In this document: in pieces, positions 1 to 64,000 of the stretch
Layout of the letters: each line of letters starts with the position of its first letter
Numbering within the stretch: position 1 is the stretch's first letter
From: Weissella diestrammenae
Lineage (GTDB): Bacteria > Bacillota > Bacilli > Lactobacillales > Lactobacillaceae
Assembly: GCF_014397255.1 (NCBI RefSeq)
Contig: NZ_CP060724.1
Coordinates: forward strand, 62,001 to 126,000
DNA length: 64,000 nt
Direction of reading: 5' to 3'
Made by a program: the position numbers and the translations under genes
Notes under the pieces: model-generated
Told to the model about the DNA's origin: nothing
What the model saw: the letters and a program-made list of their open reading frames with translations, nothing else
Database searches by the model: none

Positions 1-182
1 ATACGATCTACAATTTGGGTAATTGTAATGATGTCTGGCAGGTACCCAACCTTAATTCGACTGGCATTAAATAATACTTGAACTTGACTGACACCATCTA
101 ATTTAGAAAGTGCCCGTTCAATTTTTATCAAGCATGATGGACAACTTAATTCCTCCAGTTGTAACGTTGCACTATTTTTCAT
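1..182 (-). CDS. Heavy-metal-associated (HMA) domain protein, partial at window edge
   Basis: Reading leftward from an ATG at 182 gives an open frame of 60 codons that runs off base 1. The N-terminus carries a CPSC motif near residue 14, the CxxC metal-binding signature of HMA/copper-chaperone-like domains, followed by a typical alpha-beta pattern. A GAGG ribosome-binding site lies about 7 nt upstream. It sits 68 bp downstream of a P-type metal ATPase that has no N-terminal metal-binding domain of its own, so it probably supplies metal to that pump or is the N-terminus of a longer metal-handling protein. Only the first 60 residues are visible. Seen: CxxC and position. Inferred: partnership and metal. 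Confidence 0.7.
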   Translation of the reverse strand, partial: MKNSATLQLEELSCPSCLIKIERALSKLDGVSQVQVLFNASRIKVGYLPDIITITQIVDR

Positions 183-233
183 TTCAAAACCTCAACTTTC
201 AATCTTGATTGTACCTTTGTCATTGCGATTTGT

Positions 234-251
234 ACTTGATTTAAATCAAGT
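234..251. repeat. 18-bp perfect palindrome between metal ATPase and HMA gene
   Basis: ACTTGATTTAAATCAAGT is perfectly self-complementary. It overlaps the first base of the ATPase stop codon and lies about 50 bp before the HMA-domain gene. It has no T-run, so a terminator role is unlikely. It could be an operator for a dimeric metal sensor, but no regulator gene is visible. Confidence 0.5.
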
Positions 252-2113
252 CACTTCGAGTGCACCAGTCGTAAGGCATTAAAGATAACAACAAGAATAC
301 TCAGCTCATGGACAAACATGCCAGTAGTCATTGTAATTAATTGATTAAACAAGCCGATAAATAAAAAAAGTACCACCATAATCGCGATAAAAATATTCTC
401 ATACATATTTTTTGTCGTTTGTTTAGCTATTAAATATGCATCGTTTAAATGTTTGAGATTAGCATTAGGTAAAATAATATCAGCAGTTTCAATTGCCACA
501 TCGGTCCCGCTCCCCAAGGCGATGCCAACAAATGCATTTGCAATAGCCGGCCCATCATTAATACCATCACCAATAAACGCAGTCCGCTGACCGTTCAGTT
601 CAAGTTGCCTTAAATAGGCTACTTTATCATCAGGCAATAAGTGTGCTTGAACATCTGAAATGTCGAGTTGTTTAGCCACTAATTGTGCACTCGTCATACG
701 GTCACCAGTTAACATTGCCACGTGTTTAATGCCAGCTTGTCGTAACTCCTTAATGACATTTTTAGCTTCTGGACGCACATCATCTTCGACACCAAAAACC
801 GCAGTCAATCGGTTTGAAATTGCCACATAGACCAGTGACACAGATTGGCTTTGCATTTTTAAAATTTGATGCCTAATAGCACCTGTCATTTTGACCTGAT
901 TTTTCGTCATTAGTGCTTGATTACCAATTAAGATTGTATCTTTTCCTATTTCTGCCTGCACACCTAACCCAGATTGAATTGCCAAATGATTGACATCTAA
1001 CATTGATTCTGACGAGGATTGCTGATCAAGATATCGAACCAAGGCTTTCGCAATTGGGTGACCAACCTGCATCTCTATACTTTTAATCATGGTATTAATC
1101 ATCACATGTGATTCATTAGCAACGGTGTAAACGCTATCTGTCACATTCATATTGCCGGTTGTCAATGTGCCCGTTTTATCAAAAACAACCGCCTCAGTCG
1201 ATGGTAATTTTGTCATAATATCACCACCTTTAATCACAATGCCCTGTCGTGCTGCACGTCCAATACCAACAACATTCGACACTGGTGCACCAACGACTAA
1301 AGCCCCTGGACACCCCAACACAAGCACGGTAATCGCAAGCCGAATATTATGTGTGGCAATAAATGTTACCACCGCAATCAGCAAGACAATTGGTGTGTAA
1401 CGTGCTGCAAATCGATTAATAAACCGTTCAGCTGGCGACTTTGTATCTTGAGCCGTTTCGATCAATGCTACAATTTTAGCAAATTGTGTATCATCACCGA
1501 TCTGCGTTACCTGAATTGTCAATGCACCGTCAACCAACATTGTGCCTGAATAAACACCATCTGCTTGGATTTTTTCAACTGGTTGCGCTTCACCAGTCAA
1601 ACTAGATTCGTCAACTGACCCCGTACCAGCAATAATTTCCCCATCAACTGCGATAACTTCACCGGCCTTTGTTTTGACTTGATCACCAACATCCACTTGC
1701 GCCACCGGTACATCTTGCCAAGCTTGATTGGGCATTAATTTATGCACAAATTTTGGCGTCAAATCAGTCAATGCCTTAATCGAAGCGCGTGCACGGTGAA
1801 TGGCTCGCTGTTCCAATAAATTACCCAAAGCAAATAAAAATGTCACAATTGCGGCTTCTGAAAACTCACCAATGGCAAAGGCCCCGACCACTGCAATGCT
1901 AACTAGCAACTCAATACTAATTATATGAAAGCGTATGGATTGTAAGGCTTGAAAAATTATTGGCAATCCAGTTAGCAATGTCGCCACGACGAATCCTAAC
2001 CAAATAAAAAATGTCTCTGATGCCACTAAGTTTAGTGCTGAACTAATCAGAATTAAAATTAAGGCACTGAGAATTATTGGGCTTTGATACTGTTGATACT
2101 TCTTTTGAATCAT
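251..2113 (-). CDS. Heavy-metal translocating P1B-type ATPase
   Basis: A membrane pump of about 620 residues that uses ATP to move a soft or transition metal ion. Seen: actuator TGEAQP near residue 174, phosphorylation motif DKTGTLTTG near 313, the HP dipeptide near 353 that marks P1B pumps, hinge GDGIND near 518, and paired hydrophobic helices at both ends. The membrane metal site reads GCPG near 269 instead of the classical CPC, a variant that by my recollection occurs in some lactobacilli. There is no N-terminal HMA domain; a separate HMA protein follows downstream. ATG at 2113 is taken as the start; an adjacent GTG at 2116 is also possible, since the AGGAGG site is 9 and 6 nt away respectively. 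Substrate (Cd/Zn/Co/Cu) cannot be told from sequence. Confidence 0.9.
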   Translation of the reverse strand: MIQKKYQQYQSPIILSALILILISSALNLVASETFFIWLGFVVATLLTGLPIIFQALQSIRFHIISIELLVSIAVVGAFAIGEFSEAAIVTFLFALGNLLEQRAIHRARASIKALTDLTPKFVHKLMPNQAWQDVPVAQVDVGDQVKTKAGEVIAVDGEIIAGTGSVDESSLTGEAQPVEKIQADGVYSGTMLVDGALTIQVTQIGDDTQFAKIVALIETAQDTKSPAERFINRFAARYTPIVLLIAVVTFIATHNIRLAITVLVLGCPGALVVGAPVSNVVGIGRAARQGIVIKGGDIMTKLPSTEAVVFDKTGTLTTGNMNVTDSVYTVANESHVMINTMIKSIEMQVGHPIAKALVRYLDQQSSSESMLDVNHLAIQSGLGVQAEIGKDTILIGNQALMTKNQVKMTGAIRHQILKMQSQSVSLVYVAISNRLTAVFGVEDDVRPEAKNVIKELRQAGIKHVAMLTGDRMTSAQLVAKQLDISDVQAHLLPDDKVAYLRQLELNGQRTAFIGDGINDGPAIANAFVGIALGSGTDVAIETADIILPNANLKHLNDAYLIAKQTTKNMYENIFIAIMVVLFLFIGLFNQLITMTTGMFVHELSILVVIFNALRLVHSK

Positions 2114-2162
2114 CACTTACTACCTCCTAATACTCTTAGGATAAGTAATATCACATGATTTT

Positions 2163-2182
2163 AAATTGATAACCATCAATTT
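2163..2182. promoter_or_regulatory. Inverted repeat upstream of metal ATPase, candidate operator
   Basis: AAATTGAT-N4-ATCAATTT lies 50-70 bp upstream of the ATPase start, in the only place its promoter can be. The arms share the TTGAT/ATCAA core with the 18-bp palindrome at 234-251. A metal-responsive repressor site is an inference. Confidence 0.35.
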
Positions 2183-2202
2183 TACATGTCATTTTGCAAA
2201 AT

Positions 2203-2237
2203 AAAAAAGGCTAATCAAGAATTTGACCAGCCTTTTT
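2203..2237. terminator. Intrinsic terminator after the Bax-inhibitor-like gene
   Basis: A 10-bp stem (GGCTAATCAA with TTGACCAGCC, two G-U pairs) with a 4-nt loop is flanked by A and T runs. It ends the minus-strand membrane-protein transcript and could work in both directions. Confidence 0.8.
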
Positions 2238-2270
2238 ATCATTTACAATCTAGTTTTATATTGCGTATAT

Positions 2271-2993
2271 TTAATCTTGATTACCAAAAATACCAAATAA
2301 TCGCAAAATATAGATAAACAAATTAATGAAATCCAAGTATAGTGTCAAGGCGCCATAAACAGCCACACCTTGCTCAGCAGTTTGTTGTCCAGCAACTTGA
2401 TAGTACATTTGCTTCAACTTATTCATATCATATGCCGTCATTAATGCAAAGACAACAACACCAATGACTGAGATTGCTAAATAAACAATACTATTAAAGA
2501 AAAATAGATTAATGAGGCCACCGACAACTAATGCGATTACACTTCCAAACAAGAGTGAACTCATTTTAGTCATATCGCGTCGCGTCACTAAGCCATACGT
2601 TGCCATCCCACCAAACAATGCAGCAGTTGTGATAAACGCCGCAAAAATTGTTTGCAAATTCATCATCATGAAGAGTGTCGTCAAGAACACACCCATTAAC
2701 ACACTATATGCCATTAAGAGACCAAAAGCACGGCCTGGATTAGACATCGTTGCGCGGGCGGCCATCACACCAATCCCCATTAACAAGGCAAACATAATCA
2801 ACGAAGGGACAAGCCCAGTTGTCAAAGCAATTACTTGTTTTGCAAAGACTGTTACGCCAAGAAACGATGAGGCTGCCGTTACAAGTAACGCCATGCCCAT
2901 GAAACTATACACTTTTCGAAAGAACGCGTTTAACCCTGATGCATCGGGGTTAACAATACGCGGTTCCTCATGATTAAAACTAAAATTATCCAT
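2271..2993 (-). CDS. Bax inhibitor-1/YccA family membrane protein
   Basis: A 240-residue integral membrane protein with seven hydrophobic segments spread from residue 30 to the C-terminus, the layout of the BI-1 (UPF0005, YbhL/YetJ) family. The basic N-terminal stretch and the acidic C-terminal helix region fit. Characterised bacterial members such as YetJ act as pH-sensitive calcium leak channels; the role here is inferred from family only. It stands alone between murC and the metal ATPase, with its own terminator downstream. Confidence 0.85.
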   Translation of the reverse strand: MDNFSFNHEEPRIVNPDASGLNAFFRKVYSFMGMALLVTAASSFLGVTVFAKQVIALTTGLVPSLIMFALLMGIGVMAARATMSNPGRAFGLLMAYSVLMGVFLTTLFMMMNLQTIFAAFITTAALFGGMATYGLVTRRDMTKMSSLLFGSVIALVVGGLINLFFFNSIVYLAISVIGVVVFALMTAYDMNKLKQMYYQVAGQQTAEQGVAVYGALTLYLDFINLFIYILRLFGIFGNQD

Positions 2994-3064
2994 TTTAACA
3001 CCCCTACGTTTTATATTTTACTTAACAAGACTATTGTATGCGAAATGGCTTAAAACAACCATAA

Positions 3065-4405
3065 TTATTGTAAATTCATCGTTGTGTTCGCCAAAATCTT
3101 TTCATACGCAAATTCCGTGTTCTGCACGTCACCAGCACCCATAAAGACCACAACCGGATTCGAATCATGGGTCATCAATGGCGCAACATTTTCAGGAGAA
3201 ACAATGCCCCCAAACTTAGTCATTTTAGCCCCTAAATCACTGGAAGAAATGTCACCAACCGTTTCACGTGCTGAAGCAAATATTTCAGTTAAATAAACCC
3301 GATCCGCCAAATTAAGTGAACTAGCAAAATCATCAAGATAAGCGATAGTTCGCGTAAATGTATGCGGTTGGAAGACTGCAATTAATTCGCGGTCAGGAAA
3401 CTTTTGACGTGCAGCATCTAAAGTTGCTGTAATCTCTGATGGATGATGTGCATAATCATCAATAATTGTCACGTCACCAACCGTTTTTTCAGTAAAACGG
3501 CGTTTAACGCCTTGAAAACTCATTAACTCTTTGCGCAACAAATCAAGGTCAATTTGTTCAAAATAAGCAACAGCAATCACGGCTAATGAATTCAAAATGC
3601 CATGCTTCCCAAACAATGGCACTTGAAAATTGCCTAGCAATTCATCGTGATAATACGCATCAAAACTTGATCCATTCGTAGAACGTTTAATATTTTTTGC
3701 GACAAAATCATCATCAGAATCAATACCATAATAATAAACTGGTACATCTACAATCAATTGGCGTAAATTGGGATCATCTCCCCATGCAAAAATGCCTTTT
3801 TTAACATGCTGTCCAAAATCATTAAATGCCTGGAAAACATCTTCAATGCCTGTGTAATAATCAGGATGATCAAAATCAACATTCGTCATAATTGAATAAT
3901 CAGGGGTATAGTCTTTAAAATGGCGTCGATATTCATCCGCTTCAAAGACAAAGAAACGTGCGTCTGGAATACCTTTCCCAGTCCCATCGCCAATTAGGTA
4001 TGACGTTGGTGCAATCCTTGATAAAACGTGAGCCAACAAACCTGTCGTTGACGTTTTACCATGGGCACCCGCAACACCAATTGAGGTGTATTGTGTGATT
4101 AGCGCTTCGACCATTTCTGGATACGAAACAACAATGACACCGTCCTGATGCTCTAATGCTGCTGCCACCTCTACTTGATCGTCTTCAAAGGAATTACCAC
4201 GAATAACGACCATACCAGGTTTAATATTATTTGCATCAAATGAATAAATTGGAATGCCAGCCTGCTCTAGTGGCTTTTGTGTAAAAGTATACTGATCAAT
4301 ATCTGAACCAGCCACTTGATACCCTTGGTCATGTAAAATAAGTGCCAACGCACTCATTCCTGACCCCTTAATCCCAATAAAATAATAAACATTGTCTTTA
4401 TTCAT
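3065..4405 (-). CDS. murC: UDP-N-acetylmuramate--L-alanine ligase
   Basis: Cytoplasmic Mur ligase that joins L-alanine to UDP-MurNAc using ATP, the first amino-acid step of peptidoglycan precursor synthesis. Seen: N-terminal nucleotide-binding GIKGSGMS near residue 11, ATP-binding GAHGKTST near 113, a central DDYAHHPSE motif near 315, and length 446, close to the usual 440-450. It is the last gene of a tightly packed minus-strand run beginning at phoP; the preceding small gene ends 15 bp upstream. No obvious terminator separates it from the next gene. Confidence 0.96.
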
Positions 4406-4420
4406 AATTTTCAGTTTTTC

Positions 4421-4816
4421 CTATCTCTGCTGCTCGTCAAAATAATGTGAATGTGCTTTACGTGACACCGCGGTTTCTTCAGATAAAATGGCATTTAAAT
4501 CAAGCCCCAGCCCAGTTGATTGTTGCCGGTCTTCAGCCACTGGTTGCTCACCACGTGTTAATAAATCGACCTGCATCTGCTTAATGTCCCGTTCATTATT
4601 TATTTCAGGATCTGATTCAACGCCAAGTGGCTGATTCAACTTATCATTAACATGGCTTATCTGATTGGCATTTTCTAACAAGTCTTCATTGCGAAATTCA
4701 GCCAAATCGGACTGTTCTACCAATAAAATATAATTCTGTTTTCGACTCATCAATTGTGCCACTTGTTTCTGATAATTAGGCAAAAATGAACGATATTGGA
4801 CAACTGGCCGATTCAT
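4421..4816 (-). CDS. Conserved hypothetical protein next to murC
   Basis: A 131-residue soluble, acidic protein with no signal peptide or membrane segment; it is rich in Gln, Asn, Glu and Asp and looks partly disordered after residue 60. I do not recognise a domain. It sits 12 bp after ytpR and 15 bp before murC, so it is very likely co-transcribed. Seen: open frame, spacing and an AGGAGAGTG-type ribosome-binding site. No function is proposed. Confidence 0.7.
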   Translation of the reverse strand: MNRPVVQYRSFLPNYQKQVAQLMSRKQNYILLVEQSDLAEFRNEDLLENANQISHVNDKLNQPLGVESDPEINNERDIKQMQVDLLTRGEQPVAEDRQQSTGLGLDLNAILSEETAVSRKAHSHYFDEQQR

Positions 4817-4828
4817 TTGTCACTCTCC

Positions 4829-5476
4829 TTATTCAGATGCAAAAATATTTTGTGCTGCAACTGATTGACAGTCAAACGATGTGCCAACTTCAGCAAAATC
4901 ATCTGGCAAAATCATGGCACCAGGTACTTGTGGTGCATTTGGTAATCCCATTTCACGTCCTGAAACAATCATTCCATTTGACACAACACCACGTAATGCC
5001 CCTGGCCAAATAATCGACCCTGATGGCATCATGGCACCAACTTTAGCGACAACTACCTTGATACCCGCCCGCATATTAGGCGAACCAGAGACGATTTGAA
5101 CTGTGTCGTCCGTTGAAATCCGAGTTGTTGTAATCTGTAAATGGTCTGAATCAGGATGTGGTTCAGCCTTTTCAACATATCCGACGACAAATTTAGAGTC
5201 CAAATCTGCAATTAATGTACTATCAAAATCAGTAGCTGCCAAATGTGCATTAATTTTTGCTACCTGATCAGCCGTTAAGAACACTTGACCTTTAGCGCCA
5301 GTCAAATTAAGTATTTCGCTTGCATGGAGAAGGTTTACCCCAACCAATTCGCCATCAGCATTCTTAATGACCGTCACATCATCTTTTGTTTCAGCCGTAT
5401 CATTTTTGTTTGATGGTGCGGTCATGATAACCAAAACATCCCCCATCGCTTCTAAGTTATAACTTGCAATTAACAT
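4829..5476 (-). CDS. ytpR: YtpR-family tRNA-binding domain protein
   Basis: 215 residues. The C-terminal half (about 95-205) is an EMAP/OB-fold tRNA-binding domain like the N-terminal extension of PheRS beta, with the recognisable HPDSDHLQI segment near 127. The N-terminal half (DUF4479) is typical of the YtpR family. It presumably binds tRNA or another RNA; the exact role is not established. It starts 2 bp after the M42 peptidase stop, indicating translational coupling. Confidence 0.9.
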   Translation of the reverse strand: MLIASYNLEAMGDVLVIMTAPSNKNDTAETKDDVTVIKNADGELVGVNLLHASEILNLTGAKGQVFLTADQVAKINAHLAATDFDSTLIADLDSKFVVGYVEKAEPHPDSDHLQITTTRISTDDTVQIVSGSPNMRAGIKVVVAKVGAMMPSGSIIWPGALRGVVSNGMIVSGREMGLPNAPQVPGAMILPDDFAEVGTSFDCQSVAAQNIFASE

Positions 5477-5478
5477 CT

Positions 5479-6564
5479 TTAATCTCCATAAATAATATCT
5501 TTGATAGTTGCAGAATCTAGCTTCAATGCCAGAGTTTCAACCAATTGTTTTGCAGCTTCAAAATCATCAATTGACCAAATCGTTTGATGTGTATGAATAT
5601 ACCGTGATGCGACACCTAGCGTGACGGAAGGAATACCATTGTTTTGAGACTGGGCGCCAGCTGAATCGGTACCACCATTAGGTACGAAATATTGCAACGG
5701 AATATGCTCATCATTTGCTAAGTCGAGAATAAACTCTTTAAGCTTCTTTGGCATGATAACACCTGGGTCAAAGACACGTAAAATTGTGCCACCACCTAGA
5801 TGACCTTGTCCATGTTGTCCATGTATATCATCGGCTGTCGAACTGTCGAGGCCAAAAAATATATCTGGTTGTAACTGATGAACGGCTGGTCCAACACCAC
5901 GTAATCCCACTTCCTCTTGAACATTAGCCCCCATAATTAACGTATTGGGTAATGATTGACCTTTTAGTTTTTCTAACACATCTAGAATCGTTACTAAACC
6001 AAAACGATTATCCCAACTCTTTGAGACAACAGTTTTCTGATTTGCTAATTTCTCTGTATGCGATTGTGGCACGATAAAATCGCCTGGTTGAATTCCAAAA
6101 CTAATTGCTTCATCTGACGATGTAAAACCACCATCAAATAAAATTTGATCAATTGTCGGTGCCCCATTGACACCACTTTGTTCCCGCAATAAATGAGGGG
6201 CAACTGAAGACGAGACAACCGTTAAATGACTATGACGAGTAAACAGGGTAAACCGTTGTGCCGAAACAACATACGGATTCCAACCACCAACTGCCTTTAC
6301 CTCAAATAATCCTTGTTCAGTGATTGATTTAACAATGAATCCAACTTCATCAAAATGTGCACCAAACATGATACGTGGTGCTGATGATTCAGAATGCTGA
6401 CGGACACCATAAATCCCGCCCAATCCATTTTGATAAATTTCATCAACTAAAGCCGCGAGATCCTCTCGAAAAGCTTTTCTAACCATAAATTCTTGGCCAG
6501 ATGTCCCTTGTAATTCTGTATACTTAACAATTCTGTCCCATGTTTTATCATCCATTTCATTCAC
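5479..6564 (-). CDS. M42 family metallopeptidase (glutamyl aminopeptidase/deblocking aminopeptidase type)
   Basis: 361 residues, a cytoplasmic di-metal aminopeptidase. Metal and catalytic signatures are visible in order: GAHFDEVGF near 68, WDNRFG near 180, QEEVGLRG near 216, DSS near 237, and a final HTHQT near 325. Members form tetrahedral dodecamers and trim short peptides; in lactococci the relative PepA takes N-terminal Glu/Asp. Alternative starts are Met1 and Met4, only three codons apart. It is embedded in the udk-ytpR-murC run with gaps of 6 and 2 bp. Confidence 0.92.
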   Translation of the reverse strand: MNEMDDKTWDRIVKYTELQGTSGQEFMVRKAFREDLAALVDEIYQNGLGGIYGVRQHSESSAPRIMFGAHFDEVGFIVKSITEQGLFEVKAVGGWNPYVVSAQRFTLFTRHSHLTVVSSSVAPHLLREQSGVNGAPTIDQILFDGGFTSSDEAISFGIQPGDFIVPQSHTEKLANQKTVVSKSWDNRFGLVTILDVLEKLKGQSLPNTLIMGANVQEEVGLRGVGPAVHQLQPDIFFGLDSSTADDIHGQHGQGHLGGGTILRVFDPGVIMPKKLKEFILDLANDEHIPLQYFVPNGGTDSAGAQSQNNGIPSVTLGVASRYIHTHQTIWSIDDFEAAKQLVETLALKLDSATIKDIIYGD

Positions 6565-6570
6565 ACTTTC

Positions 6571-7200
6571 TTAATCAGGGTTTAGAATAGCTCGAATTTG
6601 CGATTCGAGCATATTAATCGCAATCAGATTTTCGCCACCTTCAGGAATAATGACGTCTGCGTATCGTTTGGTTGGTTCTACGAATTGATGATGCATCGGT
6701 TTAACCGTTGCTAAATATTGCTGAATCACAGAATCTGCCGAACGTCCTCTTTCAACCATGTCCCGTTGGAGGCGACGAATGAAACGAATATCATCATCAG
6801 TATCAACATAAATTTTAATATCTAACAAATCGCGTAATTCAGGGTCCACAAACAACAGTACGCCTTCGGCAATGATAACATCTGCCGGCTCAACTAATTG
6901 CGTCTCTTTTGCACGATTTGATTCAACATAATCGTAAATTGGTTCTTGAATTGCTTCGCGATTAATCAATTGTTTGAGATGCTGAACCATTAATGCCGTG
7001 TCAAATGAGTCTGGGTGATCATAGTTTACGGTACGCCTTTGTGCCATCGTCAAATCGGTCTGGTCGTTATAATATGCATCTTGTGCTAACATCACAACTG
7101 ATTCACCTTGTAATCGATTAAATATCTCATGACTGACCGTTGTTTTTCCAGACCCCGATCCGCCTGTAACACCAATAACTACTGGACGTGATAATGCCAT
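6571..7200 (-). CDS. udk: Uridine kinase
   Basis: 209 residues. Phosphorylates uridine and cytidine with ATP or GTP in pyrimidine salvage. The P-loop GVTGGSGSGKTT is at residues 9-20, followed by the YYNDQ and NYDHPDSFD segments diagnostic of uridine kinase and FIRRLQRD near 140. Length is standard. It lies 27 bp downstream of phoR and 6 bp upstream of the M42 peptidase. Confidence 0.95.
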   Translation of the reverse strand: MALSRPVVIGVTGGSGSGKTTVSHEIFNRLQGESVVMLAQDAYYNDQTDLTMAQRRTVNYDHPDSFDTALMVQHLKQLINREAIQEPIYDYVESNRAKETQLVEPADVIIAEGVLLFVDPELRDLLDIKIYVDTDDDIRFIRRLQRDMVERGRSADSVIQQYLATVKPMHHQFVEPTKRYADVIIPEGGENLIAINMLESQIRAILNPD

Positions 7201-7227
7201 TTTTAAATTCCTAACCTCGTAATATTT

Positions 7228-8604
7228 CTAAAGCGGCAAACTCACACTCACGCGTGTGCCAACACCGACTTGACTCTCTAATGCTATTTTACCATTCAAT
7301 TGCGTTACTAAATCATGGACGATTGCCAAACCTAAACCTGTACCTGGAATATTATGATTTCGCGATTTATCAACACGATAAAATCGTTCAAAAATATGTT
7401 CTTGATTCAGGCTCGAAATACCAATTCCCGTATCACTGACCATGATTTTCAGCACCTTATCGGTCATATGAGACTCAATAACAATTTGCCCCGATGGTCG
7501 ATTATATTTAACTGCATTTGAAATTAAATTAGTTAATATCTGACGAACAGCATCAATTGGATAATCAAAGGCAATCTCATTTGAAACTAAATTTTGTACC
7601 TGTAACTGGTTCACGACAATACTTGTTTGTTGACTCAGGGTCACATCATTAACTAAAGTTGCCAAATGAATATGATCCTTATCTGTCACTGACTCTGATT
7701 GATCAACAACCTTAGCTAAAGCCAATATATCTTGCGTTAATGCTAATAAACGGCGTGCCTCATCTGCAATAATTTGTAAAAACTGCGCTCGCACTTGCTC
7801 ATCATCAGCCGCGCCTTGCAATAACGTATCAGTAAAACCAATAATTGATGTTAACGGCGTTTTTAATTCATGTGATGCATTAGCAATAAACTGATTTTGG
7901 GTAAGCTGTAAATTCACCAATTCTGTCACATCATAAAATAATGCTAACAGGACAAAATGTCCAGCAGAGGTTTCATAATATTCCGTTGTCGTATCTAATA
8001 TGTGTTTTACGCCTTCATGCTGTAATGTAATCATGTCCTGTGCATGTTTTTTATCAGTCAATGTCTTTTCTAATAACATCATTAATTGATGATTAACAAT
8101 CACATCATCATAATGTTGACCTAAATTGGTTTGTGTCATATCTAACATTTGTAGTGCTTGTAAATTAATGCGCAAAATGCGTCGATCTGGCGCAATTTCA
8201 ATCGCACCAATTGGCATATTATTCCATAATGTATTAAGTGCGCTTTCATTCTGTGTTGTCACTTCAATTTGTGCACGTTGCCAGGCTTGTAATTTATTCA
8301 CCGCTGTCGCTAGATGGTGCAGACTGTGCTTTGGTGGCAATAAAATATTGCCGGAATCAAAGCGGTTATTCGTTTGGATACGTTCCAATCGCTCAATAAA
8401 CATATTTAATTGTTTATCCCACAAATAGCGACGCCACGCCATAATTAGCGCTGTGACAGCACCAATCATACTGACAACACCAAACGCTAATTTTAACGAG
8501 TGTATTTGTATATGATAGAAAAAGGCATTAATTACAATGAGATAAGCCGTCACAATCATCGTGGCCAGAATTGTAGTTATGATAAATCTTTGAACGTACT
8601 TCAT
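7228..8604 (-). CDS. phoR: PhoR-like sensor histidine kinase
   Basis: 458 residues. Two transmembrane helices (about 7-30 and 38-58) are separated by only some eight residues, so there is almost no external sensor domain. A HAMP-like/PAS region follows to about 235, then the H box NASHELKTPLTS with the phospho-accepting His near 246, the N box around NLISNAVKYN, and G boxes DTGIGIS and GTGLGLAIV. With the response regulator 11 bp upstream it forms a PhoPR-like two-component system. Phosphate sensing is inferred by resemblance; no pst or phoU genes are in the window. Confidence 0.88.
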   Translation of the reverse strand: MKYVQRFIITTILATMIVTAYLIVINAFFYHIQIHSLKLAFGVVSMIGAVTALIMAWRRYLWDKQLNMFIERLERIQTNNRFDSGNILLPPKHSLHHLATAVNKLQAWQRAQIEVTTQNESALNTLWNNMPIGAIEIAPDRRILRINLQALQMLDMTQTNLGQHYDDVIVNHQLMMLLEKTLTDKKHAQDMITLQHEGVKHILDTTTEYYETSAGHFVLLALFYDVTELVNLQLTQNQFIANASHELKTPLTSIIGFTDTLLQGAADDEQVRAQFLQIIADEARRLLALTQDILALAKVVDQSESVTDKDHIHLATLVNDVTLSQQTSIVVNQLQVQNLVSNEIAFDYPIDAVRQILTNLISNAVKYNRPSGQIVIESHMTDKVLKIMVSDTGIGISSLNQEHIFERFYRVDKSRNHNIPGTGLGLAIVHDLVTQLNGKIALESQVGVGTRVSVSLPL

Positions 8605-8615
8605 CTTACCAACCT

Positions 8616-9326
8616 CTATTTTTCAGGAGATAAATCAAAACGATATCCGAAACCACGCACGGTTTTTAAAATTGTTGGTTCTTTTGGATTATCTTCAATT
8701 TTGTCACGTAAGTGCGACAGATGCATATCAACCATTCGCGTATCGAGTCCTGTGAATTCAAAGCCCCAAACGCCATGCAAAATTGTTTCACGATCCAAAA
8801 CACGGCCTGCTCGTTCTGCCATATAAGCCAACAATTCATATTCTTTTGGCGTTAATTTAACGTATTTTCCATTTTTTTGAACGACCATTTTATCAAAGTC
8901 GATCGTGACATCACCCACAGTCACACCATTTGTTAATTCTGTAACGTTTGACTGCTTTTTAACGTCATAACGGCGTAAAACTGCTCGCGCTCGTGCAATC
9001 ACTTCACGGGGATTAAATGGTTTTGTGACATAATCATCAGCCCCAATTTCCAATCCTAGTACTTTGTCGATTTCATCATCTAAGGCCGTTATCATAATAA
9101 TCGGTGTCTCAATTTGATCGTGACGTAATTGACTAGTCACATCAACACCGCTTAATCCAGGTAACATCACATCTAAGAAAATCAAATCCGGTTGTTCTTT
9201 TTTTACCATTTCAATAGCAGTCAAACCAGTATCTGCAGTAATCACACTAAAGTTATTTTTCTCAAGATTATACTTTAATAACGTTACGATTGACGGCTCA
9301 TCATCAACAACCAAAATTTTTAGCAT
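8616..9326 (-). CDS. phoP: PhoP/PhoB-like OmpR-family response regulator
   Basis: 236 residues. Receiver domain 1-120 with acidic pocket DDE at 8-10, phospho-acceptor Asp in FLDVMLPG near 53, and the conserved Lys in YVTKPF near 103. The C-terminal winged helix (about 135-233) has the OmpR pattern PKEYELLAYM and TVRGFGYRF. First gene of the run phoP-phoR-udk-M42-ytpR-murC; all inter-gene gaps are under 30 bp, so a read-through transcript is plausible. Confidence 0.92.
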   Translation of the reverse strand: MLKILVVDDEPSIVTLLKYNLEKNNFSVITADTGLTAIEMVKKEQPDLIFLDVMLPGLSGVDVTSQLRHDQIETPIIMITALDDEIDKVLGLEIGADDYVTKPFNPREVIARARAVLRRYDVKKQSNVTELTNGVTVGDVTIDFDKMVVQKNGKYVKLTPKEYELLAYMAERAGRVLDRETILHGVWGFEFTGLDTRMVDMHLSHLRDKIEDNPKEPTILKTVRGFGYRFDLSPEK

Positions 9327-9406
9327 GTATCATCTTCTCCAATATCGTTACTACACTCATTCTATTGTCTATTTTAACAAAATTAATGACATTCCGGCGC
9401 TAATTA

Positions 9407-10597
9407 TCATCGTTTTTTCACAAACCAATAAATTGTACCAATCCCAATTAATAACAAAAGGCCAAACATTAGTAATATCTTCGCACCTAGAGGCTCGACA
9501 ATGTAACCAATCATAATCACAATCAATGGCACCCATAAATCAATTGAGAAAAACGAAATACTCATTACTCGCCCTAAATAATTTGGTTGACTCTCTTGTT
9601 GATTAACTGTATTCACCTTAACCGTGACAGCAGTTCGAACACATCCCGCTAAAATCACTAACAGCGTTAGCACTGGCAAAATCGGTAAGAAGGCACCAAT
9701 AATTAATGCCACCCCCATCACAATCAAGTCAAGATACGCAGTTTTAAGGCTATTTAGCTGTGGCAGACGTGCTAACACTACTCCAGCAAGCAAACCAGCG
9801 ATGGCTGCAAAGGATAGCATCGATGAATATGAACTTGCGTCGCCCCCATAAATTTTCTGAACTAAGTATGGCGTTGCAATTAAAAAACCTTCAAAGAAGA
9901 AATTAGCCCACATGGCTAATAACATCGATTCAAATAATTTAGGCGTCTTAAACACATATTGATAACCAGCGATAATGCTCTGAAAAATTGGTGTATCTTC
10001 ACGTACCATTGGTTCTGGATGATAACGAATCAATGCATTGATTCCAGCCGTAATGATTAACATCACACCATAAATTAGCAAAAAGATACGTAAATCTATC
10101 CATTTAAATGATAATAAAACACCGCCAGCCAGTGGTCCAAGTGCCTGACCGGAAGTAAATGCCATACTAATCCAAGCATTGAACCGAGCAACGCGATCAC
10201 GTTGAATCACATCTGGTAAGATGGAACGACCCGCTGGATACGCAAATGAAATATCCACATTCAGAATAAATGTAATCACAAACAACAGCCAAATTTGCGG
10301 CTGATTTGGATTTAAAAACCATGCTAAAATCAGTAATCCAATTCCGCCACCTAAGTCTGCACCCATTAATAGCAGTTTTCGATTATATCGATCAAGCAAA
10401 ATGCCCACTAATAAGTCACAGGCTAAAAAAACGACAAAGCCAAATCCAGTTAGCCATCCGAGTAATTTTGCATCTCCAAAAGTTGCGACCAAAAACCAAT
10501 TGAGTGCAAATCGGTAAATACCATCTCCAAAAACTGATGCAAAATTAGATGCCAATAATGGCAAACTAAACAATTGCTTCTTTTGATTCATCTCCAT
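9407..10597 (-). CDS. MFS transporter (drug-exporter type)
   Basis: 396 residues with about 11-12 transmembrane helices and the MFS loop motif DRYNRKLLLMGAD after helix 2 (near 69). It resembles the MFS_3/enterobactin-exporter-like group, usually proton-driven exporters of drugs or small metabolites. ATG with a GGGGGAT site 7 nt upstream sets the start. It follows the sugar transferase, from which a terminator separates it. Substrate unknown. Confidence 0.85.
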   Translation of the reverse strand: MEMNQKKQLFSLPLLASNFASVFGDGIYRFALNWFLVATFGDAKLLGWLTGFGFVVFLACDLLVGILLDRYNRKLLLMGADLGGGIGLLILAWFLNPNQPQIWLLFVITFILNVDISFAYPAGRSILPDVIQRDRVARFNAWISMAFTSGQALGPLAGGVLLSFKWIDLRIFLLIYGVMLIITAGINALIRYHPEPMVREDTPIFQSIIAGYQYVFKTPKLFESMLLAMWANFFFEGFLIATPYLVQKIYGGDASSYSSMLSFAAIAGLLAGVVLARLPQLNSLKTAYLDLIVMGVALIIGAFLPILPVLTLLVILAGCVRTAVTVKVNTVNQQESQPNYLGRVMSISFFSIDLWVPLIVIMIGYIVEPLGAKILLMFGLLLLIGIGTIYWFVKKR

Positions 10598-10615
10598 ACG
10601 TTTGATCCCCCACCT

Positions 10616-10655
10616 TAAAAAATAAGCTGAAACGTGATTCCCATACGTATCAGCT
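10616..10655 (-). terminator. Terminator after the sugar transferase
   Basis: AGCTGAAACGT pairs with ACGTATCAGCT (one mismatch), followed on the minus strand by a T-run. Confidence 0.7.
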
Positions 10656-10671
10656 CAGTTCCATTTAATTA

Positions 10672-11304
10672 TTACTCAGCTCCTCGCGCTGTAAAAATTG
10701 CAATGAAATTTTTGAATAATACAACAAAATCAAACCACATGCTTGCATTGTCTACATATTCCAATTCAATATCTGCTCGCTTTGGATACTGAACGTCACT
10801 GCGACCACTACCTTGCCAGAGTCCCATTGCGCCAGGCCTAACCGACAAGAATTTGGTCACGCGTTCTGGTGTCTTATATTCTTTTAGTTCCTTTTCTACT
10901 ATAGGTCTTGGACCAATCACAGTCATATCACCAATTAAAATGTTAAAAAACTGTGGTAACTCATCTAAACTTGTTTTTCGGACAAAGGCCCCAAAACGCG
11001 TAATACGAGGATCCTCAGCAGTTGGTAATTTATATCCATTAGCCACAAACTGATGATAAAGCCGTGGATTATCAGCTAACTTTTGTTCCGCGCCAACTAC
11101 CATAGAACGAAATTTAAAAATATAAAATGGTTTCCCATATTCACCAATTCGTCGCTGACGATAAAAAATAGGACCCCGATTTTCGCCAAACCAATAGAAC
11201 GGGATAATAATAGCAAAAACTGGCGATAAACTAATCAAGGCAAACAACGCCACTGAAATATCTAAGAACCTTTTTGCATATACATATTGAGGCCGTCTAG
11301 CCAT
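10672..11304 (-). CDS. Priming sugar transferase (undecaprenyl-phosphate phosphoglycosyltransferase)
   Basis: A membrane-associated bacterial sugar transferase of 210 residues (WbaP/EpsE/RfbP catalytic core). It moves a sugar-1-phosphate to undecaprenyl phosphate to start an exopolysaccharide or glycan. Seen: KRFLDI motif and one hydrophobic hairpin near 13-38, FKFRSM near 64, the DELPQ motif near 114, GPRP near 133, and RPGAMGLWQ near 158. The start is set at ATG 11304 because AGGTGG lies 7 nt upstream of it and would overlap or touch the two earlier ATGs. No other EPS biosynthesis gene is nearby, so it is an isolated priming enzyme here. Confidence 0.88.
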   Translation of the reverse strand: MARRPQYVYAKRFLDISVALFALISLSPVFAIIIPFYWFGENRGPIFYRQRRIGEYGKPFYIFKFRSMVVGAEQKLADNPRLYHQFVANGYKLPTAEDPRITRFGAFVRKTSLDELPQFFNILIGDMTVIGPRPIVEKELKEYKTPERVTKFLSVRPGAMGLWQGSGRSDVQYPKRADIELEYVDNASMWFDFVVLFKNFIAIFTARGAE

Positions 11305-11352
11305 GTTCATCCACCTCATAACATTTTATAACAGCCTAAAGCCATTGTACTT

Positions 11353-12081
11353 TCATTTAAATTGCACCGTTAAACTATTTGAAACTGGTGCGATTTCACT
11401 CGCATCACTCACTTTTTGAACCTGGTCAAATTGCACTTTTATTGTGTGCAATGATTGTGTTGATTTTTCTGGCACTAACGCAATCACAAAGGTTGAAACG
11501 GTCTTACCTGCGTCAATTTGAGCCGCACTTAATTTCACATCATTATCTAAACCACTCAGAGTATTAACCGCTTGCTTTGCTTGAAAACCAACTTGCTTCA
11601 CACCATCAGTCCTTATCGTCTCGTTACTTTGATTGGTGATATCATAACTAATGATCAGCGTCGTATATGGGCCATCGATATCGCGTGAATTAAGGGCCAT
11701 TTGAGCCATCTCAATTGCTTCTTTTGTTCGTGGTTCATTTTGCATCTGTTTAACCTCAGTCACACGATATTGAATTTGGTTATTTTGTAAAGACACATTC
11801 AGTTGATTATTAATCGCATCTAATTGCGCTTTACTACCGGCAGCGCTAATTGAATAATCACCAACTTTCTCTAGCTTACCAGAGGCCACAAAATGAGCTG
11901 ATTGCTGATCTTTCTTTGGAATTGTGTAGGTTCTTTTATTGATTTTACCTTTTGCATTGCCTTGCAAAGGCTTCAACTCTGTTGCCTGATTTTTTTGATG
12001 GTACTGATAACCAAAGTAACCAGCCGTACTAATACCAGTGAGGATAACCACCGATAATACCCCAATCATTGTTTTTCGCAT
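11353..12081 (-). CDS. Membrane-anchored extracellular protein of unknown function
   Basis: 242 residues. One N-terminal signal-anchor helix (about 5-26) is followed by a Lys/Gln-rich linker and an extracellular domain of beta-strand character from about 65 to the end. The second half (about 125-242) reads like a DUF4352/DUF5067-type Ig-like fold with the pattern YDITNQSNETI. No LPxTG motif or lipobox Cys. It lies 25 bp after a small unknown gene, suggesting an operon. Function unknown; the domain resemblance is tentative. Confidence 0.7.
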   Translation of the reverse strand: MRKTMIGVLSVVILTGISTAGYFGYQYHQKNQATELKPLQGNAKGKINKRTYTIPKKDQQSAHFVASGKLEKVGDYSISAAGSKAQLDAINNQLNVSLQNNQIQYRVTEVKQMQNEPRTKEAIEMAQMALNSRDIDGPYTTLIISYDITNQSNETIRTDGVKQVGFQAKQAVNTLSGLDNDVKLSAAQIDAGKTVSTFVIALVPEKSTQSLHTIKVQFDQVQKVSDASEIAPVSNSLTVQFK

Positions 12082-12106
12082 TATATTTATTCCTTACTTT
12101 TGTGTA

Positions 12107-12385
12107 TTATCCCAAAACAAGTTGGTTTTTATCTCTAATAATTCGATACCCATAGATCGGATAGTCATTATTTTCATCTTTAATTCGCAATATCAGATCA
12201 TCTGGGATTGCCATCATAACTAGGTCTTTTAATTGTAATTGATGACTTTGATCAAGACACAAATAAAGCGCATCAGCCTGACAATCAATCCGTCCAATCG
12301 AAAATAATTTAGTCTCTAATTTCACCACTAAATCATATGTCATATTCATGCCACTCGTGGCAGCCTTAAATTGCTTAAAATTCAT
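12107..12385 (-). CDS. Small hypothetical protein
   Basis: 92 residues, no membrane segment, predominantly beta and helical mix, not recognised. The ATG at 12385 is preferred over an upstream GTG because GAGG is 8 nt before it. It lies 25 bp upstream of the anchored extracellular protein and is probably co-transcribed with it. Confidence 0.55.
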   Translation of the reverse strand: MNFKQFKAATSGMNMTYDLVVKLETKLFSIGRIDCQADALYLCLDQSHQLQLKDLVMMAIPDDLILRIKDENNDYPIYGYRIIRDKNQLVLG

Positions 12386-12521
12386 CGATTGCACCTCAAA
12401 CCATTAGTTCCATTATCCAATGTTTTCCCATATACGTCAAAAAAATTTATACCAACTATCAATCTGTTTAACATTTATCATCAGATTATCTCGAGAGACT
12501 AGATCATAATCAATGACAACA

Positions 12522-12562
12522 ACAAAAAACACTTCGAAAGCATAGCCCACTTTCGAAGTGTT
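12522..12562 (-). terminator. Terminator of the heat-shock operon
   Basis: A 13-bp perfect stem (AACACTTCGAAAG with CTTTCGAAGTGTT) and a minus-strand T-run 25 bp after the dnaJ stop. Confidence 0.85.
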
Positions 12563-12586
12563 TCATCATACAAATTAAGTCACTTT

Positions 12587-13489
12587 CTATCCAAAGAAAC
12601 TCTTTTTAGGTTTGTCAGTCAACAACCGTTGATAAGCTTTCAAGGCTTCCTGTTGTTCCTTAGTCAATTTAGTTGGCACATCAATATAAACAATCACATA
12701 TTGATCACCCATACCATTGCCTCGAACATAAGGGGCACCTTTACCACGCAGGCGGAAACGTTTACCATTAGCCGTACCTGCAGGAATCTTTAACTTTGCT
12801 TCCCCATGCACTGTTTTAACAATAATTTCGCCACCCAAAGTTGCAGTTGCATAATCTAATGGTTGTTCAAGATAGACATCTGCTCCATCCCGTTCAAAGC
12901 CATCTTTTGAAGCTGAGACCCGAAATACCACAAATAGATCACCAAATGGCCCACCATTCGAACCTACTTCTCCATAACCAGACATGCGCATTTGTTGGCC
13001 ATCTTCAATACCAGCAGGTACTGTCACTTTGACTTTCTTATGCTCACTTTGTCCATTAGCTCCTGTACGGTTATATTCAACTTCAGTTTCTTTTCCAAAT
13101 ACAGCTTCTTCAAATGTCAACGTCATCCGATATTGCAAATCCGACCCTTTACGTGGCCGATTGGGATCAAAACCACCACCAAACATTTGACTAAAGATAT
13201 CACCAAAGTCCGAATAACCACCTTGCCCACCAAAGCCGCCAAAGCCACCTTGGCCACCAAAGCCTTGTTGATCTCCAGTCGTACCAAACTGATCATAAGC
13301 AGCACGTTTTTGCTCATCACTTAATGTCTCATATGCTTCTTGAACTTCTTTATACTTGTCTTCAGCACCAGGTTCTTTATTAATATCTGGATGATACTTT
13401 TTTGATAACTTTCGATATGCTTTTTTGATCTCGTCTTGTGATGCGTTCTTGTCCACACCAAGTGTTTGATATAGTTCTGTATTGTTCAT
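12587..13489 (-). CDS. dnaJ: DnaJ-type co-chaperone lacking the zinc-finger domain
   Basis: 300 residues. J domain 1-70 with the essential HPD motif (KYHPDINKE) stimulates DnaK ATPase. A Gly/Phe-rich linker follows (about 70-105), then the two C-terminal substrate-binding beta domains (about 115-285). The four CxxCxGxG zinc-binding repeats of type I DnaJ are absent and the protein contains no cysteine, so it is type II (CbpA-like) in architecture although it sits in the classical dnaJ position. Usual DnaJ length is about 375-385. The ORF runs cleanly through the junction, so this is not a frameshift artefact. Start ATG follows GGAGG by 8 nt. Confidence 0.93.
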
Positions 13490-13571
13490 GAGGAACAGCC
13501 TCCATTTTTTAAGTTTTTATGTAGAAAAGTGAGGCCTAAACCCTCACTTTTAATATTCTCAGCGTTCCTCA
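13487..13571 (-). promoter_or_regulatory. Structured dnaK-dnaJ intercistronic region
   Basis: An inner 10-bp hairpin (AAAAGTGAGG with CCTCACTTTT, 13525-13551) is enclosed by an 8-bp outer stem (13489-13496 with 13564-13571). The outer stem pairs the bases immediately before and including the A of the dnaJ start codon; the GGAGG site lies inside the loop. A control on dnaJ translation or mRNA processing is inferred. Confidence 0.45.
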
Positions 13572-13581
13572 ACTCAAACAA

Positions 13582-15402
13582 TTACTTGTTGTCGTCAGAA
13601 ACATCTTCAAAGTCACCATCAACGGTATTATCATCCTTTGGCTTTTCAGCATCGGCGCCTTCTTGAGGGGCTGATTGTTGATATAATTTAACCGCTAATT
13701 CTTGTGCAACCTTTTCCAAAGCTTCCTTCTTTTCCTTCATAACATCAAGGTCATCGGATTCTTTGGCTGACTTCAATTCAGTCAAGGCATCGGAAACAGG
13801 CTTTTTGTCTGCATCTTCCAACTTGTCCCCAACTTCTTCAAGTGTCTTTTCTGATGAGAAGATTAATTGATCAACATCATTGCGCAAGTCAACTTCTTCC
13901 TTACGCTTTGCGTCAGCTTCTTCATTTGCTTTAGCGTCGTTCATCATTTTTTCGATTTCTTCATCTGATAAAGCACCAGAATTTTGAATTGTAATCTTTT
14001 GTTCCTTTTGCGTACCTAAGTCCTTAGCAGAAACCGTTACGATACCGTTACGGTCAATGTCAAACTTAACCTCAATTTGTGGTACACCACGAGGTGCAGC
14101 TGGAATATCAGTCAATTGGAAACGACCCAATGTCTTGTTGTCTGCTGCCATAGCACGCTCACCTTGTAAGACATGAATATCAACTGCTGGTTGATTATCG
14201 GCTGCCGTAGAGAATACTTGTGACTTTGAAGTTGGAATGGTCGTATTACGATCAATCAACTTTGTGAAGACACCACCCATTGTTTCAATTCCCAATGTCA
14301 AAGGCGTCACATCAAGCAAAACAACATCCTTAACATCTCCAGTAATCACACCACCTTGAATCGCAGCACCTAAGGCAACCGCTTCGTCAGGGTTAATTGA
14401 GTGATTTGGTTCTTTACCAGTAATATCTTTAACGAACTCTTGAACAGCTGGAATTCGTGTTGATCCACCATTCAAAATGACTTGGTCAATATCTGAACTT
14501 GATAGACCAGCATCCTTCAAAGCAGTTTCAACAGAAACCTTTGTGCGCTCAACCAAATCACGCGTTAATTGGTTGAACTTTGCACGCGTCAAAGTTGTTT
14601 GGATGTGCAATGGTCCATTATCTGAAGAAGCGATAAATGGCAAGTCAATTTGAGCTTCAGTTGCTTGCGACAAAGTTTTCTTTGCTGTCTCTGCAGCATC
14701 CTTCAAACGTTGTAATGCAAGCGTATCTTGCTTCAAATCAATCCCATTTTCTGACTTAAAGTCTTCAGCTAACCAATCAATCACCTTTTGGTCAAAATCA
14801 TCACCACCAAGGTGTGTATCACCAGCCGTTGAAAGTACTTCGAAGACACCATCACCTAATTCAAGGACAGACACGTCAAATGTTCCACCACCCAAATCAT
14901 AAACTAGGATTTTTTCATCCTTATTTAAATCATCTAGTCCGTAAGCCAATGCTGCTGCAGTTGGTTCGTTGATGATACGTTCAACTTCCAAGCCAGCAAT
15001 TTTTCCAGCATTCTTCGTTGCTTGACGTTGAGCGTCATTGAAGTAAGCAGGTACCGTGATAACGGCCTTAGTCACATCTTCACCCAAATAATCTTCCGCA
15101 TACTTTTTAATGTATTGCAAAATCATGGCTGAAACTTCTTCTGGTGTGTAATCCTTACCAGCAACTGAAACTTTGTAACCATCTTCACCCATGTGTGACT
15201 TGATTGACATAATCGTATCAGCGTTAGTAATCGCTTGACGCTTAGCTGTATCACCCACTTGTGTCTCACCATTCTTGAATGAAACAACAGATGGTGTTGT
15301 CCGTCCACCATTTGGGTTAGTAATAATCTTTGGTGTGCCACCTTCCAAAACAGCAACTGCTGAATTAGTCGTTCCCAAATCAATTCCGATAATCTTTGAC
15401 AT
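13582..15402 (-). CDS. dnaK: Molecular chaperone DnaK (Hsp70)
   Basis: 606 residues. ATP-dependent folding chaperone that works with DnaJ and GrpE. Seen: GIDLGTTNS at residues 6-14, [11 protein letters not shown] near 141, [12 protein letters not shown] near 169, NGGSTRIP near 312, the interdomain linker region [16 protein letters not shown] near 360, the substrate-binding domain, the helical lid and a negatively charged C-terminal tail. Length is typical for Gram-positives. It lies downstream of grpE, with a strong RNA hairpin in the 157-bp gap. Confidence 0.98.
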
Positions 15403-15448
15403 ATCTAAATACCTCGATTTTAATTTTTTTATTTATTTGCGAAATAAT

Positions 15449-15521
15449 CCGAAATCATTCGGAACAGGGCAAATAAACGAGTTCTAGTTTAAAGTCTAAA
15501 ACTAGTTTATTTACCCTATTC
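15449..15521 (-). promoter_or_regulatory. Large hairpin between grpE and dnaK
   Basis: GAACAGGG (15462-15469) pairs with CCCTATTC (15514-15521); inside, AAATAAA pairs with TTTATTT and CTAGTTT with AAACTAG, leaving one 6-nt bulge, about 22 bp in all. A small CCGAA/TTCGG hairpin abuts it at 15449-15462. There is no T-run, which suggests mRNA processing or stabilisation of the dnaK part rather than termination. Function is inferred. Confidence 0.55.
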
Positions 15522-15559
15522 CCAACAACCTAGATTATCACTTTGACATTCTTAATTCA

Positions 15560-16111
15560 CTAATTATAAACAACTACCATTGCTGGCCGTACAACACGAT
15601 CAGCTAGGACGTATCCCTTTTGCAAAACTTGGGCAATTGTGTCTACTGGATGCTCATCATCAGCTGGCTGTGATTGTACTGATTGGTGATATTCTGGATT
15701 AAACACTTCACCAACTTCTCCGACTGCTATGACATCATTATCTTTCAGCGCATTTTCCAAGGTTTTATAAACCATCTCAACGCCTGTCTTAATCTGATTA
15801 GCTGCTGCATCATCAGCATCAACCATCAAGGCACGTTCTAAATTGTCCAATGCTGGTAATATCGATTTTGCTAATTTTTGCGTTGCATACTTTAAAGTCG
15901 TCGCCTGCTCTTTAGCAAATCTCGTCTGCATATTTTGCATTTCAGCATTGACTCGTAAGTACTTATCTTCTAATTCGTTATATTGCGTCTGTAGCGTCGC
16001 AAGTGAATCATCCTCAACAGTATCTACTTCAGCTTCGGCCCCTTCAGTTTCAACAACTTCATCGACGCTCTCTTGGTCCTCAACTACTTGGTTTTCTTTT
16101 TCTTCTGCCAT
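15560..16111 (-). CDS. grpE: Nucleotide exchange factor GrpE
   Basis: 183 residues. Releases ADP from DnaK. A highly acidic N-terminal tail (1-50) leads into a long coiled-coil helix (about 35-95) and a compact C-terminal beta domain with the family ending VLQKGYVLADRVVRPAMVVV. It starts 15 bp after the hrcA stop. Confidence 0.96.
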   Translation of the reverse strand: MAEEKENQVVEDQESVDEVVETEGAEAEVDTVEDDSLATLQTQYNELEDKYLRVNAEMQNMQTRFAKEQATTLKYATQKLAKSILPALDNLERALMVDADDAAANQIKTGVEMVYKTLENALKDNDVIAVGEVGEVFNPEYHQSVQSQPADDEHPVDTIAQVLQKGYVLADRVVRPAMVVVYN

Positions 16112-16126
16112 GTCAACACCTCTTTT

Positions 16127-17149
16127 CTAATAATATTCTTTTAATTCATCAACGACTAACTGTCGAATCGTAACCATCAACGACACCACATCATCGTACG
16201 GTAAATTCGTCGGCCCAAGAATTGCCAACTCACCATAACCATGCTTTGGAATCTGATACGTCATCGACAGCAGGCTATAAGGTACAAGTAACGGATTAGG
16301 GTTCTCATCTCCAATTTGGATCAAAACGCCATCGTTTACTGTACCAATTGCCTGTCGCATTGCCTTTGGATTTTCCAAAAGCTGATACAACGCCTTCATA
16401 TCACTTAACCGTGTATCAGTCGTAAAATCCATGACATTTAAGCGACCGCCAATAAAGACTTGGTCTTGAATTGAACGTGCCAATATGTCACCAAACAACT
16501 GTAAAAATGCTTGTGGTGAACGAATCGTTCGTTCCAAATCAAGCGGCAAATCGCCGCTTAGACTATTCAGCGCCTCTCGAATTGGTCGCCCAACAAGTTG
16601 ATTATTAATGTAACTCACAATGCTTTGTAATTCCGCGATCGATGCCCCTTTAGGTAACCGAAAACTTTGACTGGTTGTCTGTCCATCGCTTGTTACCACG
16701 ATAGCCATGTTTTGTTGACCATCAATGGGAATCAACTGAAATCCTGACAATCGCACATCAAACGCCTCTGGTTTTAGCGCAATCACGGTATACCCTGTCA
16801 TATCCGCTACAATTTTTGTCACCTGAGTTAACAAGTCATCAACCTGTTGAAACCGTCGACTAAATACTTGCTGAATTTGACGTTGCACATCTTTTGCAAT
16901 CTGGCCTTTTTTCATTAAGTAATCAACATAATAACGATACCCAAGTTGCGAAGGAATTCGACCTGATGACGTGTGCTCTTTTTGAAGTAAGCCACGTCCT
17001 TCTAGCTGTGCCATCTCATTTCGAATAGTTGCTGAACTAACAGGTAAGCCAATATCGACAAGTAACGATTTTGACCCAACTGCTTTTCCCAAACGGGCAT
17101 AGTCAGTAATAATCGCACCCAGTATTAACCTTTGTCGTTCTGTTAACAT
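16127..17149 (-). CDS. hrcA: Heat-inducible transcription repressor HrcA
   Basis: 340 residues. Winged-helix DNA-binding domain at the N-terminus (about 1-75, with SSATIRNEMAQLE), then a GAF-like domain and the family C-terminus. HrcA dimers bind CIRCE and need GroEL for activity, so the operon is derepressed on heat shock. It is the first gene of hrcA-grpE-dnaK-dnaJ and is preceded by two CIRCE sites, giving autoregulation. Confidence 0.97.
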   Translation of the reverse strand: MLTERQRLILGAIITDYARLGKAVGSKSLLVDIGLPVSSATIRNEMAQLEGRGLLQKEHTSSGRIPSQLGYRYYVDYLMKKGQIAKDVQRQIQQVFSRRFQQVDDLLTQVTKIVADMTGYTVIALKPEAFDVRLSGFQLIPIDGQQNMAIVVTSDGQTTSQSFRLPKGASIAELQSIVSYINNQLVGRPIREALNSLSGDLPLDLERTIRSPQAFLQLFGDILARSIQDQVFIGGRLNVMDFTTDTRLSDMKALYQLLENPKAMRQAIGTVNDGVLIQIGDENPNPLLVPYSLLSMTYQIPKHGYGELAILGPTNLPYDDVVSLMVTIRQLVVDELKEYY

Positions 17150-17173
17150 CTGCCCGCTCCTCTCAACTTGAAT

Positions 17174-17200
17174 TTAGCACTCGTTAATAACATTTGCTAA
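17174..17200 (-). promoter_or_regulatory. CIRCE element 1 (downstream of the promoter)
   Basis: TTAGCACTC (17174-17182), 9-nt spacer, ATTTGCTAA. The left arm is perfect; the right arm matches 6 of 9 to GAGTGCTAA. It lies between the -10 box and the hrcA start, in the 5' untranslated region. Confidence 0.8.
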
Positions 17201-17208
17201 CATACTTA

Positions 17209-17236
17209 ATCATACACTATTTAAAAACCATGTCAA
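17209..17236 (-). promoter_or_regulatory. Sigma-A promoter of the hrcA operon
   Basis: On the minus strand TTGACA (17231-17236), 16-bp spacer, TATGAT (17209-17214). It is framed by CIRCE 1 downstream and CIRCE 2 upstream. Confidence 0.85.
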
Positions 17237-17242
17237 CTCTTT

Positions 17243-17269
17243 TTGGCACTTAATTTATTAGAGTGCTAA
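17243..17269 (-). promoter_or_regulatory. CIRCE element 2 (upstream of the promoter)
   Basis: TTGGCACTT, 9-nt spacer, GAGTGCTAA (17261-17269). The right arm is perfect and the left arm matches 7 of 9. It starts six bases upstream of the -35 box. Confidence 0.8.
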
Positions 17270-17300
17270 AAAGAGTTTTCTACCTAAAATTTATGGAAAT

Positions 17301-17370
17301 CAAATAAAAAACAACATTTTCTAATCTTTCAAAATCAATCATTGATTTTAAGAAATTAAGAAAATGTTGT
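17301..17370 (-). terminator. Long hairpin terminator after the DUF916 gene
   Basis: ACAACATTTTCT (17311-17322) pairs perfectly with AGAAAATGTTGT (17359-17370), with further pairing inside (AAAATCAAT with TTGATTTT). On the minus strand a T-run follows. It separates the upstream surface-protein gene from the heat-shock promoter. Confidence 0.75.
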
Positions 17371-17429
17371 CAAAATAAATCTTGCGCTACACTATTTAGC
17401 TTTAAACATTATTTATCCAAACTAGATGT

Positions 17430-18407
17430 TTAACGTCGACGTTTTTGTAATAACAAACGTCCCCCAAAGAATACAATCAGAAAGACAACGACAGGCCAAA
17501 AGATTAACCAAAACCAATCGATCGGACGCAAGTTATTTTTAGTCTGCGTCGTTGTTGATAGTTTGTGGGCTAAACTTTGACTAATTTTCACCGTTTGGGT
17601 TGAGGTTTGCTTCTCACTACCATTATTAATGGTTACTTTTAACTTATAGTGACCAGCTTTTAAGTCGGCCAAATTATTTTTTAGATTAATGGCTGTCTGA
17701 GCTTTTGGCACTAACGATACCTTTTGATCATGTTTAGTAAAGACAACTTTGCCATCACTATTAGTTAAAGTTGACGAAATTAGCAAATCTTTTGCCATCT
17801 TCGTTTCGGTATTAGCGATTTGCAACTGTAAAATTTTCTTAGTCTTAGGCAAGTAAAATTTTGTGCCTGATAGTGTCACAAATGGCGTTACCTCTTTATC
17901 AGTCTCCGTCAAATATACAGGAATTTGTGTCGCGTCTTTTGAAAAAACGTCCGTAAATGAAACGCCACCGACTAATGTTCCATCAAACGAACTCGTTGGC
18001 GTAGTAAGTGTGGCAGGGACGTCTACCGTTGAATTTGCTGGCACTGTAATCAGTTTGTCAATCTTCATCATGTCACCAACTTTAGCTGGCAGCGTCGTTG
18101 AAACATCAGAATTAGTCCCAACAAAATGAATTTTCCCATTTGACAAAGTTATTGCAGTTCCTGTAGCGACACTAAAAACAAGTTCTTGCGCTGTATTATT
18201 TTTAACATGGTACATAATATCTTCAGTCTGACCAGGTGCCAACCGTAAATCAATCGCTTGATTTGAATTGTTTTGCACTTGATGTGTCGGCACATATGCT
18301 GTCACATCAAACCGCGTCACTGAATCATCAGCAAAGGTCATGCCTTAGAAACTAATCATACCCAAAAACACAGCTAATAGCATTGTTAATTTCATGTATT
18401 TTTTCAT
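17430..18407 (-). pseudogene. WxL-system surface protein (DUF916 + DUF3324) with a stop codon in its signal peptide
   Basis: The frame opens at ATG 18407 with a signal peptide beginning MKKYMKLTMLLAV, meets TAA at 18345-18347 (codon 21), then continues in the same frame for 303 residues. The rest holds an N-terminal DUF916-like beta domain (LAPGQTEDIMYHVKN), a DUF3324-like domain (about 150-255) and a C-terminal membrane anchor ending LLLQKRRR. Such proteins bind peptidoglycan and WxL-domain partners on the cell surface. Without the signal peptide, restart at ATG 18341 would give a protein that probably cannot be exported normally. No WxL partner gene is nearby. Interpretation: recent inactivation, a sequencing error or, less likely, suppression. 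Confidence 0.8.
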
Positions 18408-18446
18408 TCTAAAGCCCACTTCTTTCGATTTATACCTAACATTTTA

Positions 18447-19583
18447 TTAATCAAGAAAATCTCGTAATTGCTTTGAACGTGATGGATGACGCAACTTACG
18501 TAAGGCCTTCGCCTCAATTTGACGAATTCTTTCACGTGTGACACCAAATACTTTCCCAACTTCTTCCAATGTACGCGTTCGACCATCTTCAAGTCCAAAA
18601 CGCAACCGCAAAACATTTTCTTCCCGGTCAGTCAATGTATCTAACACTGATTCTAATTGCTCTTTTAGCATCTGATAAGCTGCCGAGTCAGCTGGTGACA
18701 CAGCCTCATTATCCTCAATGAAGTCACCCAAGTGAGAATCATCCTCCTCACCAATTGGCGTTTCCAGCGAGACTGGTTCTTGCGCAATTTTCAAGATGTC
18801 GCGGACCTTATCTGTCGCAATATCCATTTCTGCCCCAATTTCTTCTGGCGTTGGTTCACGACCTAAGTCAGACAGCAATTGACGCTGAATGCGAATTAAT
18901 TTGTTAATCGTTTCAACCATGTGAACTGGAATTCGGATTGTTCGTGCTTGATCAGCAATCGCACGAGTAATGGCTTGACGAATCCACCAAGTCGCATAAG
19001 TCGAAAACTTGAATCCTTTACGATAATCAAATTTTTCAACCGCCTTCATCAAGCCCATGTTTCCTTCTTGAATCAAATCCAAGAATTGCATACCTCGGCC
19101 AACATACCGCTTAGCAATCGAAACAACCAATCGTAAATTAGCTTCAGCCAACTCTTGCTTTGCAGATTCATCCCCAGCTTCAATTCGTTCAGCCAAAGAA
19201 ACTTCTTCATCCCCGCTTAACAGGCTAACCCGACCAATTTCTTTCAAATACATCCGAACTGGATCGTTAATTTTCATCCCGGTCGGCGCATCAGCTGCTT
19301 GTTTCATTTCTTTATCTGATAACGCTGTCTTCTTATTATTTAATGCACGAACTGAAGGTTCACCACTTTCATCAACAATTGAAATGCCAGCCGCTTCGAC
19401 TTTATCATATAATTCATCAATTTGATCAGCATTTAAATTCCAACGCTTAACTAGTGTTTCTTGCAATTCGTCTTCTTTAATTGAAGTTGCTGCTTTATAT
19501 TCTTTAACTAACTTCTTAATCGCCTTATCAAAACCTTTTTGGTCAAATTCAGACGTTGCCTCAACCTTTTTCTTCTCTACCAT
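18447..19583 (-). CDS. rpoD: RNA polymerase primary sigma factor RpoD (SigA)
   Basis: 378 residues. N-terminal region 1.1, then region 1.2 ([18 protein letters not shown]), region 2 with the -10 recognition helix [10 protein letters not shown] near 203, region 3 and region 4 with the -35 reading helix [18 protein letters not shown]. Housekeeping sigma for all vegetative promoters. Its start overlaps the dnaG end by 23 bp, the classical macromolecular synthesis operon arrangement. Confidence 0.98.
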
Positions 19584-21480
19584 ACTTATTCCCCTTATTT
19601 TGACGCGACAGCTTGGCTAGTTCTTGTTCGCGTAATAATGCGATTAATTCAAAACTGATCTGAGCCGCCAACGTATCATTATGAATCTGCTTTGCTTCAC
19701 TTAATTCTTTTCTTTTCTTACTAATTCGAATAGTGAGTGGCGCACGTTGTAAGATAACTGCTAAGTACTCAGGTACTTGGCTGCTATCACGCATCAACTC
19801 ATCTGGCACTTGATCTAAACTAGCTAAAATTCGAATCAGTCCCGGTTCTTTAACAAAATTCATAAATCCAGCTAAATCAACAATTTTATCTAGTTGATGT
19901 TTACTTTTGTAATCACTTGCTAACATCAGTAACGTTTCAAATGCCACATCAACAAAATGAAAGTCGACGTTACTTGTCACTTTTAACCAAATGTCTAGAT
20001 CTTTTAACATCCAAGCAAATAGTGTTCGCTCGGCTTGCTCAAGTCGCGTATATTTTGGCTTTTCAACTGATGTTGACTGCGCTATTGATTGACTCGGCAT
20101 ATTCGGTGCTTCTCTTTGATGCCACTTTTCTTGATTCACCGATGTATTCTGTGCAATCTTTGTCAACAACAATGGCTGCAATTGCTCATTTAATCCATCA
20201 TAATTCAAATTAAATTCGCTTGCCAATTTTTGCAGATAGGTTTGACGGACAACTGGTTCATTAACACTAGCAATTATCGGTAATATCTCTCTAATATATG
20301 AAAATATTTCGACTTGATTATTTAAATCATAGTTTCCCTTTAAATAACGTAAATTAAAGGCAATTGGGTCTTCTGTATTATGTTGTAACACATTTTGAAA
20401 CGCTTCCACCCCTTGACTACGCAAAAATTCATCAGGATCTTGAGTGTCAGGAATATGAATCACTTGCGCCTTCATTTGACTAAAACGTCCAATTAACTCT
20501 AACGCTCGTTGTGTTGCTGCCTGTCCAGCGTTATCTGAATCATAGGTGATATTGATCTTTTGTGCTATCCGATTAAGTCGTTGGACTTGATCCTGCGTCA
20601 AGCTGGTTCCCATCGACGCCACACCATTTCTAATACCCGCCTGGAAGGCCGCAATCACATCCATAAAGCCTTCAAAGAGAATCACTGTTTTGGACTTACT
20701 AATATCGTTTTTTGCTAAATCTAAATTAAATAATTCGTTTGACTTATTAAATAGGATACTTTCTGGACTATTCATGTATTTAGCCACATCGGCATCATTT
20801 GATAGCCGCCGTCCTGAAAATGCGATTGGTGCGCCAGTTTGATTACGTATAGTGAATAACACTCGGTCTGTAAATCGGTCATGCAATGACCCATCATCCC
20901 ACTCAATAAATAACTCTGATTCTCTTAACAACTGATAGTCATACTTCTTCTCTGTGACATATTTTAACAAGACGTCATCAGTCGGTGCATAGCCAAGCAT
21001 AAATGCATCAATCGTTGCATCGTCTACACCTCGCTGATACAAATACTGCAATGCAGTATCGCCAATTTCAGTATTAATCAAAAGATGATGGTAGAATTTA
21101 GTTGCTTCATCGTATAACTTTAATAATTGTCGTTCATTTTCTGGCAAACGAGCTTCACGAGTTGGGTTCGAATAACTCGCATCCAAGGGAATACCCCCAA
21201 CTTCAGCAACTTTTGCTACAGCTTGTGGAAATGACAGGTTTTCTTTTTCCATGAGAAAAACGAAAGCATTACCACCGCGGCCACATGAAAAACAATGAAA
21301 AATCTGCTTATCCTCGTTCACGGAGAACGATGGTGTTCTTTCTTCATGCCAAGGACATTTTCCAAAAAGATTACGTCCTTGCTTTTTCAAAGAGACATAT
21401 GGACTAATAATGTCCACGATATTAACATTTTGTCGAATATTTTCGACAATTTCATTTGGAATAGAGAGTGCGATAGTCAA
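19561..21480 (-). CDS. dnaG: DNA primase DnaG
   Basis: About 639 residues. Makes RNA primers at the replication fork. Zinc-binding domain at the N-terminus (CPWH near 42, then CFSC), RNA polymerase/TOPRIM core with LFEGFMD and [10 protein letters not shown], and a C-terminal helicase-binding domain. TTG at 21480 is chosen because the mature family sequence starts close to it (SIPNEIV) and AGGAGGAGG precedes it, though the spacing is short; an upstream in-frame TTG at 21501 has no ribosome-binding site. First gene of dnaG-rpoD. Confidence 0.95.
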
Positions 21481-21516
21481 CCTCCTCCTAATCAAATACA
21501 ATAATTAGCAGCTTAA

Positions 21517-21546
21517 AGTATCTCACTTTGTATCATGGTTTGTCAA
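21517..21546 (-). promoter_or_regulatory. Promoter of dnaG-rpoD
   Basis: Minus strand TTGACA (21541-21546), 18-bp spacer, GATACT (21517-21522), 36 bp upstream of the dnaG start. Confidence 0.6.
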
Positions 21547-21933
21547 CCCCTATTGAAACGGGTTATAGGTTGATATATGGGCATTTTTAATTTAATCGAT
21601 TTGTATTATGTAAACTAGGCAGTGCCGAGAGATGTCAATAGCAAACCGACCGAATTTCTATATAAAAAGTCAAAAACATAAATAGAACACGCAACAAACA
21701 TAGTTGTATCAACGTATAACGAGATAATTTACAATTTGGTTACAAAATCGTAAAAATTAAATGTTTTTATCTACATTTTTTGTCTTCCTTATCCGACCAT
21801 TTTTCACGGTCTCTCTTTCTCATTTTTCAGTCTACTGATGTCTAGTAATTGGTCAATTTGTACATTTGGGTACAGTTAAACAGACCTACCATATTTATAG
21901 CAAGCCATCATTTACTATTTCATTGGTAATTGG
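21547..21933. other. Gap between dnaG promoter and IS30 remnant
   Basis: About 390 bp, AT-rich. I see no gene, tRNA or convincing terminal inverted repeat of the neighbouring insertion sequence. It marks the left border of the gene-poor accessory region. Confidence 0.5.
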
Positions 21934-22837
21934 TTACGCTGACTTCTGTTTTGACCTTAGAATGCGTTTCTGCGCAACCTCAAAACGATGTTTTGGTGCA
22001 TGCCAGTCTAACACACCCATTGGTTTATTGTTTATCTCCCTGGTCACATAATTTAAATTGACCTGAAGTACCTTAGTAAATCGAGTGCCTTTAGGAAAAT
22101 ATGATCTTAGCCGTTTATTGCGTTCTTCGTTTGTACCTCTCTGCCAAGGTGAATAAGCATCTGCATAGAATACCCTGATATGATAATTGCATGACATTAT
22201 TGATAGCATCTGCCGTTTTATCTTTGGCTTTCAGTGCAACAGTATAGCGTGTTTTACGTTCTACGAACGTTAGGACTAGTGCCTTACTATCTTTTGGTCC
22301 CTCAACACCATCGACCTCCCAGCGTCCAAAATCAAGGCGCTCCTCAATTCTTCTACTGCGATGTGATATGTGGTGTTCAATAAAAAACTGTTTATCAGGA
22401 ACGTTTGATCTAAACGGCTTTGGTTTAGTCCGATACTTTTTAGTTCGGTACGGAATTAGACCTCGATGTGCATACGCATAGAGCGTCGCTGTCGACATCG
22501 GTAACGTCGTCCCCATCGCAATCTGTTCAAGACTCCACTGCTTGTCTAATAGCTCATTAATTTTTCTTTGTCGTCGATTAGTCAACAATAATTCTCGACG
22601 TGTCGTTTCATGTAGCCGCGTCTGCGCTGTGAACTGCGCAAAGTCAGCCTCATAATCAAAGACACGCGTATGGTTCTTAATATTTGGTCTCCTTGTGTTC
22701 CTGTGTACCTCATCAACGATAGTTGATTTCGCACGTCCTATTTCTTTGGCTATCTTTAAATACGACAGCCCTTGCTTTCTAAGTATCTGAATTTGAACTC
22801 GTTCAGCATATGTTAAATGTATGAATTTCCTACCCAT
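21934..22837 (-). mobile_element. Inactivated IS30-family transposase
   Basis: The upstream frame (22837 to about 22190) holds the IS30 N-terminal helix-turn-helix (LTYAERVQIQILRKQG), the first catalytic Asp in RWEVDGVEG near 193, and runs to AINNVM. The next part is in another frame and resumes with YADAYSPWQRGTNEERN and the C-terminal LDWHAPKHRF. Between them the segment that normally holds the second catalytic Asp (the DNG/DRG region) is missing, so there is an internal deletion as well as a frame change. It cannot encode an active DDE enzyme. Terminal repeats were not found with confidence. Confidence 0.88.
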
Positions 22838-22885
22838 AAAATATCCTCACTTATTAAAAATAAATACAATTAATTATCTCAAAAC

Positions 22886-22929
22886 ATATATAAAAAACAC
22901 TAAACATCATCAAAATGACATTTAGTGTT
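22886..22929 (-). terminator. Terminator after the MucBP gene
   Basis: AACACTAAA (22896-22904) pairs with TTTAGTGTT (22921-22929), followed on the minus strand by a T-rich tract. Confidence 0.75.
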
Positions 22930-22949
22930 AATTAGAAAACAAATTTAAT

Positions 22950-24179
22950 CTATATTTTTTTCAACAAGATATAGCTGAATCCAAGAATTGATAACAAAAC
23001 ACCCACCAATCCAGAGTACAACATTAGATTTGTTGCACTCGTACTTGGCAACGTATTCCCTTGTTTACCATTGTAAACTGGGCTAGTTGAATTAGATGTA
23101 ATTGTTGTACCAGGTTTTAAAGGACTAACCGGTTGAGTTGGGTTAGTAATAGTAGCATCTTTAGAATATACATAAGTAACTACCTGATTGTTTGTATCAA
23201 AAACACCCTTGGCATTTCCTTGCACTTCTTTAAGCGTGTATCCGGTGAATGTAAGTTGATCTGTTTCATACTTCTCTCCAACATTACCCGTTTTTACGAC
23301 GTCTTTTGCAAGAACATTATTATCAGTATCAATATATTTTGCTGTGACATTCGTGCTAGTAATAGGTAATTTCTTGTATATATACTTAACCGTACGGTCG
23401 TCATTTTTAAACTGTCCTGACTCAAAACCAACTACAGAGGCTAGCTCATAGCCCGGTATATCAAGTTTTTGTGTTTGATAACTCTGTCCTACTTCTCCAT
23501 AAAAATACTTATTCTCTGCAAGTTGTTGTCCATCTTCATTAATATAACTTGCAGTAACCATACGATAGCTATCAAAGTATACAGTATTATTCAAATAGTC
23601 ATCTTCATAGAATTTACCTAGCTCATTTACACCTGAGTGTGTTTTATCCCAAGAAATCTTAGCTGTATTTTTCACCTCAACTTGATCGGCCTGTGTCATG
23701 TTTGCGAATTCAATCTTAATGCCCTTAATTTTAGTCACATCATTCGGCGGTGTTTGACTAAACGTCGTCTTATCTTCTGTGTACTGAATGGTGTATGTTG
23801 TTTTAGACGGTGCAATAATTTTCGGAAGAGCTTGAATCACAACAGCATCTGAAAACAGGATTGTCTGTACAAATTTATTAGTGTATCCAGAATTTTGCGA
23901 TACGATTTTTGATATTTCAACATTACTTGGATCATCTTTTTTTATTTTTATCGTTGGACTAAAATATTCATTATGTCCATTGATCACTAACCATCTACCC
24001 GTTACACCACCCAAATTCCTTTGCATCGGCTTAGATGCCTCATCAGTAATATTACTTTCTTGTGTAGATTGTGTTGTATTATTCTGATTACTATCTGCAT
24101 GCACCTGATTTGCAAGTGGTGAAATTATAGTTCCCAGCAACGCCCCAAGCATTGCCACCCTCAATATCTTATTCTTCAT
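22950..24179 (-). CDS. MucBP-domain cell-surface protein with variant LPxTG anchor
   Basis: 409 residues. Signal peptide 1-28 ending near QVHA; a non-repetitive beta-rich domain (about 50-200); two MucBP domains (about 208-270 and 278-340, both opening VTAxYI); a Pro/Thr/Ser linker; and a wall-sorting tail of LPSTS near 377, hydrophobic helix and KKI. The sorting box has Ser where sortase A substrates have Gly. MucBP domains bind mucin glycans, so adhesion is the likely role. GGGGA precedes the ATG. It is flanked by an IS remnant and by degraded genes, in keeping with a gained or fast-evolving surface gene. Confidence 0.88.
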   Translation of the reverse strand: MKNKILRVAMLGALLGTIISPLANQVHADSNQNNTTQSTQESNITDEASKPMQRNLGGVTGRWLVINGHNEYFSPTIKIKKDDPSNVEISKIVSQNSGYTNKFVQTILFSDAVVIQALPKIIAPSKTTYTIQYTEDKTTFSQTPPNDVTKIKGIKIEFANMTQADQVEVKNTAKISWDKTHSGVNELGKFYEDDYLNNTVYFDSYRMVTASYINEDGQQLAENKYFYGEVGQSYQTQKLDIPGYELASVVGFESGQFKNDDRTVKYIYKKLPITSTNVTAKYIDTDNNVLAKDVVKTGNVGEKYETDQLTFTGYTLKEVQGNAKGVFDTNNQVVTYVYSKDATITNPTQPVSPLKPGTTITSNSTSPVYNGKQGNTLPSTSATNLMLYSGLVGVLLSILGFSYILLKKI

Positions 24180-24348
24180 TTTAATTCCCCTAGAATATTG
24201 TTATTATTGCTATTTATCACAACACTATTTTAACATTTTCTATACATAAAGTAATTACTTTCAGTATGCATTCAAAATAATTTTCTTATTTAATCACATA
24301 TTTTTTATAGCTGATGACGTTAGGAAATGCATCTAACATTTTATATTC
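24180..24348. other. Upstream region of the MucBP gene
   Basis: AT-rich; must hold the MucBP promoter. A TAAAAT box with TTACTT 16 bp upstream on the minus strand is a candidate. Nothing else is recognised. Confidence 0.3.
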
Positions 24349-24401
24349 TTTTCTACTTTTCTACTTTTCTACTTTTCTACTTTTCTACTTTTCTACTTTT
24401 T
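24349..24401. repeat. Tandem repeat of TTTTCTAC, six units
   Basis: Six perfect 8-bp units from 24349 to 24396 followed by a partial unit. It lies between the MucBP gene's upstream region and the yolD remnant and supplies the remnant's stop codon. Perfect identity suggests recent slippage. Confidence 0.95.
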
Positions 24402-24572
24402 AGTGTATTCTGCCCACATGATGTTGTCTATTTTAAAAAGACTTTCTCCGATATAAACCCAATCATCATTTTGACCTGACACAAAGTCAGTAATGATACT
24501 CGCATTGAACCCCTCTTCACTATGATTGCGCTCTTGTATTTTCACTTTCATAGAATTGGCATAAGCATACAT
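24393..24572 (-). pseudogene. yolD remnant (C-terminal part only)
   Basis: The frame encodes about 59 residues, including EEGFNASIIT, FVSGQNDDWVYIG and IMWAEY, closely matching the last third of the intact YolD-like protein at 26690-27103. The N-terminal two thirds, including the family RGMVKW motif, are missing. It is joined directly to a dinB fragment, so a deletion fused the two. Confidence 0.85.
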
Positions 24573-24582
24573 TTCCTTTTTA

Positions 24583-24760
24583 CTTGTTTTTTAGTTCTTA
24601 AACGTGATCCTATTCACTCACCACTCTCTAATTACATTCTTTACCTCAATGGGATAATAGTAGTCCTTAGACGACATCTGACTATTAGAATCGTTACCCT
24701 CTTTTATTTCATAACAATGCAGAACAATACTACAATCAAAACCTTTTATGGCTACTAGGT
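24583..24760 (-). pseudogene. dinB/Y-family polymerase remnant
   Basis: Translation gives FDCSIVLHCYEIKEGN, SNSQ, KDYYYPIEVKNVIRE, then after a 1-nt shift G-E-stop-IGSRLRTKKQ. This aligns with residues of the intact polymerase at 27706-29037 (SIVSHRYEVKEGN, DYYQSIEVKNVIRE, SSRLRAKNKQ). It has at least a frameshift and a nonsense codon, with most of the gene lost on both sides. Boundaries are approximate. Confidence 0.8.
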
Positions 24761-24823
24761 CTCCACATGCAAACAAGCCATTCAAAAATATGTTAAAATT
24801 AAGTTATTAATTTAATAGCTGAT

Positions 24824-24923
24824 CGTTATCCCCGGATAACGCGGTAACAGCAGTTTGTATATTCTACTAGGGCGCCAACAATTGGTGAGGAATATGCATA
24901 CTGCTGTTTTGTATTTTAGGAGG
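24824..24923 (+). ncRNA. Structured RNA leader of the GNAT gene (unknown class)
   Basis: Two strong hairpins precede the gene. The first is CGTTATC-CCCG-GATAACG (24824-24841). The second pairs AACAGCAGTTTGTATATTC (24846-24864) with GAATATGCATACTGCTGTT (24890-24908), 19 positions with one mismatch and one G-U pair, around a 25-nt loop that can form its own CCAA/TTGG helix. TTTTGTATTTT and then AGGAGG (24918-24923) follow at once. The layout suits attenuation or ribosome-site control. It does not match a riboswitch or T-box consensus I know. Confidence 0.55.
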
Positions 24924-24932
24924 ATTCATTTT

Positions 24933-25385
24933 ATGGAAGAATATACTTTAAATGTTAAAAGAACAAATGAGTTAAGCGCAGAAGAACTCATTTCTATCTT
25001 TAAACAACGTGTAAACATATTTGTTGTAGAGCAGAAATGTCCGTACCAAGAAGTTGATGATAAAGATTATATTGCCGTCCATGTCTATTTGACCGATACA
25101 AATAATAATATTGTCGCTTATACACGAATAATTACCGGCGAAGATCCAAACATCATAAGTTTTGGTCGCGTTCTTGTGGTTAAAAAATATCGTCATCTTA
25201 AATTAGGCCGTAAAATTGTGCAAGCTACTTTAGATTATATTAAGCTGAATTACCCGAAGAAAAAGATTCAAATTGGAGCTCAAAATTATCTCCAAAATTT
25301 TTATCATTCTTTTGGTTTTAAAAACATTTCACCCGTGTATTTGGAAGATAATATTCCTCACGTAGATATGATACTAGATGTCTAA
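24933..25385 (+). CDS. ElaA-like GNAT acetyltransferase
   Basis: 150 residues, one of few plus-strand genes. ElaA-type GNAT fold: the VFVVEQKCPYQEVDD-like segment near 30 (here IFVVEQ), then strand beta-4 and the acetyl-CoA loop region FGRVLVVKKYRHLKLGRKIV near 90-108. It acetylates an unknown small molecule or protein. ATG 24933 is chosen since AGGAGG lies 9 nt upstream; a longer frame from 24855 would run through the RNA hairpin and is unlikely. A structured leader precedes it and a good terminator follows. Confidence 0.85.
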   Translation: MEEYTLNVKRTNELSAEELISIFKQRVNIFVVEQKCPYQEVDDKDYIAVHVYLTDTNNNIVAYTRIITGEDPNIISFGRVLVVKKYRHLKLGRKIVQATLDYIKLNYPKKKIQIGAQNYLQNFYHSFGFKNISPVYLEDNIPHVDMILDV

Positions 25386-25413
25386 TATAATCTTAACGCT
25401 ATTAAATTAATAG

Positions 25414-25451
25414 ACTATCTGCAACATTATCATTGTCCAGATAGTTTTTTT
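25414..25451 (+). terminator. Terminator of the ElaA-like gene
   Basis: ACTATCTG (25414-25421) pairs with CAGATAGT (25438-25445), followed by seven T. Confidence 0.85.
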
Positions 25452-25853
25452 GACCACCCAGTTAAATTAATTTATTATCGAAACACGTCTGTCTGAAAAA
25501 AGTTTATTTTATTAGCGTTGCAGCTACTATCGAACCCATTAGTGAAAGCAATTATTCTTTGCTCTTTACACCATCAGCCTGTGCGGAGCACCGAGCTATT
25601 AAGAGTAATTCCAAATATCTCTCGAAAAGTTCTTAACACTTAATTTAGAGAATTGGGAAAACACCAGAACAATATCACAAATTTTTCAATGGATTATCTA
25701 CACATGTCAATTATTCTATTTCTAAATACAGAACATCATTTATTAGTATTTCCACTTTTCTAATATAAACAGTAATACTCAAAAAGTATTGCTTGATAAC
25801 TCTAACAACAATTTGCATTTCACTTTAATTACTATCAGTGCTTTTATTCCAAG
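25452..25853. other. Gene-free gap
   Basis: About 400 bp between two convergent acetyltransferase genes. No open frame, RNA gene or repeat stands out. Confidence 0.5.
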
Positions 25854-26399
25854 TTATTCATCACCTCTGCGAGCAGTTCTAGCAGTAAAATGTTCAACTA
25901 TCACTTCATTTAAATACGGATTATACATATTCTCCATCGTTAATTGATAAGTAAACCCCTGCTTTTCCTGTGCTCTTTTTGATTGCTGATTACCATCTTT
26001 ATAGCCACACCAAATCTTAGACAAATTAAGGGTTTCAAATCCATAACGAACTACTGCTTCAATTGCCTCTGGTGTTAATCCTTGCCCCCAATACGACTCT
26101 CCAATCCAATAACTAATTTCAGCTTCTCCAGGTTTCATAAATGATTTACCATTACCATCATCAACGAGTTCCAAGCCGATTAATCCGATAACATGATCAA
26201 CATTTTCTTTCAAAGTCATAGCAAAAATATGCGGACTCATAAAATAGTTTTCAATATTATCTCTCGATTCTGCTACACTTTTATGCACCGGCCAACCAGC
26301 AATCGGGCCAACTTTTGGATTCTTAGCATATTCAAAGACAGCTAGTGCATCGCTCAATTTAAAATTTCTCAGAATCATTCGTTCTGTTTGTAATACCAT
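25854..26399 (-). CDS. RimJ/RimL-type GNAT acetyltransferase
   Basis: 181 residues with the Acetyltransf_3 pattern: LQTERMILRNF at the start, EISYWIGESYWGQGLTPEAIEAVV with the acetyl-CoA binding turn near 95-115, and KRAQEKQGF near 145. Members acetylate protein N-termini, amino acids or drugs; no specific substrate can be given. It stands alone, with a terminator of the upstream transcript 80 bp before it. Confidence 0.85.
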   Translation of the reverse strand: MVLQTERMILRNFKLSDALAVFEYAKNPKVGPIAGWPVHKSVAESRDNIENYFMSPHIFAMTLKENVDHVIGLIGLELVDDGNGKSFMKPGEAEISYWIGESYWGQGLTPEAIEAVVRYGFETLNLSKIWCGYKDGNQQSKRAQEKQGFTYQLTMENMYNPYLNEVIVEHFTARTARRGDE

Positions 26400-26689
26400 T
26401 GTTGTTATAATCCTTCTTTCTCACATTCTTTGACTAATGCCTAATATATTAATGTGATACTCAAATAAATAAAAAAAGAGATGGGTCCCCATCTCCTATC
26501 ATGTCAGTATATGGCAGCAGATTTATAGACTTTTATTTTAAGTAAGCATCACAAAAAGAACATAAAAAACATTGCCTTTTCATTCGTCAATTTAGTTTTA
26601 TCTAAAAAGCGTACTTAAAATAAAATTCCTCCTTTTTCTATCTGCTTATTTTCAGTCTACATGGTATAGCAATGGATTTCAATACAATA
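26400..26689. other. Gap with minus-strand terminator at 26471-26495
   Basis: GAGATGGG (26478-26485) pairs with CCCATCTC (26488-26495); seven A upstream become a T-run on the minus strand, ending the dinB-yolD transcript. Nothing else is recognised in the 290 bp. Confidence 0.7.
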
Positions 26690-27103
26690 TTATTTCATTA
26701 CATATTCTGCCCACATAATGTCATCCATCTTAAACGCCTTTTTGCCGATATAAACCCAATCATCATTTTGCCCCGATACAAAACCAGTAATGATACTAGC
26801 ATTAAATCCTTCCTCGTTACGATTACGTTCTTGTATGCTCACTGCCATAAAATTGACATACGCATATGCCAACACGCGACTGATTTCTTCGATAGTCATC
26901 TCAGGCATTGCAACTTGATTAGCTTGAGCCTTTCTTTTTGATGTGTCGTCCGCTACGTCCTCAGTATGATCAGACAAGTAATATCCCTGCCATTTAACCA
27001 TGCCTCGGTCATGATAGTCATTCTCAAAGAAACGTGCCATTTTCTTTAATACATCGTCTGCCATCGCTATTTTTACCATGCCACTAAGAGTCTTGTCGTG
27101 CAT
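26690..27103 (-). CDS. YolD-like protein
   Basis: 137 residues. The N-terminal half has the YolD signature DRGMVKWQGYYLSDH near 32-46; the C-terminal half has the WVYIGKKAFKMDDI pattern. YolD-like proteins accompany Y-family polymerases of the UvrX/UmuC type in Firmicutes plasmids and prophages and are thought to serve as UmuD-like partners. It overlaps the RibD-like gene by 20 bp, implying translational coupling. Start uncertain: Met9 or Met14 are alternatives and none has a strong ribosome-binding site. Confidence 0.82.
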   Translation of the reverse strand: MHDKTLSGMVKIAMADDVLKKMARFFENDYHDRGMVKWQGYYLSDHTEDVADDTSKRKAQANQVAMPEMTIEEISRVLAYAYVNFMAVSIQERNRNEEGFNASIITGFVSGQNDDWVYIGKKAFKMDDIMWAEYVMK

Positions 27104-27644
27104 AAGTCAGATACATCATATCTCCCACAGCTCGACTATTCGTTAATTTCAATGTTTTATTCCGATTTTTAGTCAGTTTTTCAAACAATTTCGTCCCGTT
27201 GCCCAGCATCATTGGAATAATCGTGATTTGATACTCATCAATTAAATCTTTTTCAATTAGCGGCGTAATAATTGATGTACCACCAATTAGCCAAATATCT
27301 TGCCCATCTTGTACTTTTAGCTGACGTACACAATCTACGACTGAACCATTTATAAAGACAACATTTTTGCGTGCTTCCGCTGGTCGATTAGTAAAGACAT
27401 AATTTTTCATGTTTTCATAATAGTAATCATCGTTATGCTCTACCATAAATTCATTAATGATTTGATCATATGTTGTTCGTCCCAACAAAACCGTATCGAT
27501 TCTATTTAATAATGCTTGATAGCTTTCATCTTCAGCAACGATATCTTGTTCCCCATAAGCCGTGAGCCAATCAATCGCCCCGTGTTCATCTGCAATATAA
27601 CCATCAAGACTTGTTGCAATATAGAGAATCACTTTTCTTGTCAT
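27084..27644 (-). CDS. RibD C-terminal/dihydrofolate-reductase-like protein
   Basis: 186 residues, DHFR-like fold of the YwjB/YyaP type: VILYIATSLDGYIAD at the start, DTVLLGRTTYDQI near 50-62, DIWLIGG near 112 for NADPH binding, and a conserved C-terminal half. Probably an NADPH-dependent reductase of unknown substrate. It lies between dinB and yolD, an unusual insertion into that pair. AAGGAAT precedes ATG. Confidence 0.85.
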   Translation of the reverse strand: MTRKVILYIATSLDGYIADEHGAIDWLTAYGEQDIVAEDESYQALLNRIDTVLLGRTTYDQIINEFMVEHNDDYYYENMKNYVFTNRPAEARKNVVFINGSVVDCVRQLKVQDGQDIWLIGGTSIITPLIEKDLIDEYQITIIPMMLGNGTKLFEKLTKNRNKTLKLTNSRAVGDMMYLTYARQDS

Positions 27645-27705
27645 CTATTTATTCCTTTTTCTGTTTTATGTTTCATAGGACTACACGCAATGTTATTTAT
27701 CACAC

Positions 27706-29037
27706 TCATCGTCCATACGCATTACCGCCATTGTGTCCGCCTACTAATCCTACACGATTGATCATCGTTCCACCCTCAATCATCGATGATGATTTAACAA
27801 TTGATGTCACCCCAAATTTAGCCCGAATAGCATCTATTGTTTTCTCGATGTTGGACTCTTCTTCCAGTACCTTTGGTGCAACAAACAAATCCATTTGTTC
27901 TGCCCCAGCATCGATTAGTTTACCTGCAGAAACGCCTATATGACGAATAGCTTGGCCTGCATAATGTTCATCAAATATACGCCACAAAGCAGCTACGATT
28001 GGTTTTGACTTATCCGTATGTTCAATACTTAATTGCGCACTAAAGCCACCTTGGTGCGCATTTTCTGAACTAGCGTACGAAAACCCTATCTGTAATGAAA
28101 TGACACCAGCTTGTTTATTTTTGGCTCTTAGACGGGATGAGATTTGTTCACCAATTTCGCGAATGACGTTCTTAACCTCAATTGATTGATAATAATCTCT
28201 GGGTAGTACTTGGCTATTTGAAATATTACCTTCTTTTACTTCATATCGATGCGAAACAATACTACGGTCGACACCCCAGGCTAAGGCTGACAATTCAGCG
28301 CCCCTCACACCTAATTTATCAATCAATCGATAAGGATCATACATTGCTAAATCATACATATTTGTAATACCATATTGTTTTAATTTTTTAGCTGTTTGGC
28401 GACCAATACTCCAAACCTCACTAAAATCAGATACTGGCCACAACTTCTCAGGTATTGTTTCATAATGCCATTCACCAATCAAACTATGCGCGTGCTTTGC
28501 TTCAATATCGAGTGCCATTTTTGCCATCGCAACCGAATCGCCAATACCGACCGTGAGATATAATCCTAATTCTTTTTTCATCTTTAATTGAATCGTTCTG
28601 GCCAACTTCTTCATCGTCAAATCTTTACCATATTGTTGTCGCAAATATTCCCACGTTGGTGTGATATCCAATATTGATTCATCAATTGAATACAAGTGCA
28701 AATCTTCTTCTGACACAAATTGCCGATAAATATTGTTAACTTGCTTATTTACCGCAATATATCGATTCATACGTGGATTAACGATAATCAATCGTGGGTC
28801 TTTTGGCACATCACGTTGACGCATCACATTCCTAACGCCCAATTCTTTCTTTGCCCTAGGAGAAGCTGCTAATACCAAGCCACCGTTCGTATTTTCTTGT
28901 TGACTCATCACAACAAGTATTGATTTCAAAGGATTAAGTCCTAAATCGACACTTTCGACACTGGCATAAAAGCTTTTTGAATCAATCAACATGATCTTTC
29001 GCCGTGGTTCTTTGGCGGTGACCTCTTCAGCTTTCAT
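27706..29037 (-). CDS. Y-family DNA polymerase (UvrX/UmuC-like)
   Basis: 443 residues. Translesion DNA polymerase. Catalytic residues are visible: IDSKSFYASVE with the first Asp near 19, and SIDES near 117-121. Finger, thumb and little-finger domains follow to about 365, with an extra C-terminal part (clamp-binding-like KVLEEESNIEKTID). Size and N-terminus match the plasmid/prophage UvrX group more than chromosomal DinB (about 350). First gene of dinB - RibD-like - yolD. No LexA/DinR box is evident upstream. A degraded second copy lies at 24583-24760. Confidence 0.9.
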   Translation of the reverse strand: MKAEEVTAKEPRRKIMLIDSKSFYASVESVDLGLNPLKSILVVMSQQENTNGGLVLAASPRAKKELGVRNVMRQRDVPKDPRLIIVNPRMNRYIAVNKQVNNIYRQFVSEEDLHLYSIDESILDITPTWEYLRQQYGKDLTMKKLARTIQLKMKKELGLYLTVGIGDSVAMAKMALDIEAKHAHSLIGEWHYETIPEKLWPVSDFSEVWSIGRQTAKKLKQYGITNMYDLAMYDPYRLIDKLGVRGAELSALAWGVDRSIVSHRYEVKEGNISNSQVLPRDYYQSIEVKNVIREIGEQISSRLRAKNKQAGVISLQIGFSYASSENAHQGGFSAQLSIEHTDKSKPIVAALWRIFDEHYAGQAIRHIGVSAGKLIDAGAEQMDLFVAPKVLEEESNIEKTIDAIRAKFGVTSIVKSSSMIEGGTMINRVGLVGGHNGGNAYGR

Positions 29038-29106
29038 TTCAATCTCCTTTTATACAAAATTAAGTTTAACCTAATCTGTTACAAATTATATACCAGAATC
29101 GCAACT

Positions 29107-29134
29107 AAAAAAAGGTCTTAATTTTAAGACCTTT
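29107..29134 (-). terminator. Terminator after the GNAT pseudogene
   Basis: AAAGGTCTTA (29111-29120) pairs with TAAGACCTTT (29125-29134) with a 4-nt loop; a T-run follows on the minus strand. Confidence 0.85.
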
Positions 29135-29168
29135 ACCTGATATATTAAAATTTCATTTGACCACAGAT

Positions 29169-29685
29169 TTAAAGAAACAATTCAAAACCGATCGTTTCTA
29201 GATCTCCGTGAGGATCTTCGATTGTGATAGTTCCTTTCTCTTCAAAATTTAAGTTGCTCAACAGGCCTCTCATCTTAAAATTCAGAGCATGTTTATCAAC
29301 TCGAATATTTCTGATACCTTCATTCGCAATTAGTGTGATAGCTGAATAAAATACCATTCTTGCAAGCCCTTGTCCCGAAGAATTAAAGGTAATAGCTAAC
29401 CGATGAATCGTTGCATACTTACCAGGACGCCAATGGTTCACCAATAAGCGATAGATGGTTTGGTTCTGATGTAAATTGAATGGCAATGATACCAGCAATT
29501 TCGTCGTCAATCATGATTGTATAACGTTGATCATCGTAAATCATTCCTAATATTTGCTCCATCAGGATATCCATCTTGCCATTATGGCACACCGTCATTT
29601 TTAAGAGAAAATTGGGCATCATAAATAATATCCATAATCCTATCGATATTTTTAATTGACGCCTTTTTTAAATATACTAAACCAT
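29169..29685 (-). pseudogene. GNAT acetyltransferase pseudogene
   Basis: ATG at 29685 has AAGGAG 6 nt upstream, but the coding sense is spread over different frames. Pieces in order: NIDRIMDIIYDAQFSLKND, then GVP-stop-WQDGYPDGANIRNDL (a stop where Gln is expected), then after a shift IDDEIAGIIAIQFTSEPN, then after another shift YATIHRLAI, SGQGLARMVF (acetyl-CoA loop) and MRGLLSNLNFEEKG. At least one early stop and two frameshifts are present. The two open stretches at 29169-29510 and 29419-29622 are parts of this one gene. Confidence 0.85.
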
Positions 29686-29767
29686 TTATATCTCCTTGGC
29701 TTTTATTCAGTAGCTTAAAGAATAAGTTATCAGTAAAGTCCAAGTCAATTACTATTACTATTTCTTA

Positions 29768-29938
29768 CTACTGATGTGAATCAAATATTTTTGAAAATGG
29801 TGAATCACCTGAATTTGCAACATGTGTAAGAAAAATTTTAAGCGCCCCTTGTGTGGTTAGTCCTTGATGTTTAAAAACCTCATCTGCTTTTTCTCTTACA
29901 TCATCATCAACGCGCAATTGAATTAACTTCTCTGTCAT
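29768..29938 (-). CDS. RelB/DinJ-family antitoxin, orphan
   Basis: 56 residues with the ribbon-helix-helix pattern KLIQLRVDDDVREKADEVF and the DinJ-type continuation TTQGALKIFLTHVA. About 70 percent identical by eye to the antitoxin-like protein at 59407-59580. An AAAGGAT site precedes ATG 29938. Normally a RelE/YafQ toxin follows directly; here only 80 bp and a pseudogene follow, so no toxin is present. It could regulate a distant toxin or be a relic. Confidence 0.8.
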   Translation of the reverse strand: MTEKLIQLRVDDDVREKADEVFKHQGLTTQGALKIFLTHVANSGDSPFSKIFDSHQ

Positions 29939-29966
29939 TTTTTTATCCTTTGGAAAAATATTTATC

Positions 29967-30119
29967 TTACTCTACGACAACCTTAGCTTTATCTAAGCAC
30001 TCACTAAACATGTCATTCGACAATCGCATAAACTTGTTACTCTTCCACTATTCACATGACGAACTAGCTGTTATTACAATCAATCGAACATTTTTAATAT
30101 CTACAAATACCAATCTCAT
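29967..30119 (-). pseudogene. Possible decayed short gene upstream of the antitoxin
   Basis: From ATG 30119 the frame reads MRLVFVDIKNVRLIVITAS, has a TAG at codon 24, then continues WKSNKFMRLSNDMFSECLDKAKVVVE to a TAA at 29967. Composition looks protein-like and the end is 28 bp from the antitoxin start, but no family is recognised. Confidence 0.25.
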
Positions 30120-31009
30120 AATTCCATTTCCAAAAAAATTTCATTCAAATACGACTGCATTGATTTGCAAAGTTATCTAAATTCTTATCCCCATATCATG
30201 CCTCGATTGCGGATTGATATCTTTCACTGAAAATACAATCAAATTGATATTTACTGCATTTATATATTAAATATACTTGTCATTTTAGGGTACCAATTAG
30301 CAAAAATCAACATTCATTTGTCAGCCCAATATAACCCGTTTATTTTTACTGTTATCAAGCGAATATATGCCACTTACATGTGTATTTTTAGCATATAAAA
30401 ATCATCATATTTAAATATGATTTAGTCTTTTATCACTGCTTTTGCATTTCTCCATAAAAACTTAGCGTTTAACACGTCATAACTTTACTTTCAGTCATAC
30501 TAATCATAAATGAAATCTTATTGAATCATTCCTAATACAGTTTGCCTTTATAACTCAGTTATTCTTCTACCTGTATTCTCTACCTGTCTGTTTTCAAATC
30601 TCTTCCTTGTAAAATTGTTCAAAAATTAATTATTACTATATAATTAATCATGTGTTTTAATTTAAAAAAATAAATTTTATATTAAATATGAATTTTAATT
30701 ATCATTAAAACGATATTTTGGGGCATGCCAATCCAACACAATCTTTTACTTCTATTTGCATGCAGCTTTGGAAAGTGTAACTATCGCTAATGATAAAGTT
30801 GTAGCCTTTGAAATTCGATCAAGGCATCAATTTTTCAAGTAAGGCATTAATTCTTTTTATAAGTGCCAACTTTCAACAAGTCATTCTATACCGTTTTGTT
30901 TGAGCTGTAAGCTTCGAAAAAAACTTCATACAATAAATTTGCGTATGCTTTTTTTCTAAGTAGTCTAATGCTTCTATACTCCTCATTAACAACAGTTGAG
31001 TTTGTATAG
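30120..31009. other. Long AT-rich gap with a trace of IS30
   Basis: About 900 bp with no convincing gene. Bases 30707-30740 match 21979-22012 of the IS30 remnant at about 30 of 36 positions and on the minus strand encode LDWHAPKYRF, the IS30 C-terminal signature, so this is a second, nearly erased copy. The rest is unrecognised. Confidence 0.5.
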
Positions 31010-31267
31010 CTTATTTCACTAACTATCTTTGAACACGATAACACCACTTTGGTAAAAAAAGAATCCTTAAATTTCTGGCCTTACGATACTACCCTTGCAA
31101 CCGATGATAAGCATGAATTATACACTGCTATCGCACACATTAAGGCACCCTCTAAAATCAAGCTTAATGCCTTTACAATCCGTCAAAGCAAAACTGCTGT
31201 CATTATAAAATCTTTCCCATTCTTTCGCAGTACATACGTCCAATATATGATTGACGTTAAAAGCTAG
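31010..31267 (+). pseudogene. Unidentified open stretch, probably a gene fragment
   Basis: An open frame of 85 codons after a TAG at 31007 with no ATG and no ribosome-binding site. The encoded stretch includes LNFWPYDTTLATDDKHELYTA and ends FRSTYVQYMIDVKS. Composition looks protein-like, but I recognise no family. It ends 13 bp before the Ltp-like gene. Confidence 0.25.
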
Positions 31268-31280
31268 AAGGAAAATAATT

Positions 31281-31772
31281 ATGAAAAAAAACGTGAATAG
31301 GCTTGGAAACATTCAAGATAAACGGCACGTTCAAACAAAACGCTTCTTGTTAAAAAATGTTTGGTTCTGGATTGGAATCGTCATAGTTGCCATTGTCATC
31401 AGCGTTTCGATATTTAATAGCGATTATGTTAAAAATAGAATGCGAGAGAATCGCATCGAAAATGCACCAACAGAATATAAAAGTGCTGTGGAACGTGCAA
31501 AGTTATATGCGACGGTTACTTTTCTGTCAAAAAAAGGAATCTATAATCAATTAACTTCAGATTCAGGAAAACAATATAGTTCAAAAGCCAGTCAGTTTGC
31601 AATCGACAATATTGATGTTGATTATAAAAAAAATGCTTTAAAACGAGCTAAAACAATTAAATCAGAATCACCATCTTTCACAAATAAAAAGATTCGGTTT
31701 GAACTAAAAACCTACTATGCATTTACAAACGACGAAATAAACTTTGCAATCAGTAATCTGTCAAAAAAATAA
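31281..31772 (+). CDS. Ltp-like (superinfection-exclusion type) membrane protein
   Basis: 163 residues. Cytoplasmic basic N-terminus, one transmembrane helix (about 27-46), then two tandem copies of the Ltp/DUF1535 helical repeat: AVERAKLYATVTFLSKKGIY...FAIDNI (about 69-112) and ALKRAKTIKSESPSFTNKKI...FAISNL (about 119-161). In Streptococcus thermophilus prophage TP-J34 the Ltp lipoprotein with such repeats blocks phage DNA injection. Here the lipobox is replaced by a signal anchor. AGAAGGAAA precedes ATG 31281. Family is fairly sure; antiphage activity is inference. Confidence 0.72.
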   Translation: MKKNVNRLGNIQDKRHVQTKRFLLKNVWFWIGIVIVAIVISVSIFNSDYVKNRMRENRIENAPTEYKSAVERAKLYATVTFLSKKGIYNQLTSDSGKQYSSKASQFAIDNIDVDYKKNALKRAKTIKSESPSFTNKKIRFELKTYYAFTNDEINFAISNLSKK

Positions 31773-32720
31773 AAGACATCTCCTGCTATTTTGCAGGATA
31801 CATATATAAATTCGAATCAATTAAAAAACAATTTACACATTTTCAAATCAATGCTGAACAATTAAGAAAAAATCAGATAGGAATAAATTAAAAAATCAAA
31901 TGATTGGTATTTTGTTTGCGCTTCTTTTGGATACAATTCTAAGAAAACACTGCGAAAAAAATGTCATTCTTTATGATTATTTTGTATATTCTTTTTTGAA
32001 TTGATTCTTCACACTATGTTATAACTTACTCATTATTCCATTCAAGAAGTTAAATATGAATCTCAACCAAACACATTTTTTCGTAATTTCCATCGCTGTG
32101 TTCAATATAATGTTTTATAATAGCCAACTCAAAGTGGCTAACAAGTTCAATAAATGTTGTGCCAATAAAAACTAACCATATATTCCAAACTTTAAATCAC
32201 AAGATGACTTGTTTAAACACTGTAACAGCCAAGCACATAGTCTAGATTTTAAAGATAAAAATAAATATAAATATAAGCGCCCACTTCCAGCGTTATGAAA
32301 TTCTGAATTTTATCAAAAACTACTATTCTGCAGCAATGACATAATCAGGCTCTCAGACAATAGCAAAATTTTTCTACTCAATTGATTGCAAAAAATTCAA
32401 CTTTCCTTTTCATGATTCATTTTACAATTTTTTTTGCGAACCTACTTCTCTATGCATGGTTCAATTCAAAGAATAGCAAACATAAAAACATCTTATGCCG
32501 GCTTCTCCATGGTTAAAGGACAGAATTAACACCTTTCAAAGAAATTTTAATCACCCAACACAATGTAAATGCAAAAAGCACGTCACCTTAAGAAATAGAT
32601 GACGTGCTTTTCATGTTTACTTTATTAATATAGAAGGCAGACCGGATCTGCCCACTTATAACTTTGCTTAGTCGTAAAAGCATACTCTATAGTACTTAAA
32701 TAATTGTAGAAATACTTTCA
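31773..32720. other. Gene-free gap with terminator at 32574-32611
   Basis: About 950 AT-rich bases without a supported gene. A short TCCTGC/GCAGGA hairpin follows the Ltp-like gene (31781-31798) without a T-run. AAAAGCACGTCA (32574-32585) pairs with TGACGTGCTTTT (32600-32611), a strong bidirectional terminator facing the minus-strand genes to the right. Confidence 0.6.
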
Positions 32721-33521
32721 TTATACAGACATCATATCAAATGGTATTTTTAAATTCTTCAACAGGCCTTCGATATTATCTTTTGTAACTTTTTGAAGCT
32801 GATCATTCAAAATATTTATCTCCATAATTAGTTTCACTACAAAATCTTTCTTTCCCGATATACCAATGAACTTGCCATTTTGCGTAATAACGTTAATACC
32901 ATCACAAGTTGCTTCGTTGATATTTCCCATAAGCTCCATTAAATCATTTACTGTCTCAACAATAACAGTTATATTTTTAATATTAGGCTGGTTAACTGCT
33001 TTTGTAATAACAAAATGTTCATAACTACTATCTGTCTGGTCCGTATAGTTTTCAAAAATAACATTCGGTAATTTTTTAGGATCAACTACGGTTTGACTGC
33101 CACAATAAAACCACTTAGTATTCACTTGATCCTTTTCCCTTAACATGACATTCGGTGCATTAACAGAAATTCTCATTTCATTGGAAACTGTCACGTCAAA
33201 GAAATTATATGCTTGAAAACGTTCCATTTCATTAAACCATAAGTGAGATTCGCGATCAGTGATCTCAATTTTTTCAACTGTTCTTACGATTTCACCATCC
33301 GCTGACAAAAAGTGCAATACATCATTTTCTATTTTCCATGCAACTTCCTCAGTTTTAAATCCGACACCTTCAAAAAAATCAAACGTACCATCTGGATTAA
33401 AAGTTCCTCCCCATCTGGCAATTTTATCTCCAGACTGCAGAGCGATAGATGTCCAGTAAGAAGTTCCTGATCTTTTCTGAAAAATCCAGTATTTGTTCTT
33501 TAATAAATCATACATGCTCAT
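32721..33521 (-). CDS. Hypothetical protein beside a glycosyltransferase-like gene
   Basis: 266 residues, soluble, no signal peptide. The N-terminal part (1-110) reads as a beta-rich lipocalin/lectin-like unit (KYWIFQKRSG, WGGTFNPDGTFDFFEG, WKIENDVLHFLSADGE); the rest (about 120-266) is mixed alpha/beta. I do not recognise the family with certainty; similar N-terminal units occur beside glycan enzymes. Start at ATG 33521, since GAGGT is 9 nt upstream and directly touches the earlier ATG. It lies 20 bp after the glycosyltransferase-like gene, so they form an operon. Confidence 0.6.
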   Translation of the reverse strand: MSMYDLLKNKYWIFQKRSGTSYWTSIALQSGDKIARWGGTFNPDGTFDFFEGVGFKTEEVAWKIENDVLHFLSADGEIVRTVEKIEITDRESHLWFNEMERFQAYNFFDVTVSNEMRISVNAPNVMLREKDQVNTKWFYCGSQTVVDPKKLPNVIFENYTDQTDSSYEHFVITKAVNQPNIKNITVIVETVNDLMELMGNINEATCDGINVITQNGKFIGISGKKDFVVKLIMEINILNDQLQKVTKDNIEGLLKNLKIPFDMMSV

Positions 33522-33541
33522 TAATTTCATACCTCAAATAA

Positions 33542-34255
33542 TTATTTATGTTTAAACCAAGAAACGAAATCTTCCGATCCTTGATCAAATAAAGTAGTTA
33601 CTAATCTTCCATGTATTGCCCGGCCTGAGAAAAATTTATACACAACAAAATTAAACAATGCCATTTCTAAAGACCCAAAGCTTTTGTCATGTCGTATGTC
33701 TTGTAAAATATAGCTGCACATTATCTCTAAAAATTCGAGAACGATATTATATCCACCAACAATGACACCTGGATTTAATAACTGTAAATAACTATATTTT
33801 TCATTAAATGCCTTAATTTCATCATTCGTTTTTTCAAATTTTACAATACTGGATGATAAATCTGCTTGTTCATCTCCCACGTACAAAACATCATCTTTCA
33901 TTTCAAAAAAAGGTGCTTTTTTCATAATAACATCGGTTGCATCAACAAGCGCAACTTTATCAAATTCAGGGTGCTTGTACAAATATTGAAGTGTCATTAC
34001 CCATCTGATAAAGTACATACTATTTGCTGCAATAACATCTGGTATTTTTTCAACCACAAGCTCTAACCCAGGAATATCAATATTTACATTCTCATCGTTA
34101 GTTATCAATACAACCCGTGACCCTCTTGCAACTGAAGAAATAACCATCTTTTTTATATTTGTTACTACACCATCTGAAAGTGTAGCCACCGAATTAGAAC
34201 GTTGAGCATCATGTAAATTAATTAAATACTGAGCTATAACTACATTATTATTCAT
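33542..34255 (-). CDS. Putative GT-A type glycosyltransferase
   Basis: 237 residues without membrane segments. The pattern resembles nucleotide-sugar transferases: an N-terminal region MNNNVVIAQYLINLHD, a candidate metal-binding DxD-like ALVDATDVIMKKAPF near 95-110, then LLNPGVIVGGYNIV near 160 typical of the region that follows. The donor sugar is unknown. AAGGGTG precedes ATG. It is co-directional and close to the 266-residue unknown. Family assignment is tentative. Confidence 0.5.
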   Translation of the reverse strand: MNNNVVIAQYLINLHDAQRSNSVATLSDGVVTNIKKMVISSVARGSRVVLITNDENVNIDIPGLELVVEKIPDVIAANSMYFIRWVMTLQYLYKHPEFDKVALVDATDVIMKKAPFFEMKDDVLYVGDEQADLSSSIVKFEKTNDEIKAFNEKYSYLQLLNPGVIVGGYNIVLEFLEIMCSYILQDIRHDKSFGSLEMALFNFVVYKFFSGRAIHGRLVTTLFDQGSEDFVSWFKHK

Positions 34256-34601
34256 TTATACACCCTTTTATTTTTCATTTTAAAATAAGAATATATTACT
34301 TAAGTATTATATGCAACCATTTTAAAAATAGATAACGTATTGTTTTTTTAACTACAAGTTAATATTTTGAAATATTCACCAATTTAATACTCTGCTTAAT
34401 GATGTGCTTTATTTTTCTACGATAAACATGCAAAACTCTATCTCAACTGAAAATCAATCAAATTTTAGATAAAAAAATGTCAAAATCTTCATCTCAATTT
34501 TCTCGGTGTTTAATTCTGCCAAGCCTACTTTTACATTTATTAACTTACAAAAGCAGCATTATCACCAAAGTACATCACTCTTACTATCAAGACTATCTAG
34601 T
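34256..34601. other. Gene-free gap
   Basis: 346 bp, AT-rich, probably the promoter region of the glycosyltransferase-like operon. No other element is recognised. Confidence 0.4.
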
Positions 34602-35411
34602 TTATTGCTTGTCTTTAAAATCATTTGCAGCTTGTTCTCGAATTTTTTTCAAATATATTAGTAAATCGTCGCTTTCTTCTTTCACTATCCCGTTTCCAAA
34701 ATAACGGACAAAATACGAAAATGTAATCGATAGTAAAACGGACTCACCCATAATTCTTACAGATTTTGGAATTAATGTCCGTTGACCATATTTAGTTTTA
34801 ACGCTTAGGTTATGTGTACCTTGTGATGCGACTTTATAAAAAAGAGGGTAAAGTTTTGTAAACCAATCATCACGAAAATCTTGTCTAACCTGTTTATCAA
34901 TTAGCTCTACTACCCTAACGAAGGAACGATTTAAAAATACTTGATACCATGTATTTTTGTTAATCATCGGTATTTTATTAGCAATTTCCTCAACAATATC
35001 TTTAATTGTTCTCAATATTCGGTCATTATCTGGAAAACATGCTCTGAATGCTGCATTTGCTTCTTCAAATGAAATCAAACTAGATTTATCTATCGTGCCG
35101 TCTTTAATTTTTATTAATTCATAAATTTTTTTAATTTCAAAAAATTTAACAGCCTCATGACTATCAAAACCATCTAAATTAAGGACCATAAAACCTATCG
35201 ATGATTCATATGCCATCCGATCAATTCCGTCTAGTGCATAATCGTTTCCAATAGCCAGTAAAATATTAACGGCTTCAATCTGATATATAACATTTAAAAA
35301 GAAATCGTAATAAAACGTATCAATATTTCTCTGTTCGCTATTATCATACATTTTCTGCGATATTTGTTTTAAATCTTTGAATATTTGCTGTGGTATTACT
35401 TCATACTGCAT
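34602..35411 (-). CDS. Hypothetical all-helical protein, possibly DUF5677-like
   Basis: 269 residues, mainly alpha-helical, soluble, with one hydrophobic C-terminal stretch (ESVLLSITFSYFVRYFG, about 224-240). A segment near 185-210 (LYPLFYKVASQGTHNLSV) recalls the conserved helix and His of DUF5677/HEPN-like proteins, some of which occur in defence and toxin-antitoxin loci. The RxxxxH catalytic motif of HEPN nucleases is not clearly present. GGGAAGA precedes ATG. Function unknown. Confidence 0.5.
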   Translation of the reverse strand: MQYEVIPQQIFKDLKQISQKMYDNSEQRNIDTFYYDFFLNVIYQIEAVNILLAIGNDYALDGIDRMAYESSIGFMVLNLDGFDSHEAVKFFEIKKIYELIKIKDGTIDKSSLISFEEANAAFRACFPDNDRILRTIKDIVEEIANKIPMINKNTWYQVFLNRSFVRVVELIDKQVRQDFRDDWFTKLYPLFYKVASQGTHNLSVKTKYGQRTLIPKSVRIMGESVLLSITFSYFVRYFGNGIVKEESDDLLIYLKKIREQAANDFKDKQ

Positions 35412-35704
35412 TATTCTTCCCTAATATCAGTTTCCTTCCATCTATACAACGTCCCTTCTGCCTTCGCAGAAGACTTCTTGTTAAATTTTCATCAAAACTA
35501 TTTCTAACTACTAAGATAAAAACGCAAAATACAAAATATAATTTTAGATAATTTTCTTCTCTAATTTCGGATTCCAATTAGAAAACCAATGAACTAAACA
35601 TAATTCATACAAGGACAAATATTGAAATATATTTACATTATTGTCAATTCATCATGCCTTCACATTCATTTTTTTATACAGTTCATACAAATATATGAAT
35701 TTAA
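35412..35704. other. Gap between tRNA-Ser copy 1 and the helical protein gene
   Basis: Contains a compact hairpin CTTCTGC-CTTC-GCAGAAG (35456-35473) in what would be the leader of the downstream minus-strand gene; no T-run. Nothing else recognised. Confidence 0.4.
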
Positions 35705-35794
35705 AGGAGAATGTGGGATTCGAACCCACGCGCCGGTTTCCCGACCTGACGGTTTTCAAGACCGTTCCCTTCAGCCAGACTTGGGTAATTCTCC
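35705..35794 (-). tRNA. tRNA-Ser(UGA), copy 1
   Basis: Minus-strand cloverleaf: 7-bp acceptor GGAGAAT/ATTCTCC, D arm, anticodon loop CTTGAAA giving anticodon UGA, long class II variable arm, and T loop GTTCGAATC. No CCA is encoded. The base after the acceptor (discriminator) is U rather than the usual G of serine tRNAs. Confidence 0.95.
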
Positions 35795-35808
35795 AAATAA
35801 CAATATTT

Positions 35809-35837
35809 ATTGTAGCATGTCATATTTATACATTCAA
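35809..35837 (-). promoter_or_regulatory. Promoter of tRNA-Ser copy 1
   Basis: Minus strand TTGAAT (35832-35837), 17-bp spacer, TACAAT (35809-35814), just upstream of the tRNA. Confidence 0.75.
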
Positions 35838-35845
35838 ATACTTAT

Positions 35846-35860
35846 TTGTTAGCCTAACAA
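35846..35860. promoter_or_regulatory. Palindrome above tRNA-Ser promoter, copy 1
   Basis: TTGTTAG-C-CTAACAA, perfect 7-bp arms, 8 bp upstream of the -35 box. The same sequence at the same distance lies above copy 2. Likely a protein-binding site. Confidence 0.5.
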
Positions 35861-36458
35861 TTGGTCATAATACATTTTATGTATATACATGCCTTTTAGA
35901 AATCTTTTAATTGATGATTATTTTTCCTTTTTACCAATTTAATAACTGAAGCTAAATATTTATTTAAATAAATATCTTTCTTAACTTCATAGACAATTCA
36001 GTAATTATTCTCAGATTATCGACTCAATCTATTAGTTCAAAATATTTACAAATTTACCACATAAAAATTAATGTTTTCTACATGCATATCGAATACACTG
36101 AGTATTGTGAACAACGATTAATAAAAAATCAACAATAACTGATTCGTTTTATTGCAATTAAACGACTGAGGTTTAATTATATAATTGTATTTAAATATTT
36201 ATTTTAGTTTCATGTTTATAACCTTAATAAAATTTTTCATCTTTTAGTTAAGCCACCCTATTAATATTATTTTTCAATTCAATAATAATCTATTTCATTT
36301 TTCCCCTAATAACCAATTGATAGCATTGTAATTTGCTTTTGCAGGTCTCAAGCGACATTCATATTCTTAATTGTGCAAAATTTTTATTTTTATAATATAC
36401 TTATGTATGCGTTTTGTTTTAAAACGCAACAATAGGTATTATATGGAGTATTTATATC
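35861..36458. other. Gene-free gap with leader hairpin
   Basis: About 600 bp of very AT-rich DNA. Just before the next gene there is TATAAT (36391-36396) and a hairpin GCGTTTT-GTTTT-AAAACGC (36409-36427) in the leader. Otherwise nothing recognised. Confidence 0.4.
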
Positions 36459-36824
36459 ATGAATAAGAAATTCACTACAACTATTTTTGCGCTCAGCATT
36501 TTTCAATCACTCTACATGCTATTTGGTTTCTTCAACGGTGTCGCCCTGACTACTTTGAATACAGCATGGATCAATATTTATTCATTCCAAACTTTTTCTG
36601 GTGTGATGTACTGGTCAATTCTTAGTATGTTGAGTATTGTTATCTTCACGCTAATTCTTTACTTAATGATTCAAAAGGCCTATCCTGCACAGAAAAACAT
36701 CGGTCTCATTCTGGGCATGATTGGTTCTTTAGCACCAATCATCTTCTCTTTCTTCTTGATTGTACCAGCAACTTTCATGATTCTAGCGGCAATCTTCATG
36801 AAATTATTACTTAGTGAAGCATAA
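36459..36824 (+). CDS. Small four-helix membrane protein of unknown function
   Basis: 121 residues with about three to four transmembrane helices (near 7-30, 46-70, 80-100 and 100-118) and short loops. No family recognised. TATGGAG lies upstream of ATG and a clear terminator follows. It lies between the two tRNA-Ser genes, in the opposite orientation, as the only gene there. Confidence 0.65.
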   Translation: MNKKFTTTIFALSIFQSLYMLFGFFNGVALTTLNTAWINIYSFQTFSGVMYWSILSMLSIVIFTLILYLMIQKAYPAQKNIGLILGMIGSLAPIIFSFFLIVPATFMILAAIFMKLLLSEA

Positions 36825-36838
36825 TTACAATCTTTGAA

Positions 36839-36876
36839 AATCTCGACTAAAGTTTAACTTTTCTCGAGATTTTTTT
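36839..36876 (+). terminator. Terminator of the small membrane protein gene
   Basis: AATCTCGA (36839-36846) pairs with TCGAGATT (36864-36871), followed by T-run. Confidence 0.8.
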
Positions 36877-37010
36877 ATTTTATGAGACGAGAAATGATTA
36901 CTCATTCATCATCAATATATGGCATTACATCCAATTTAACGACACTAATTGTTCTGTAATCATAGCAATCAATTCCTATGTCACTACACATGATTTCAGT
37001 AACATAACAA

Positions 37011-37052
37011 AAAAGCACCAGCATGCAATATTTCTTGCGTGCTGGTGCTTTT
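37011..37052. terminator. Strong bidirectional terminator downstream of tRNA-Ser copy 2
   Basis: AAAAGCACCAGCA pairs perfectly with TGCTGGTGCTTTT, and the stem continues inward with TGCAA/TTGCG. On the minus strand it lies about 100 nt after the tRNA. The rest of 36877-37152 shows no gene. Confidence 0.8.
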
Positions 37053-37152
37053 AGTACAATTTATCATCATAGTTGACAATCTTTTGATAATCTATAACTA
37101 AATTTCTCCAAACGTCAGAAACAATAGTGCTTGGATAAATTTAGTTTATTCA

Positions 37153-37242
37153 AGGAGAATGTGGGATTCGAACCCACGCGCCGGTTTCCCGACCTGACGG
37201 TTTTCAAGACCGTTCCCTTCAGCCAGACTTGGGTAATTCTCC
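37153..37242 (-). tRNA. tRNA-Ser(UGA), copy 2
   Basis: Identical to copy 1 over the whole tRNA, including anticodon UGA, class II variable arm, U discriminator and absence of encoded CCA. The identity extends about 33 bp upstream with a single difference (35807 T versus 37255 C in plus coordinates), then breaks down except for promoter boxes and palindrome. Confidence 0.95.
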
Positions 37243-37256
37243 AAATAACAATACTT

Positions 37257-37285
37257 ATTGTAGCATGTCATATTGGCGCATTCAA
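37257..37285 (-). promoter_or_regulatory. Promoter of tRNA-Ser copy 2
   Basis: Minus strand TTGAAT (37280-37285), 17-bp spacer, TACAAT (37257-37262). Confidence 0.75.
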
Positions 37286-37293
37286 TTATCACT

Positions 37294-37308
37294 TTGTTAG
37301 CCTAACAA
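37294..37308. promoter_or_regulatory. Palindrome above tRNA-Ser promoter, copy 2
   Basis: TTGTTAG-C-CTAACAA, 8 bp upstream of the -35 box, as in copy 1. Confidence 0.5.
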
Positions 37309-37419
37309 TTTACCCAAGTTTCTGATTCGTTCGCTCAACCAGCTACTATCAGTGACAAATATCATTTAGAATTTTTTTATTATCATCGACACACACACTG
37401 TTAACGTTTCTAATATATA

Positions 37420-38214
37420 TCAGTACAACTGTTTTAAAAATGATAATACGACGCGATTATACTCATCTGGTTGTTCTAAATGCGGTATATGTCCAACTGA
37501 ATTAAAAGTATACATTTCAGCGGTAGCACGTTGATGTAACGCTACTGCATCCTGTAAATGACGCACTGGATATAGTGGTGATGCATCACCGGCAAGAAAG
37601 AAATGTGGTACCCGTTCTATTCTTAAACTATCTCGCCAGTCTTGCACAATGCCATCAATTAATAATGGTCGATTTAAGGCGAAATCGAATGGTTGATAAT
37701 GGCTCGTTATGACTTGCTTAAGTTCTGGTTGAATTGGTTGATGAATTAAGCGTTGTTTTGGAAAATCATCCGCAATCTGATCAATGGACCTAAAAGATGA
37801 ATCAGCAATTCCTGACTGCCATGTGGCATCGTTTAACATTTTTGGTGGTTGATCCTCAGTAACAACTGCCAAAACATTGCCTGTATCAAATAATGACATA
37901 TATTCACCAATGACCATCGCTCCCATTGAATGTCCAATCAGAACAAACTTTTTTAAATTGAGATGTCGAATCAACAACTGTAAATCCATTGTTAAACGGG
38001 AAATTTTTAAGCCATAATCAACAATTTGACTCTCCCCATGATTACGGAATTCAAACCGAATAACACGATAACCTGCCGCAACAAAAGTTGGTATCTGAGC
38101 TGCCCAAGTCGCAATATTACTTGTATAGCCGCCAACAAACACAATGGGTATTCCCGTTTGTCCACTCACCTGATAATGTAGCTTGACACCATCATTGGTT
38201 TGAAAAAAAGACAT
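37420..38214 (-). CDS. Alpha/beta hydrolase
   Basis: 264 residues. Alpha/beta hydrolase fold with oxyanion-region VFVGGYTSN near 26, nucleophile elbow GHSMGAM near 93 (Ser near 95), a late acid near GDASPLYP and catalytic His in NSVGHIPHLEQP near 241. Probably an esterase or lactonase-like enzyme of unknown substrate. It lies after the PDH operon but beyond that operon's terminator. Confidence 0.85.
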   Translation of the reverse strand: MSFFQTNDGVKLHYQVSGQTGIPIVFVGGYTSNIATWAAQIPTFVAAGYRVIRFEFRNHGESQIVDYGLKISRLTMDLQLLIRHLNLKKFVLIGHSMGAMVIGEYMSLFDTGNVLAVVTEDQPPKMLNDATWQSGIADSSFRSIDQIADDFPKQRLIHQPIQPELKQVITSHYQPFDFALNRPLLIDGIVQDWRDSLRIERVPHFFLAGDASPLYPVRHLQDAVALHQRATAEMYTFNSVGHIPHLEQPDEYNRVVLSFLKQLY

Positions 38215-38236
38215 TCGATTGACCTACCTTTCGGAT

Positions 38237-38265
38237 AAAAAAGCGACTGATATCAGTCGCTTTTT
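38237..38265 (-). terminator. Terminator of the pyruvate dehydrogenase operon
   Basis: GCGACTGATATCAGTCGC is a perfect palindrome (38243-38260) flanked by an A-run and a T-run. Confidence 0.9.
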
Positions 38266-38274
38266 ATATTTAAA

Positions 38275-39681
38275 CTAAATATGAATCCCCAAATCATCTG
38301 CTACTTCAGCAGTATCCATGATTGCTTCACCAAACGTTGGATGTGGATGAATGGTTAACGCAATATCCTCTGCGGTCACCCCGTTCTCAATTGCCAATGT
38401 TAACTCTGATATTAAATCAGATGCGCTTGGTCCGACAATTTGTCCACCTAAAACTGCCCCAGTTTGCTTATCAGTGATTAAGCGAATAAAGCCGACACTC
38501 GCATCCATTGCAAGCGCTCGACCATTGGCTGCAAATGGAAACTTACTGATTTTAGCATCAATCTTTTTATCGATAACCGTTTCTGGTGTTTCACCAGTTG
38601 TTGCTAACTCATAGTGAGTATATGCAACTGCTGGCAAAGCATAGTGATCATCGTATGCATGTGGTGCCCCACTAATTGACGCAGCAGCGATTTTGGCTTC
38701 AAAGCTAGCTTTGTGCGCCAAAGCTGGTCCAGGTACGACATCCCCAATCGCGTAAATATGCTTGACTTGTGTTTGCATCGCTTGATTAACTTCAATCAAA
38801 CCATTATCTAACAATTGGATATCGGTATTATTGAGGCCTAGCGTATCCGTATTTGCCCGACGACCAACTGCCACGAGCAAATAATCACCCGTCACTGTCT
38901 GTGTTTGACCTGCCATCTCAAAAGTAACTGTCACTTCATCATCTGTTTGCGTGGCAGATGTTGCAGTTGCAGATGTATAAATTTCCCCACCATGGGCCTT
39001 GAAATCGTCAATGACTGGTTTGGTCATTTCAGAATCGAATCCATTTAAAATATGATCAAGACCTTCAATAATGGTCACTTGAGCTCCCAAATTTGCATAG
39101 GCACTCCCTAACTCAGAACCAATGACACCGCCGCCCAATACAATCAAACGCTTTGGAATCTCCGGTAATGACAAAGCACCTGTTGAATCAACAATGCGTC
39201 CGCCAAATTTAAATTTTGAAATTTCAACTGGCCTTGAACCAGTAGCAATGATAGCATTATTAAACTGTAATAATTGATGCCCATCACTTTGAACAACATT
39301 TAATGTCTCATTATCATTAAAGGTCGCCTCACCTTGAATCACTGTCACATGATGTTTCTTTAGCAGCATTGCCACCCCGCCAGTTAACTTTTCAACGACC
39401 TGATGTTGCTTCCAATCTTGCGTTTGTTGCCAATCAAGTGAGCCAGTCATTGTCAATCCATAAGGATTTTTTTCCTGTGTAGCCCGAAAATGATGCCCAA
39501 CATTAATCAGCGCTTTTGACGGAATGCAGCCAACATTTAAACAAACACCACCAATCTGGTCACGCTCAATTAAAGTTACTTTTTGTCCCAATTCAGCCGC
39601 ACGGATAGCGGCGACATACCCACCGGGACCCGAACCAATAATAACCGTATCTATTTCTGTTGCTTGTGCACCAACGACCAT
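38275..39681 (-). CDS. pdhD: Dihydrolipoamide dehydrogenase (PDH E3)
   Basis: 468 residues. Flavoprotein that reoxidises dihydrolipoamide with NAD+. FAD site GSGPGGYVAA near 16, redox disulfide GGVCLNVGCIPSK (Cys47 and Cys52), NAD site VLGGGVIGSELG near 180, second FAD motif YAIGDV, and active-site His-Glu pair in IHPHPTFGEA near the C-terminus. Last gene of lplA-pdhA-pdhB-pdhC-pdhD; starts 1 bp after pdhC ends. It has no N-terminal lipoyl domain. Confidence 0.97.
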   Translation of the reverse strand: MVVGAQATEIDTVIIGSGPGGYVAAIRAAELGQKVTLIERDQIGGVCLNVGCIPSKALINVGHHFRATQEKNPYGLTMTGSLDWQQTQDWKQHQVVEKLTGGVAMLLKKHHVTVIQGEATFNDNETLNVVQSDGHQLLQFNNAIIATGSRPVEISKFKFGGRIVDSTGALSLPEIPKRLIVLGGGVIGSELGSAYANLGAQVTIIEGLDHILNGFDSEMTKPVIDDFKAHGGEIYTSATATSATQTDDEVTVTFEMAGQTQTVTGDYLLVAVGRRANTDTLGLNNTDIQLLDNGLIEVNQAMQTQVKHIYAIGDVVPGPALAHKASFEAKIAAASISGAPHAYDDHYALPAVAYTHYELATTGETPETVIDKKIDAKISKFPFAANGRALAMDASVGFIRLITDKQTGAVLGGQIVGPSASDLISELTLAIENGVTAEDIALTIHPHPTFGEAIMDTAEVADDLGIHI

Positions 39682-39682
39682 T

Positions 39683-40984
39683 TTAAACCTCCATCAGCAT
39701 TAACGCTGGATCTGATAACAATCGCTTAAGATAATTCATCGCCGTTTGACCTAACATACCATCAATCAATCGATGATCATAGCTTAGCGATAATTTGATA
39801 TTTTGACCAACTGCTAACTCCCCTGATTCATTCACAATTGGCTCTTTAACAATCGATCCCAAACCAAGAATAGCCACTTCATTCCCATTAATAATTGGTG
39901 TAAACCAATTTCCTCGTGCAGAACCTAAATTGGAAATGGTAATAGTTGCCCCTTGCATTTGGGCAGGCTTAATTGTTCCAGCTCGGACTTGCTGTGCTAA
40001 CGTTTCGATTTCTTTGGCAATTGTTAAAATCGACTTTGTTTCTGTATGCATAATAACTGGTACGTACAAACCTTGCGGTGCACTAACCGCAATTCCCACA
40101 TTGACCGTATCATGATACTCGATTTCACCAGCCTGCGTGTCAACTGTTGCATTGATATCGGCATACTTTTGTGCAGTCGCAGTCAAAGCTTTGACGGCAT
40201 AAGCCAAATAAGTCAAATGAATGCCTTCATCTTTTGCCATCTCTTTAAACGATGTCCGATGCGCCACTAATTTCGAAACTTCAACTTGATCAAAATTAGT
40301 CACAGCTGGAATCGTTGTTTGTTGTGCCATTGCTTTAGCAATCGCTTTACGCACACCTGTCATTGGTTCACGACCCACATGCTTATCATTTGTTTCAGCT
40401 GCTACTTGTGGTGCTACAGCCATTGACGTTGAAACGTTAATCGGCTCCGCATCTGGCACTGGTTGACTCATTTGTACTTGCTGGTCTTGATTGTGTGTCA
40501 CATTTTGGACATCAGCCAAAGTAATATGACCGTGCCGACCAGTTGGTGTCACCTGTGATAGATCGATCTGATGATCATTGGCAAAATGCCGAACTGATGG
40601 CATCGCTAACACATGCCCATTTGCGGTTATAGGGGCACGCTCTGTCTCAACAACTTGTTTAACCGGTTCTTTTTGTGCAGTGTTAGTTTTGATTGACGCT
40701 GATTCTGCGGCCACTTTCGGCGCTGACAATGGTGCTGATTCACTCGAATCACCATCAAATTCAATCAGAGGATCGCCAACTGCGACCGTTGTATTTGGTT
40801 CAACATATAACTTGGTGATTTTACCAGCATATGGCGACAGAATTTCTTGCATCAGCTTATCATTTTGCACCTCAGCGACAGGGTCATCGACATTGATCGT
40901 ATCACCAACCTTAACTAGCCAATTCGTAATATCACCTTCGGCCATACCTTCACCAATATCTGGCATTTTAAAAATTTCAGTCAT
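39683..40984 (-). CDS. pdhC: Dihydrolipoamide acetyltransferase (PDH E2)
   Basis: 433 residues. One lipoyl domain (1-76) with the lipoylated Lys43 in VQNDKLMQ, a linker, the peripheral subunit-binding domain ([18 protein letters not shown]...GRHGHI, about 138-175), a second linker, and the catalytic core (about 215-433) with SYDHRLIDG carrying the catalytic His. ATG 40984 follows AGGAGG and starts the lipoyl domain exactly. Overlaps pdhB by 8 bp. Confidence 0.97.
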
Positions 40985-41957
40985 AATTGATAACCTCCTG
41001 CGCCTTTGCAACGACATCATCTGCTTTAACCATCCAGTCATTTTCAGCTTGTGCAAATGGATAAACCGTATCTGGCGCAGCAACACGCCCAATTGGAGCC
41101 TTCAAGCTTAAGATGAACCGTTCTGCTATTTCTGCCATGATTGTCGCAGAAATACCAGCCATACGCTGTGCTTCTTGTACAACGACAACCCGGCCTGTTT
41201 TTTCAACTGATTTCCCGATTGTGTCTAAATCAATTGGCGAAACTGTCCGTAAATCAATCACTTCAGCATCAATCCCATTCTTTGCTAATTCGTCAGCTGC
41301 TTTAATCACCAATGGCACAGCACCACCATACGAAATTAAGGTGATATCCTGTCCTTCTCGAACAACTGTTGCCTGATCTAATGGCGTTGTATAGTAACCT
41401 TCTGGTACTTCACCCTTCATCGATCGATACAGGTGAATATTCTCTAAGAAGACCACTGGATCATTTGACTCAACCGCACTCAAGAGTAAACCTTTGGCAT
41501 CAGCTGGGTTAGATGGCATAACTACCCGTAGACCCGGTACCTGCGCAACTAAACCTTCCAGGTTGTCAGCGTGCATCTCAGGTGTCTTAGTTCCACCACC
41601 ATAAGGTGAACGAACAACGATTGGCATTTGTCGCGTATTATTGAAACGGAAACGATTACGTGCCATTTGACCAGCAATTGAATCCATGACTTCAAATAAG
41701 AAACCAAAAAATTGAATTTCCATAATTGGTCGATAATTTTGTGTTGTCAGCCCAATCGCCAGCCCACCAATACCTGATTCAGCTAATGGCGTATTAAAGA
41801 CGCGTTCCTCGCCATATTTGGCTTGCAAACCATCAGTTGCTCGGAAAACACCACCATTTTTACCAACGTCTTCACCAAAGATTAAGGTACTATCATCTTT
41901 TTCTAAGGACAAATCAAGTGCTTCTTGAATTGCTGCAATATATGTTTTTTCAGCCAT
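40977..41957 (-). CDS. pdhB: Pyruvate dehydrogenase E1 beta subunit
   Basis: 326 residues. Transketolase-like pyrimidine-binding and C-terminal domains: [15 protein letters not shown] near 29, [13 protein letters not shown] near 60, MEIQFFGF and [15 protein letters not shown] with the conserved His. Forms an alpha2beta2 E1 with pdhA that decarboxylates pyruvate. ATG 41957 chosen (GAGGGAAAG upstream; MAEKTY is the usual beginning). One bp separates it from pdhA. Confidence 0.97.
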
Positions 41958-41958
41958 T

Positions 41959-43095
41959 TTACTTTCCCTCGCTTTCAAACTTTGCAATTTGTTCTTGCAT
42001 CACTTGACCTGGTACTTCAAGCGTATGCTTCAAGAAGTCAGAGATTTTTTGTTTCTCCACACCATCTGCAATTTTAATTTGTTCATCAATTAAGGTATTC
42101 GTCTCATCAATATATGCCGACTCTAATGTCTCATTCCAAATCCCCTTATTTGTTAAGAAGGTCCGCATCCGAATCAATGGCTCTTTCTTCCACCAATCGT
42201 CAATATCTGCTTGTTGCCGATAACGAAGTGGATCATCACCCGCTGTTGAGTGTGGTTCCAATCGATCAGTCATCGTTTCAATCAAGACAGGTCCATTACC
42301 TGCAACTGACCAGGCACGTGCCTGTTTAGCTGCAAGATACATTGCAATTGGGTCATTCCCGTCAACGACGAGACTTGGTAGTCCTGCAGACCAGCCCTTA
42401 GCCGCCAAATGTGGCGCTGCAGTTTGTAATGTGCGTGGCGTTGAAATAGCAAAGCCATTATTTTGCACGAAGAAAACAGCGTTCGCCTTATAAGCTGAAG
42501 CAAAATTAATGCCTTCATAGAAATCACCCTGCGATGTCCCACCATCACCAGTATAAGCATATGCCACCGCATCTTTATGCCGCTTTTTTAATCCCAGTGC
42601 AACTCCGGCTGCTTCGACATACTGAGCGCCAATGATAATCTGTGGGAACCAAGAATTAACCGGCTTATCATCCTCAGTCGTATACTCATTACCTTTAGCA
42701 TGCCCACGTGACCATAAAATGGCTTTCCAAATTGGCCAACCTTTAGCAACAATTTGTGGAATATCACGATACCCAGGGAACAACCAATCATCATCTTTGA
42801 AGGCATACGAAGATGCCATTTGTGATGCTTCTTGCCCGGCCGTTGGAGCGAAAAATCCGAAACGTCCTTGCTTTGCAAGTTTGGTTGATCGAATATCTAG
42901 TTGTCGACTCCAAAGCATTCGCTTCATGATATTAATTAAATCATCATCAGCCAACTCAGCTCGAGATAATGCATCTTCATCAATGATTTCACCCGCATTA
43001 TTTAAAACTTGCAACATTGGAAATTGATCATCTTGAGCCTGAACTTGATAATCAAAGTCTAAAATTTTTTGGTTTAATTCAATAATATTTGCCAT
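41959..43095 (-). CDS. pdhA: Pyruvate dehydrogenase E1 alpha subunit
   Basis: 378 residues. Thiamine-diphosphate binding motif [17 protein letters not shown] near 185-201 ending in VQNN, and the phosphorylation-loop region [11 protein letters not shown] typical of branched E1 alpha. ATG 43095 is supported by AAAGGAGCC and by the family start; the longer open frame upstream lies inside lplA in another reading frame. Provides acetyl-CoA from pyruvate, important in LAB under aerobic or acetate-poor conditions. Confidence 0.97.
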
Positions 43096-43108
43096 ATTTG
43101 GCTCCTTT

Positions 43109-44107
43109 CTAATCATTACCATCACCGGTAAACAACGATGCCATTTCATCATTAGTAATCCCACCAAAATACTGACCATCTTGATGATTGGTTAATATTT
43201 TAGCAATCGTCTGTGGTTCAAATGGTTGGTCTAAGAAATCTTTTTCAATTTCTCGCCAATCACGAACCCCCAAAAAATCACCCGTAAAATTGATTGCTTG
43301 GATTTTACCATGTGCAATATTCGCTTGGACATCTACGCTACCGCCCTGAAATTTTGCATGATTCTCAAAATCAAAGGTTGGACTTCGACCATAATTCCAA
43401 TCCCACGTTGCGAATCGTTCATCGCGCCAACGCTTAATATCGGCTAATTGCGCATCACTCAAATGGTATTCGCCATCTTGCCCTTTATTAGTCAAATAAT
43501 ATTTCAGAGCATTGATAAAATCATCAAGTGTTTGCGACTGGTCAACATAATCTTTAATGTTACCCACGCGAGCCCGAACAGATTTTACCGCTTTGGAGAT
43601 AAATTTTTCATCAGCAACATTTAATGCCCGAACCATGGCCTCCACATCGGTATCCCACAACAATGTGCCATGGTGCATGAGGTAGCCACCTGCATAACGT
43701 TGCGCATTACCTGATACTTTTTTGCCATCTATTTCTAGATCATTACGACCAGACAACTGCGCATCTATTCCCAGCGAATGTAATGCATCATACATTGGCT
43801 GTACAAACTGTTTAAAGTTAACTTGACCACTCTGCTCAACTGGAACAAAAAATGTGAAACAAACATTTCCTAAATCATGATAGACGGCACCGCCACCGGA
43901 CATCCGTCGCACAACCTGAATGTCAGATTGCTCAATATAGTCATGATTAATTTCACCAAATGTATTCTGATTTTGCCCAATAATCACCGCTCTTTTATTC
44001 TGCCAGAGTGCAAAAACTGGTTCACGCGGTTTCAGGTTGTACAACAACCAACTATCCATCGCGATATTCATATAGGCATCAGTACCCAAATAATTAATAA
44101 ATCGCAT
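43109..44107 (-). CDS. lplA: Lipoate--protein ligase A
   Basis: 332 residues. Attaches lipoate to E2 (and other lipoyl domains) using ATP. Catalytic domain with RRMSGGGAVYHDLGN near 72-86 and the lipoyl-AMP Lys region NDLEIDGKKVSGNAQ near 122, plus a C-terminal accessory domain (about 245-332). ATG 44107 taken; an adjacent GTG is possible. It is the first gene of the PDH operon, 13 bp before pdhA, so the activator of the lipoyl domain is made with its target. Confidence 0.95.
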   Translation of the reverse strand: MRFINYLGTDAYMNIAMDSWLLYNLKPREPVFALWQNKRAVIIGQNQNTFGEINHDYIEQSDIQVVRRMSGGGAVYHDLGNVCFTFFVPVEQSGQVNFKQFVQPMYDALHSLGIDAQLSGRNDLEIDGKKVSGNAQRYAGGYLMHHGTLLWDTDVEAMVRALNVADEKFISKAVKSVRARVGNIKDYVDQSQTLDDFINALKYYLTNKGQDGEYHLSDAQLADIKRWRDERFATWDWNYGRSPTFDFENHAKFQGGSVDVQANIAHGKIQAINFTGDFLGVRDWREIEKDFLDQPFEPQTIAKILTNHQDGQYFGGITNDEMASLFTGDGND

Positions 44108-44147
44108 CACGTCACCTGCTTCATCATTTCAACATGTAAGTCAATTA

Positions 44148-44161
44148 TGTAAGCGCTTACT
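44148..44161. promoter_or_regulatory. cre site of the lplA-pdh operon
   Basis: TGTAAGCGCTTACT fits the CcpA consensus TGWAANCGNTNWCA at all but the last base and contains the perfect palindrome GTAAGCGCTTAC. It lies about 10-20 bp downstream of the expected start of transcription, a roadblock position implying glucose repression. Confidence 0.8.
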
Positions 44162-44175
44162 TTATCTATACATTT

Positions 44176-44184
44176 AGTATACCA
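44176..44184 (-). promoter_or_regulatory. Extended -10 promoter of the lplA-pdh operon
   Basis: Minus strand TGG-TATACT, TATACT at 44176-44181; no good -35 box. The cre site lies directly downstream. Confidence 0.55.
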
Positions 44185-44230
44185 CTTTTATAACGTCTGA
44201 AATCATGATTCTATTTTTTCGTTGCAAAGA

Positions 44231-44259
44231 AAAAAGATTAACGTCAATCGTTAATCTTT
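44231..44259 (-). terminator. Terminator of the YhbS-like acetyltransferase gene
   Basis: AAAGATTAACG pairs perfectly with CGTTAATCTTT, 5-nt loop, T-run on the minus strand. Confidence 0.85.
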
Positions 44260-44301
44260 CCATGGCATCACTATTAAACTTACATGCCCTTCTAGCGTAT
44301 C

Positions 44302-44811
44302 TTACGCATTTAATTTGAATGCTGGTGCGTAAACCAATTTGCCATTTGTTTGAGCCAAGTCAACTAAAGGCTTAACCATAAAATAATCATCAGGTACCGG
44401 CATTGGTGCGGTAATGTTGAATTGGCTTGCTGTTTGATAACCAAATACTTGATAGTATGCTGGTTCACCTAGGATACTGATAAAAGCAAATTTTTTATCA
44501 GCAGCCAATTGTTCAGCTGCACGCAATAATTCACCCCCAATCCCTTGGTGTTGATATTCAGGCAATACTGATAACGGTGCTAAAACCAGACCTGTCGTCT
44601 GACCAACACTAGCCTCACTCAACATCACATGGCCAACGACCTTGGCTGCTTGTTGCCATACCAATTCAAAAATTTTATTTTTTTGATCCTGCCGCAAATC
44701 AAATACAAGCTCATTTTCACCCTGATACCCATATTTTGATTGTGCAAATGCCATTTGGATCGTTGTTTGAACCTCTGTTGCCATCTGCTTTTTATAAGTT
44801 GTTATTCCCAT
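44302..44811 (-). CDS. YhbS-like GNAT acetyltransferase
   Basis: 169 residues. GNAT fold with acetyl-CoA loop VLPEYQHQGIGGELL near 82-96 and the YhbS-type ILGEPAYYQVFGY near 113-125. Substrate unknown. GAGGT precedes ATG by 5 nt. Terminator directly downstream; monocistronic or last gene after the HAD gene (64 bp upstream). Confidence 0.88.
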   Translation of the reverse strand: MGITTYKKQMATEVQTTIQMAFAQSKYGYQGENELVFDLRQDQKNKIFELVWQQAAKVVGHVMLSEASVGQTTGLVLAPLSVLPEYQHQGIGGELLRAAEQLAADKKFAFISILGEPAYYQVFGYQTASQFNITAPMPVPDDYFMVKPLVDLAQTNGKLVYAPAFKLNA

Positions 44812-44875
44812 TTAATACCTCTATTATTCCGACATTATGTTTTAATTTTGACCGTCAATAATAGCAAATTCAAAA

Positions 44876-45688
44876 TCAAAGCACATATGTTTGAAGTGCT
44901 TGTGCAACACCAGAATGATTATTGTCCGCAGTTGTAAAATGAGCTGCTGCTTTAATCCGTTCAATCGCGTTACCCATCGCAATACTGGTTCCAGCTACCT
45001 CAATCATCGATAAGTCATTCTCTTGATCACCAATAGCCATTGTTTGTGTCATTTCAACGCCTAACTCATTTGCTAAGGCTATTAATGCATTTCCCTTTGA
45101 TGCAGCTTGATTAATAAATTCTAAGTTATTAGCCGTCGATCGAATAACTGATACGGCATTCATTATACTGTCTGGCACTAATGCCTGTACCCGGTCTAAT
45201 TCGGCTGACTCAGCATTGGCGATTCCTTTTGTAATTTCAACATGTTTTAATGCCGTTTCATCATCCAATACTCGAAGGGGTAAGTTAACCAACGAGTTTT
45301 CAAAACTTGCCCATGGATGTACAAGATGGTTAGTTGTATATGCCATTGATTGACTCTCCACCTGAATATATGTCGCTTGTTCACGCATAAATTGGTTGAT
45401 TAATTGCCACTCGTCAAATGCTAACGGTGCTGAAAACAAAATTTTTGAGCCGTCTGCTGTTTGCATCAAGCCACCATTATGGGTGATGACATATTGATCA
45501 GCACCTTTAATATTTAATTCATCTAAGATTGGTTGAACACCAGGCAATGGTCGTCCCGTTGTAATAACAATTTTGACATCTTGTGCAATTGCTTGTTGAA
45601 TCGCATCCTTAACGTCTTTTGTAATTTCATGGTTATCATTTAATAATGTACCATCAATGTCAATTGATACAATTTTAATATCACTCAT
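44876..45688 (-). CDS. Cof-type HAD-superfamily phosphatase
   Basis: 270 residues. Motif I DIDGTLLND near 9-17 with the nucleophilic Asp, motif II TTGR near 44, the C2-type cap domain, motif III Lys in SKGNALIAL near 190, and motif IV GDQENDLSMIE near 214. Cof/YidA-like enzymes dephosphorylate sugar phosphates or cofactors such as FMN and PLP. ATG 45688 is preferred (GGAAGAG site) over an upstream in-frame start. Confidence 0.9.
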   Translation of the reverse strand: MSDIKIVSIDIDGTLLNDNHEITKDVKDAIQQAIAQDVKIVITTGRPLPGVQPILDELNIKGADQYVITHNGGLMQTADGSKILFSAPLAFDEWQLINQFMREQATYIQVESQSMAYTTNHLVHPWASFENSLVNLPLRVLDDETALKHVEITKGIANAESAELDRVQALVPDSIMNAVSVIRSTANNLEFINQAASKGNALIALANELGVEMTQTMAIGDQENDLSMIEVAGTSIAMGNAIERIKAAAHFTTADNNHSGVAQALQTYVL

Positions 45689-45736
45689 AACTACTCTTCC
45701 TATTCTTTGTCTCCTACTATTATAGCAAGTTTGCAA

Positions 45737-45764
45737 ATAAAAAGGGCCAAACTCTGTTTAGCCC
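45737..45764 (-). terminator. Terminator of the GRP sugar transporter gene
   Basis: GGGCCAAAC (45744-45752) pairs with GTTTAGCCC (45756-45764), 3-nt loop, T-run on the minus strand. Confidence 0.8.
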
Positions 45765-45783
45765 CAATTATGAATCGTTTATC

Positions 45784-46749
45784 TTATAAATGACCAAGAT
45801 TTGAAATCATGACTCCACCAATGACAACGAGTACGGCACCAATTGCGGCAAATACCAACTGTCGCTTAGATTTTTTCTCACCAAGAATATAAATACCACC
45901 AAACACGCCAACGACAATTCCCATTTGTGACAATGTAGTTGCGACTGCTTGACCAATTTGTGGATTAGCGGCCGAAATAAACATAAAGACATTTCCTGTC
46001 GCCCAAACCAAGCCGGTCACAATGTTACGCCAAGTCCATTTTTGGAACATTATATCTTTTTCTTTCAAAAAGAACACAACAATAATCAATGCACCTAAAA
46101 CTTGTCCAATCGATTGTGGTCCAACAATCGATGTCATATAGTATAGCCCCGTATCATTTGGTGCTGCATGGACTGCATTTGAAATGTAACCAATTTTATG
46201 CAACAAATTAGGAAATACGAAATACATCATATACCCTAACGTTGAAATCGCAATCGCAAACATACCTGCACCAAAATTATAATTTGGATTCATATTTTTA
46301 GTGCCATGCGCATCTGGCAACGAAGTTAAGATAGCCCCAACCACCACTGAAATAATTGCTAATGAACCAAATAACCACATCTTACCTGTACGCCATTCGC
46401 CAAGGACTGCTGCAGCCATTAAAGCGTTCGTAATGATTTGGCCAGCCGTAGACAAAGGATTCCCAACTGAAACACCGACCTTTTTAAAGCCAATAAATTG
46501 GCCAGCGGTCCCCACAGCCCAGAATAAACCTGAGATGAAGCCAACCAACCAAATTCTTGGATTAAAGGCGAAATCTGCGCCCGCCATTGGTAAAACATAT
46601 AAGAACATTGTGCCTAATCCAAAAATTAGAGCACCAAAAGTCATCCCTAACGTTCCCTGTCCGGCAGACCCGCCCATTTTCGTTGTAACAATCCCGGTAG
46701 CTCCCCATGCGAGCGCTGGAATCAGCGCAATTAAAATTGATAAATGCAT
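45784..46749 (-). CDS. GRP family sugar transporter (GlcU/RbsU type)
   Basis: 321 residues with ten transmembrane helices in the GRP (glucose/ribose porter) pattern: N-terminal LIALIPALAWGATGIVTTKMGG, a central GNPLSTAGQIITNALMAA, and a final helix after GEKKSKRQ. Such proteins take up glucose or ribose with protons. ATG 46749 has GAGGG 7 nt upstream. A cre site lies in its promoter region, consistent with a carbohydrate role and catabolite control. Substrate uncertain. Confidence 0.88.
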   Translation of the reverse strand: MHLSILIALIPALAWGATGIVTTKMGGSAGQGTLGMTFGALIFGLGTMFLYVLPMAGADFAFNPRIWLVGFISGLFWAVGTAGQFIGFKKVGVSVGNPLSTAGQIITNALMAAAVLGEWRTGKMWLFGSLAIISVVVGAILTSLPDAHGTKNMNPNYNFGAGMFAIAISTLGYMMYFVFPNLLHKIGYISNAVHAAPNDTGLYYMTSIVGPQSIGQVLGALIIVVFFLKEKDIMFQKWTWRNIVTGLVWATGNVFMFISAANPQIGQAVATTLSQMGIVVGVFGGIYILGEKKSKRQLVFAAIGAVLVVIGGVMISNLGHL

Positions 46750-46815
46750 TGTAAGTCCCTCAAATTTTTCTAAAATATGCGTGGTTATCTCCACTTGTAA
46801 AAGTTTACCATAAAA

Positions 46816-46829
46816 TGTAAGCGTTTACG
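46816..46829. promoter_or_regulatory. cre site of the GRP transporter gene
   Basis: TGTAAGCGTTTACG matches the CcpA site except at the last base; about 70 bp upstream of the start codon, next to a TGG-TAAACT extended -10 candidate on the minus strand. Confidence 0.75.
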
Positions 46830-46903
46830 TAAAAATGTTCCGAATTTTATTATTTTTATTTATTCAATTCAATCGTTATATTATGCGCAAACTATGGTAA
46901 CAA

Positions 46904-46932
46904 AAAAACGAGTACAGCATCGTACTCGTTTT
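46904..46932 (-). terminator. Terminator of the HU gene
   Basis: AAAACGAGTAC (46905-46915) pairs with GTACTCGTTTT (46922-46932), 6-nt loop. Confidence 0.85.
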
Positions 46933-47022
46933 CGTAAGCGTTATTAGCTGTTAATCTTCCATTTGGAAAATTGAACCCTAACTAAAGAATAATCTAATTC
47001 TCTCGCTCAATTGACCCATTAA

Positions 47023-47295
47023 TTACTTAACGGCGTCCTTCAATCCCTTACCAGGCTTGAAAGCTGGAATCTTTGATGCTGGGATATCAATTTCTTCGTT
47101 AGTTTGTGGGTTACGACCCTTACGAGCAGCACGTGTACGTACTTCGAAAGTTCCGAAACCGATCAATTGAACCTTTTCTCCAGCAGTCAATTCTTCTTGA
47201 ATCGCTGCGAAAGTTGCATCAACTGCAGTAGTTGCATCCTTCTTTGAGAAACCTGCTTCTGCTACCTTGTTGATCAAGTCTTGCTTGTTAGCCAT
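47023..47295 (-). CDS. hup: DNA-binding protein HU
   Basis: 90 residues, the normal HU length. Histone-like dimer that bends and compacts [18 protein letters not shown] start, [20 protein letters not shown] arm region (about 46-65) and [14 protein letters not shown] end are canonical. AGGAGG is 8 nt before ATG 47295. Own promoter and terminator. Confidence 0.98.
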
Positions 47296-47365
47296 TAGAC
47301 TATCCTCCTGATTTGTGAAAATCACATTTTAATTCCATAAAGTAAAATACTTTATGTCGTAATTA

Positions 47366-47394
47366 AATTTATCATAATTTAAAACTTATAACAA
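47366..47394 (-). promoter_or_regulatory. Promoter of the HU gene
   Basis: Minus strand TTGTTA (47389-47394), 17-bp spacer, TAAATT (47366-47371). A small CATAAAGT/ACTTTATG hairpin (47336-47356) lies in the leader. Confidence 0.5.
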
Positions 47395-47503
47395 GCCTTT
47401 TTATATTAAAAATGCCGTTATACTGCGTTTTGTAACCGATTTTATCAAATAAAACGCTATTTTTCTGTACTTTCCCTACTTTTTGTATGAAAATGCAAAA
47501 AAA

Positions 47504-48814
47504 TTACGTCCGTGCACGTTTAATCAAGTGTACTGGTGTGCCTGTAAAATCAAATGCCTTTCGAATCTGGTTTTCAAGGAAACGCTCATATGAGAAATGC
47601 ATTAACTCAGGTTCATTGACAAACACAACAAAGGTCGGTGGTTGAATTGAAACCTGCGTCGCATAATACACACGTAGCCGTTTACCATTTCGATTAGGCG
47701 CCGGATTCAACGCAAGTGCATCCATAATCACTTCATTTAGCGTTGATGATTGAATGCGACGTTGATGGTTTTCGTTAACCTGTTTGATGATGGCAGGCAA
47801 TTTGTTCAACCGTTGTTTTGTCAAAGCTGAGACAAAAATAATTGGGGCATAAGCTAAATATTGGAATTCAGTTCGAATCATCTCTTCAAAAGCGCTCATC
47901 GTATGATCATCTTTTTCAAGTGTGTCCCATTTATTGACAACAATAATGACTGCCCGCCCTGCCTCATGCGCATAACCTGCGACGTGTTTATCTTGTTCTC
48001 GGATACCTTCTTCAGCATTTAAGACCATCAAAACAACATTTGAGTCATCAATCGCACGCATGGCACGCATAACCGAATACTTCTCTGTATTCTCATACAC
48101 CTTACCACGTTTCCGAATACCGGCTGTATCCACCATTGTAAATTCATCGCCTTCAGCCGTTGTAAACTTCGTGTCAATTGCATCTCGCGTTGTACCCGCA
48201 ATATCTGAAACAATCACGCGATTTTCACCAAGTAAGGCGTTCACCAATGATGACTTACCAACATTGGGCCGTCCGATAAATGAAAAACGAATCGTTTCAT
48301 CATCAGTTGCACCCGTATCTTCTGGAAAGTGCTTAACGATTTCATCTAATAAGTCACCTAACCCTGTACCGTGCGACCCAGAAATTGGGAAAGGTTCTCC
48401 CAGTCCGAGGGCGTAGAAATCAAAAATGTCGTTGCGCATCTCAAAATTATCAACTTTATTAACCGCAAGTACCACCGGTTTATTTGTTTTATACAATATT
48501 TTTGCGACTTGTTCGTCAGCATCAGTCAGCCCTTCACGACCAGAAACCATAAAAACAATGACATCCGCTTCATCCATCGCAATTTCAGCTTGTTGCTTGA
48601 TTTCAGTCATAAATGGCTCATTACTCATTTCAATTCCACCAGTATCAATTAGACGGAATTCTTGAGTCAGCCACTCAGCACGCGTATAAATCCGATCACG
48701 CGTCACACCGGGTGTATCTTCAACAATCGAAATACGATCACCTGCAATACGATTAAAAATTGTCGACTTCCCAACGTTCGGACGTCCGACAATGGCTACC
48801 ACTGGATAGGCCAT
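47504..48814 (-). CDS. der: Ribosome biogenesis GTPase Der (EngA)
   Basis: 436 residues. Two consecutive GTPase domains: first with [13 protein letters not shown] near 10, DTPGVTRD and NKVDN; second with [12 protein letters not shown] near 182, DTAGIRKRG and NKWD near 295; then a KH-like domain to the end. Needed for 50S subunit maturation. Downstream of cmk-rpsA, a common order in lactobacilli. Confidence 0.98.
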
Positions 48815-48920
48815 AGCTACCTCTTTTCTAATACTCTTATCTACTATTAACGTACTAATTCATGTTAATATTATAACATTTTCGAAGCCAAAGAATTGAT
48901 TTGTCGTCAGAAAATGAAAG

Positions 48921-48951
48921 AAGAGGTAGAACCATGAAAGTTCTACCTCTT
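48921..48951 (-). terminator. Terminator after rpsA
   Basis: AAGAGGTAGAAC pairs perfectly with GTTCTACCTCTT, 7-nt loop, T-rich sequence on the minus strand. Confidence 0.8.
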
Positions 48952-48971
48952 CATTAGTAATTCAATTGATT

Positions 48972-50225
48972 TTAATCAAAATCCTTCAAATTAAACAAAT
49001 CACCCAAAGTTGCATTACCTTCTTCTTCAGAAGTTGAGTAATTCATTGGGGCAGATTCGCGTTGGTTATTGCGACGACCACCGTTGTTGTTATTGTTGTT
49101 ACGACGTGGACGACGCTCACCATCGTTGTTACCACCTTCACGTGCAGGTGCTTCAGTCAAAGCCTTAATTGACAATGACAAACGTTGCTTATCAGGGTTA
49201 ACTTCAAGTACCTTCACTTGAACCTTATCTCCAGCCTTCAAAACGTCTGATGGGTTGTCAACGTGTTGGTGTGAGATTTGAGATACGTGAACCAAACCTT
49301 CAACGCCAGGGAACACTTCAACGAATGCACCGAAGTCAACAACACGCTTAACTGTTCCTTCCAGAACAGTTCCTTCAGGTGCCTTTTCAGCAGCAGCTTC
49401 CCAAGGTCCTGGTTGCGTTGCCTTAATTGACAATGAGATACGTTCCTTTTCAGCATCTAATCCCAATACCTTCACCTTAACGTCTTCACCAACAGACAAT
49501 ACATCTGATGGTTGAGAAACACGTTCATGTGAAATTTCTGAAACGTGAACCAATCCGTCAACACCACCAAGGTCGATAAAGGCACCAAAGTTAGTCATAC
49601 GAGCAACTTTACCTTCAACAACATCACCAACATTCAATTCTTCGAAGACACGCTTCAAAGCTTCTGAACGTTCAGCATTCAAAACAGCTTTACGTGACAA
49701 AATCAAGCGAGATTCTGCTGAATTAATTTCAATAATCTTAGCTTTGATTGTTTGTCCCTTGTATTGGTTCAAATCTTGCACGAAACGATTCTCAATCATT
49801 GAGGCAGGAACGAATCCACGAACACCCGCAACGTCAACAACCAAACCACCCTTTACAACTTGAGTAACAGGGGCTTCAACAATGTCATCTTCATTGTACT
49901 TGCTTGCGATTTCATCCCATGCACGACGAGCTTCTAATTGGCGCTTTGAAAGAATCCATGAGTACCCTTCTTTTTCAGAAGTAATTGGCATCTTCACGAC
50001 TGCTTCAATAACATCACCAACCTTGACCAATTCATTGACGTCAGCGTCACGATCAGCAGTTAATTCACGGGCTGGAATGACACCTTCAACACCGGCACCA
50101 TCAATTCCAACTACAACTTGACGTGCATCATCAATAGCCAAGACTTCACCCTTAACAACATCTCCAACTTTAACGTCTGGTTGTGCATCTAGGGCAGCCA
50201 ATAGCTCGTTGTTCTCTTCGTTCAT
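48972..50225 (-). CDS. rpsA: 30S ribosomal protein S1 (RpsA)
   Basis: 417 residues. Four S1 RNA-binding domains (about 16-85, 103-168, 187-257 and 273-343), each with the GxxVxGxV...VxGVxG...SE/SQISH pattern, then a low-complexity tail rich in Asn, Arg and Gly (about 370-395). Four-domain S1 is usual in Firmicutes. AGGAGG precedes the ATG. Confidence 0.96.
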
Positions 50226-50242
50226 TACAATAAATCCTCCTG

Positions 50243-50310
50243 GTCACACGAATGTGATAATACCATAATTATAAAGTAAAACTTTTCTAATTACTAGTGT
50301 TTCGTGTGAC
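50243..50310. repeat. Inverted repeat in the cmk-rpsA intergenic region
   Basis: GTCACACGAA (50243-50252) and TTCGTGTGAC (50301-50310) are perfect inverted copies 48 bp apart. One arm directly abuts the rpsA ribosome-binding site; a TATAAT-like box lies between. Could fold in the read-through transcript. Confidence 0.45.
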
Positions 50311-50350
50311 ATTTTCAACATTAATTTTAACGTTTTCACGTCGATCTACA

Positions 50351-51025
50351 TCACCGCTCAATTTTTTGATTAATTATCTGCTTTGCAGCAGCAACAACTT
50401 CTTGAATTGAAAGACCTGTAGTATCTAATTCTACCGCATCTGAAGCCTTTTTTAAAGGACTAATCTCACGATGTGAATCCAAATAGTCACGATGAGCAAC
50501 TGCTGCTTGAATTTCTTCTAATGTATCCGTCATACCTTTTGTCTGATTTTCAGTAAAACGACGTGCCGCTCGTTCTTCAACTGACGCAATTAAAAATATC
50601 TTGACATCTGCATTTGGTAGAACAGTTGTACCAATATCTCGACCATCCATTACGACACCACCCTGTGCAGCAATATCACGTTGTAGTTGAGTCATTGCTT
50701 GCCGCACGGCTTCGTATGATGAAATAAGCGACACATTAGCGGTCACAATTGACGATCGGATGTCAGTAGTCACTTCTGTCTCATTTAAAAAGACCTTTTG
50801 GACCGGTTCACCGGGTGCAAAAGTAATATCAACTTGTGGCAATAACTGTGTTACTGCTTGCTCATCATTAAGATCAATTTTTGCTCGCAAAGCAGCCAAA
50901 GTAACAACACGATACATGGCGCCCGTATCAACATAAATATAACCAAAATCATTTGCCAATATTTTAGCAATTGTTGATTTTCCTGCTGATGCAGGTCCAT
51001 CAATTGCAATTTGAATTGCGTTCAT
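50351..51025 (-). CDS. cmk: Cytidylate kinase
   Basis: 224 residues. Phosphorylates CMP and dCMP with ATP. P-loop [16 protein letters not shown] near 6-21, YVDTGAMYR near 36 for nucleotide binding, [12 protein letters not shown] near 96 and the LID region AARRFTENQ. Immediately upstream of rpsA in the same direction, a widely conserved pair. Confidence 0.97.
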
Positions 51026-51071
51026 TTTATCTACCTAACTCTCTTGATTTCAATAAATAATCTTAACATAA

Positions 51072-51102
51072 AAATCACCTTCAAAACAATTGAAGGTGAT
51101 TT
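51072..51102 (-). terminator. Terminator of the LysM protein gene
   Basis: AAATCACCTTCAA pairs perfectly with TTGAAGGTGATTT, 5-nt loop, T-run on the minus strand. Confidence 0.85.
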
Positions 51103-51110
51103 GCTCATCA

Positions 51111-51671
51111 CTACTTGATTTTTACGTCTTTACCAATCCATGAAGTATAATTATCTGCCGTTAACCCTGGATTTAAATTGTACAAATCAGAAACCGATAC
51201 ATTATGTTCAGCCGCAAAGCCAAACAAAGTTGGTCGACCAGACGGTAATTCTAACTTAACTGTATTTTGAGCGGCTTCAGAAGCTGCTTTTTCTGAATCC
51301 GACGCTGCTTTCTCTGAAGCAGCCTTCTCTGAGGCCGCTTTTTCTGACGCTGCCTTTTTAGCTTCATCCTTCTTAGAAGCCGCTTTTTTCGAACTTGAAT
51401 TATTCTTTTCAACCTTTGATGTTGATGTCGTTGTCGAATTTTCTGATAATGAAGCGACTGCTGTTGTCTGTGCAGGTTTATTCAACTCTTTAAGATAATT
51501 AAAGACCGGAATAAATGACAATATCAAAATAATCGTTAGTAACAACCCAACGACAAGACTCACTCGCTTTGTTTTCTTACGATTTGCTGTACGTGAATAT
51601 TTTTTGACAACATCTTGTTCTTCAAATGATGCATCCCATGGCTTCTCTTGATTTGGATCTTGCTGACTCAT
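51111..51671 (-). CDS. LysM-domain membrane protein (YpbE-like position)
   Basis: 186 residues. Cytoplasmic N-terminus with basic RKKTKR, transmembrane helix (about 38-60), then a Ser/Thr/Lys/Ala-rich linker with four near-perfect KAASE units (about 106-128), and a C-terminal LysM-like domain (about 138-186: TLFGFAAEHNVSVSDLYNLNPGL). LysM binds peptidoglycan GlcNAc. Its place after ypbB-recQ mirrors YpbE of Bacillus subtilis. It may act in cell-wall attachment; no enzyme domain. Confidence 0.82.
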   Translation of the reverse strand: MSQQDPNQEKPWDASFEEQDVVKKYSRTANRKKTKRVSLVVGLLLTIILILSFIPVFNYLKELNKPAQTTAVASLSENSTTTSTSKVEKNNSSSKKAASKKDEAKKAASEKAASEKAASEKAASDSEKAASEAAQNTVKLELPSGRPTLFGFAAEHNVSVSDLYNLNPGLTADNYTSWIGKDVKIK

Positions 51672-51753
51672 TTTAGGGAACCCCCATACTTGTTATTTAG
51701 TACTTTAAAGGTATCATAAATAACATTTGAAATAAAATTGTCGCCACATGTCT

Positions 51754-53199
51754 TTACTTTATATTAAACAGTTGATTCATTTGAAGCTGCCAACCCCTAT
51801 TTTTTTTATCTATTTGATGTTTCACTTCAGTTTGCGCTAATCCAATCATTGCCGGTTGCCAATCACCATCGCTTGACTCAAATTGCAAGACTTCTCCTGG
51901 CACATCTTCATAATGTGTCAAGATAAACCGCCTTAAACCTGTTGATAGCTGCGCATATGTGGCCATTTCATTGATATCTGCTTGTCGACTTTGACGCCGC
52001 TGTTCTAATATTGTTGCAATTTGTTGATCAGATTGGCCTTGCTTTTGATAAAAAGCTAACAATTCGTGTTGTTGTTGGGATAACATCTCATTTGTATGCT
52101 GATGGTTAATCCAATGACTCAGCACTTGTGTAGACGGAATCGTCGCTGCTAACATGGCATATGCCAACGATTCATCACCAGTTGCATACAACAAAATTGC
52201 AACTGCTACTTTGCCATCACGACCCGCTCGACCGAACTCTTGTAAATAAGCCGTTAAATCAGTACTCAAATGATAATGAATCACATAGCGAATATCCCCT
52301 TTATCAATCCCCATCCCAAATGCAGAAGTTGCTGTTATCACGTCAACTTGTCCCTGCATAAATTGATGTTGAATACGATATCGGTCGTGTTGATCTAGAC
52401 CTGCATGATAACTCATGACGGTCAGACCGGTCATTTGTGCCAACCAATGTGCCATTTTTGTTGCCATACGGCGTGACGAAAAATAAATAATACCTGGGCC
52501 CTGCAATGCCTTAACTAACGCCAACAGGCGTGCTTGTTTAGCGGCCTCATCAGGTACATGTTCTGTTCTTAAATAGATATTTTCTCGATTAACCGATTGT
52601 TGATAATGAAAAAGTGTCGCTTTTGATAAATGAAATGGTTGCAGCATCTCTTTTTGCATCTCAACAGTTGCGGTCGCTGTCAACAAGAGCAATTGTGGTT
52701 GCTTTAATGATTGATGTATTTTGGGTAAATTCAAATATTCTGGTCGAAAATCCGGTCCCCAACTCACAATTGTATGTGCTTCATCAACAACTAACAAATT
52801 AATCATCACCTTTTGTAGAGCCCTTAAAACTGTTGCCTCACCCAGCATTTCTGGTGAAATAAACAAATAATGATAGCGCGCCAAATTTGATAATACATAG
52901 TGTCGTTCAGCATGTGATAAATTTGAGTTAAATGCAATGACTTGCTGTTCACCAGCATAATTTAATCGCACCACCTGATCTTGCATCAGTGATAATAGCG
53001 GGCTGACAATAATCACTAATCCTGGCCGAATAGCTCCCATCATCTGATAAATTAAGCTTTTCCCGCCACCCGTTGGTAATACGGCCAAAGTATTTTTCCC
53101 AGCAATCAAGGCTTCTAAGATTTCTGCCTGCCCCGTTTTAAATTGATCAAATCCAAAACGGGCATTTAAAATTCGTCGTAAATCATTTTTTTGTGTCAT
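51754..53199 (-). CDS. recQ: RecQ-type ATP-dependent DNA helicase
   Basis: 481 residues. Superfamily 2 helicase: Walker A LPTGGGKSLIYQ near 45, DEAH box VVDEAHTI near 140, motif VI QEFGRAGRDG near 315. It lacks a clear HRDC domain and a full zinc-binding RQC, like the short RecS of Bacillus. The start at ATG 53199 overlaps nothing vital; the upstream ypbB stop is at 53202, two bp away. Probably acts in recombinational repair or replication restart. Confidence 0.93.
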   Translation of the reverse strand: MTQKNDLRRILNARFGFDQFKTGQAEILEALIAGKNTLAVLPTGGGKSLIYQMMGAIRPGLVIIVSPLLSLMQDQVVRLNYAGEQQVIAFNSNLSHAERHYVLSNLARYHYLFISPEMLGEATVLRALQKVMINLLVVDEAHTIVSWGPDFRPEYLNLPKIHQSLKQPQLLLLTATATVEMQKEMLQPFHLSKATLFHYQQSVNRENIYLRTEHVPDEAAKQARLLALVKALQGPGIIYFSSRRMATKMAHWLAQMTGLTVMSYHAGLDQHDRYRIQHQFMQGQVDVITATSAFGMGIDKGDIRYVIHYHLSTDLTAYLQEFGRAGRDGKVAVAILLYATGDESLAYAMLAATIPSTQVLSHWINHQHTNEMLSQQQHELLAFYQKQGQSDQQIATILEQRRQSRQADINEMATYAQLSTGLRRFILTHYEDVPGEVLQFESSDGDWQPAMIGLAQTEVKHQIDKKNRGWQLQMNQLFNIK

Positions 53200-53201
53200 G
53201 A

Positions 53202-54242
53202 TCAACGATCCACCTTTGTTTGTTGAATACAATATAATCTGAATTGAAAGAAATCAAGACTGGCATTTTGTTGATGTACAGCTTCGTAATTCCAGTTATC
53301 AATTGACCCCTGCAAATTATCATTAAGCCATTGATACGTTTTTTTATCATAAAAGCGCAGATAATCAAATGCTTTTAACGGCACCATAATGGCCGCCGAA
53401 AGTAAATGTTCGCGCACAGTACTGACTTTCAACCCCCGATTTCTCACAATCAACTCAATGGATGCCCCTTGCATGAATTCTTGATAAGTTTGCTGCATCG
53501 ATTGTGACATTAATTGACGTTGACTAAACGGTAACCAAAGCGCCTTTAACGGCGACAACTTTGATTCACGCAAAAAATGGCTTAGTGCTGCATACTGATC
53601 TAACTCCCAAAGGCGATAATCTAATCGCGACCAATTCTCATCAAAATTCAGCTGTTCAAAGACACGGCCAGGAATTTGATGTCCAGGCCAACTAGCGACC
53701 AAATTATCAGCATCGCTCTCTAGTCGAGTCTGCAAGAATGTCTGCAACGCGTCAACCCAAGTAACCCCCATATCTGTCGATCGATTTTGCTGATACCAAC
53801 GTTTAACCAGTTGTTGCGTCAATAATGAGCTTGGTAAGGGATAATAAGTTGAATTATGGTAGGCTGACTCTGAAACAACTTGATTAGCTAATAAAAACAC
53901 CTCACGAAAACCAATAACGTCTGCGACAAATAATTCATGTTTATTTTGAAGCGTATAGTGTTTGGATTGCTGACTCAACATCATCTGTTGTCCTAATGAT
54001 GTACGGATGAATTGGCCAGGCGCAATTTCTTGAATATATTGTGTCTGTACTAAACGATTGATTGCCTGATTATATTTCTCACGCGATAATTTCGGCCAAA
54101 TATTTATCAAATATAATAAGTCGTATCTTAAGCCATGATAGTTCGTCGAAACAGTCATCTGATTCCGCAATAGCCCATATAGAACTCGTGCTCGTCGTGG
54201 TTGTGATTGATGAAATAACGTTAACAAAAAGGTTTCCATCAT
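53202..54242 (-). CDS. YpbB-like helix-turn-helix protein
   Basis: 346 residues, helical, with a C-terminal helix-turn-helix of the YpbB/HTH_40 type (QEFMQGASIELIVRNRGLKVSTVREHL, about 265-292). It is translationally linked to recQ (2-bp gap), the same pairing as ypbB-recS in Bacillus subtilis, so it may target or regulate the helicase. GGGGAGA precedes the first of two adjacent ATGs. Confidence 0.8.
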   Translation of the reverse strand: MMETFLLTLFHQSQPRRARVLYGLLRNQMTVSTNYHGLRYDLLYLINIWPKLSREKYNQAINRLVQTQYIQEIAPGQFIRTSLGQQMMLSQQSKHYTLQNKHELFVADVIGFREVFLLANQVVSESAYHNSTYYPLPSSLLTQQLVKRWYQQNRSTDMGVTWVDALQTFLQTRLESDADNLVASWPGHQIPGRVFEQLNFDENWSRLDYRLWELDQYAALSHFLRESKLSPLKALWLPFSQRQLMSQSMQQTYQEFMQGASIELIVRNRGLKVSTVREHLLSAAIMVPLKAFDYLRFYDKKTYQWLNDNLQGSIDNWNYEAVHQQNASLDFFQFRLYCIQQTKVDR

Positions 54243-54293
54243 TTATCTCCCCTCTACCGTGATTGTAAAAAATAGCCGCTTATAAACTATAAA

Positions 54294-54320
54294 TACCGAA
54301 GCAAATAACTTGCTTCGGTA
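54294..54320 (-). terminator. Terminator of the cvfB-ribU cluster
   Basis: TACCGAAGCAA pairs perfectly with TTGCTTCGGTA, 5-nt loop; the following minus-strand sequence is only moderately T-rich. Confidence 0.65.
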
Positions 54321-54325
54321 TCCAA

Positions 54326-54886
54326 TTAAACCTTTAATGCGCGTTGAATTGGCATTGCCATAATAACTGCTAATCCTGATAAAATAACGCCTTGTAACAA
54401 ATTAAATGGTACCACTGCCATGATTAAATAATTGAATACACCAAATGTTTTGCTAATATCAAAATTGGCAAATTGTGCATATAGCGGCACCGCATAATAA
54501 TAATTAAGCGCCACCATCAAAACCGTCGTCAATATTGAGCCAATAACAACCGCACTACTAATACGCAACCAAAGCTGCCAACGCGTCCGCTTTAAATAAT
54601 AAACCATAATCGTCAACAACAATGCAAACGCCAATATATTCATCGGTAACCCAATATAATCATTGACACCAGCGTTATTTAATAACAATTTTAGGACTGA
54701 CCGAACGAGTAATATGGCGTAGCCACTTTTTAAGTCCAACAATGTCGCACCAATAAAAATAGGTACAAAGGATAAATCAATTTTTAAAAAAGATACACTT
54801 GGAATTATTGGGAATGATGCAAAAACCATTAAAACGAATGCCACCGCCGATAATAATGCAATAACTGTCAATTGACGTGTTTTCAT
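54326..54886 (-). CDS. ribU: ECF transporter S component, riboflavin type (RibU)
   Basis: 186 residues with about six transmembrane helices. Start KTRQLTVIALLSAVAFVLM and the conserved LKIDLSFVPIFIGA near 34, with LNNAG and the region YIGLPMNILAF near 77-87, match RibU. S component captures riboflavin and uses a shared EcfAAT energy module encoded elsewhere. ATG 54886 chosen (GAGGATAG site). No FMN riboswitch is possible in the 16-bp gap; it depends on the upstream cluster promoter. Confidence 0.88.
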   Translation of the reverse strand: MKTRQLTVIALLSAVAFVLMVFASFPIIPSVSFLKIDLSFVPIFIGATLLDLKSGYAILLVRSVLKLLLNNAGVNDYIGLPMNILAFALLLTIMVYYLKRTRWQLWLRISSAVVIGSILTTVLMVALNYYYAVPLYAQFANFDISKTFGVFNYLIMAVVPFNLLQGVILSGLAVIMAMPIQRALKV

Positions 54887-54902
54887 CTTTCTATCCTCAC
54901 TT

Positions 54903-55649
54903 TTATAAGCGTCCGGCACTCTTTCGTACTTGCTTTCCAGATTTCAATTGCTGTACTTCCTCATAACGTAATTCACGATATTCTCCTGAAAGTAAATCAT
55001 TTACCTCCAGCATACCATAGCGTTCGCGATGCAATTTAATCACTGGATGTCCAACAGCTTTCAACATTTCTTTTACTTGATGGTAACGTCCCTCGTGAAT
55101 TGTTAGCTGAACCGTCGCTGTGCCCTTATGTTTATCAAACTTGACTATTTCCGCACGTGCTTCAGCTGTCTTTTTCCCATCCACTTGAACGCCCAAACGA
55201 AGGGCTTTTAAGGCATCGTTTGTTGGAATACCTTTAACTTTGGCAATATAAACTTTATCAATTTTGTAACGAGGATGCATCAATTGATTCGCCAATTCAC
55301 CATCATTAGTTAGTAACAATGCACCTGTTGTATCATAATCCAATCTACCGACGGGATAGACCCGCTCACGAATATCGCTGACAACGTCAATGACGGTCCG
55401 TCGATTTTTATCATCAGCACTCGTCGTGACAACGCCTCGAGGTTTATTTAATAGATAGTAAACCTTTTTTTCTGCACCTTCAATCGGCTCACCGTTTACC
55501 TCAATTTTATCATGCGGTTCAACCTTAGTTCCTAATGTTTTCACCGTTTGTCCATTTACCGTGACGCGACCTGCTAAGATTAACGTTTCAGATGCTCGCC
55601 GTGATGCAACACCTGCTTGAGCCATCACTTTCTGTAATCGTTCAGCCAT
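54903..55649 (-). CDS. rluB: 23S/16S rRNA pseudouridine synthase (RluB/RsuA family)
   Basis: 248 residues. N-terminal S4 domain ([21 protein letters not shown]), then the catalytic domain with the [17 protein letters not shown] motif near 101-117 holding the catalytic Asp, and [12 protein letters not shown] near 183. Follows scpB with 8 bp overlap, a standard Firmicutes order. Confidence 0.95.
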
Positions 55650-56259
55650 TTTGTTCCTCATTTTCTAATGTGTTTTCTGTTGTTTGTTGTTCGCCACTTG
55701 GCATCAATGGTACCGTCTGATTGGCTTGACTTTGTAACTCATCCAAAGCCGCAGCATTAACCAACGGTGGTAATTCTGTGATTTGACTAAGCCCAAAATA
55801 ATTCAGAAAATAGTCCGTTGTCCCATACAAATTAGGTCGACCTGGTTCATCTGCTTTACCTTTACTCGTCACTAAATCTCGCATGACTAATTTTTGCAAA
55901 GTCGAACTTGATTGAACGCCGCGAATTTCGTCAACTTCCATCCGTGTTATCGGTTGGCGATAAGCAACAATCGCCAAAACTTCCAGCGAAGCTTGACTTA
56001 GTGCAGTCGTTAACGGTGCTGTGAAATACCGCTGAACGACATTAACCAATGACGTTTTGGTCACCAATTGATACCGATCGGCTGTTTGTAATAAAGCCAA
56101 GGCTGAATCATCATCATTCACATAACGTTGCGTCAACGAATCAAGTAATCCCTTCACAGCAGGCTTTGCAAACTCAGTTGCATGCGCCAATTCAGCAATT
56201 GTGACCCCTTCATCTCCCGCAACAAACAACAACGCTTCAATTTGTTGTAAATTTGTCAT
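55642..56259 (-). CDS. scpB: Segregation and condensation protein B
   Basis: 205 residues. Paired winged-helix protein of the SMC-ScpAB condensin. Start [17 protein letters not shown] and the core [20 protein letters not shown] near 108 are typical; the last 40 residues are a Gln/Asn/Glu-rich tail. Overlaps scpA by 4 bp and rluB by 8 bp. Confidence 0.96.
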
Positions 56260-57023
56260 TCCGCTTCGTCCTTTTCTTGATATGCTTTATCACTCATCAT
56301 CATGTCAATTTTACCAAATTTGTCATTTTGCTGAATTTTTATATGCTGATGTCTGACCAATTCAAGAACGGCCAGAAATGTTGTGACCCATTCGTCCCTG
56401 GTGGCTTGCGCACCAAATAATGATTGAAAAGCAACTTGATCTTCAGTTTGAATGCGCTGCATGACAAGTTGCATTTGCGCCTTGATTGACCAAGTTTCTC
56501 TCACCATAGTCCGTGGTCGCTTTTGCACTCGCTTTCGACGAGCTAACATATCATTAAATGCTAACTGTAAATCTAAAATAGCCAATCCTTCAGGCAATGG
56601 GGCCATCTGAACGTCATCCGGCACCGTCATTGGGGTCCGGCTAAATTGCAGCATACGTCCTTCTTCGCGTTCACGTAGCTCATCAGCTGCATTCTGATAT
56701 TTTTGATATTCAAGCAACTGATTCATCAACGCCTCACGCGGATCGGGTTCATACTCAATCTCTGCTAACTCGCTTTCATCTATCTCAGGTTGTGGCAATA
56801 AAAAGCGTGATTTAATTCGCATTAAAGTTGCTGCCATCACAAGAAATTCACCCGCTACGTCTAAATTTCGCTGTTTTTCTTCAGCTAAAAACAGTAAATA
56901 CTGACTTGTGATATCAACAATCGGAATATCCAAAATATCCATCTCATTCACTCGTATCAAATGTAATAACAAATCTAACGGGCCATCAAAATCTTTTAAA
57001 TGATATGTGATTTCTTCAGTCAT
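56256..57023 (-). CDS. scpA: Segregation and condensation protein A
   Basis: 255 residues. Kleisin that bridges SMC heads. N-terminal [29 protein letters not shown] and [20 protein letters not shown] near 60-80 are diagnostic; the C-terminal winged helix binds the SMC head. Overlaps ribT by 8 bp. Confidence 0.96.
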
Positions 57024-57387
57024 GTTTCGTCATTTTCCATTCATTCACTAATTTTTGCGTTGTAATCGTACCCATCAAGGTTAATTCAGGAAACCAATTG
57101 CTCAAAGCTGTGTAAATATCATGCCCAACTTTTTGACGTTCTACAACCGGCACTTCTGGTCCAAAAGCAACTAGCCGTAGTAATACGGCATCGTAAACTT
57201 CTTCAACACCCAATACTGCAGTAAAATGTTTGGTGATTGGATCTTTCCACAACATCAAAGTACGAGCATCTGAGACTTGATACCATTGTAATTCACGTGT
57301 GACTTCTGCATAAGTCGGCAAACTCGGAATATATGACATTAATCCCATGGCAATTTTTGGTTGTTCATCTGAAACAATCACTAACAT
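57016..57387 (-). CDS. ribT: RibT-like protein (degenerate GNAT)
   Basis: 123 residues, the length of Bacillus RibT, with the shared KIAMGLMSYIPSLPT start near 11 and LMLWKDP...AVLGVEE near 44-63. The acetyl-CoA binding loop (RxxGxG-like) expected near 80-90 reads VVERQKVGHDI and lacks the second Gly, so catalysis is doubtful. In Bacillus it also adjoins the riboflavin genes and scpA, and here ribU is in the same cluster. Identification rests on these similarities and position. Confidence 0.72.
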   Translation of the reverse strand: MLVIVSDEQPKIAMGLMSYIPSLPTYAEVTRELQWYQVSDARTLMLWKDPITKHFTAVLGVEEVYDAVLLRLVAFGPEVPVVERQKVGHDIYTALSNWFPELTLMGTITTQKLVNEWKMTKHD

Positions 57388-57414
57388 ATCGAATACCCTT
57401 CCCTTTGTTTTTTC

Positions 57415-58320
57415 CTATGCTCGCGGATGACTTTTTTCATATACTTCTCGTAAATGTTTGTCTGAAACATGTGTATAAATTTGTGTTGTCGAAATATCTG
57501 AATGGCCTAACAATTCTTGCACAATACGTAAGTCCGCGCCATTTTCTAAAATATGTGTAGCAAAGGAATGGCGTAGGGTATGCGGTGAAACATCCTTAGT
57601 AATTCCAGCAGCACTAACCCAGGCTTTGATTAATTTCCAAACACCTTGTCGGGTTAATCCATGACCATGACCATTCAAAAAAATAATACTTTCATCTTGA
57701 ACTTGGCCTAACATCGGACGAACCTCTTTTAAGTATTTCTTCAGCCAATAAGCAGCCAAATCACCAATCGGAATAATTCGTTCCTTATCACCTTTCCCAA
57801 CGGTTTGAATTAAACCTAAATCAAGATGCAAATTATCCAATTTTAAATTAACCAGTTCACTAACGCGTAAGCCAGTGGCATACATCACTTCTAAAATAGT
57901 ACGATTACGAATACCTAAATTAGTCGTAACATCGGGTACTGCTAATAAACGTTCAACTTCCTCCAAAGTCAAAACAGCTGGTAAGTATGCTGCTTTTTTC
58001 GGTGGATGAACTTGAGCCATTGGATCGGCCATCAGCCACTTTTGACGTAATGCGTATTGAAAAAGCTTACGCATCGAAGAGACCATTCTAATGATTGAAT
58101 TACGTGCTTTACCTTCATTACTGAGTTCATTTAAATAGGTCATAATCAACAGTCGATCAATGGTTTCTATCTTAGGCACAGGCGATTGATGACGTAAAAA
58201 CTTAAAAAAGCGGTTTAAGTCTTGTTGGTATGATGTCCGCGTATTTAATGATAAACCACGTTCAACGACAACATAATTTAAATATGATTGAAGATACTCA
58301 TCATACATATCTTGTGCCAT
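57415..58320 (-). CDS. xerD: Tyrosine recombinase XerD
   Basis: 301 residues. SAM-like N-terminal domain (1-95), catalytic domain with Arg in ATGLRVSEL near 150, Lys in VGKGDKERIIP near 175, HTLRHSFATH near 246, and the nucleophile Tyr in TQIYTHVS near 282. Resolves chromosome dimers at dif with its partner and FtsK. Next to scpA as in other Firmicutes. Confidence 0.94.
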   Translation of the reverse strand: MAQDMYDEYLQSYLNYVVVERGLSLNTRTSYQQDLNRFFKFLRHQSPVPKIETIDRLLIMTYLNELSNEGKARNSIIRMVSSMRKLFQYALRQKWLMADPMAQVHPPKKAAYLPAVLTLEEVERLLAVPDVTTNLGIRNRTILEVMYATGLRVSELVNLKLDNLHLDLGLIQTVGKGDKERIIPIGDLAAYWLKKYLKEVRPMLGQVQDESIIFLNGHGHGLTRQGVWKLIKAWVSAAGITKDVSPHTLRHSFATHILENGADLRIVQELLGHSDISTTQIYTHVSDKHLREVYEKSHPRA

Positions 58321-58323
58321 AAG

Positions 58324-59205
58324 TTACTCTCCTTGATAATCTGATTCAACGAGGTAAATGCCTGATTCATTCTGTTCAATGAGATGTTGTTTATATAAAT
58401 GACCAAGTGCTCGCTTAAATTGTCCTTTTGACATATTAAAATAAGCCTGAATTGCTTTTGGATCAGATTTATCATTGTATGGTAATGTGTGTTGCTTTGA
58501 CCTTTGCAATAAAGTCAGCAACATTTTGGCATCCCCATCGATGGCCTGGTAGGCCAATGGTTTCAATGACAGATTCAATAAGCCATCCTGACGTACACCA
58601 ATCACACGCGTGACAAGTTGTTCACCTAAACGTGGTTCAGAAAACCGCTCACTTGGATGAATAAATCCGATTTGATAATCATCAGTAATGACCAAGGTCC
58701 CCACCATCTTTAGCCTATATACAGTGGCCTTAACATTTTTGTTGCCCTTCATCTCTGCTTTTGCAGGAATACGAATGGCATTCAAAATATCATTAGTTGC
58801 TAATTCACCCCATAAACGGTCCTTATGGTCAACCCGTAAAGTAATCATCAATCGATCACCACGCTGTGGCCATAACTCTTTAATTGTTGGCAATTCATCT
58901 AATGAAACCACCACATCTTTGTTCGGCAATCCGATATCAACAAAGACCCCGAGATCGCGTCGAACATCAGTAACAGTACCAAACGCATAGTGACCCAATC
59001 TGACATCTGGCACATTTTTAGTGATTTGTAGCTGCCCTGACTGATTTTCATATGCAAAACCAGTAACCTGCCCACCAATGTGAAGTGGCTTTTGTAATTC
59101 ACTTTTATTTATTTCATAAGTTAAACCTGCAACTTGTGCAAAATAATCTGTCGTGTTCTCATCTGTCACGATTGCCGTGAGTATTTCTCCAACTTTATAA
59201 GTCAT
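58324..59205 (-). CDS. cvfB: CvfB-family S1-like RNA-binding protein
   Basis: 293 residues. Three S1-like OB domains followed by a winged helix (PKAIQAYFNMSKGQFKRALGHLYKQ, about 245-270), the layout of Staphylococcus CvfB/YitL. Likely binds RNA and modulates translation or virulence-type regulators. Start uncertain among three in-frame ATGs within 16 bp; none has a strong ribosome-binding site. 3 bp before xerD. Confidence 0.85.
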   Translation of the reverse strand: MTYKVGEILTAIVTDENTTDYFAQVAGLTYEINKSELQKPLHIGGQVTGFAYENQSGQLQITKNVPDVRLGHYAFGTVTDVRRDLGVFVDIGLPNKDVVVSLDELPTIKELWPQRGDRLMITLRVDHKDRLWGELATNDILNAIRIPAKAEMKGNKNVKATVYRLKMVGTLVITDDYQIGFIHPSERFSEPRLGEQLVTRVIGVRQDGLLNLSLKPLAYQAIDGDAKMLLTLLQRSKQHTLPYNDKSDPKAIQAYFNMSKGQFKRALGHLYKQHLIEQNESGIYLVESDYQGE

Positions 59206-59329
59206 TATCATTTCTTTCATGTTTTGAATATTTTATGTCAACTAGCTTGTCTGTTAATAGAATACCAAAAAACAATTCGAATTACCATAGAAGATCCACA
59301 CTAGCCTCTCATGTTATTTCCAAACAAAA

Positions 59330-59374
59330 ACACCTTAACCCTAGATTAGCATTCTCTAATCCACGGTTAAGGTG
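59330..59374 (-). terminator. Terminator after the second antitoxin gene
   Basis: CACCTTAACC (59331-59340) pairs with GGTTAAGGTG (59365-59374), with GATTAG/CTAATC inside; T-run on the minus strand. Confidence 0.8.
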
Positions 59375-59406
59375 TCTATTGATTAACATACAAGTATAAC
59401 ACTCGC

Positions 59407-59580
59407 TTAGTTAGTCTTTTTGGTAAACAAATTTGAAAATGGTGAATCACCGTTATTTGCTACCTGTGTTAAAAAGATTTTAATTGCGGTTTGTGTTGTT
59501 AATCCTTGTTGCTTAAAGATTTCATCTGCTGAATCTTTCACATTTTCTTCTACGCGCAATTGAATCAATTTTTCTGCCAT
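59407..59580 (-). CDS. RelB/DinJ-family antitoxin, orphan (second copy)
   Basis: 57 residues, ribbon-helix-helix N-terminus EKLIQLRVEENVKDSADEIF and the DinJ continuation TTQTAIKIFLTQVANNGDSPFS. Strongly similar to 29768-29938. ATG 59580 is used since GAGGAT precedes it. A terminator follows within 80 bp and no toxin gene adjoins on either side, so it is a free-standing antitoxin-like gene. Confidence 0.85.
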   Translation of the reverse strand: MAEKLIQLRVEENVKDSADEIFKQQGLTTQTAIKIFLTQVANNGDSPFSNLFTKKTN

Positions 59581-59715
59581 ATCAACATCCTCTTTCAATC
59601 TTTTAATCGATTTTTAATCACGTTATTAGAATATCACACACATATTAAAACCGTCAAAAGATAAGACTTGAAAAACTATACAAGAGCACCCTATTATGCA
59701 TATTTTCGTATGCGA

Positions 59716-60162
59716 CTACTGTTTATCCGTGTCAAACCAGATTGTCACAGGACCATCATTTATCAATGAAATTTGCATATCAGCACCAAATTCACCAGTT
59801 TCAACCTGAACACCTGCTTGCGCAAGGGCCTGATTAAAATACTGATACATCTGCTGTGCATGTGCCGGTTGCCCAGCTCGGACAAAACTTGGTCGATTCC
59901 CTTTTTTTGTGTCTGCATAAAGCGTAAACTGCGAAATTGATAAAATGGCACCGTTCACTTGTTCAAGGTTGAGATTCATTTTGTCATCAGCATCAGAAAA
60001 GACACGTAACCCTAAAATTTTACGTACAAGATATTGGCATTCAGCGACCGTATCTGAATCTTGTATACCTACCAATAACACATACCCCTGCTCAATTTGA
60101 CCAATGATTTGTTTTTGAACCGATACACTAGCTGATTTTACACGCTGTAATAATACTCGCAT
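59716..60162 (-). CDS. dtd: D-aminoacyl-tRNA deacylase
   Basis: 148 residues. Hydrolyses D-amino acids from tRNA. Start RVLLQRVKSASVSV, the active-site SISQFTLYADTKKGNRPSF near 74-92 and the Gly-cisPro-type NDGPVTIWFD end are canonical. 18 bp downstream of rel, the usual partner in Firmicutes. Confidence 0.97.
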   Translation of the reverse strand: MRVLLQRVKSASVSVQKQIIGQIEQGYVLLVGIQDSDTVAECQYLVRKILGLRVFSDADDKMNLNLEQVNGAILSISQFTLYADTKKGNRPSFVRAGQPAHAQQMYQYFNQALAQAGVQVETGEFGADMQISLINDGPVTIWFDTDKQ

Positions 60163-60180
60163 TCAATATACCCTTCCTGA

Positions 60181-62418
60181 TTACTTGAAGGCGCGCTTTA
60201 CACCGTCAACATCTTTTACATTTTTAACTGAATCCATCACTCTTTGTAACTGTTCAAGATTTTTAACCCCAACAGTCATTGATACAACCGCATGATTATT
60301 GCTATCAACTCGCCCATTAATCGAGCTAACCATCTTGGTTTGATTCCCCACCATTCGAATGATATCGTTTAAAAACTTAGAACGATTTTCGCCAGTGATA
60401 ATCAAATCAGCGTCATACTCACGTTTTGAATTACCCTGTGGTTCTTCCCAAGCAACATCAACCAAACGTTGTCCCAATTCATCGGCAGCTGCCAGATTTG
60501 GGCATCCTACGCGATGAACAGAAACACCTCGACCTTTTGTGATATAACCAACAACGTTATCTCCTGGCACCGGTGTACAACAATGGCCCAAGCGAACTAA
60601 CATGGAATCAATTCCCTGAATCAGAATCGGGTCATCACCCTTACGCTGTCGTGTGTTTTTACTTTGCGTATTGGTTGTCCCCACAGTTTCATGGTCTTCA
60701 AAAATCGACTTCTGTTCGGCTGCTAATCGTTGTTCCTCAATTTTAGCGCGAATTTCTTCAGTAAATTTATTTGAAACACCTTGAGCTGATAATTCACCAA
60801 ATCCGATTGATGCATACATATCATCAACGGTATGGTAATGCAGTTTCTCCATGGCACGTGCTGCATTATCCGGTAACATTAGTGTTTCAGGGTCAAAGCC
60901 TTGCGCACTTAAATACCCAGCAAGTTCAGCTTTTCCAGCCTCAATATTTTCATCACGATCCTGTTTTCTGAAATATTGCTTAATTTTATTTCTGGCACGT
61001 CGCGTTTTAACAAGTTTCAGCCAATCACGATTCGGTTTAGCATTTGCACTTGTTAAAATTTCAACGATGTCACCCGTCTTAATTTCATAATCTAGCGGCA
61101 CAATTTTATCGTTAACTTTGGCCCCCGTTGTCATATTACCAACGTTCGTATGAATCGTGTATGCCATATCAAGTGGACCAGCCCCTTGAGATAGCTCAAA
61201 AACATCACCTTTAGGCGTGAATGCATATACACGGTCCACAAATAAATCACTTTTGACTGATTCCATGAAATCGCCAGAATCACTAGACTCATTTTGTAAT
61301 TCCAAAATTCCTTGAATCACATTTAACTTCTGTTGATCCGTATTCTGAACATCTGCGCCCTTGAAGTTACCTTCTTTGTATGCCCAATGAGCTGCCACAC
61401 CAAATTCAGCAATTTCATGCATTTCATGCGTTCTAATTTGCACCTCAAGTGGTCGCCCACCTGGACCAATTACGGACGTATGCAATGATTGATACCCGTT
61501 TGCTTTTGGTAAAGCAATATAATCCTTGAAACGGCCTGGCATCGGGGTCCAATGCGAATGAATTGCACCTAGAACAGCATAGCAGTCACCAACCGTATTT
61601 ACCAATACACGAATAGCTAATAAATCATAAATTTCATCAAATGCTTTATGTTTATCATGCATCTTACGATAAATTGAATAAATATGTTTAGGTCGACCAT
61701 AGACTGTTACATTTGTCAGATTTAAATCGACAATGGTTTGTTCAATGTCGCGAACCGCGGTTTCTACAATTTCTAATCGTTCGTTTCGGCGTAATTGCAT
61801 CGATTTTGCAATTTGATGATAAGCCTCATAATCAAGGTAACGTAGCGATGTGTCCTCTAGTTCCCACTTGATTGTCATGATTCCCAAACGGTCAGCTAAG
61901 GGGGCATATATTTCTAATGTTTCACCTGCTATACGTTTTTGCTTTTCTGGTCGCAACGCTGATAATGTCCGAATATTGTGCAAACGGTCAGCTAATTTAA
62001 CAAAAATAACGCGGATATCATGAGACATCGCTAATAATAATTTTCGATGATTTTCAGCTAAACGTTCTGAATCCGACTTATATTCAATCTTTGATATTTT
62101 AGACACACCATCGACAATCGCTGCGACATCTGCCCCAAATTCATGTGCGACATCTTCGATTTCAGCATCTGTGTCCTCAACAACATCATGCAAATAACCA
62201 GCAATTACAGTATCTGGGTCCATTTTCAAGTCGGCCAAAATACCCGCAACCTGAATCGGATGGATAATATATGGCTCACCAGATTTCCTTTTTTGTGCTC
62301 GATGTAAATTAAAAGCATATTCATACGCATGGTCAACTGCTTGAATATGTTCTGTGTTCATATAGGTTGCATATAGTGCATGCACTTCTGCTTGGGTTAA
62401 AACTTTTGCATCTGCCAT
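60181..62418 (-). CDS. rel: Bifunctional (p)ppGpp synthetase/hydrolase Rel
   Basis: 745 residues. Order: HD hydrolase domain with HPIQVAGIL and YLHDVVEDT (His-Asp near 77-78), synthetase domain with YGRPKHIYSIYRKM near 240 and GRPLEVQIRTHEMHEIAE near 330, TGS domain (RVYAFTPKGDVFELSQGA near 397), a zinc-finger-type region with GHCCTPVPGDN near 575, and an ACT domain at the C-terminus. Both active sites look intact. Master regulator of the stringent response. A possible short upstream ORF ends 10 bp before its start. Confidence 0.97.
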   Translation of the reverse strand: MADAKVLTQAEVHALYATYMNTEHIQAVDHAYEYAFNLHRAQKRKSGEPYIIHPIQVAGILADLKMDPDTVIAGYLHDVVEDTDAEIEDVAHEFGADVAAIVDGVSKISKIEYKSDSERLAENHRKLLLAMSHDIRVIFVKLADRLHNIRTLSALRPEKQKRIAGETLEIYAPLADRLGIMTIKWELEDTSLRYLDYEAYHQIAKSMQLRRNERLEIVETAVRDIEQTIVDLNLTNVTVYGRPKHIYSIYRKMHDKHKAFDEIYDLLAIRVLVNTVGDCYAVLGAIHSHWTPMPGRFKDYIALPKANGYQSLHTSVIGPGGRPLEVQIRTHEMHEIAEFGVAAHWAYKEGNFKGADVQNTDQQKLNVIQGILELQNESSDSGDFMESVKSDLFVDRVYAFTPKGDVFELSQGAGPLDMAYTIHTNVGNMTTGAKVNDKIVPLDYEIKTGDIVEILTSANAKPNRDWLKLVKTRRARNKIKQYFRKQDRDENIEAGKAELAGYLSAQGFDPETLMLPDNAARAMEKLHYHTVDDMYASIGFGELSAQGVSNKFTEEIRAKIEEQRLAAEQKSIFEDHETVGTTNTQSKNTRQRKGDDPILIQGIDSMLVRLGHCCTPVPGDNVVGYITKGRGVSVHRVGCPNLAAADELGQRLVDVAWEEPQGNSKREYDADLIITGENRSKFLNDIIRMVGNQTKMVSSINGRVDSNNHAVVSMTVGVKNLEQLQRVMDSVKNVKDVDGVKRAFK

Positions 62419-62428
62419 TTGATTATCC

Positions 62429-62491
62429 TTAGTTTATCGATGCCACACCGATTGGGATTTCCACCCGCAGCGCCACACCGGATTTATCCAT
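62429..62491 (-). CDS. Possible 20-codon leader ORF upstream of rel
   Basis: ATG at 62491, reading MDKSGVALRVEIPIGVASIN and then TAA; the stop codon overlaps the AAGGAT site of rel. The segment contains two copies of a GGTGTGGC direct repeat and is more GC-rich than its surroundings. No ribosome-binding site is visible, so translation is uncertain. Confidence 0.3.
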   Translation of the reverse strand: MDKSGVALRVEIPIGVASIN

Positions 62492-62571
62492 ACGGATATT
62501 TGCTTTTATTGTACCCCAAAACCTGTGATTTACAAAAATTTCTAGCCACTAGAGTACGCTACAAACCTGTT

Positions 62572-64000
62572 TCACTTAATAGTTTTGAAAACAACATTAT
62601 TCGTGCCAAAAATCGACTGTAATGCACGCATCGTTGCTTGATCTGATTGAAGCCATTGAGATTGAGGTAATGCAAGCTTGCGATTATCTGCTTCATAGAC
62701 AACCAAGACGGGATTATTACCATGATGCACTTGGAAAACAGCCTCTAGCTCAGTATTGATTGTCTGATTTTCAGCAGACATTGGTACACGTAAATACCAT
62801 TGCCCCTTTGATGGTGATTCATCGCTATTATCAGCTCGCGTCTGATTGTTTTGTAATAGTTGTTGCGCAGAAACAACTTGATTTGCAATAATTTGTAGGC
62901 CATCCCGCCCTTTTTGTTGTTGTACTGTACCATAAACGGCAACAATTTGTTCTGCTTGTAATAGCGGTTTAATCAGCGTGTACGTTCTTGGAAAGACAGT
63001 AACCGAAATTTGACCTGTCAAATCCATAGCATCAACAAATGCCATAGCATCACCATTTTTCGTCCGAATCAGCTTAACATTTTCAATATATAGCAGAATT
63101 TTGATACTTTTTTGATCAACTGATAAATTTGAAACGGTGGTCAAATCATCCCGATTAACCGCTTCTAAAATTGGTTCAAGCGGATGACCACTGAGATACA
63201 CGCCTAAATACTGCTTTTCATGTTGTAGCCGTTCATTTTGACTATAATCATCCATTTCTCTGACTTTTGGTGTCAATGATTTGAAAAGCGATAACGATTC
63301 ACCTGCTAAGCCGATTGCATCAATGAACCCTTGCAACGACACGACCAAGGCTTTGCGATTTGGATTAAAACGATCAAATGCGCCAACGTCTACCAGCGGA
63401 GTAATGGCTTCAACCGAACGAAACTTATTATCAATTCGACCAATAAAGTCTGCCAGATCTTTAAATGCACCCTGTGCCTGTCGACTAGCAATGATGTTTT
63501 CTCGAAAATCACGACGCATCCCTTGAATACTTGCAAAGCCCATCTGTAACCCGTCTGTATTACTCGAATAACCAGCCCAACTCAAATTAATATCAGGTCG
63601 ATTGATCATAACTTTTGCATTTTTTGCTTCTAAAATGTAATGGCGAACCTTTTCTTGATTGTTAATGTCTGCATTCAAAACGGCTTTAAAAAAGGCAGTT
63701 GGATAATGCGCTTTTAGATAGGCCAGTTGGAATGCCAATTTCGAATATGCAACTGAATGTGAGCGATTAAATCCATATTCAGCAAATGTTTCAATATACC
63801 CATACACCTTTTGTGCCAAGTCTTGTGTATGTCCCTTTGCGATCGCACCAGAAATAAATTGATTTTTAATTGCTGCAATTTTATCAGCATCCTTTTTAGA
63901 CATCGCACGACGTAACAAGTCGGCTTCACTCAATGAGAAACCGGCAAACTTCTCAGCGACACGCATCACTTGTTCTTGATACACAATCACCCCATAGGTT
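62572..64000 (-). CDS. dnaE: DNA polymerase III alpha subunit DnaE, C-terminal part
   Basis: At least 476 residues visible, continuing past base 64000. Starts within TYGVIVYQEQVMRVAEKFAGFSL, part of the polymerase palm/fingers region, then helix-hairpin-helix (EAITPLVDVGAFD), the OB-fold domain (ILLYIENVKLIRTKNGDAMAFV) and the C-terminal domain. By family structure this is the DnaE type, not PolC, since it lacks an exonuclease insert and has the standard tail. In Firmicutes DnaE extends primers. N-terminal PHP part lies outside the window. Confidence 0.95.
   Translation of the reverse strand, partial: TYGVIVYQEQVMRVAEKFAGFSLSEADLLRRAMSKKDADKIAAIKNQFISGAIAKGHTQDLAQKVYGYIETFAEYGFNRSHSVAYSKLAFQLAYLKAHYPTAFFKAVLNADINNQEKVRHYILEAKNAKVMINRPDINLSWAGYSSNTDGLQMGFASIQGMRRDFRENIIASRQAQGAFKDLADFIGRIDNKFRSVEAITPLVDVGAFDRFNPNRKALVVSLQGFIDAIGLAGESLSLFKSLTPKVREMDDYSQNERLQHEKQYLGVYLSGHPLEPILEAVNRDDLTTVSNLSVDQKSIKILLYIENVKLIRTKNGDAMAFVDAMDLTGQISVTVFPRTYTLIKPLLQAEQIVAVYGTVQQQKGRDGLQIIANQVVSAQQLLQNNQTRADNSDESPSKGQWYLRVPMSAENQTINTELEAVFQVHHGNNPVLVVYEADNRKLALPQSQWLQSDQATMRALQSIFGTNNVVFKTIK

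Follow-up and report, generated by a model that had tools for sequence, protein, structure and literature searches.

The ElaA-like GNAT acetyltransferase gene in the window, by which we mean the whole 64,000-nucleotide stretch of Weissella diestrammenae DNA that was analysed, is preceded by a leader that our results support as a real, conserved cis-regulatory RNA with two mutually exclusive folds, of the attenuator or riboswitch type. Very probably it acts as an ON riboswitch that controls transcription termination on the kissing-hairpin plan of guanidine-IV, responding to a guanidinium-type ligand and forming a distinct sub-variant in front of ElaA-like GNAT genes. The original prediction had also read the region as a structured regulatory leader of this gene, and that part of the interpretation stands. 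It had in addition placed the RNA in no known riboswitch class, and this part does not hold, as the architecture and the loop bases are those of guanidine-IV/Gd4v RNAs.

Structure of the leader

A hairpin, a long stem, a T-rich tract and a ribosome-binding site had been predicted in that order, and all of them are there, with coordinates that differ by about one base in places (Table 1). The arms of the terminator hairpin P2 comprise 20 positions with 19 pairs, one U-U mismatch (24855/24899) and two G-U pairs, and between them lie the conserved ACUAGGG, a top hairpin and then A24888. The earlier description did not include this third hairpin, the ACUAGGG or a possible kissing interaction between the loops, where GGG 24870-24872 is complementary to CCC 24831-24833 (pairs 24831/24872, 24832/24871 and 24833/24870). 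The top hairpin is closed by a C and a G at the positions that correspond to C68 and G72 in guanidine-IV.

Table 1. Features of the leader and of the gene downstream (positions in the window).
Feature	Position	Strand	Remarks
P0 5' strand GCUG	24818..24821	+	alternative antiterminator pairing with CAGC 24848-24851
P1 hairpin, 7 bp	24824-24830/24835-24841	+	loop CCCG 24831-24834
P2 terminator hairpin	24846..24908	+	arms 24846-24865 and 24889-24908
Conserved internal loop ACUAGGG	24866..24872	+	matches UAGG core of guanidine-IV references
Extra top hairpin CGCCAA/UUGGUG, 6 bp	24873..24887	+	resembles Gd4v feature D2
U-tract UUUUGUAUUUU	24907..24917	+	from sequence
Ribosome-binding site AGGAGG	24918..24923	+	from sequence; gene start ATG at 24933
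ElaA-like GNAT N-acetyltransferase, 150 aa	24933..25385	+	Pfam PF13673, 2.4e-16
Likely intrinsic terminator after GNAT, ACTATCTG/CAGATAGT plus T7, loop of 16	25414..25451	+	by inspection

Folding of 24816-24915 gave -37.8 kcal/mol, compared with -22.75 ± 3.13 for shuffled sequences (z -4.81, 0/200). The terminator with P1 reaches -34.6 kcal/mol, and such strength would also suit a plain intrinsic terminator or attenuator that senses no small molecule and is controlled by, for example, a protein or translation. We consider this very improbable, since CCCG and ACUAGGG are kept across the relatives while the stems change freely, the RNA always precedes the same gene, its loops agree with those of a proven aptamer class and no upstream leader peptide is evident. 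The possibility of a repeat or mobile element was rejected, as the leader has no second copy in the genome.

Relatives and covariation

Pattern and model searches, run on 397 genomes from the family and on 395 from the order, yielded 11 true leader loci, including that of the window, which represent 10 distinct sequences from six genera. At every true locus the gene directly downstream encodes an ElaA-like GNAT. A strict pattern with GGTGAGG matched only three genomes and the pattern was then loosened. Pattern matches without the stems (L184 and L187) were rejected, as were 41 matches on viral contigs, none of which had both stems together, and the R1 matches L106-L108, weak and inside or beside unrelated genes, which we ascribe to chance. 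The window genome has the leader in common with a second genome of the same genus (G017), and ten ElaA-like genes of this genus have no such leader upstream. The genes that carry the leader fall, in a protein tree, inside one Lactobacillaceae/Enterococcaceae group, where they are scattered; much of the group is unresolved.

Conservation and compensatory changes among relatives, proposed as a check together with the original prediction, were found in the ten distinct Lactobacillaceae sequences. In the composite of conserved helices 94.1% of cells are paired and 16 of 22 pairs show changes on both sides. Double-change cells amounted to 62, compared with 20.7 ± 3.7 in shuffles (0/500 shuffles), and in slid controls the paired cells fell to 35-48%. 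For P1, 92.5% of cells are paired and four pairs have double changes, and for the inner ten pairs of P2 the corresponding values are 97% and 10/10. The top hairpin is found in all ten sequences, with 90% of cells paired in its four outer pairs, two of which carry double changes; its closing C-G pair is invariant and the pairs above it covary. The CCC/GGG complementarity is full in 10/10, with a triplet that is invariant within the family and for which the search pattern partly selected, and the family therefore offers no covariation of its own that could prove the kissing.

Assignment to the guanidine-IV class

The leader resembles guanidine-IV RNAs (GGAM-1/mepA; PMC7736828, PMC11611296) in its two hairpins, the P1 loop NCCG, the P2 loop UAGGN-C...G, a possible three-pair kissing, the placing of the aptamer inside the terminator, the U-tract and a downstream gene of the guanidine-linked set. 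Guanidine-IV is described in PMC7736828 as a terminator-embedded aptamer with a pseudoknot that acts as an ON switch. As this class requires, the second of the two hairpins in the window leader is a Rho-independent terminator with a U-tract. The idea that no riboswitch class has a pattern of this kind is contradicted by the match of both loops to guanidine-IV and by an independent model, R2, which ranks the site first.

R2 was built on 12 clostridial MATE leaders and holds no window-type member; the reference set comprised 18 guanidine-IV leaders upstream of MATE genes in Clostridiales. Across the 64-kb window its top match was 24826-24897 (20.6 bits, E 0.0085), followed by a runner-up at E 0.16, and all ten variant sequences were detected (11.5-24.3 bits). 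In another order, R2 matched in 102 of 295 genomes with E down to 3e-11, in front of MATE genes and of genes that are PnuC-like by eye (the short PnuC-like fragments downstream had no Pfam support), and these contexts indicate that R2 is a working guanidine-IV model. Its score in the window is modest, and a whole-genome search with a coarse first look listed the gdx site described below and not the window site. Among the fetched matches to an ACCGG/GTAGGT pattern in Clostridiales, both stems were present only in L123, which precedes a MATE gene.

An Rfam search had been suggested at the outset, and with Rfam 15, run on the window and on the leader, no family indeed matched this RNA above the gathering score. 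This silence is no evidence, however, since no family of the same release matches undoubted MATE-associated guanidine-IV leaders, which served as positive controls. A let-7 match (E 0.003) was rejected as a hairpin resemblance far below the cut-off. A blank Rfam result can accordingly conceal a described riboswitch class, and annotation by Rfam only misses guanidine-IV.

The acetyltransferase gene and its link to guanidine export

The product of the downstream gene matches ElaA (PDB 5z6n, 4.3e-29) and NCBIfam PRK10314 (3.5e-34, a match under the cut-off of that family). No settled physiological role is known for ElaA-like acetyltransferases. A GNAT associated with a guanidine-IV-type RNA is also present in a lactobacillus, namely LcGNAT of Lactobacillus curiae (PMC10416765). 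The nearest relative of LcGNAT is PaiA, with 46.6% identity to the B. subtilis protein, and that of the window GNAT is ElaA; a close relationship between the two was for this reason rejected.

The same genome holds, outside the window, a canonical guanidine-IV RNA (G000:C1:1619673-1619739, minus strand; locus L282, 1501-1567) with the motif ACCG / GUAGGU-C-UUA-G and a SugE/Gdx-type SMR gene downstream. The PDB relatives of the encoded protein, 8vxu and 6wk5 (E about 1e-27), the latter a guanidinium exporter, stand far above EmrE (5e-10). Both RNAs, the variant and the canonical one before a SugE/Gdx gene, are found also in G017, G173 and G051, and in six to seven of the 11 leader-bearing genomes no canonical guanidine-IV site was detected. 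Loci below about E 0.01 in 20 genomes of the same genus and family (L295-L300 and others) were on inspection not guanidine-IV, with the exception of L293. In two Enterococcus genomes (L024, 2501-3441; L022) a guanidine-IV RNA, sugE and an elaA-like GNAT gene are arranged in tandem, an arrangement that links the ElaA-like gene with the export of guanidine. Canonical guanidine-IV before gdx and the hairpin variant before elaA form a natural matched pair for the features that determine ligand specificity.

Features of the sub-variant and comparison with Gd4v

In L. lactis guanidine-IV the bases G66, U67 and G72 are essential, and U67 is highly conserved and required for binding (M2 = U67A), according to PMC7736828. 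The kissing pairs in C. botulinum are A29-U72 and C30-G71, and an A29G/U72C swap restored kissing (PMC11611296). The core UAGG, C68 and G72 is kept in the window family, where the equivalence of G72 rests on our own alignment. The position of U67 is a G in the window family and a C in 14 of 75 guanidine-IV references, always with a G in the P1 loop. These references were parsed by script, a few of them wrongly, and have A-U as first kissing pair in 57, G-C in 14, G-U in two and C-G in none; U stands before UAGG in 68/75, C follows the kissing triplet in 72/75 and the loop is closed as C-NNN-G in 69/75. All ten sequences of the window family have the C after the triplet, but differ from the references by a hairpin in place of the three-base NNN, by C-G instead of A-U or G-C as first kissing pair and by C rather than the usual U before UAGG, the uniformity of the latter two being partly a result of selection, since a fixed search pattern served to collect most of the members. 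The top hairpin and the association with GNAT genes were not selected for by the pattern. The leader is best described as an unusual hairpin-bearing sub-variant of the guanidine-IV riboswitch family, and would be new at the level of the sub-variant only.

It is a serious possibility, if short of a probable one, that the leader is an ordinary guanidine-IV that senses guanidine, and that the changes in hairpin and kissing pair reflect neutral drift in one lineage. C68, G72 and UAGG are retained, G-C and A-U kissing pairs are both natural in canonical RNAs and interchangeable in the swap described above, and the Enterococcus arrangement provides a link to a guanidine operon. Set against this, the hairpin is kept with covariation in six genera, always before one gene class, and is missing from the canonical RNAs of the same genomes, and it looks therefore selected rather than drifted.

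The Gd4v RNAs share the overall plan with the window leader. As given in PMC9788692, the D2 hairpin is their hallmark, D1 is never G, and GNAT genes occur under both guanidine-IV and Gd4v and are a common context for the latter; guanidine-IV RNAs associated with sugE are there stated never to have the extra hairpin. The hairpin of the window family is D2-like in 10/10, an equivalence made by description only. If D1 corresponds to G72, the family would in contrast to Gd4v have a G at this position in 10/10, and it also differs by being without the transaminase (PRK07324) context. Having both the hairpin and the G, the window family departs from each of the two classes in one defining feature. 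A Gd4v-like leader was also observed upstream of an ElaA-like gene in Clostridium bornimense (L052 about 2880-2965 = L109), in which the P1 loop is ACCG, an A and a hairpin come after UAGGU, and C68/G72 are missing.

That the window leader is itself a Gd4v-type RNA, with the same mechanism, the unknown Gd4v ligand in place of guanidine and an extra hairpin that marks the changed specificity, we regard as rather unlikely. Besides the hairpin and the GNAT context, the C. bornimense leader and the separate canonical RNA before gdx, which suggests a division of labour within the genome, would fit such a reading, yet the G at the presumed D1, the lack of transaminase context and the Enterococcus unit of elaA with guanidine-IV and sugE speak against it. 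Guanidine itself and a substituted guanidine appear about equally likely as ligand of the window RNA. We tentatively put forward, as possible but doubtful, that RNAs of the Lactobacillaceae make up a third group of distinct specificity within the guanidine-IV fold, with the C68/G72 core, a Gd4v-like hairpin, a C-G kissing pair and a P0 antiterminator. They would sense a substituted guanidine and induce, for its modification, an ElaA-like acetyltransferase, the same cell having a separate guanidine sensor for export. The substrate of the ElaA-like enzyme may name the ligand.

The P0 helix and a possible switching mechanism

The original prediction proposed that an upstream GCTG can compete for the terminator arm and permit two alternative folds, and this is borne out by the P0 pairing and by its relatives, where the sequence differs but a helix of 3-4 bp with the base of the terminator is again present. 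A P0-like segment was found in 10/10 distinct sequences, as ACUG/CAGU, UGUC/GACG, ACUC/GAGU, GCUA/UAGC and others. Its mean duplex energy was equalled by eight of 2000 permutations, which we take as moderate evidence since the segments were trimmed by hand. In transcripts that end inside the 3' arm of the terminator, P0 is part of the minimum-energy fold in 9/10, and in full-length folds its 3' strand is taken into the terminator, wholly or nearly, in 10/10. In the canonical guanidine-IV references, unlike the window family, P0 was not significant (468/2000), and P0 may thus belong to the window group only.

The leader is probably an ON switch. In the absence of ligand the full P2 stem would form and transcription would end upstream of the GNAT gene. 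With P2 only half formed, a guanidinium-type ligand may stabilise the kissing between its loop and that of P1; P0 would meanwhile hold the 5' base of the terminator, so that the lower stem is delayed and the polymerase reads through. The ElaA-like GNAT, as a presumed member of the guanidine regulon, would probably acetylate a guanidine-bearing amine. The recurring P0 helix offers a testable antitermination mechanism for a family whose discoverers left the mechanism open.

Genomic surroundings

The likely intrinsic terminator downstream of the GNAT gene suggests a single-gene unit. Convergent to this gene is a second GNAT of another subfamily (Acetyltransf_3; 25854-26399, minus strand). Upstream of the leader the window contains an IS30-like transposase with an HTH_38 domain, divided between two frames (21934-22837, minus strand), which looks like a broken insertion sequence, and a surface protein with a MucBP domain and an LPxTG-like C terminus (22950-24179, minus strand). 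Between the gene of this surface protein and the leader, at 24346-24400, a repeat of about 10 bases (CTACTTTTCT) occurs in tandem. Further downstream, two tRNA genes of 90 bases (35705-35794 and 37153-37242, both minus strand) have identical Rfam scores and are about 1.4 kb apart, a possible duplication.
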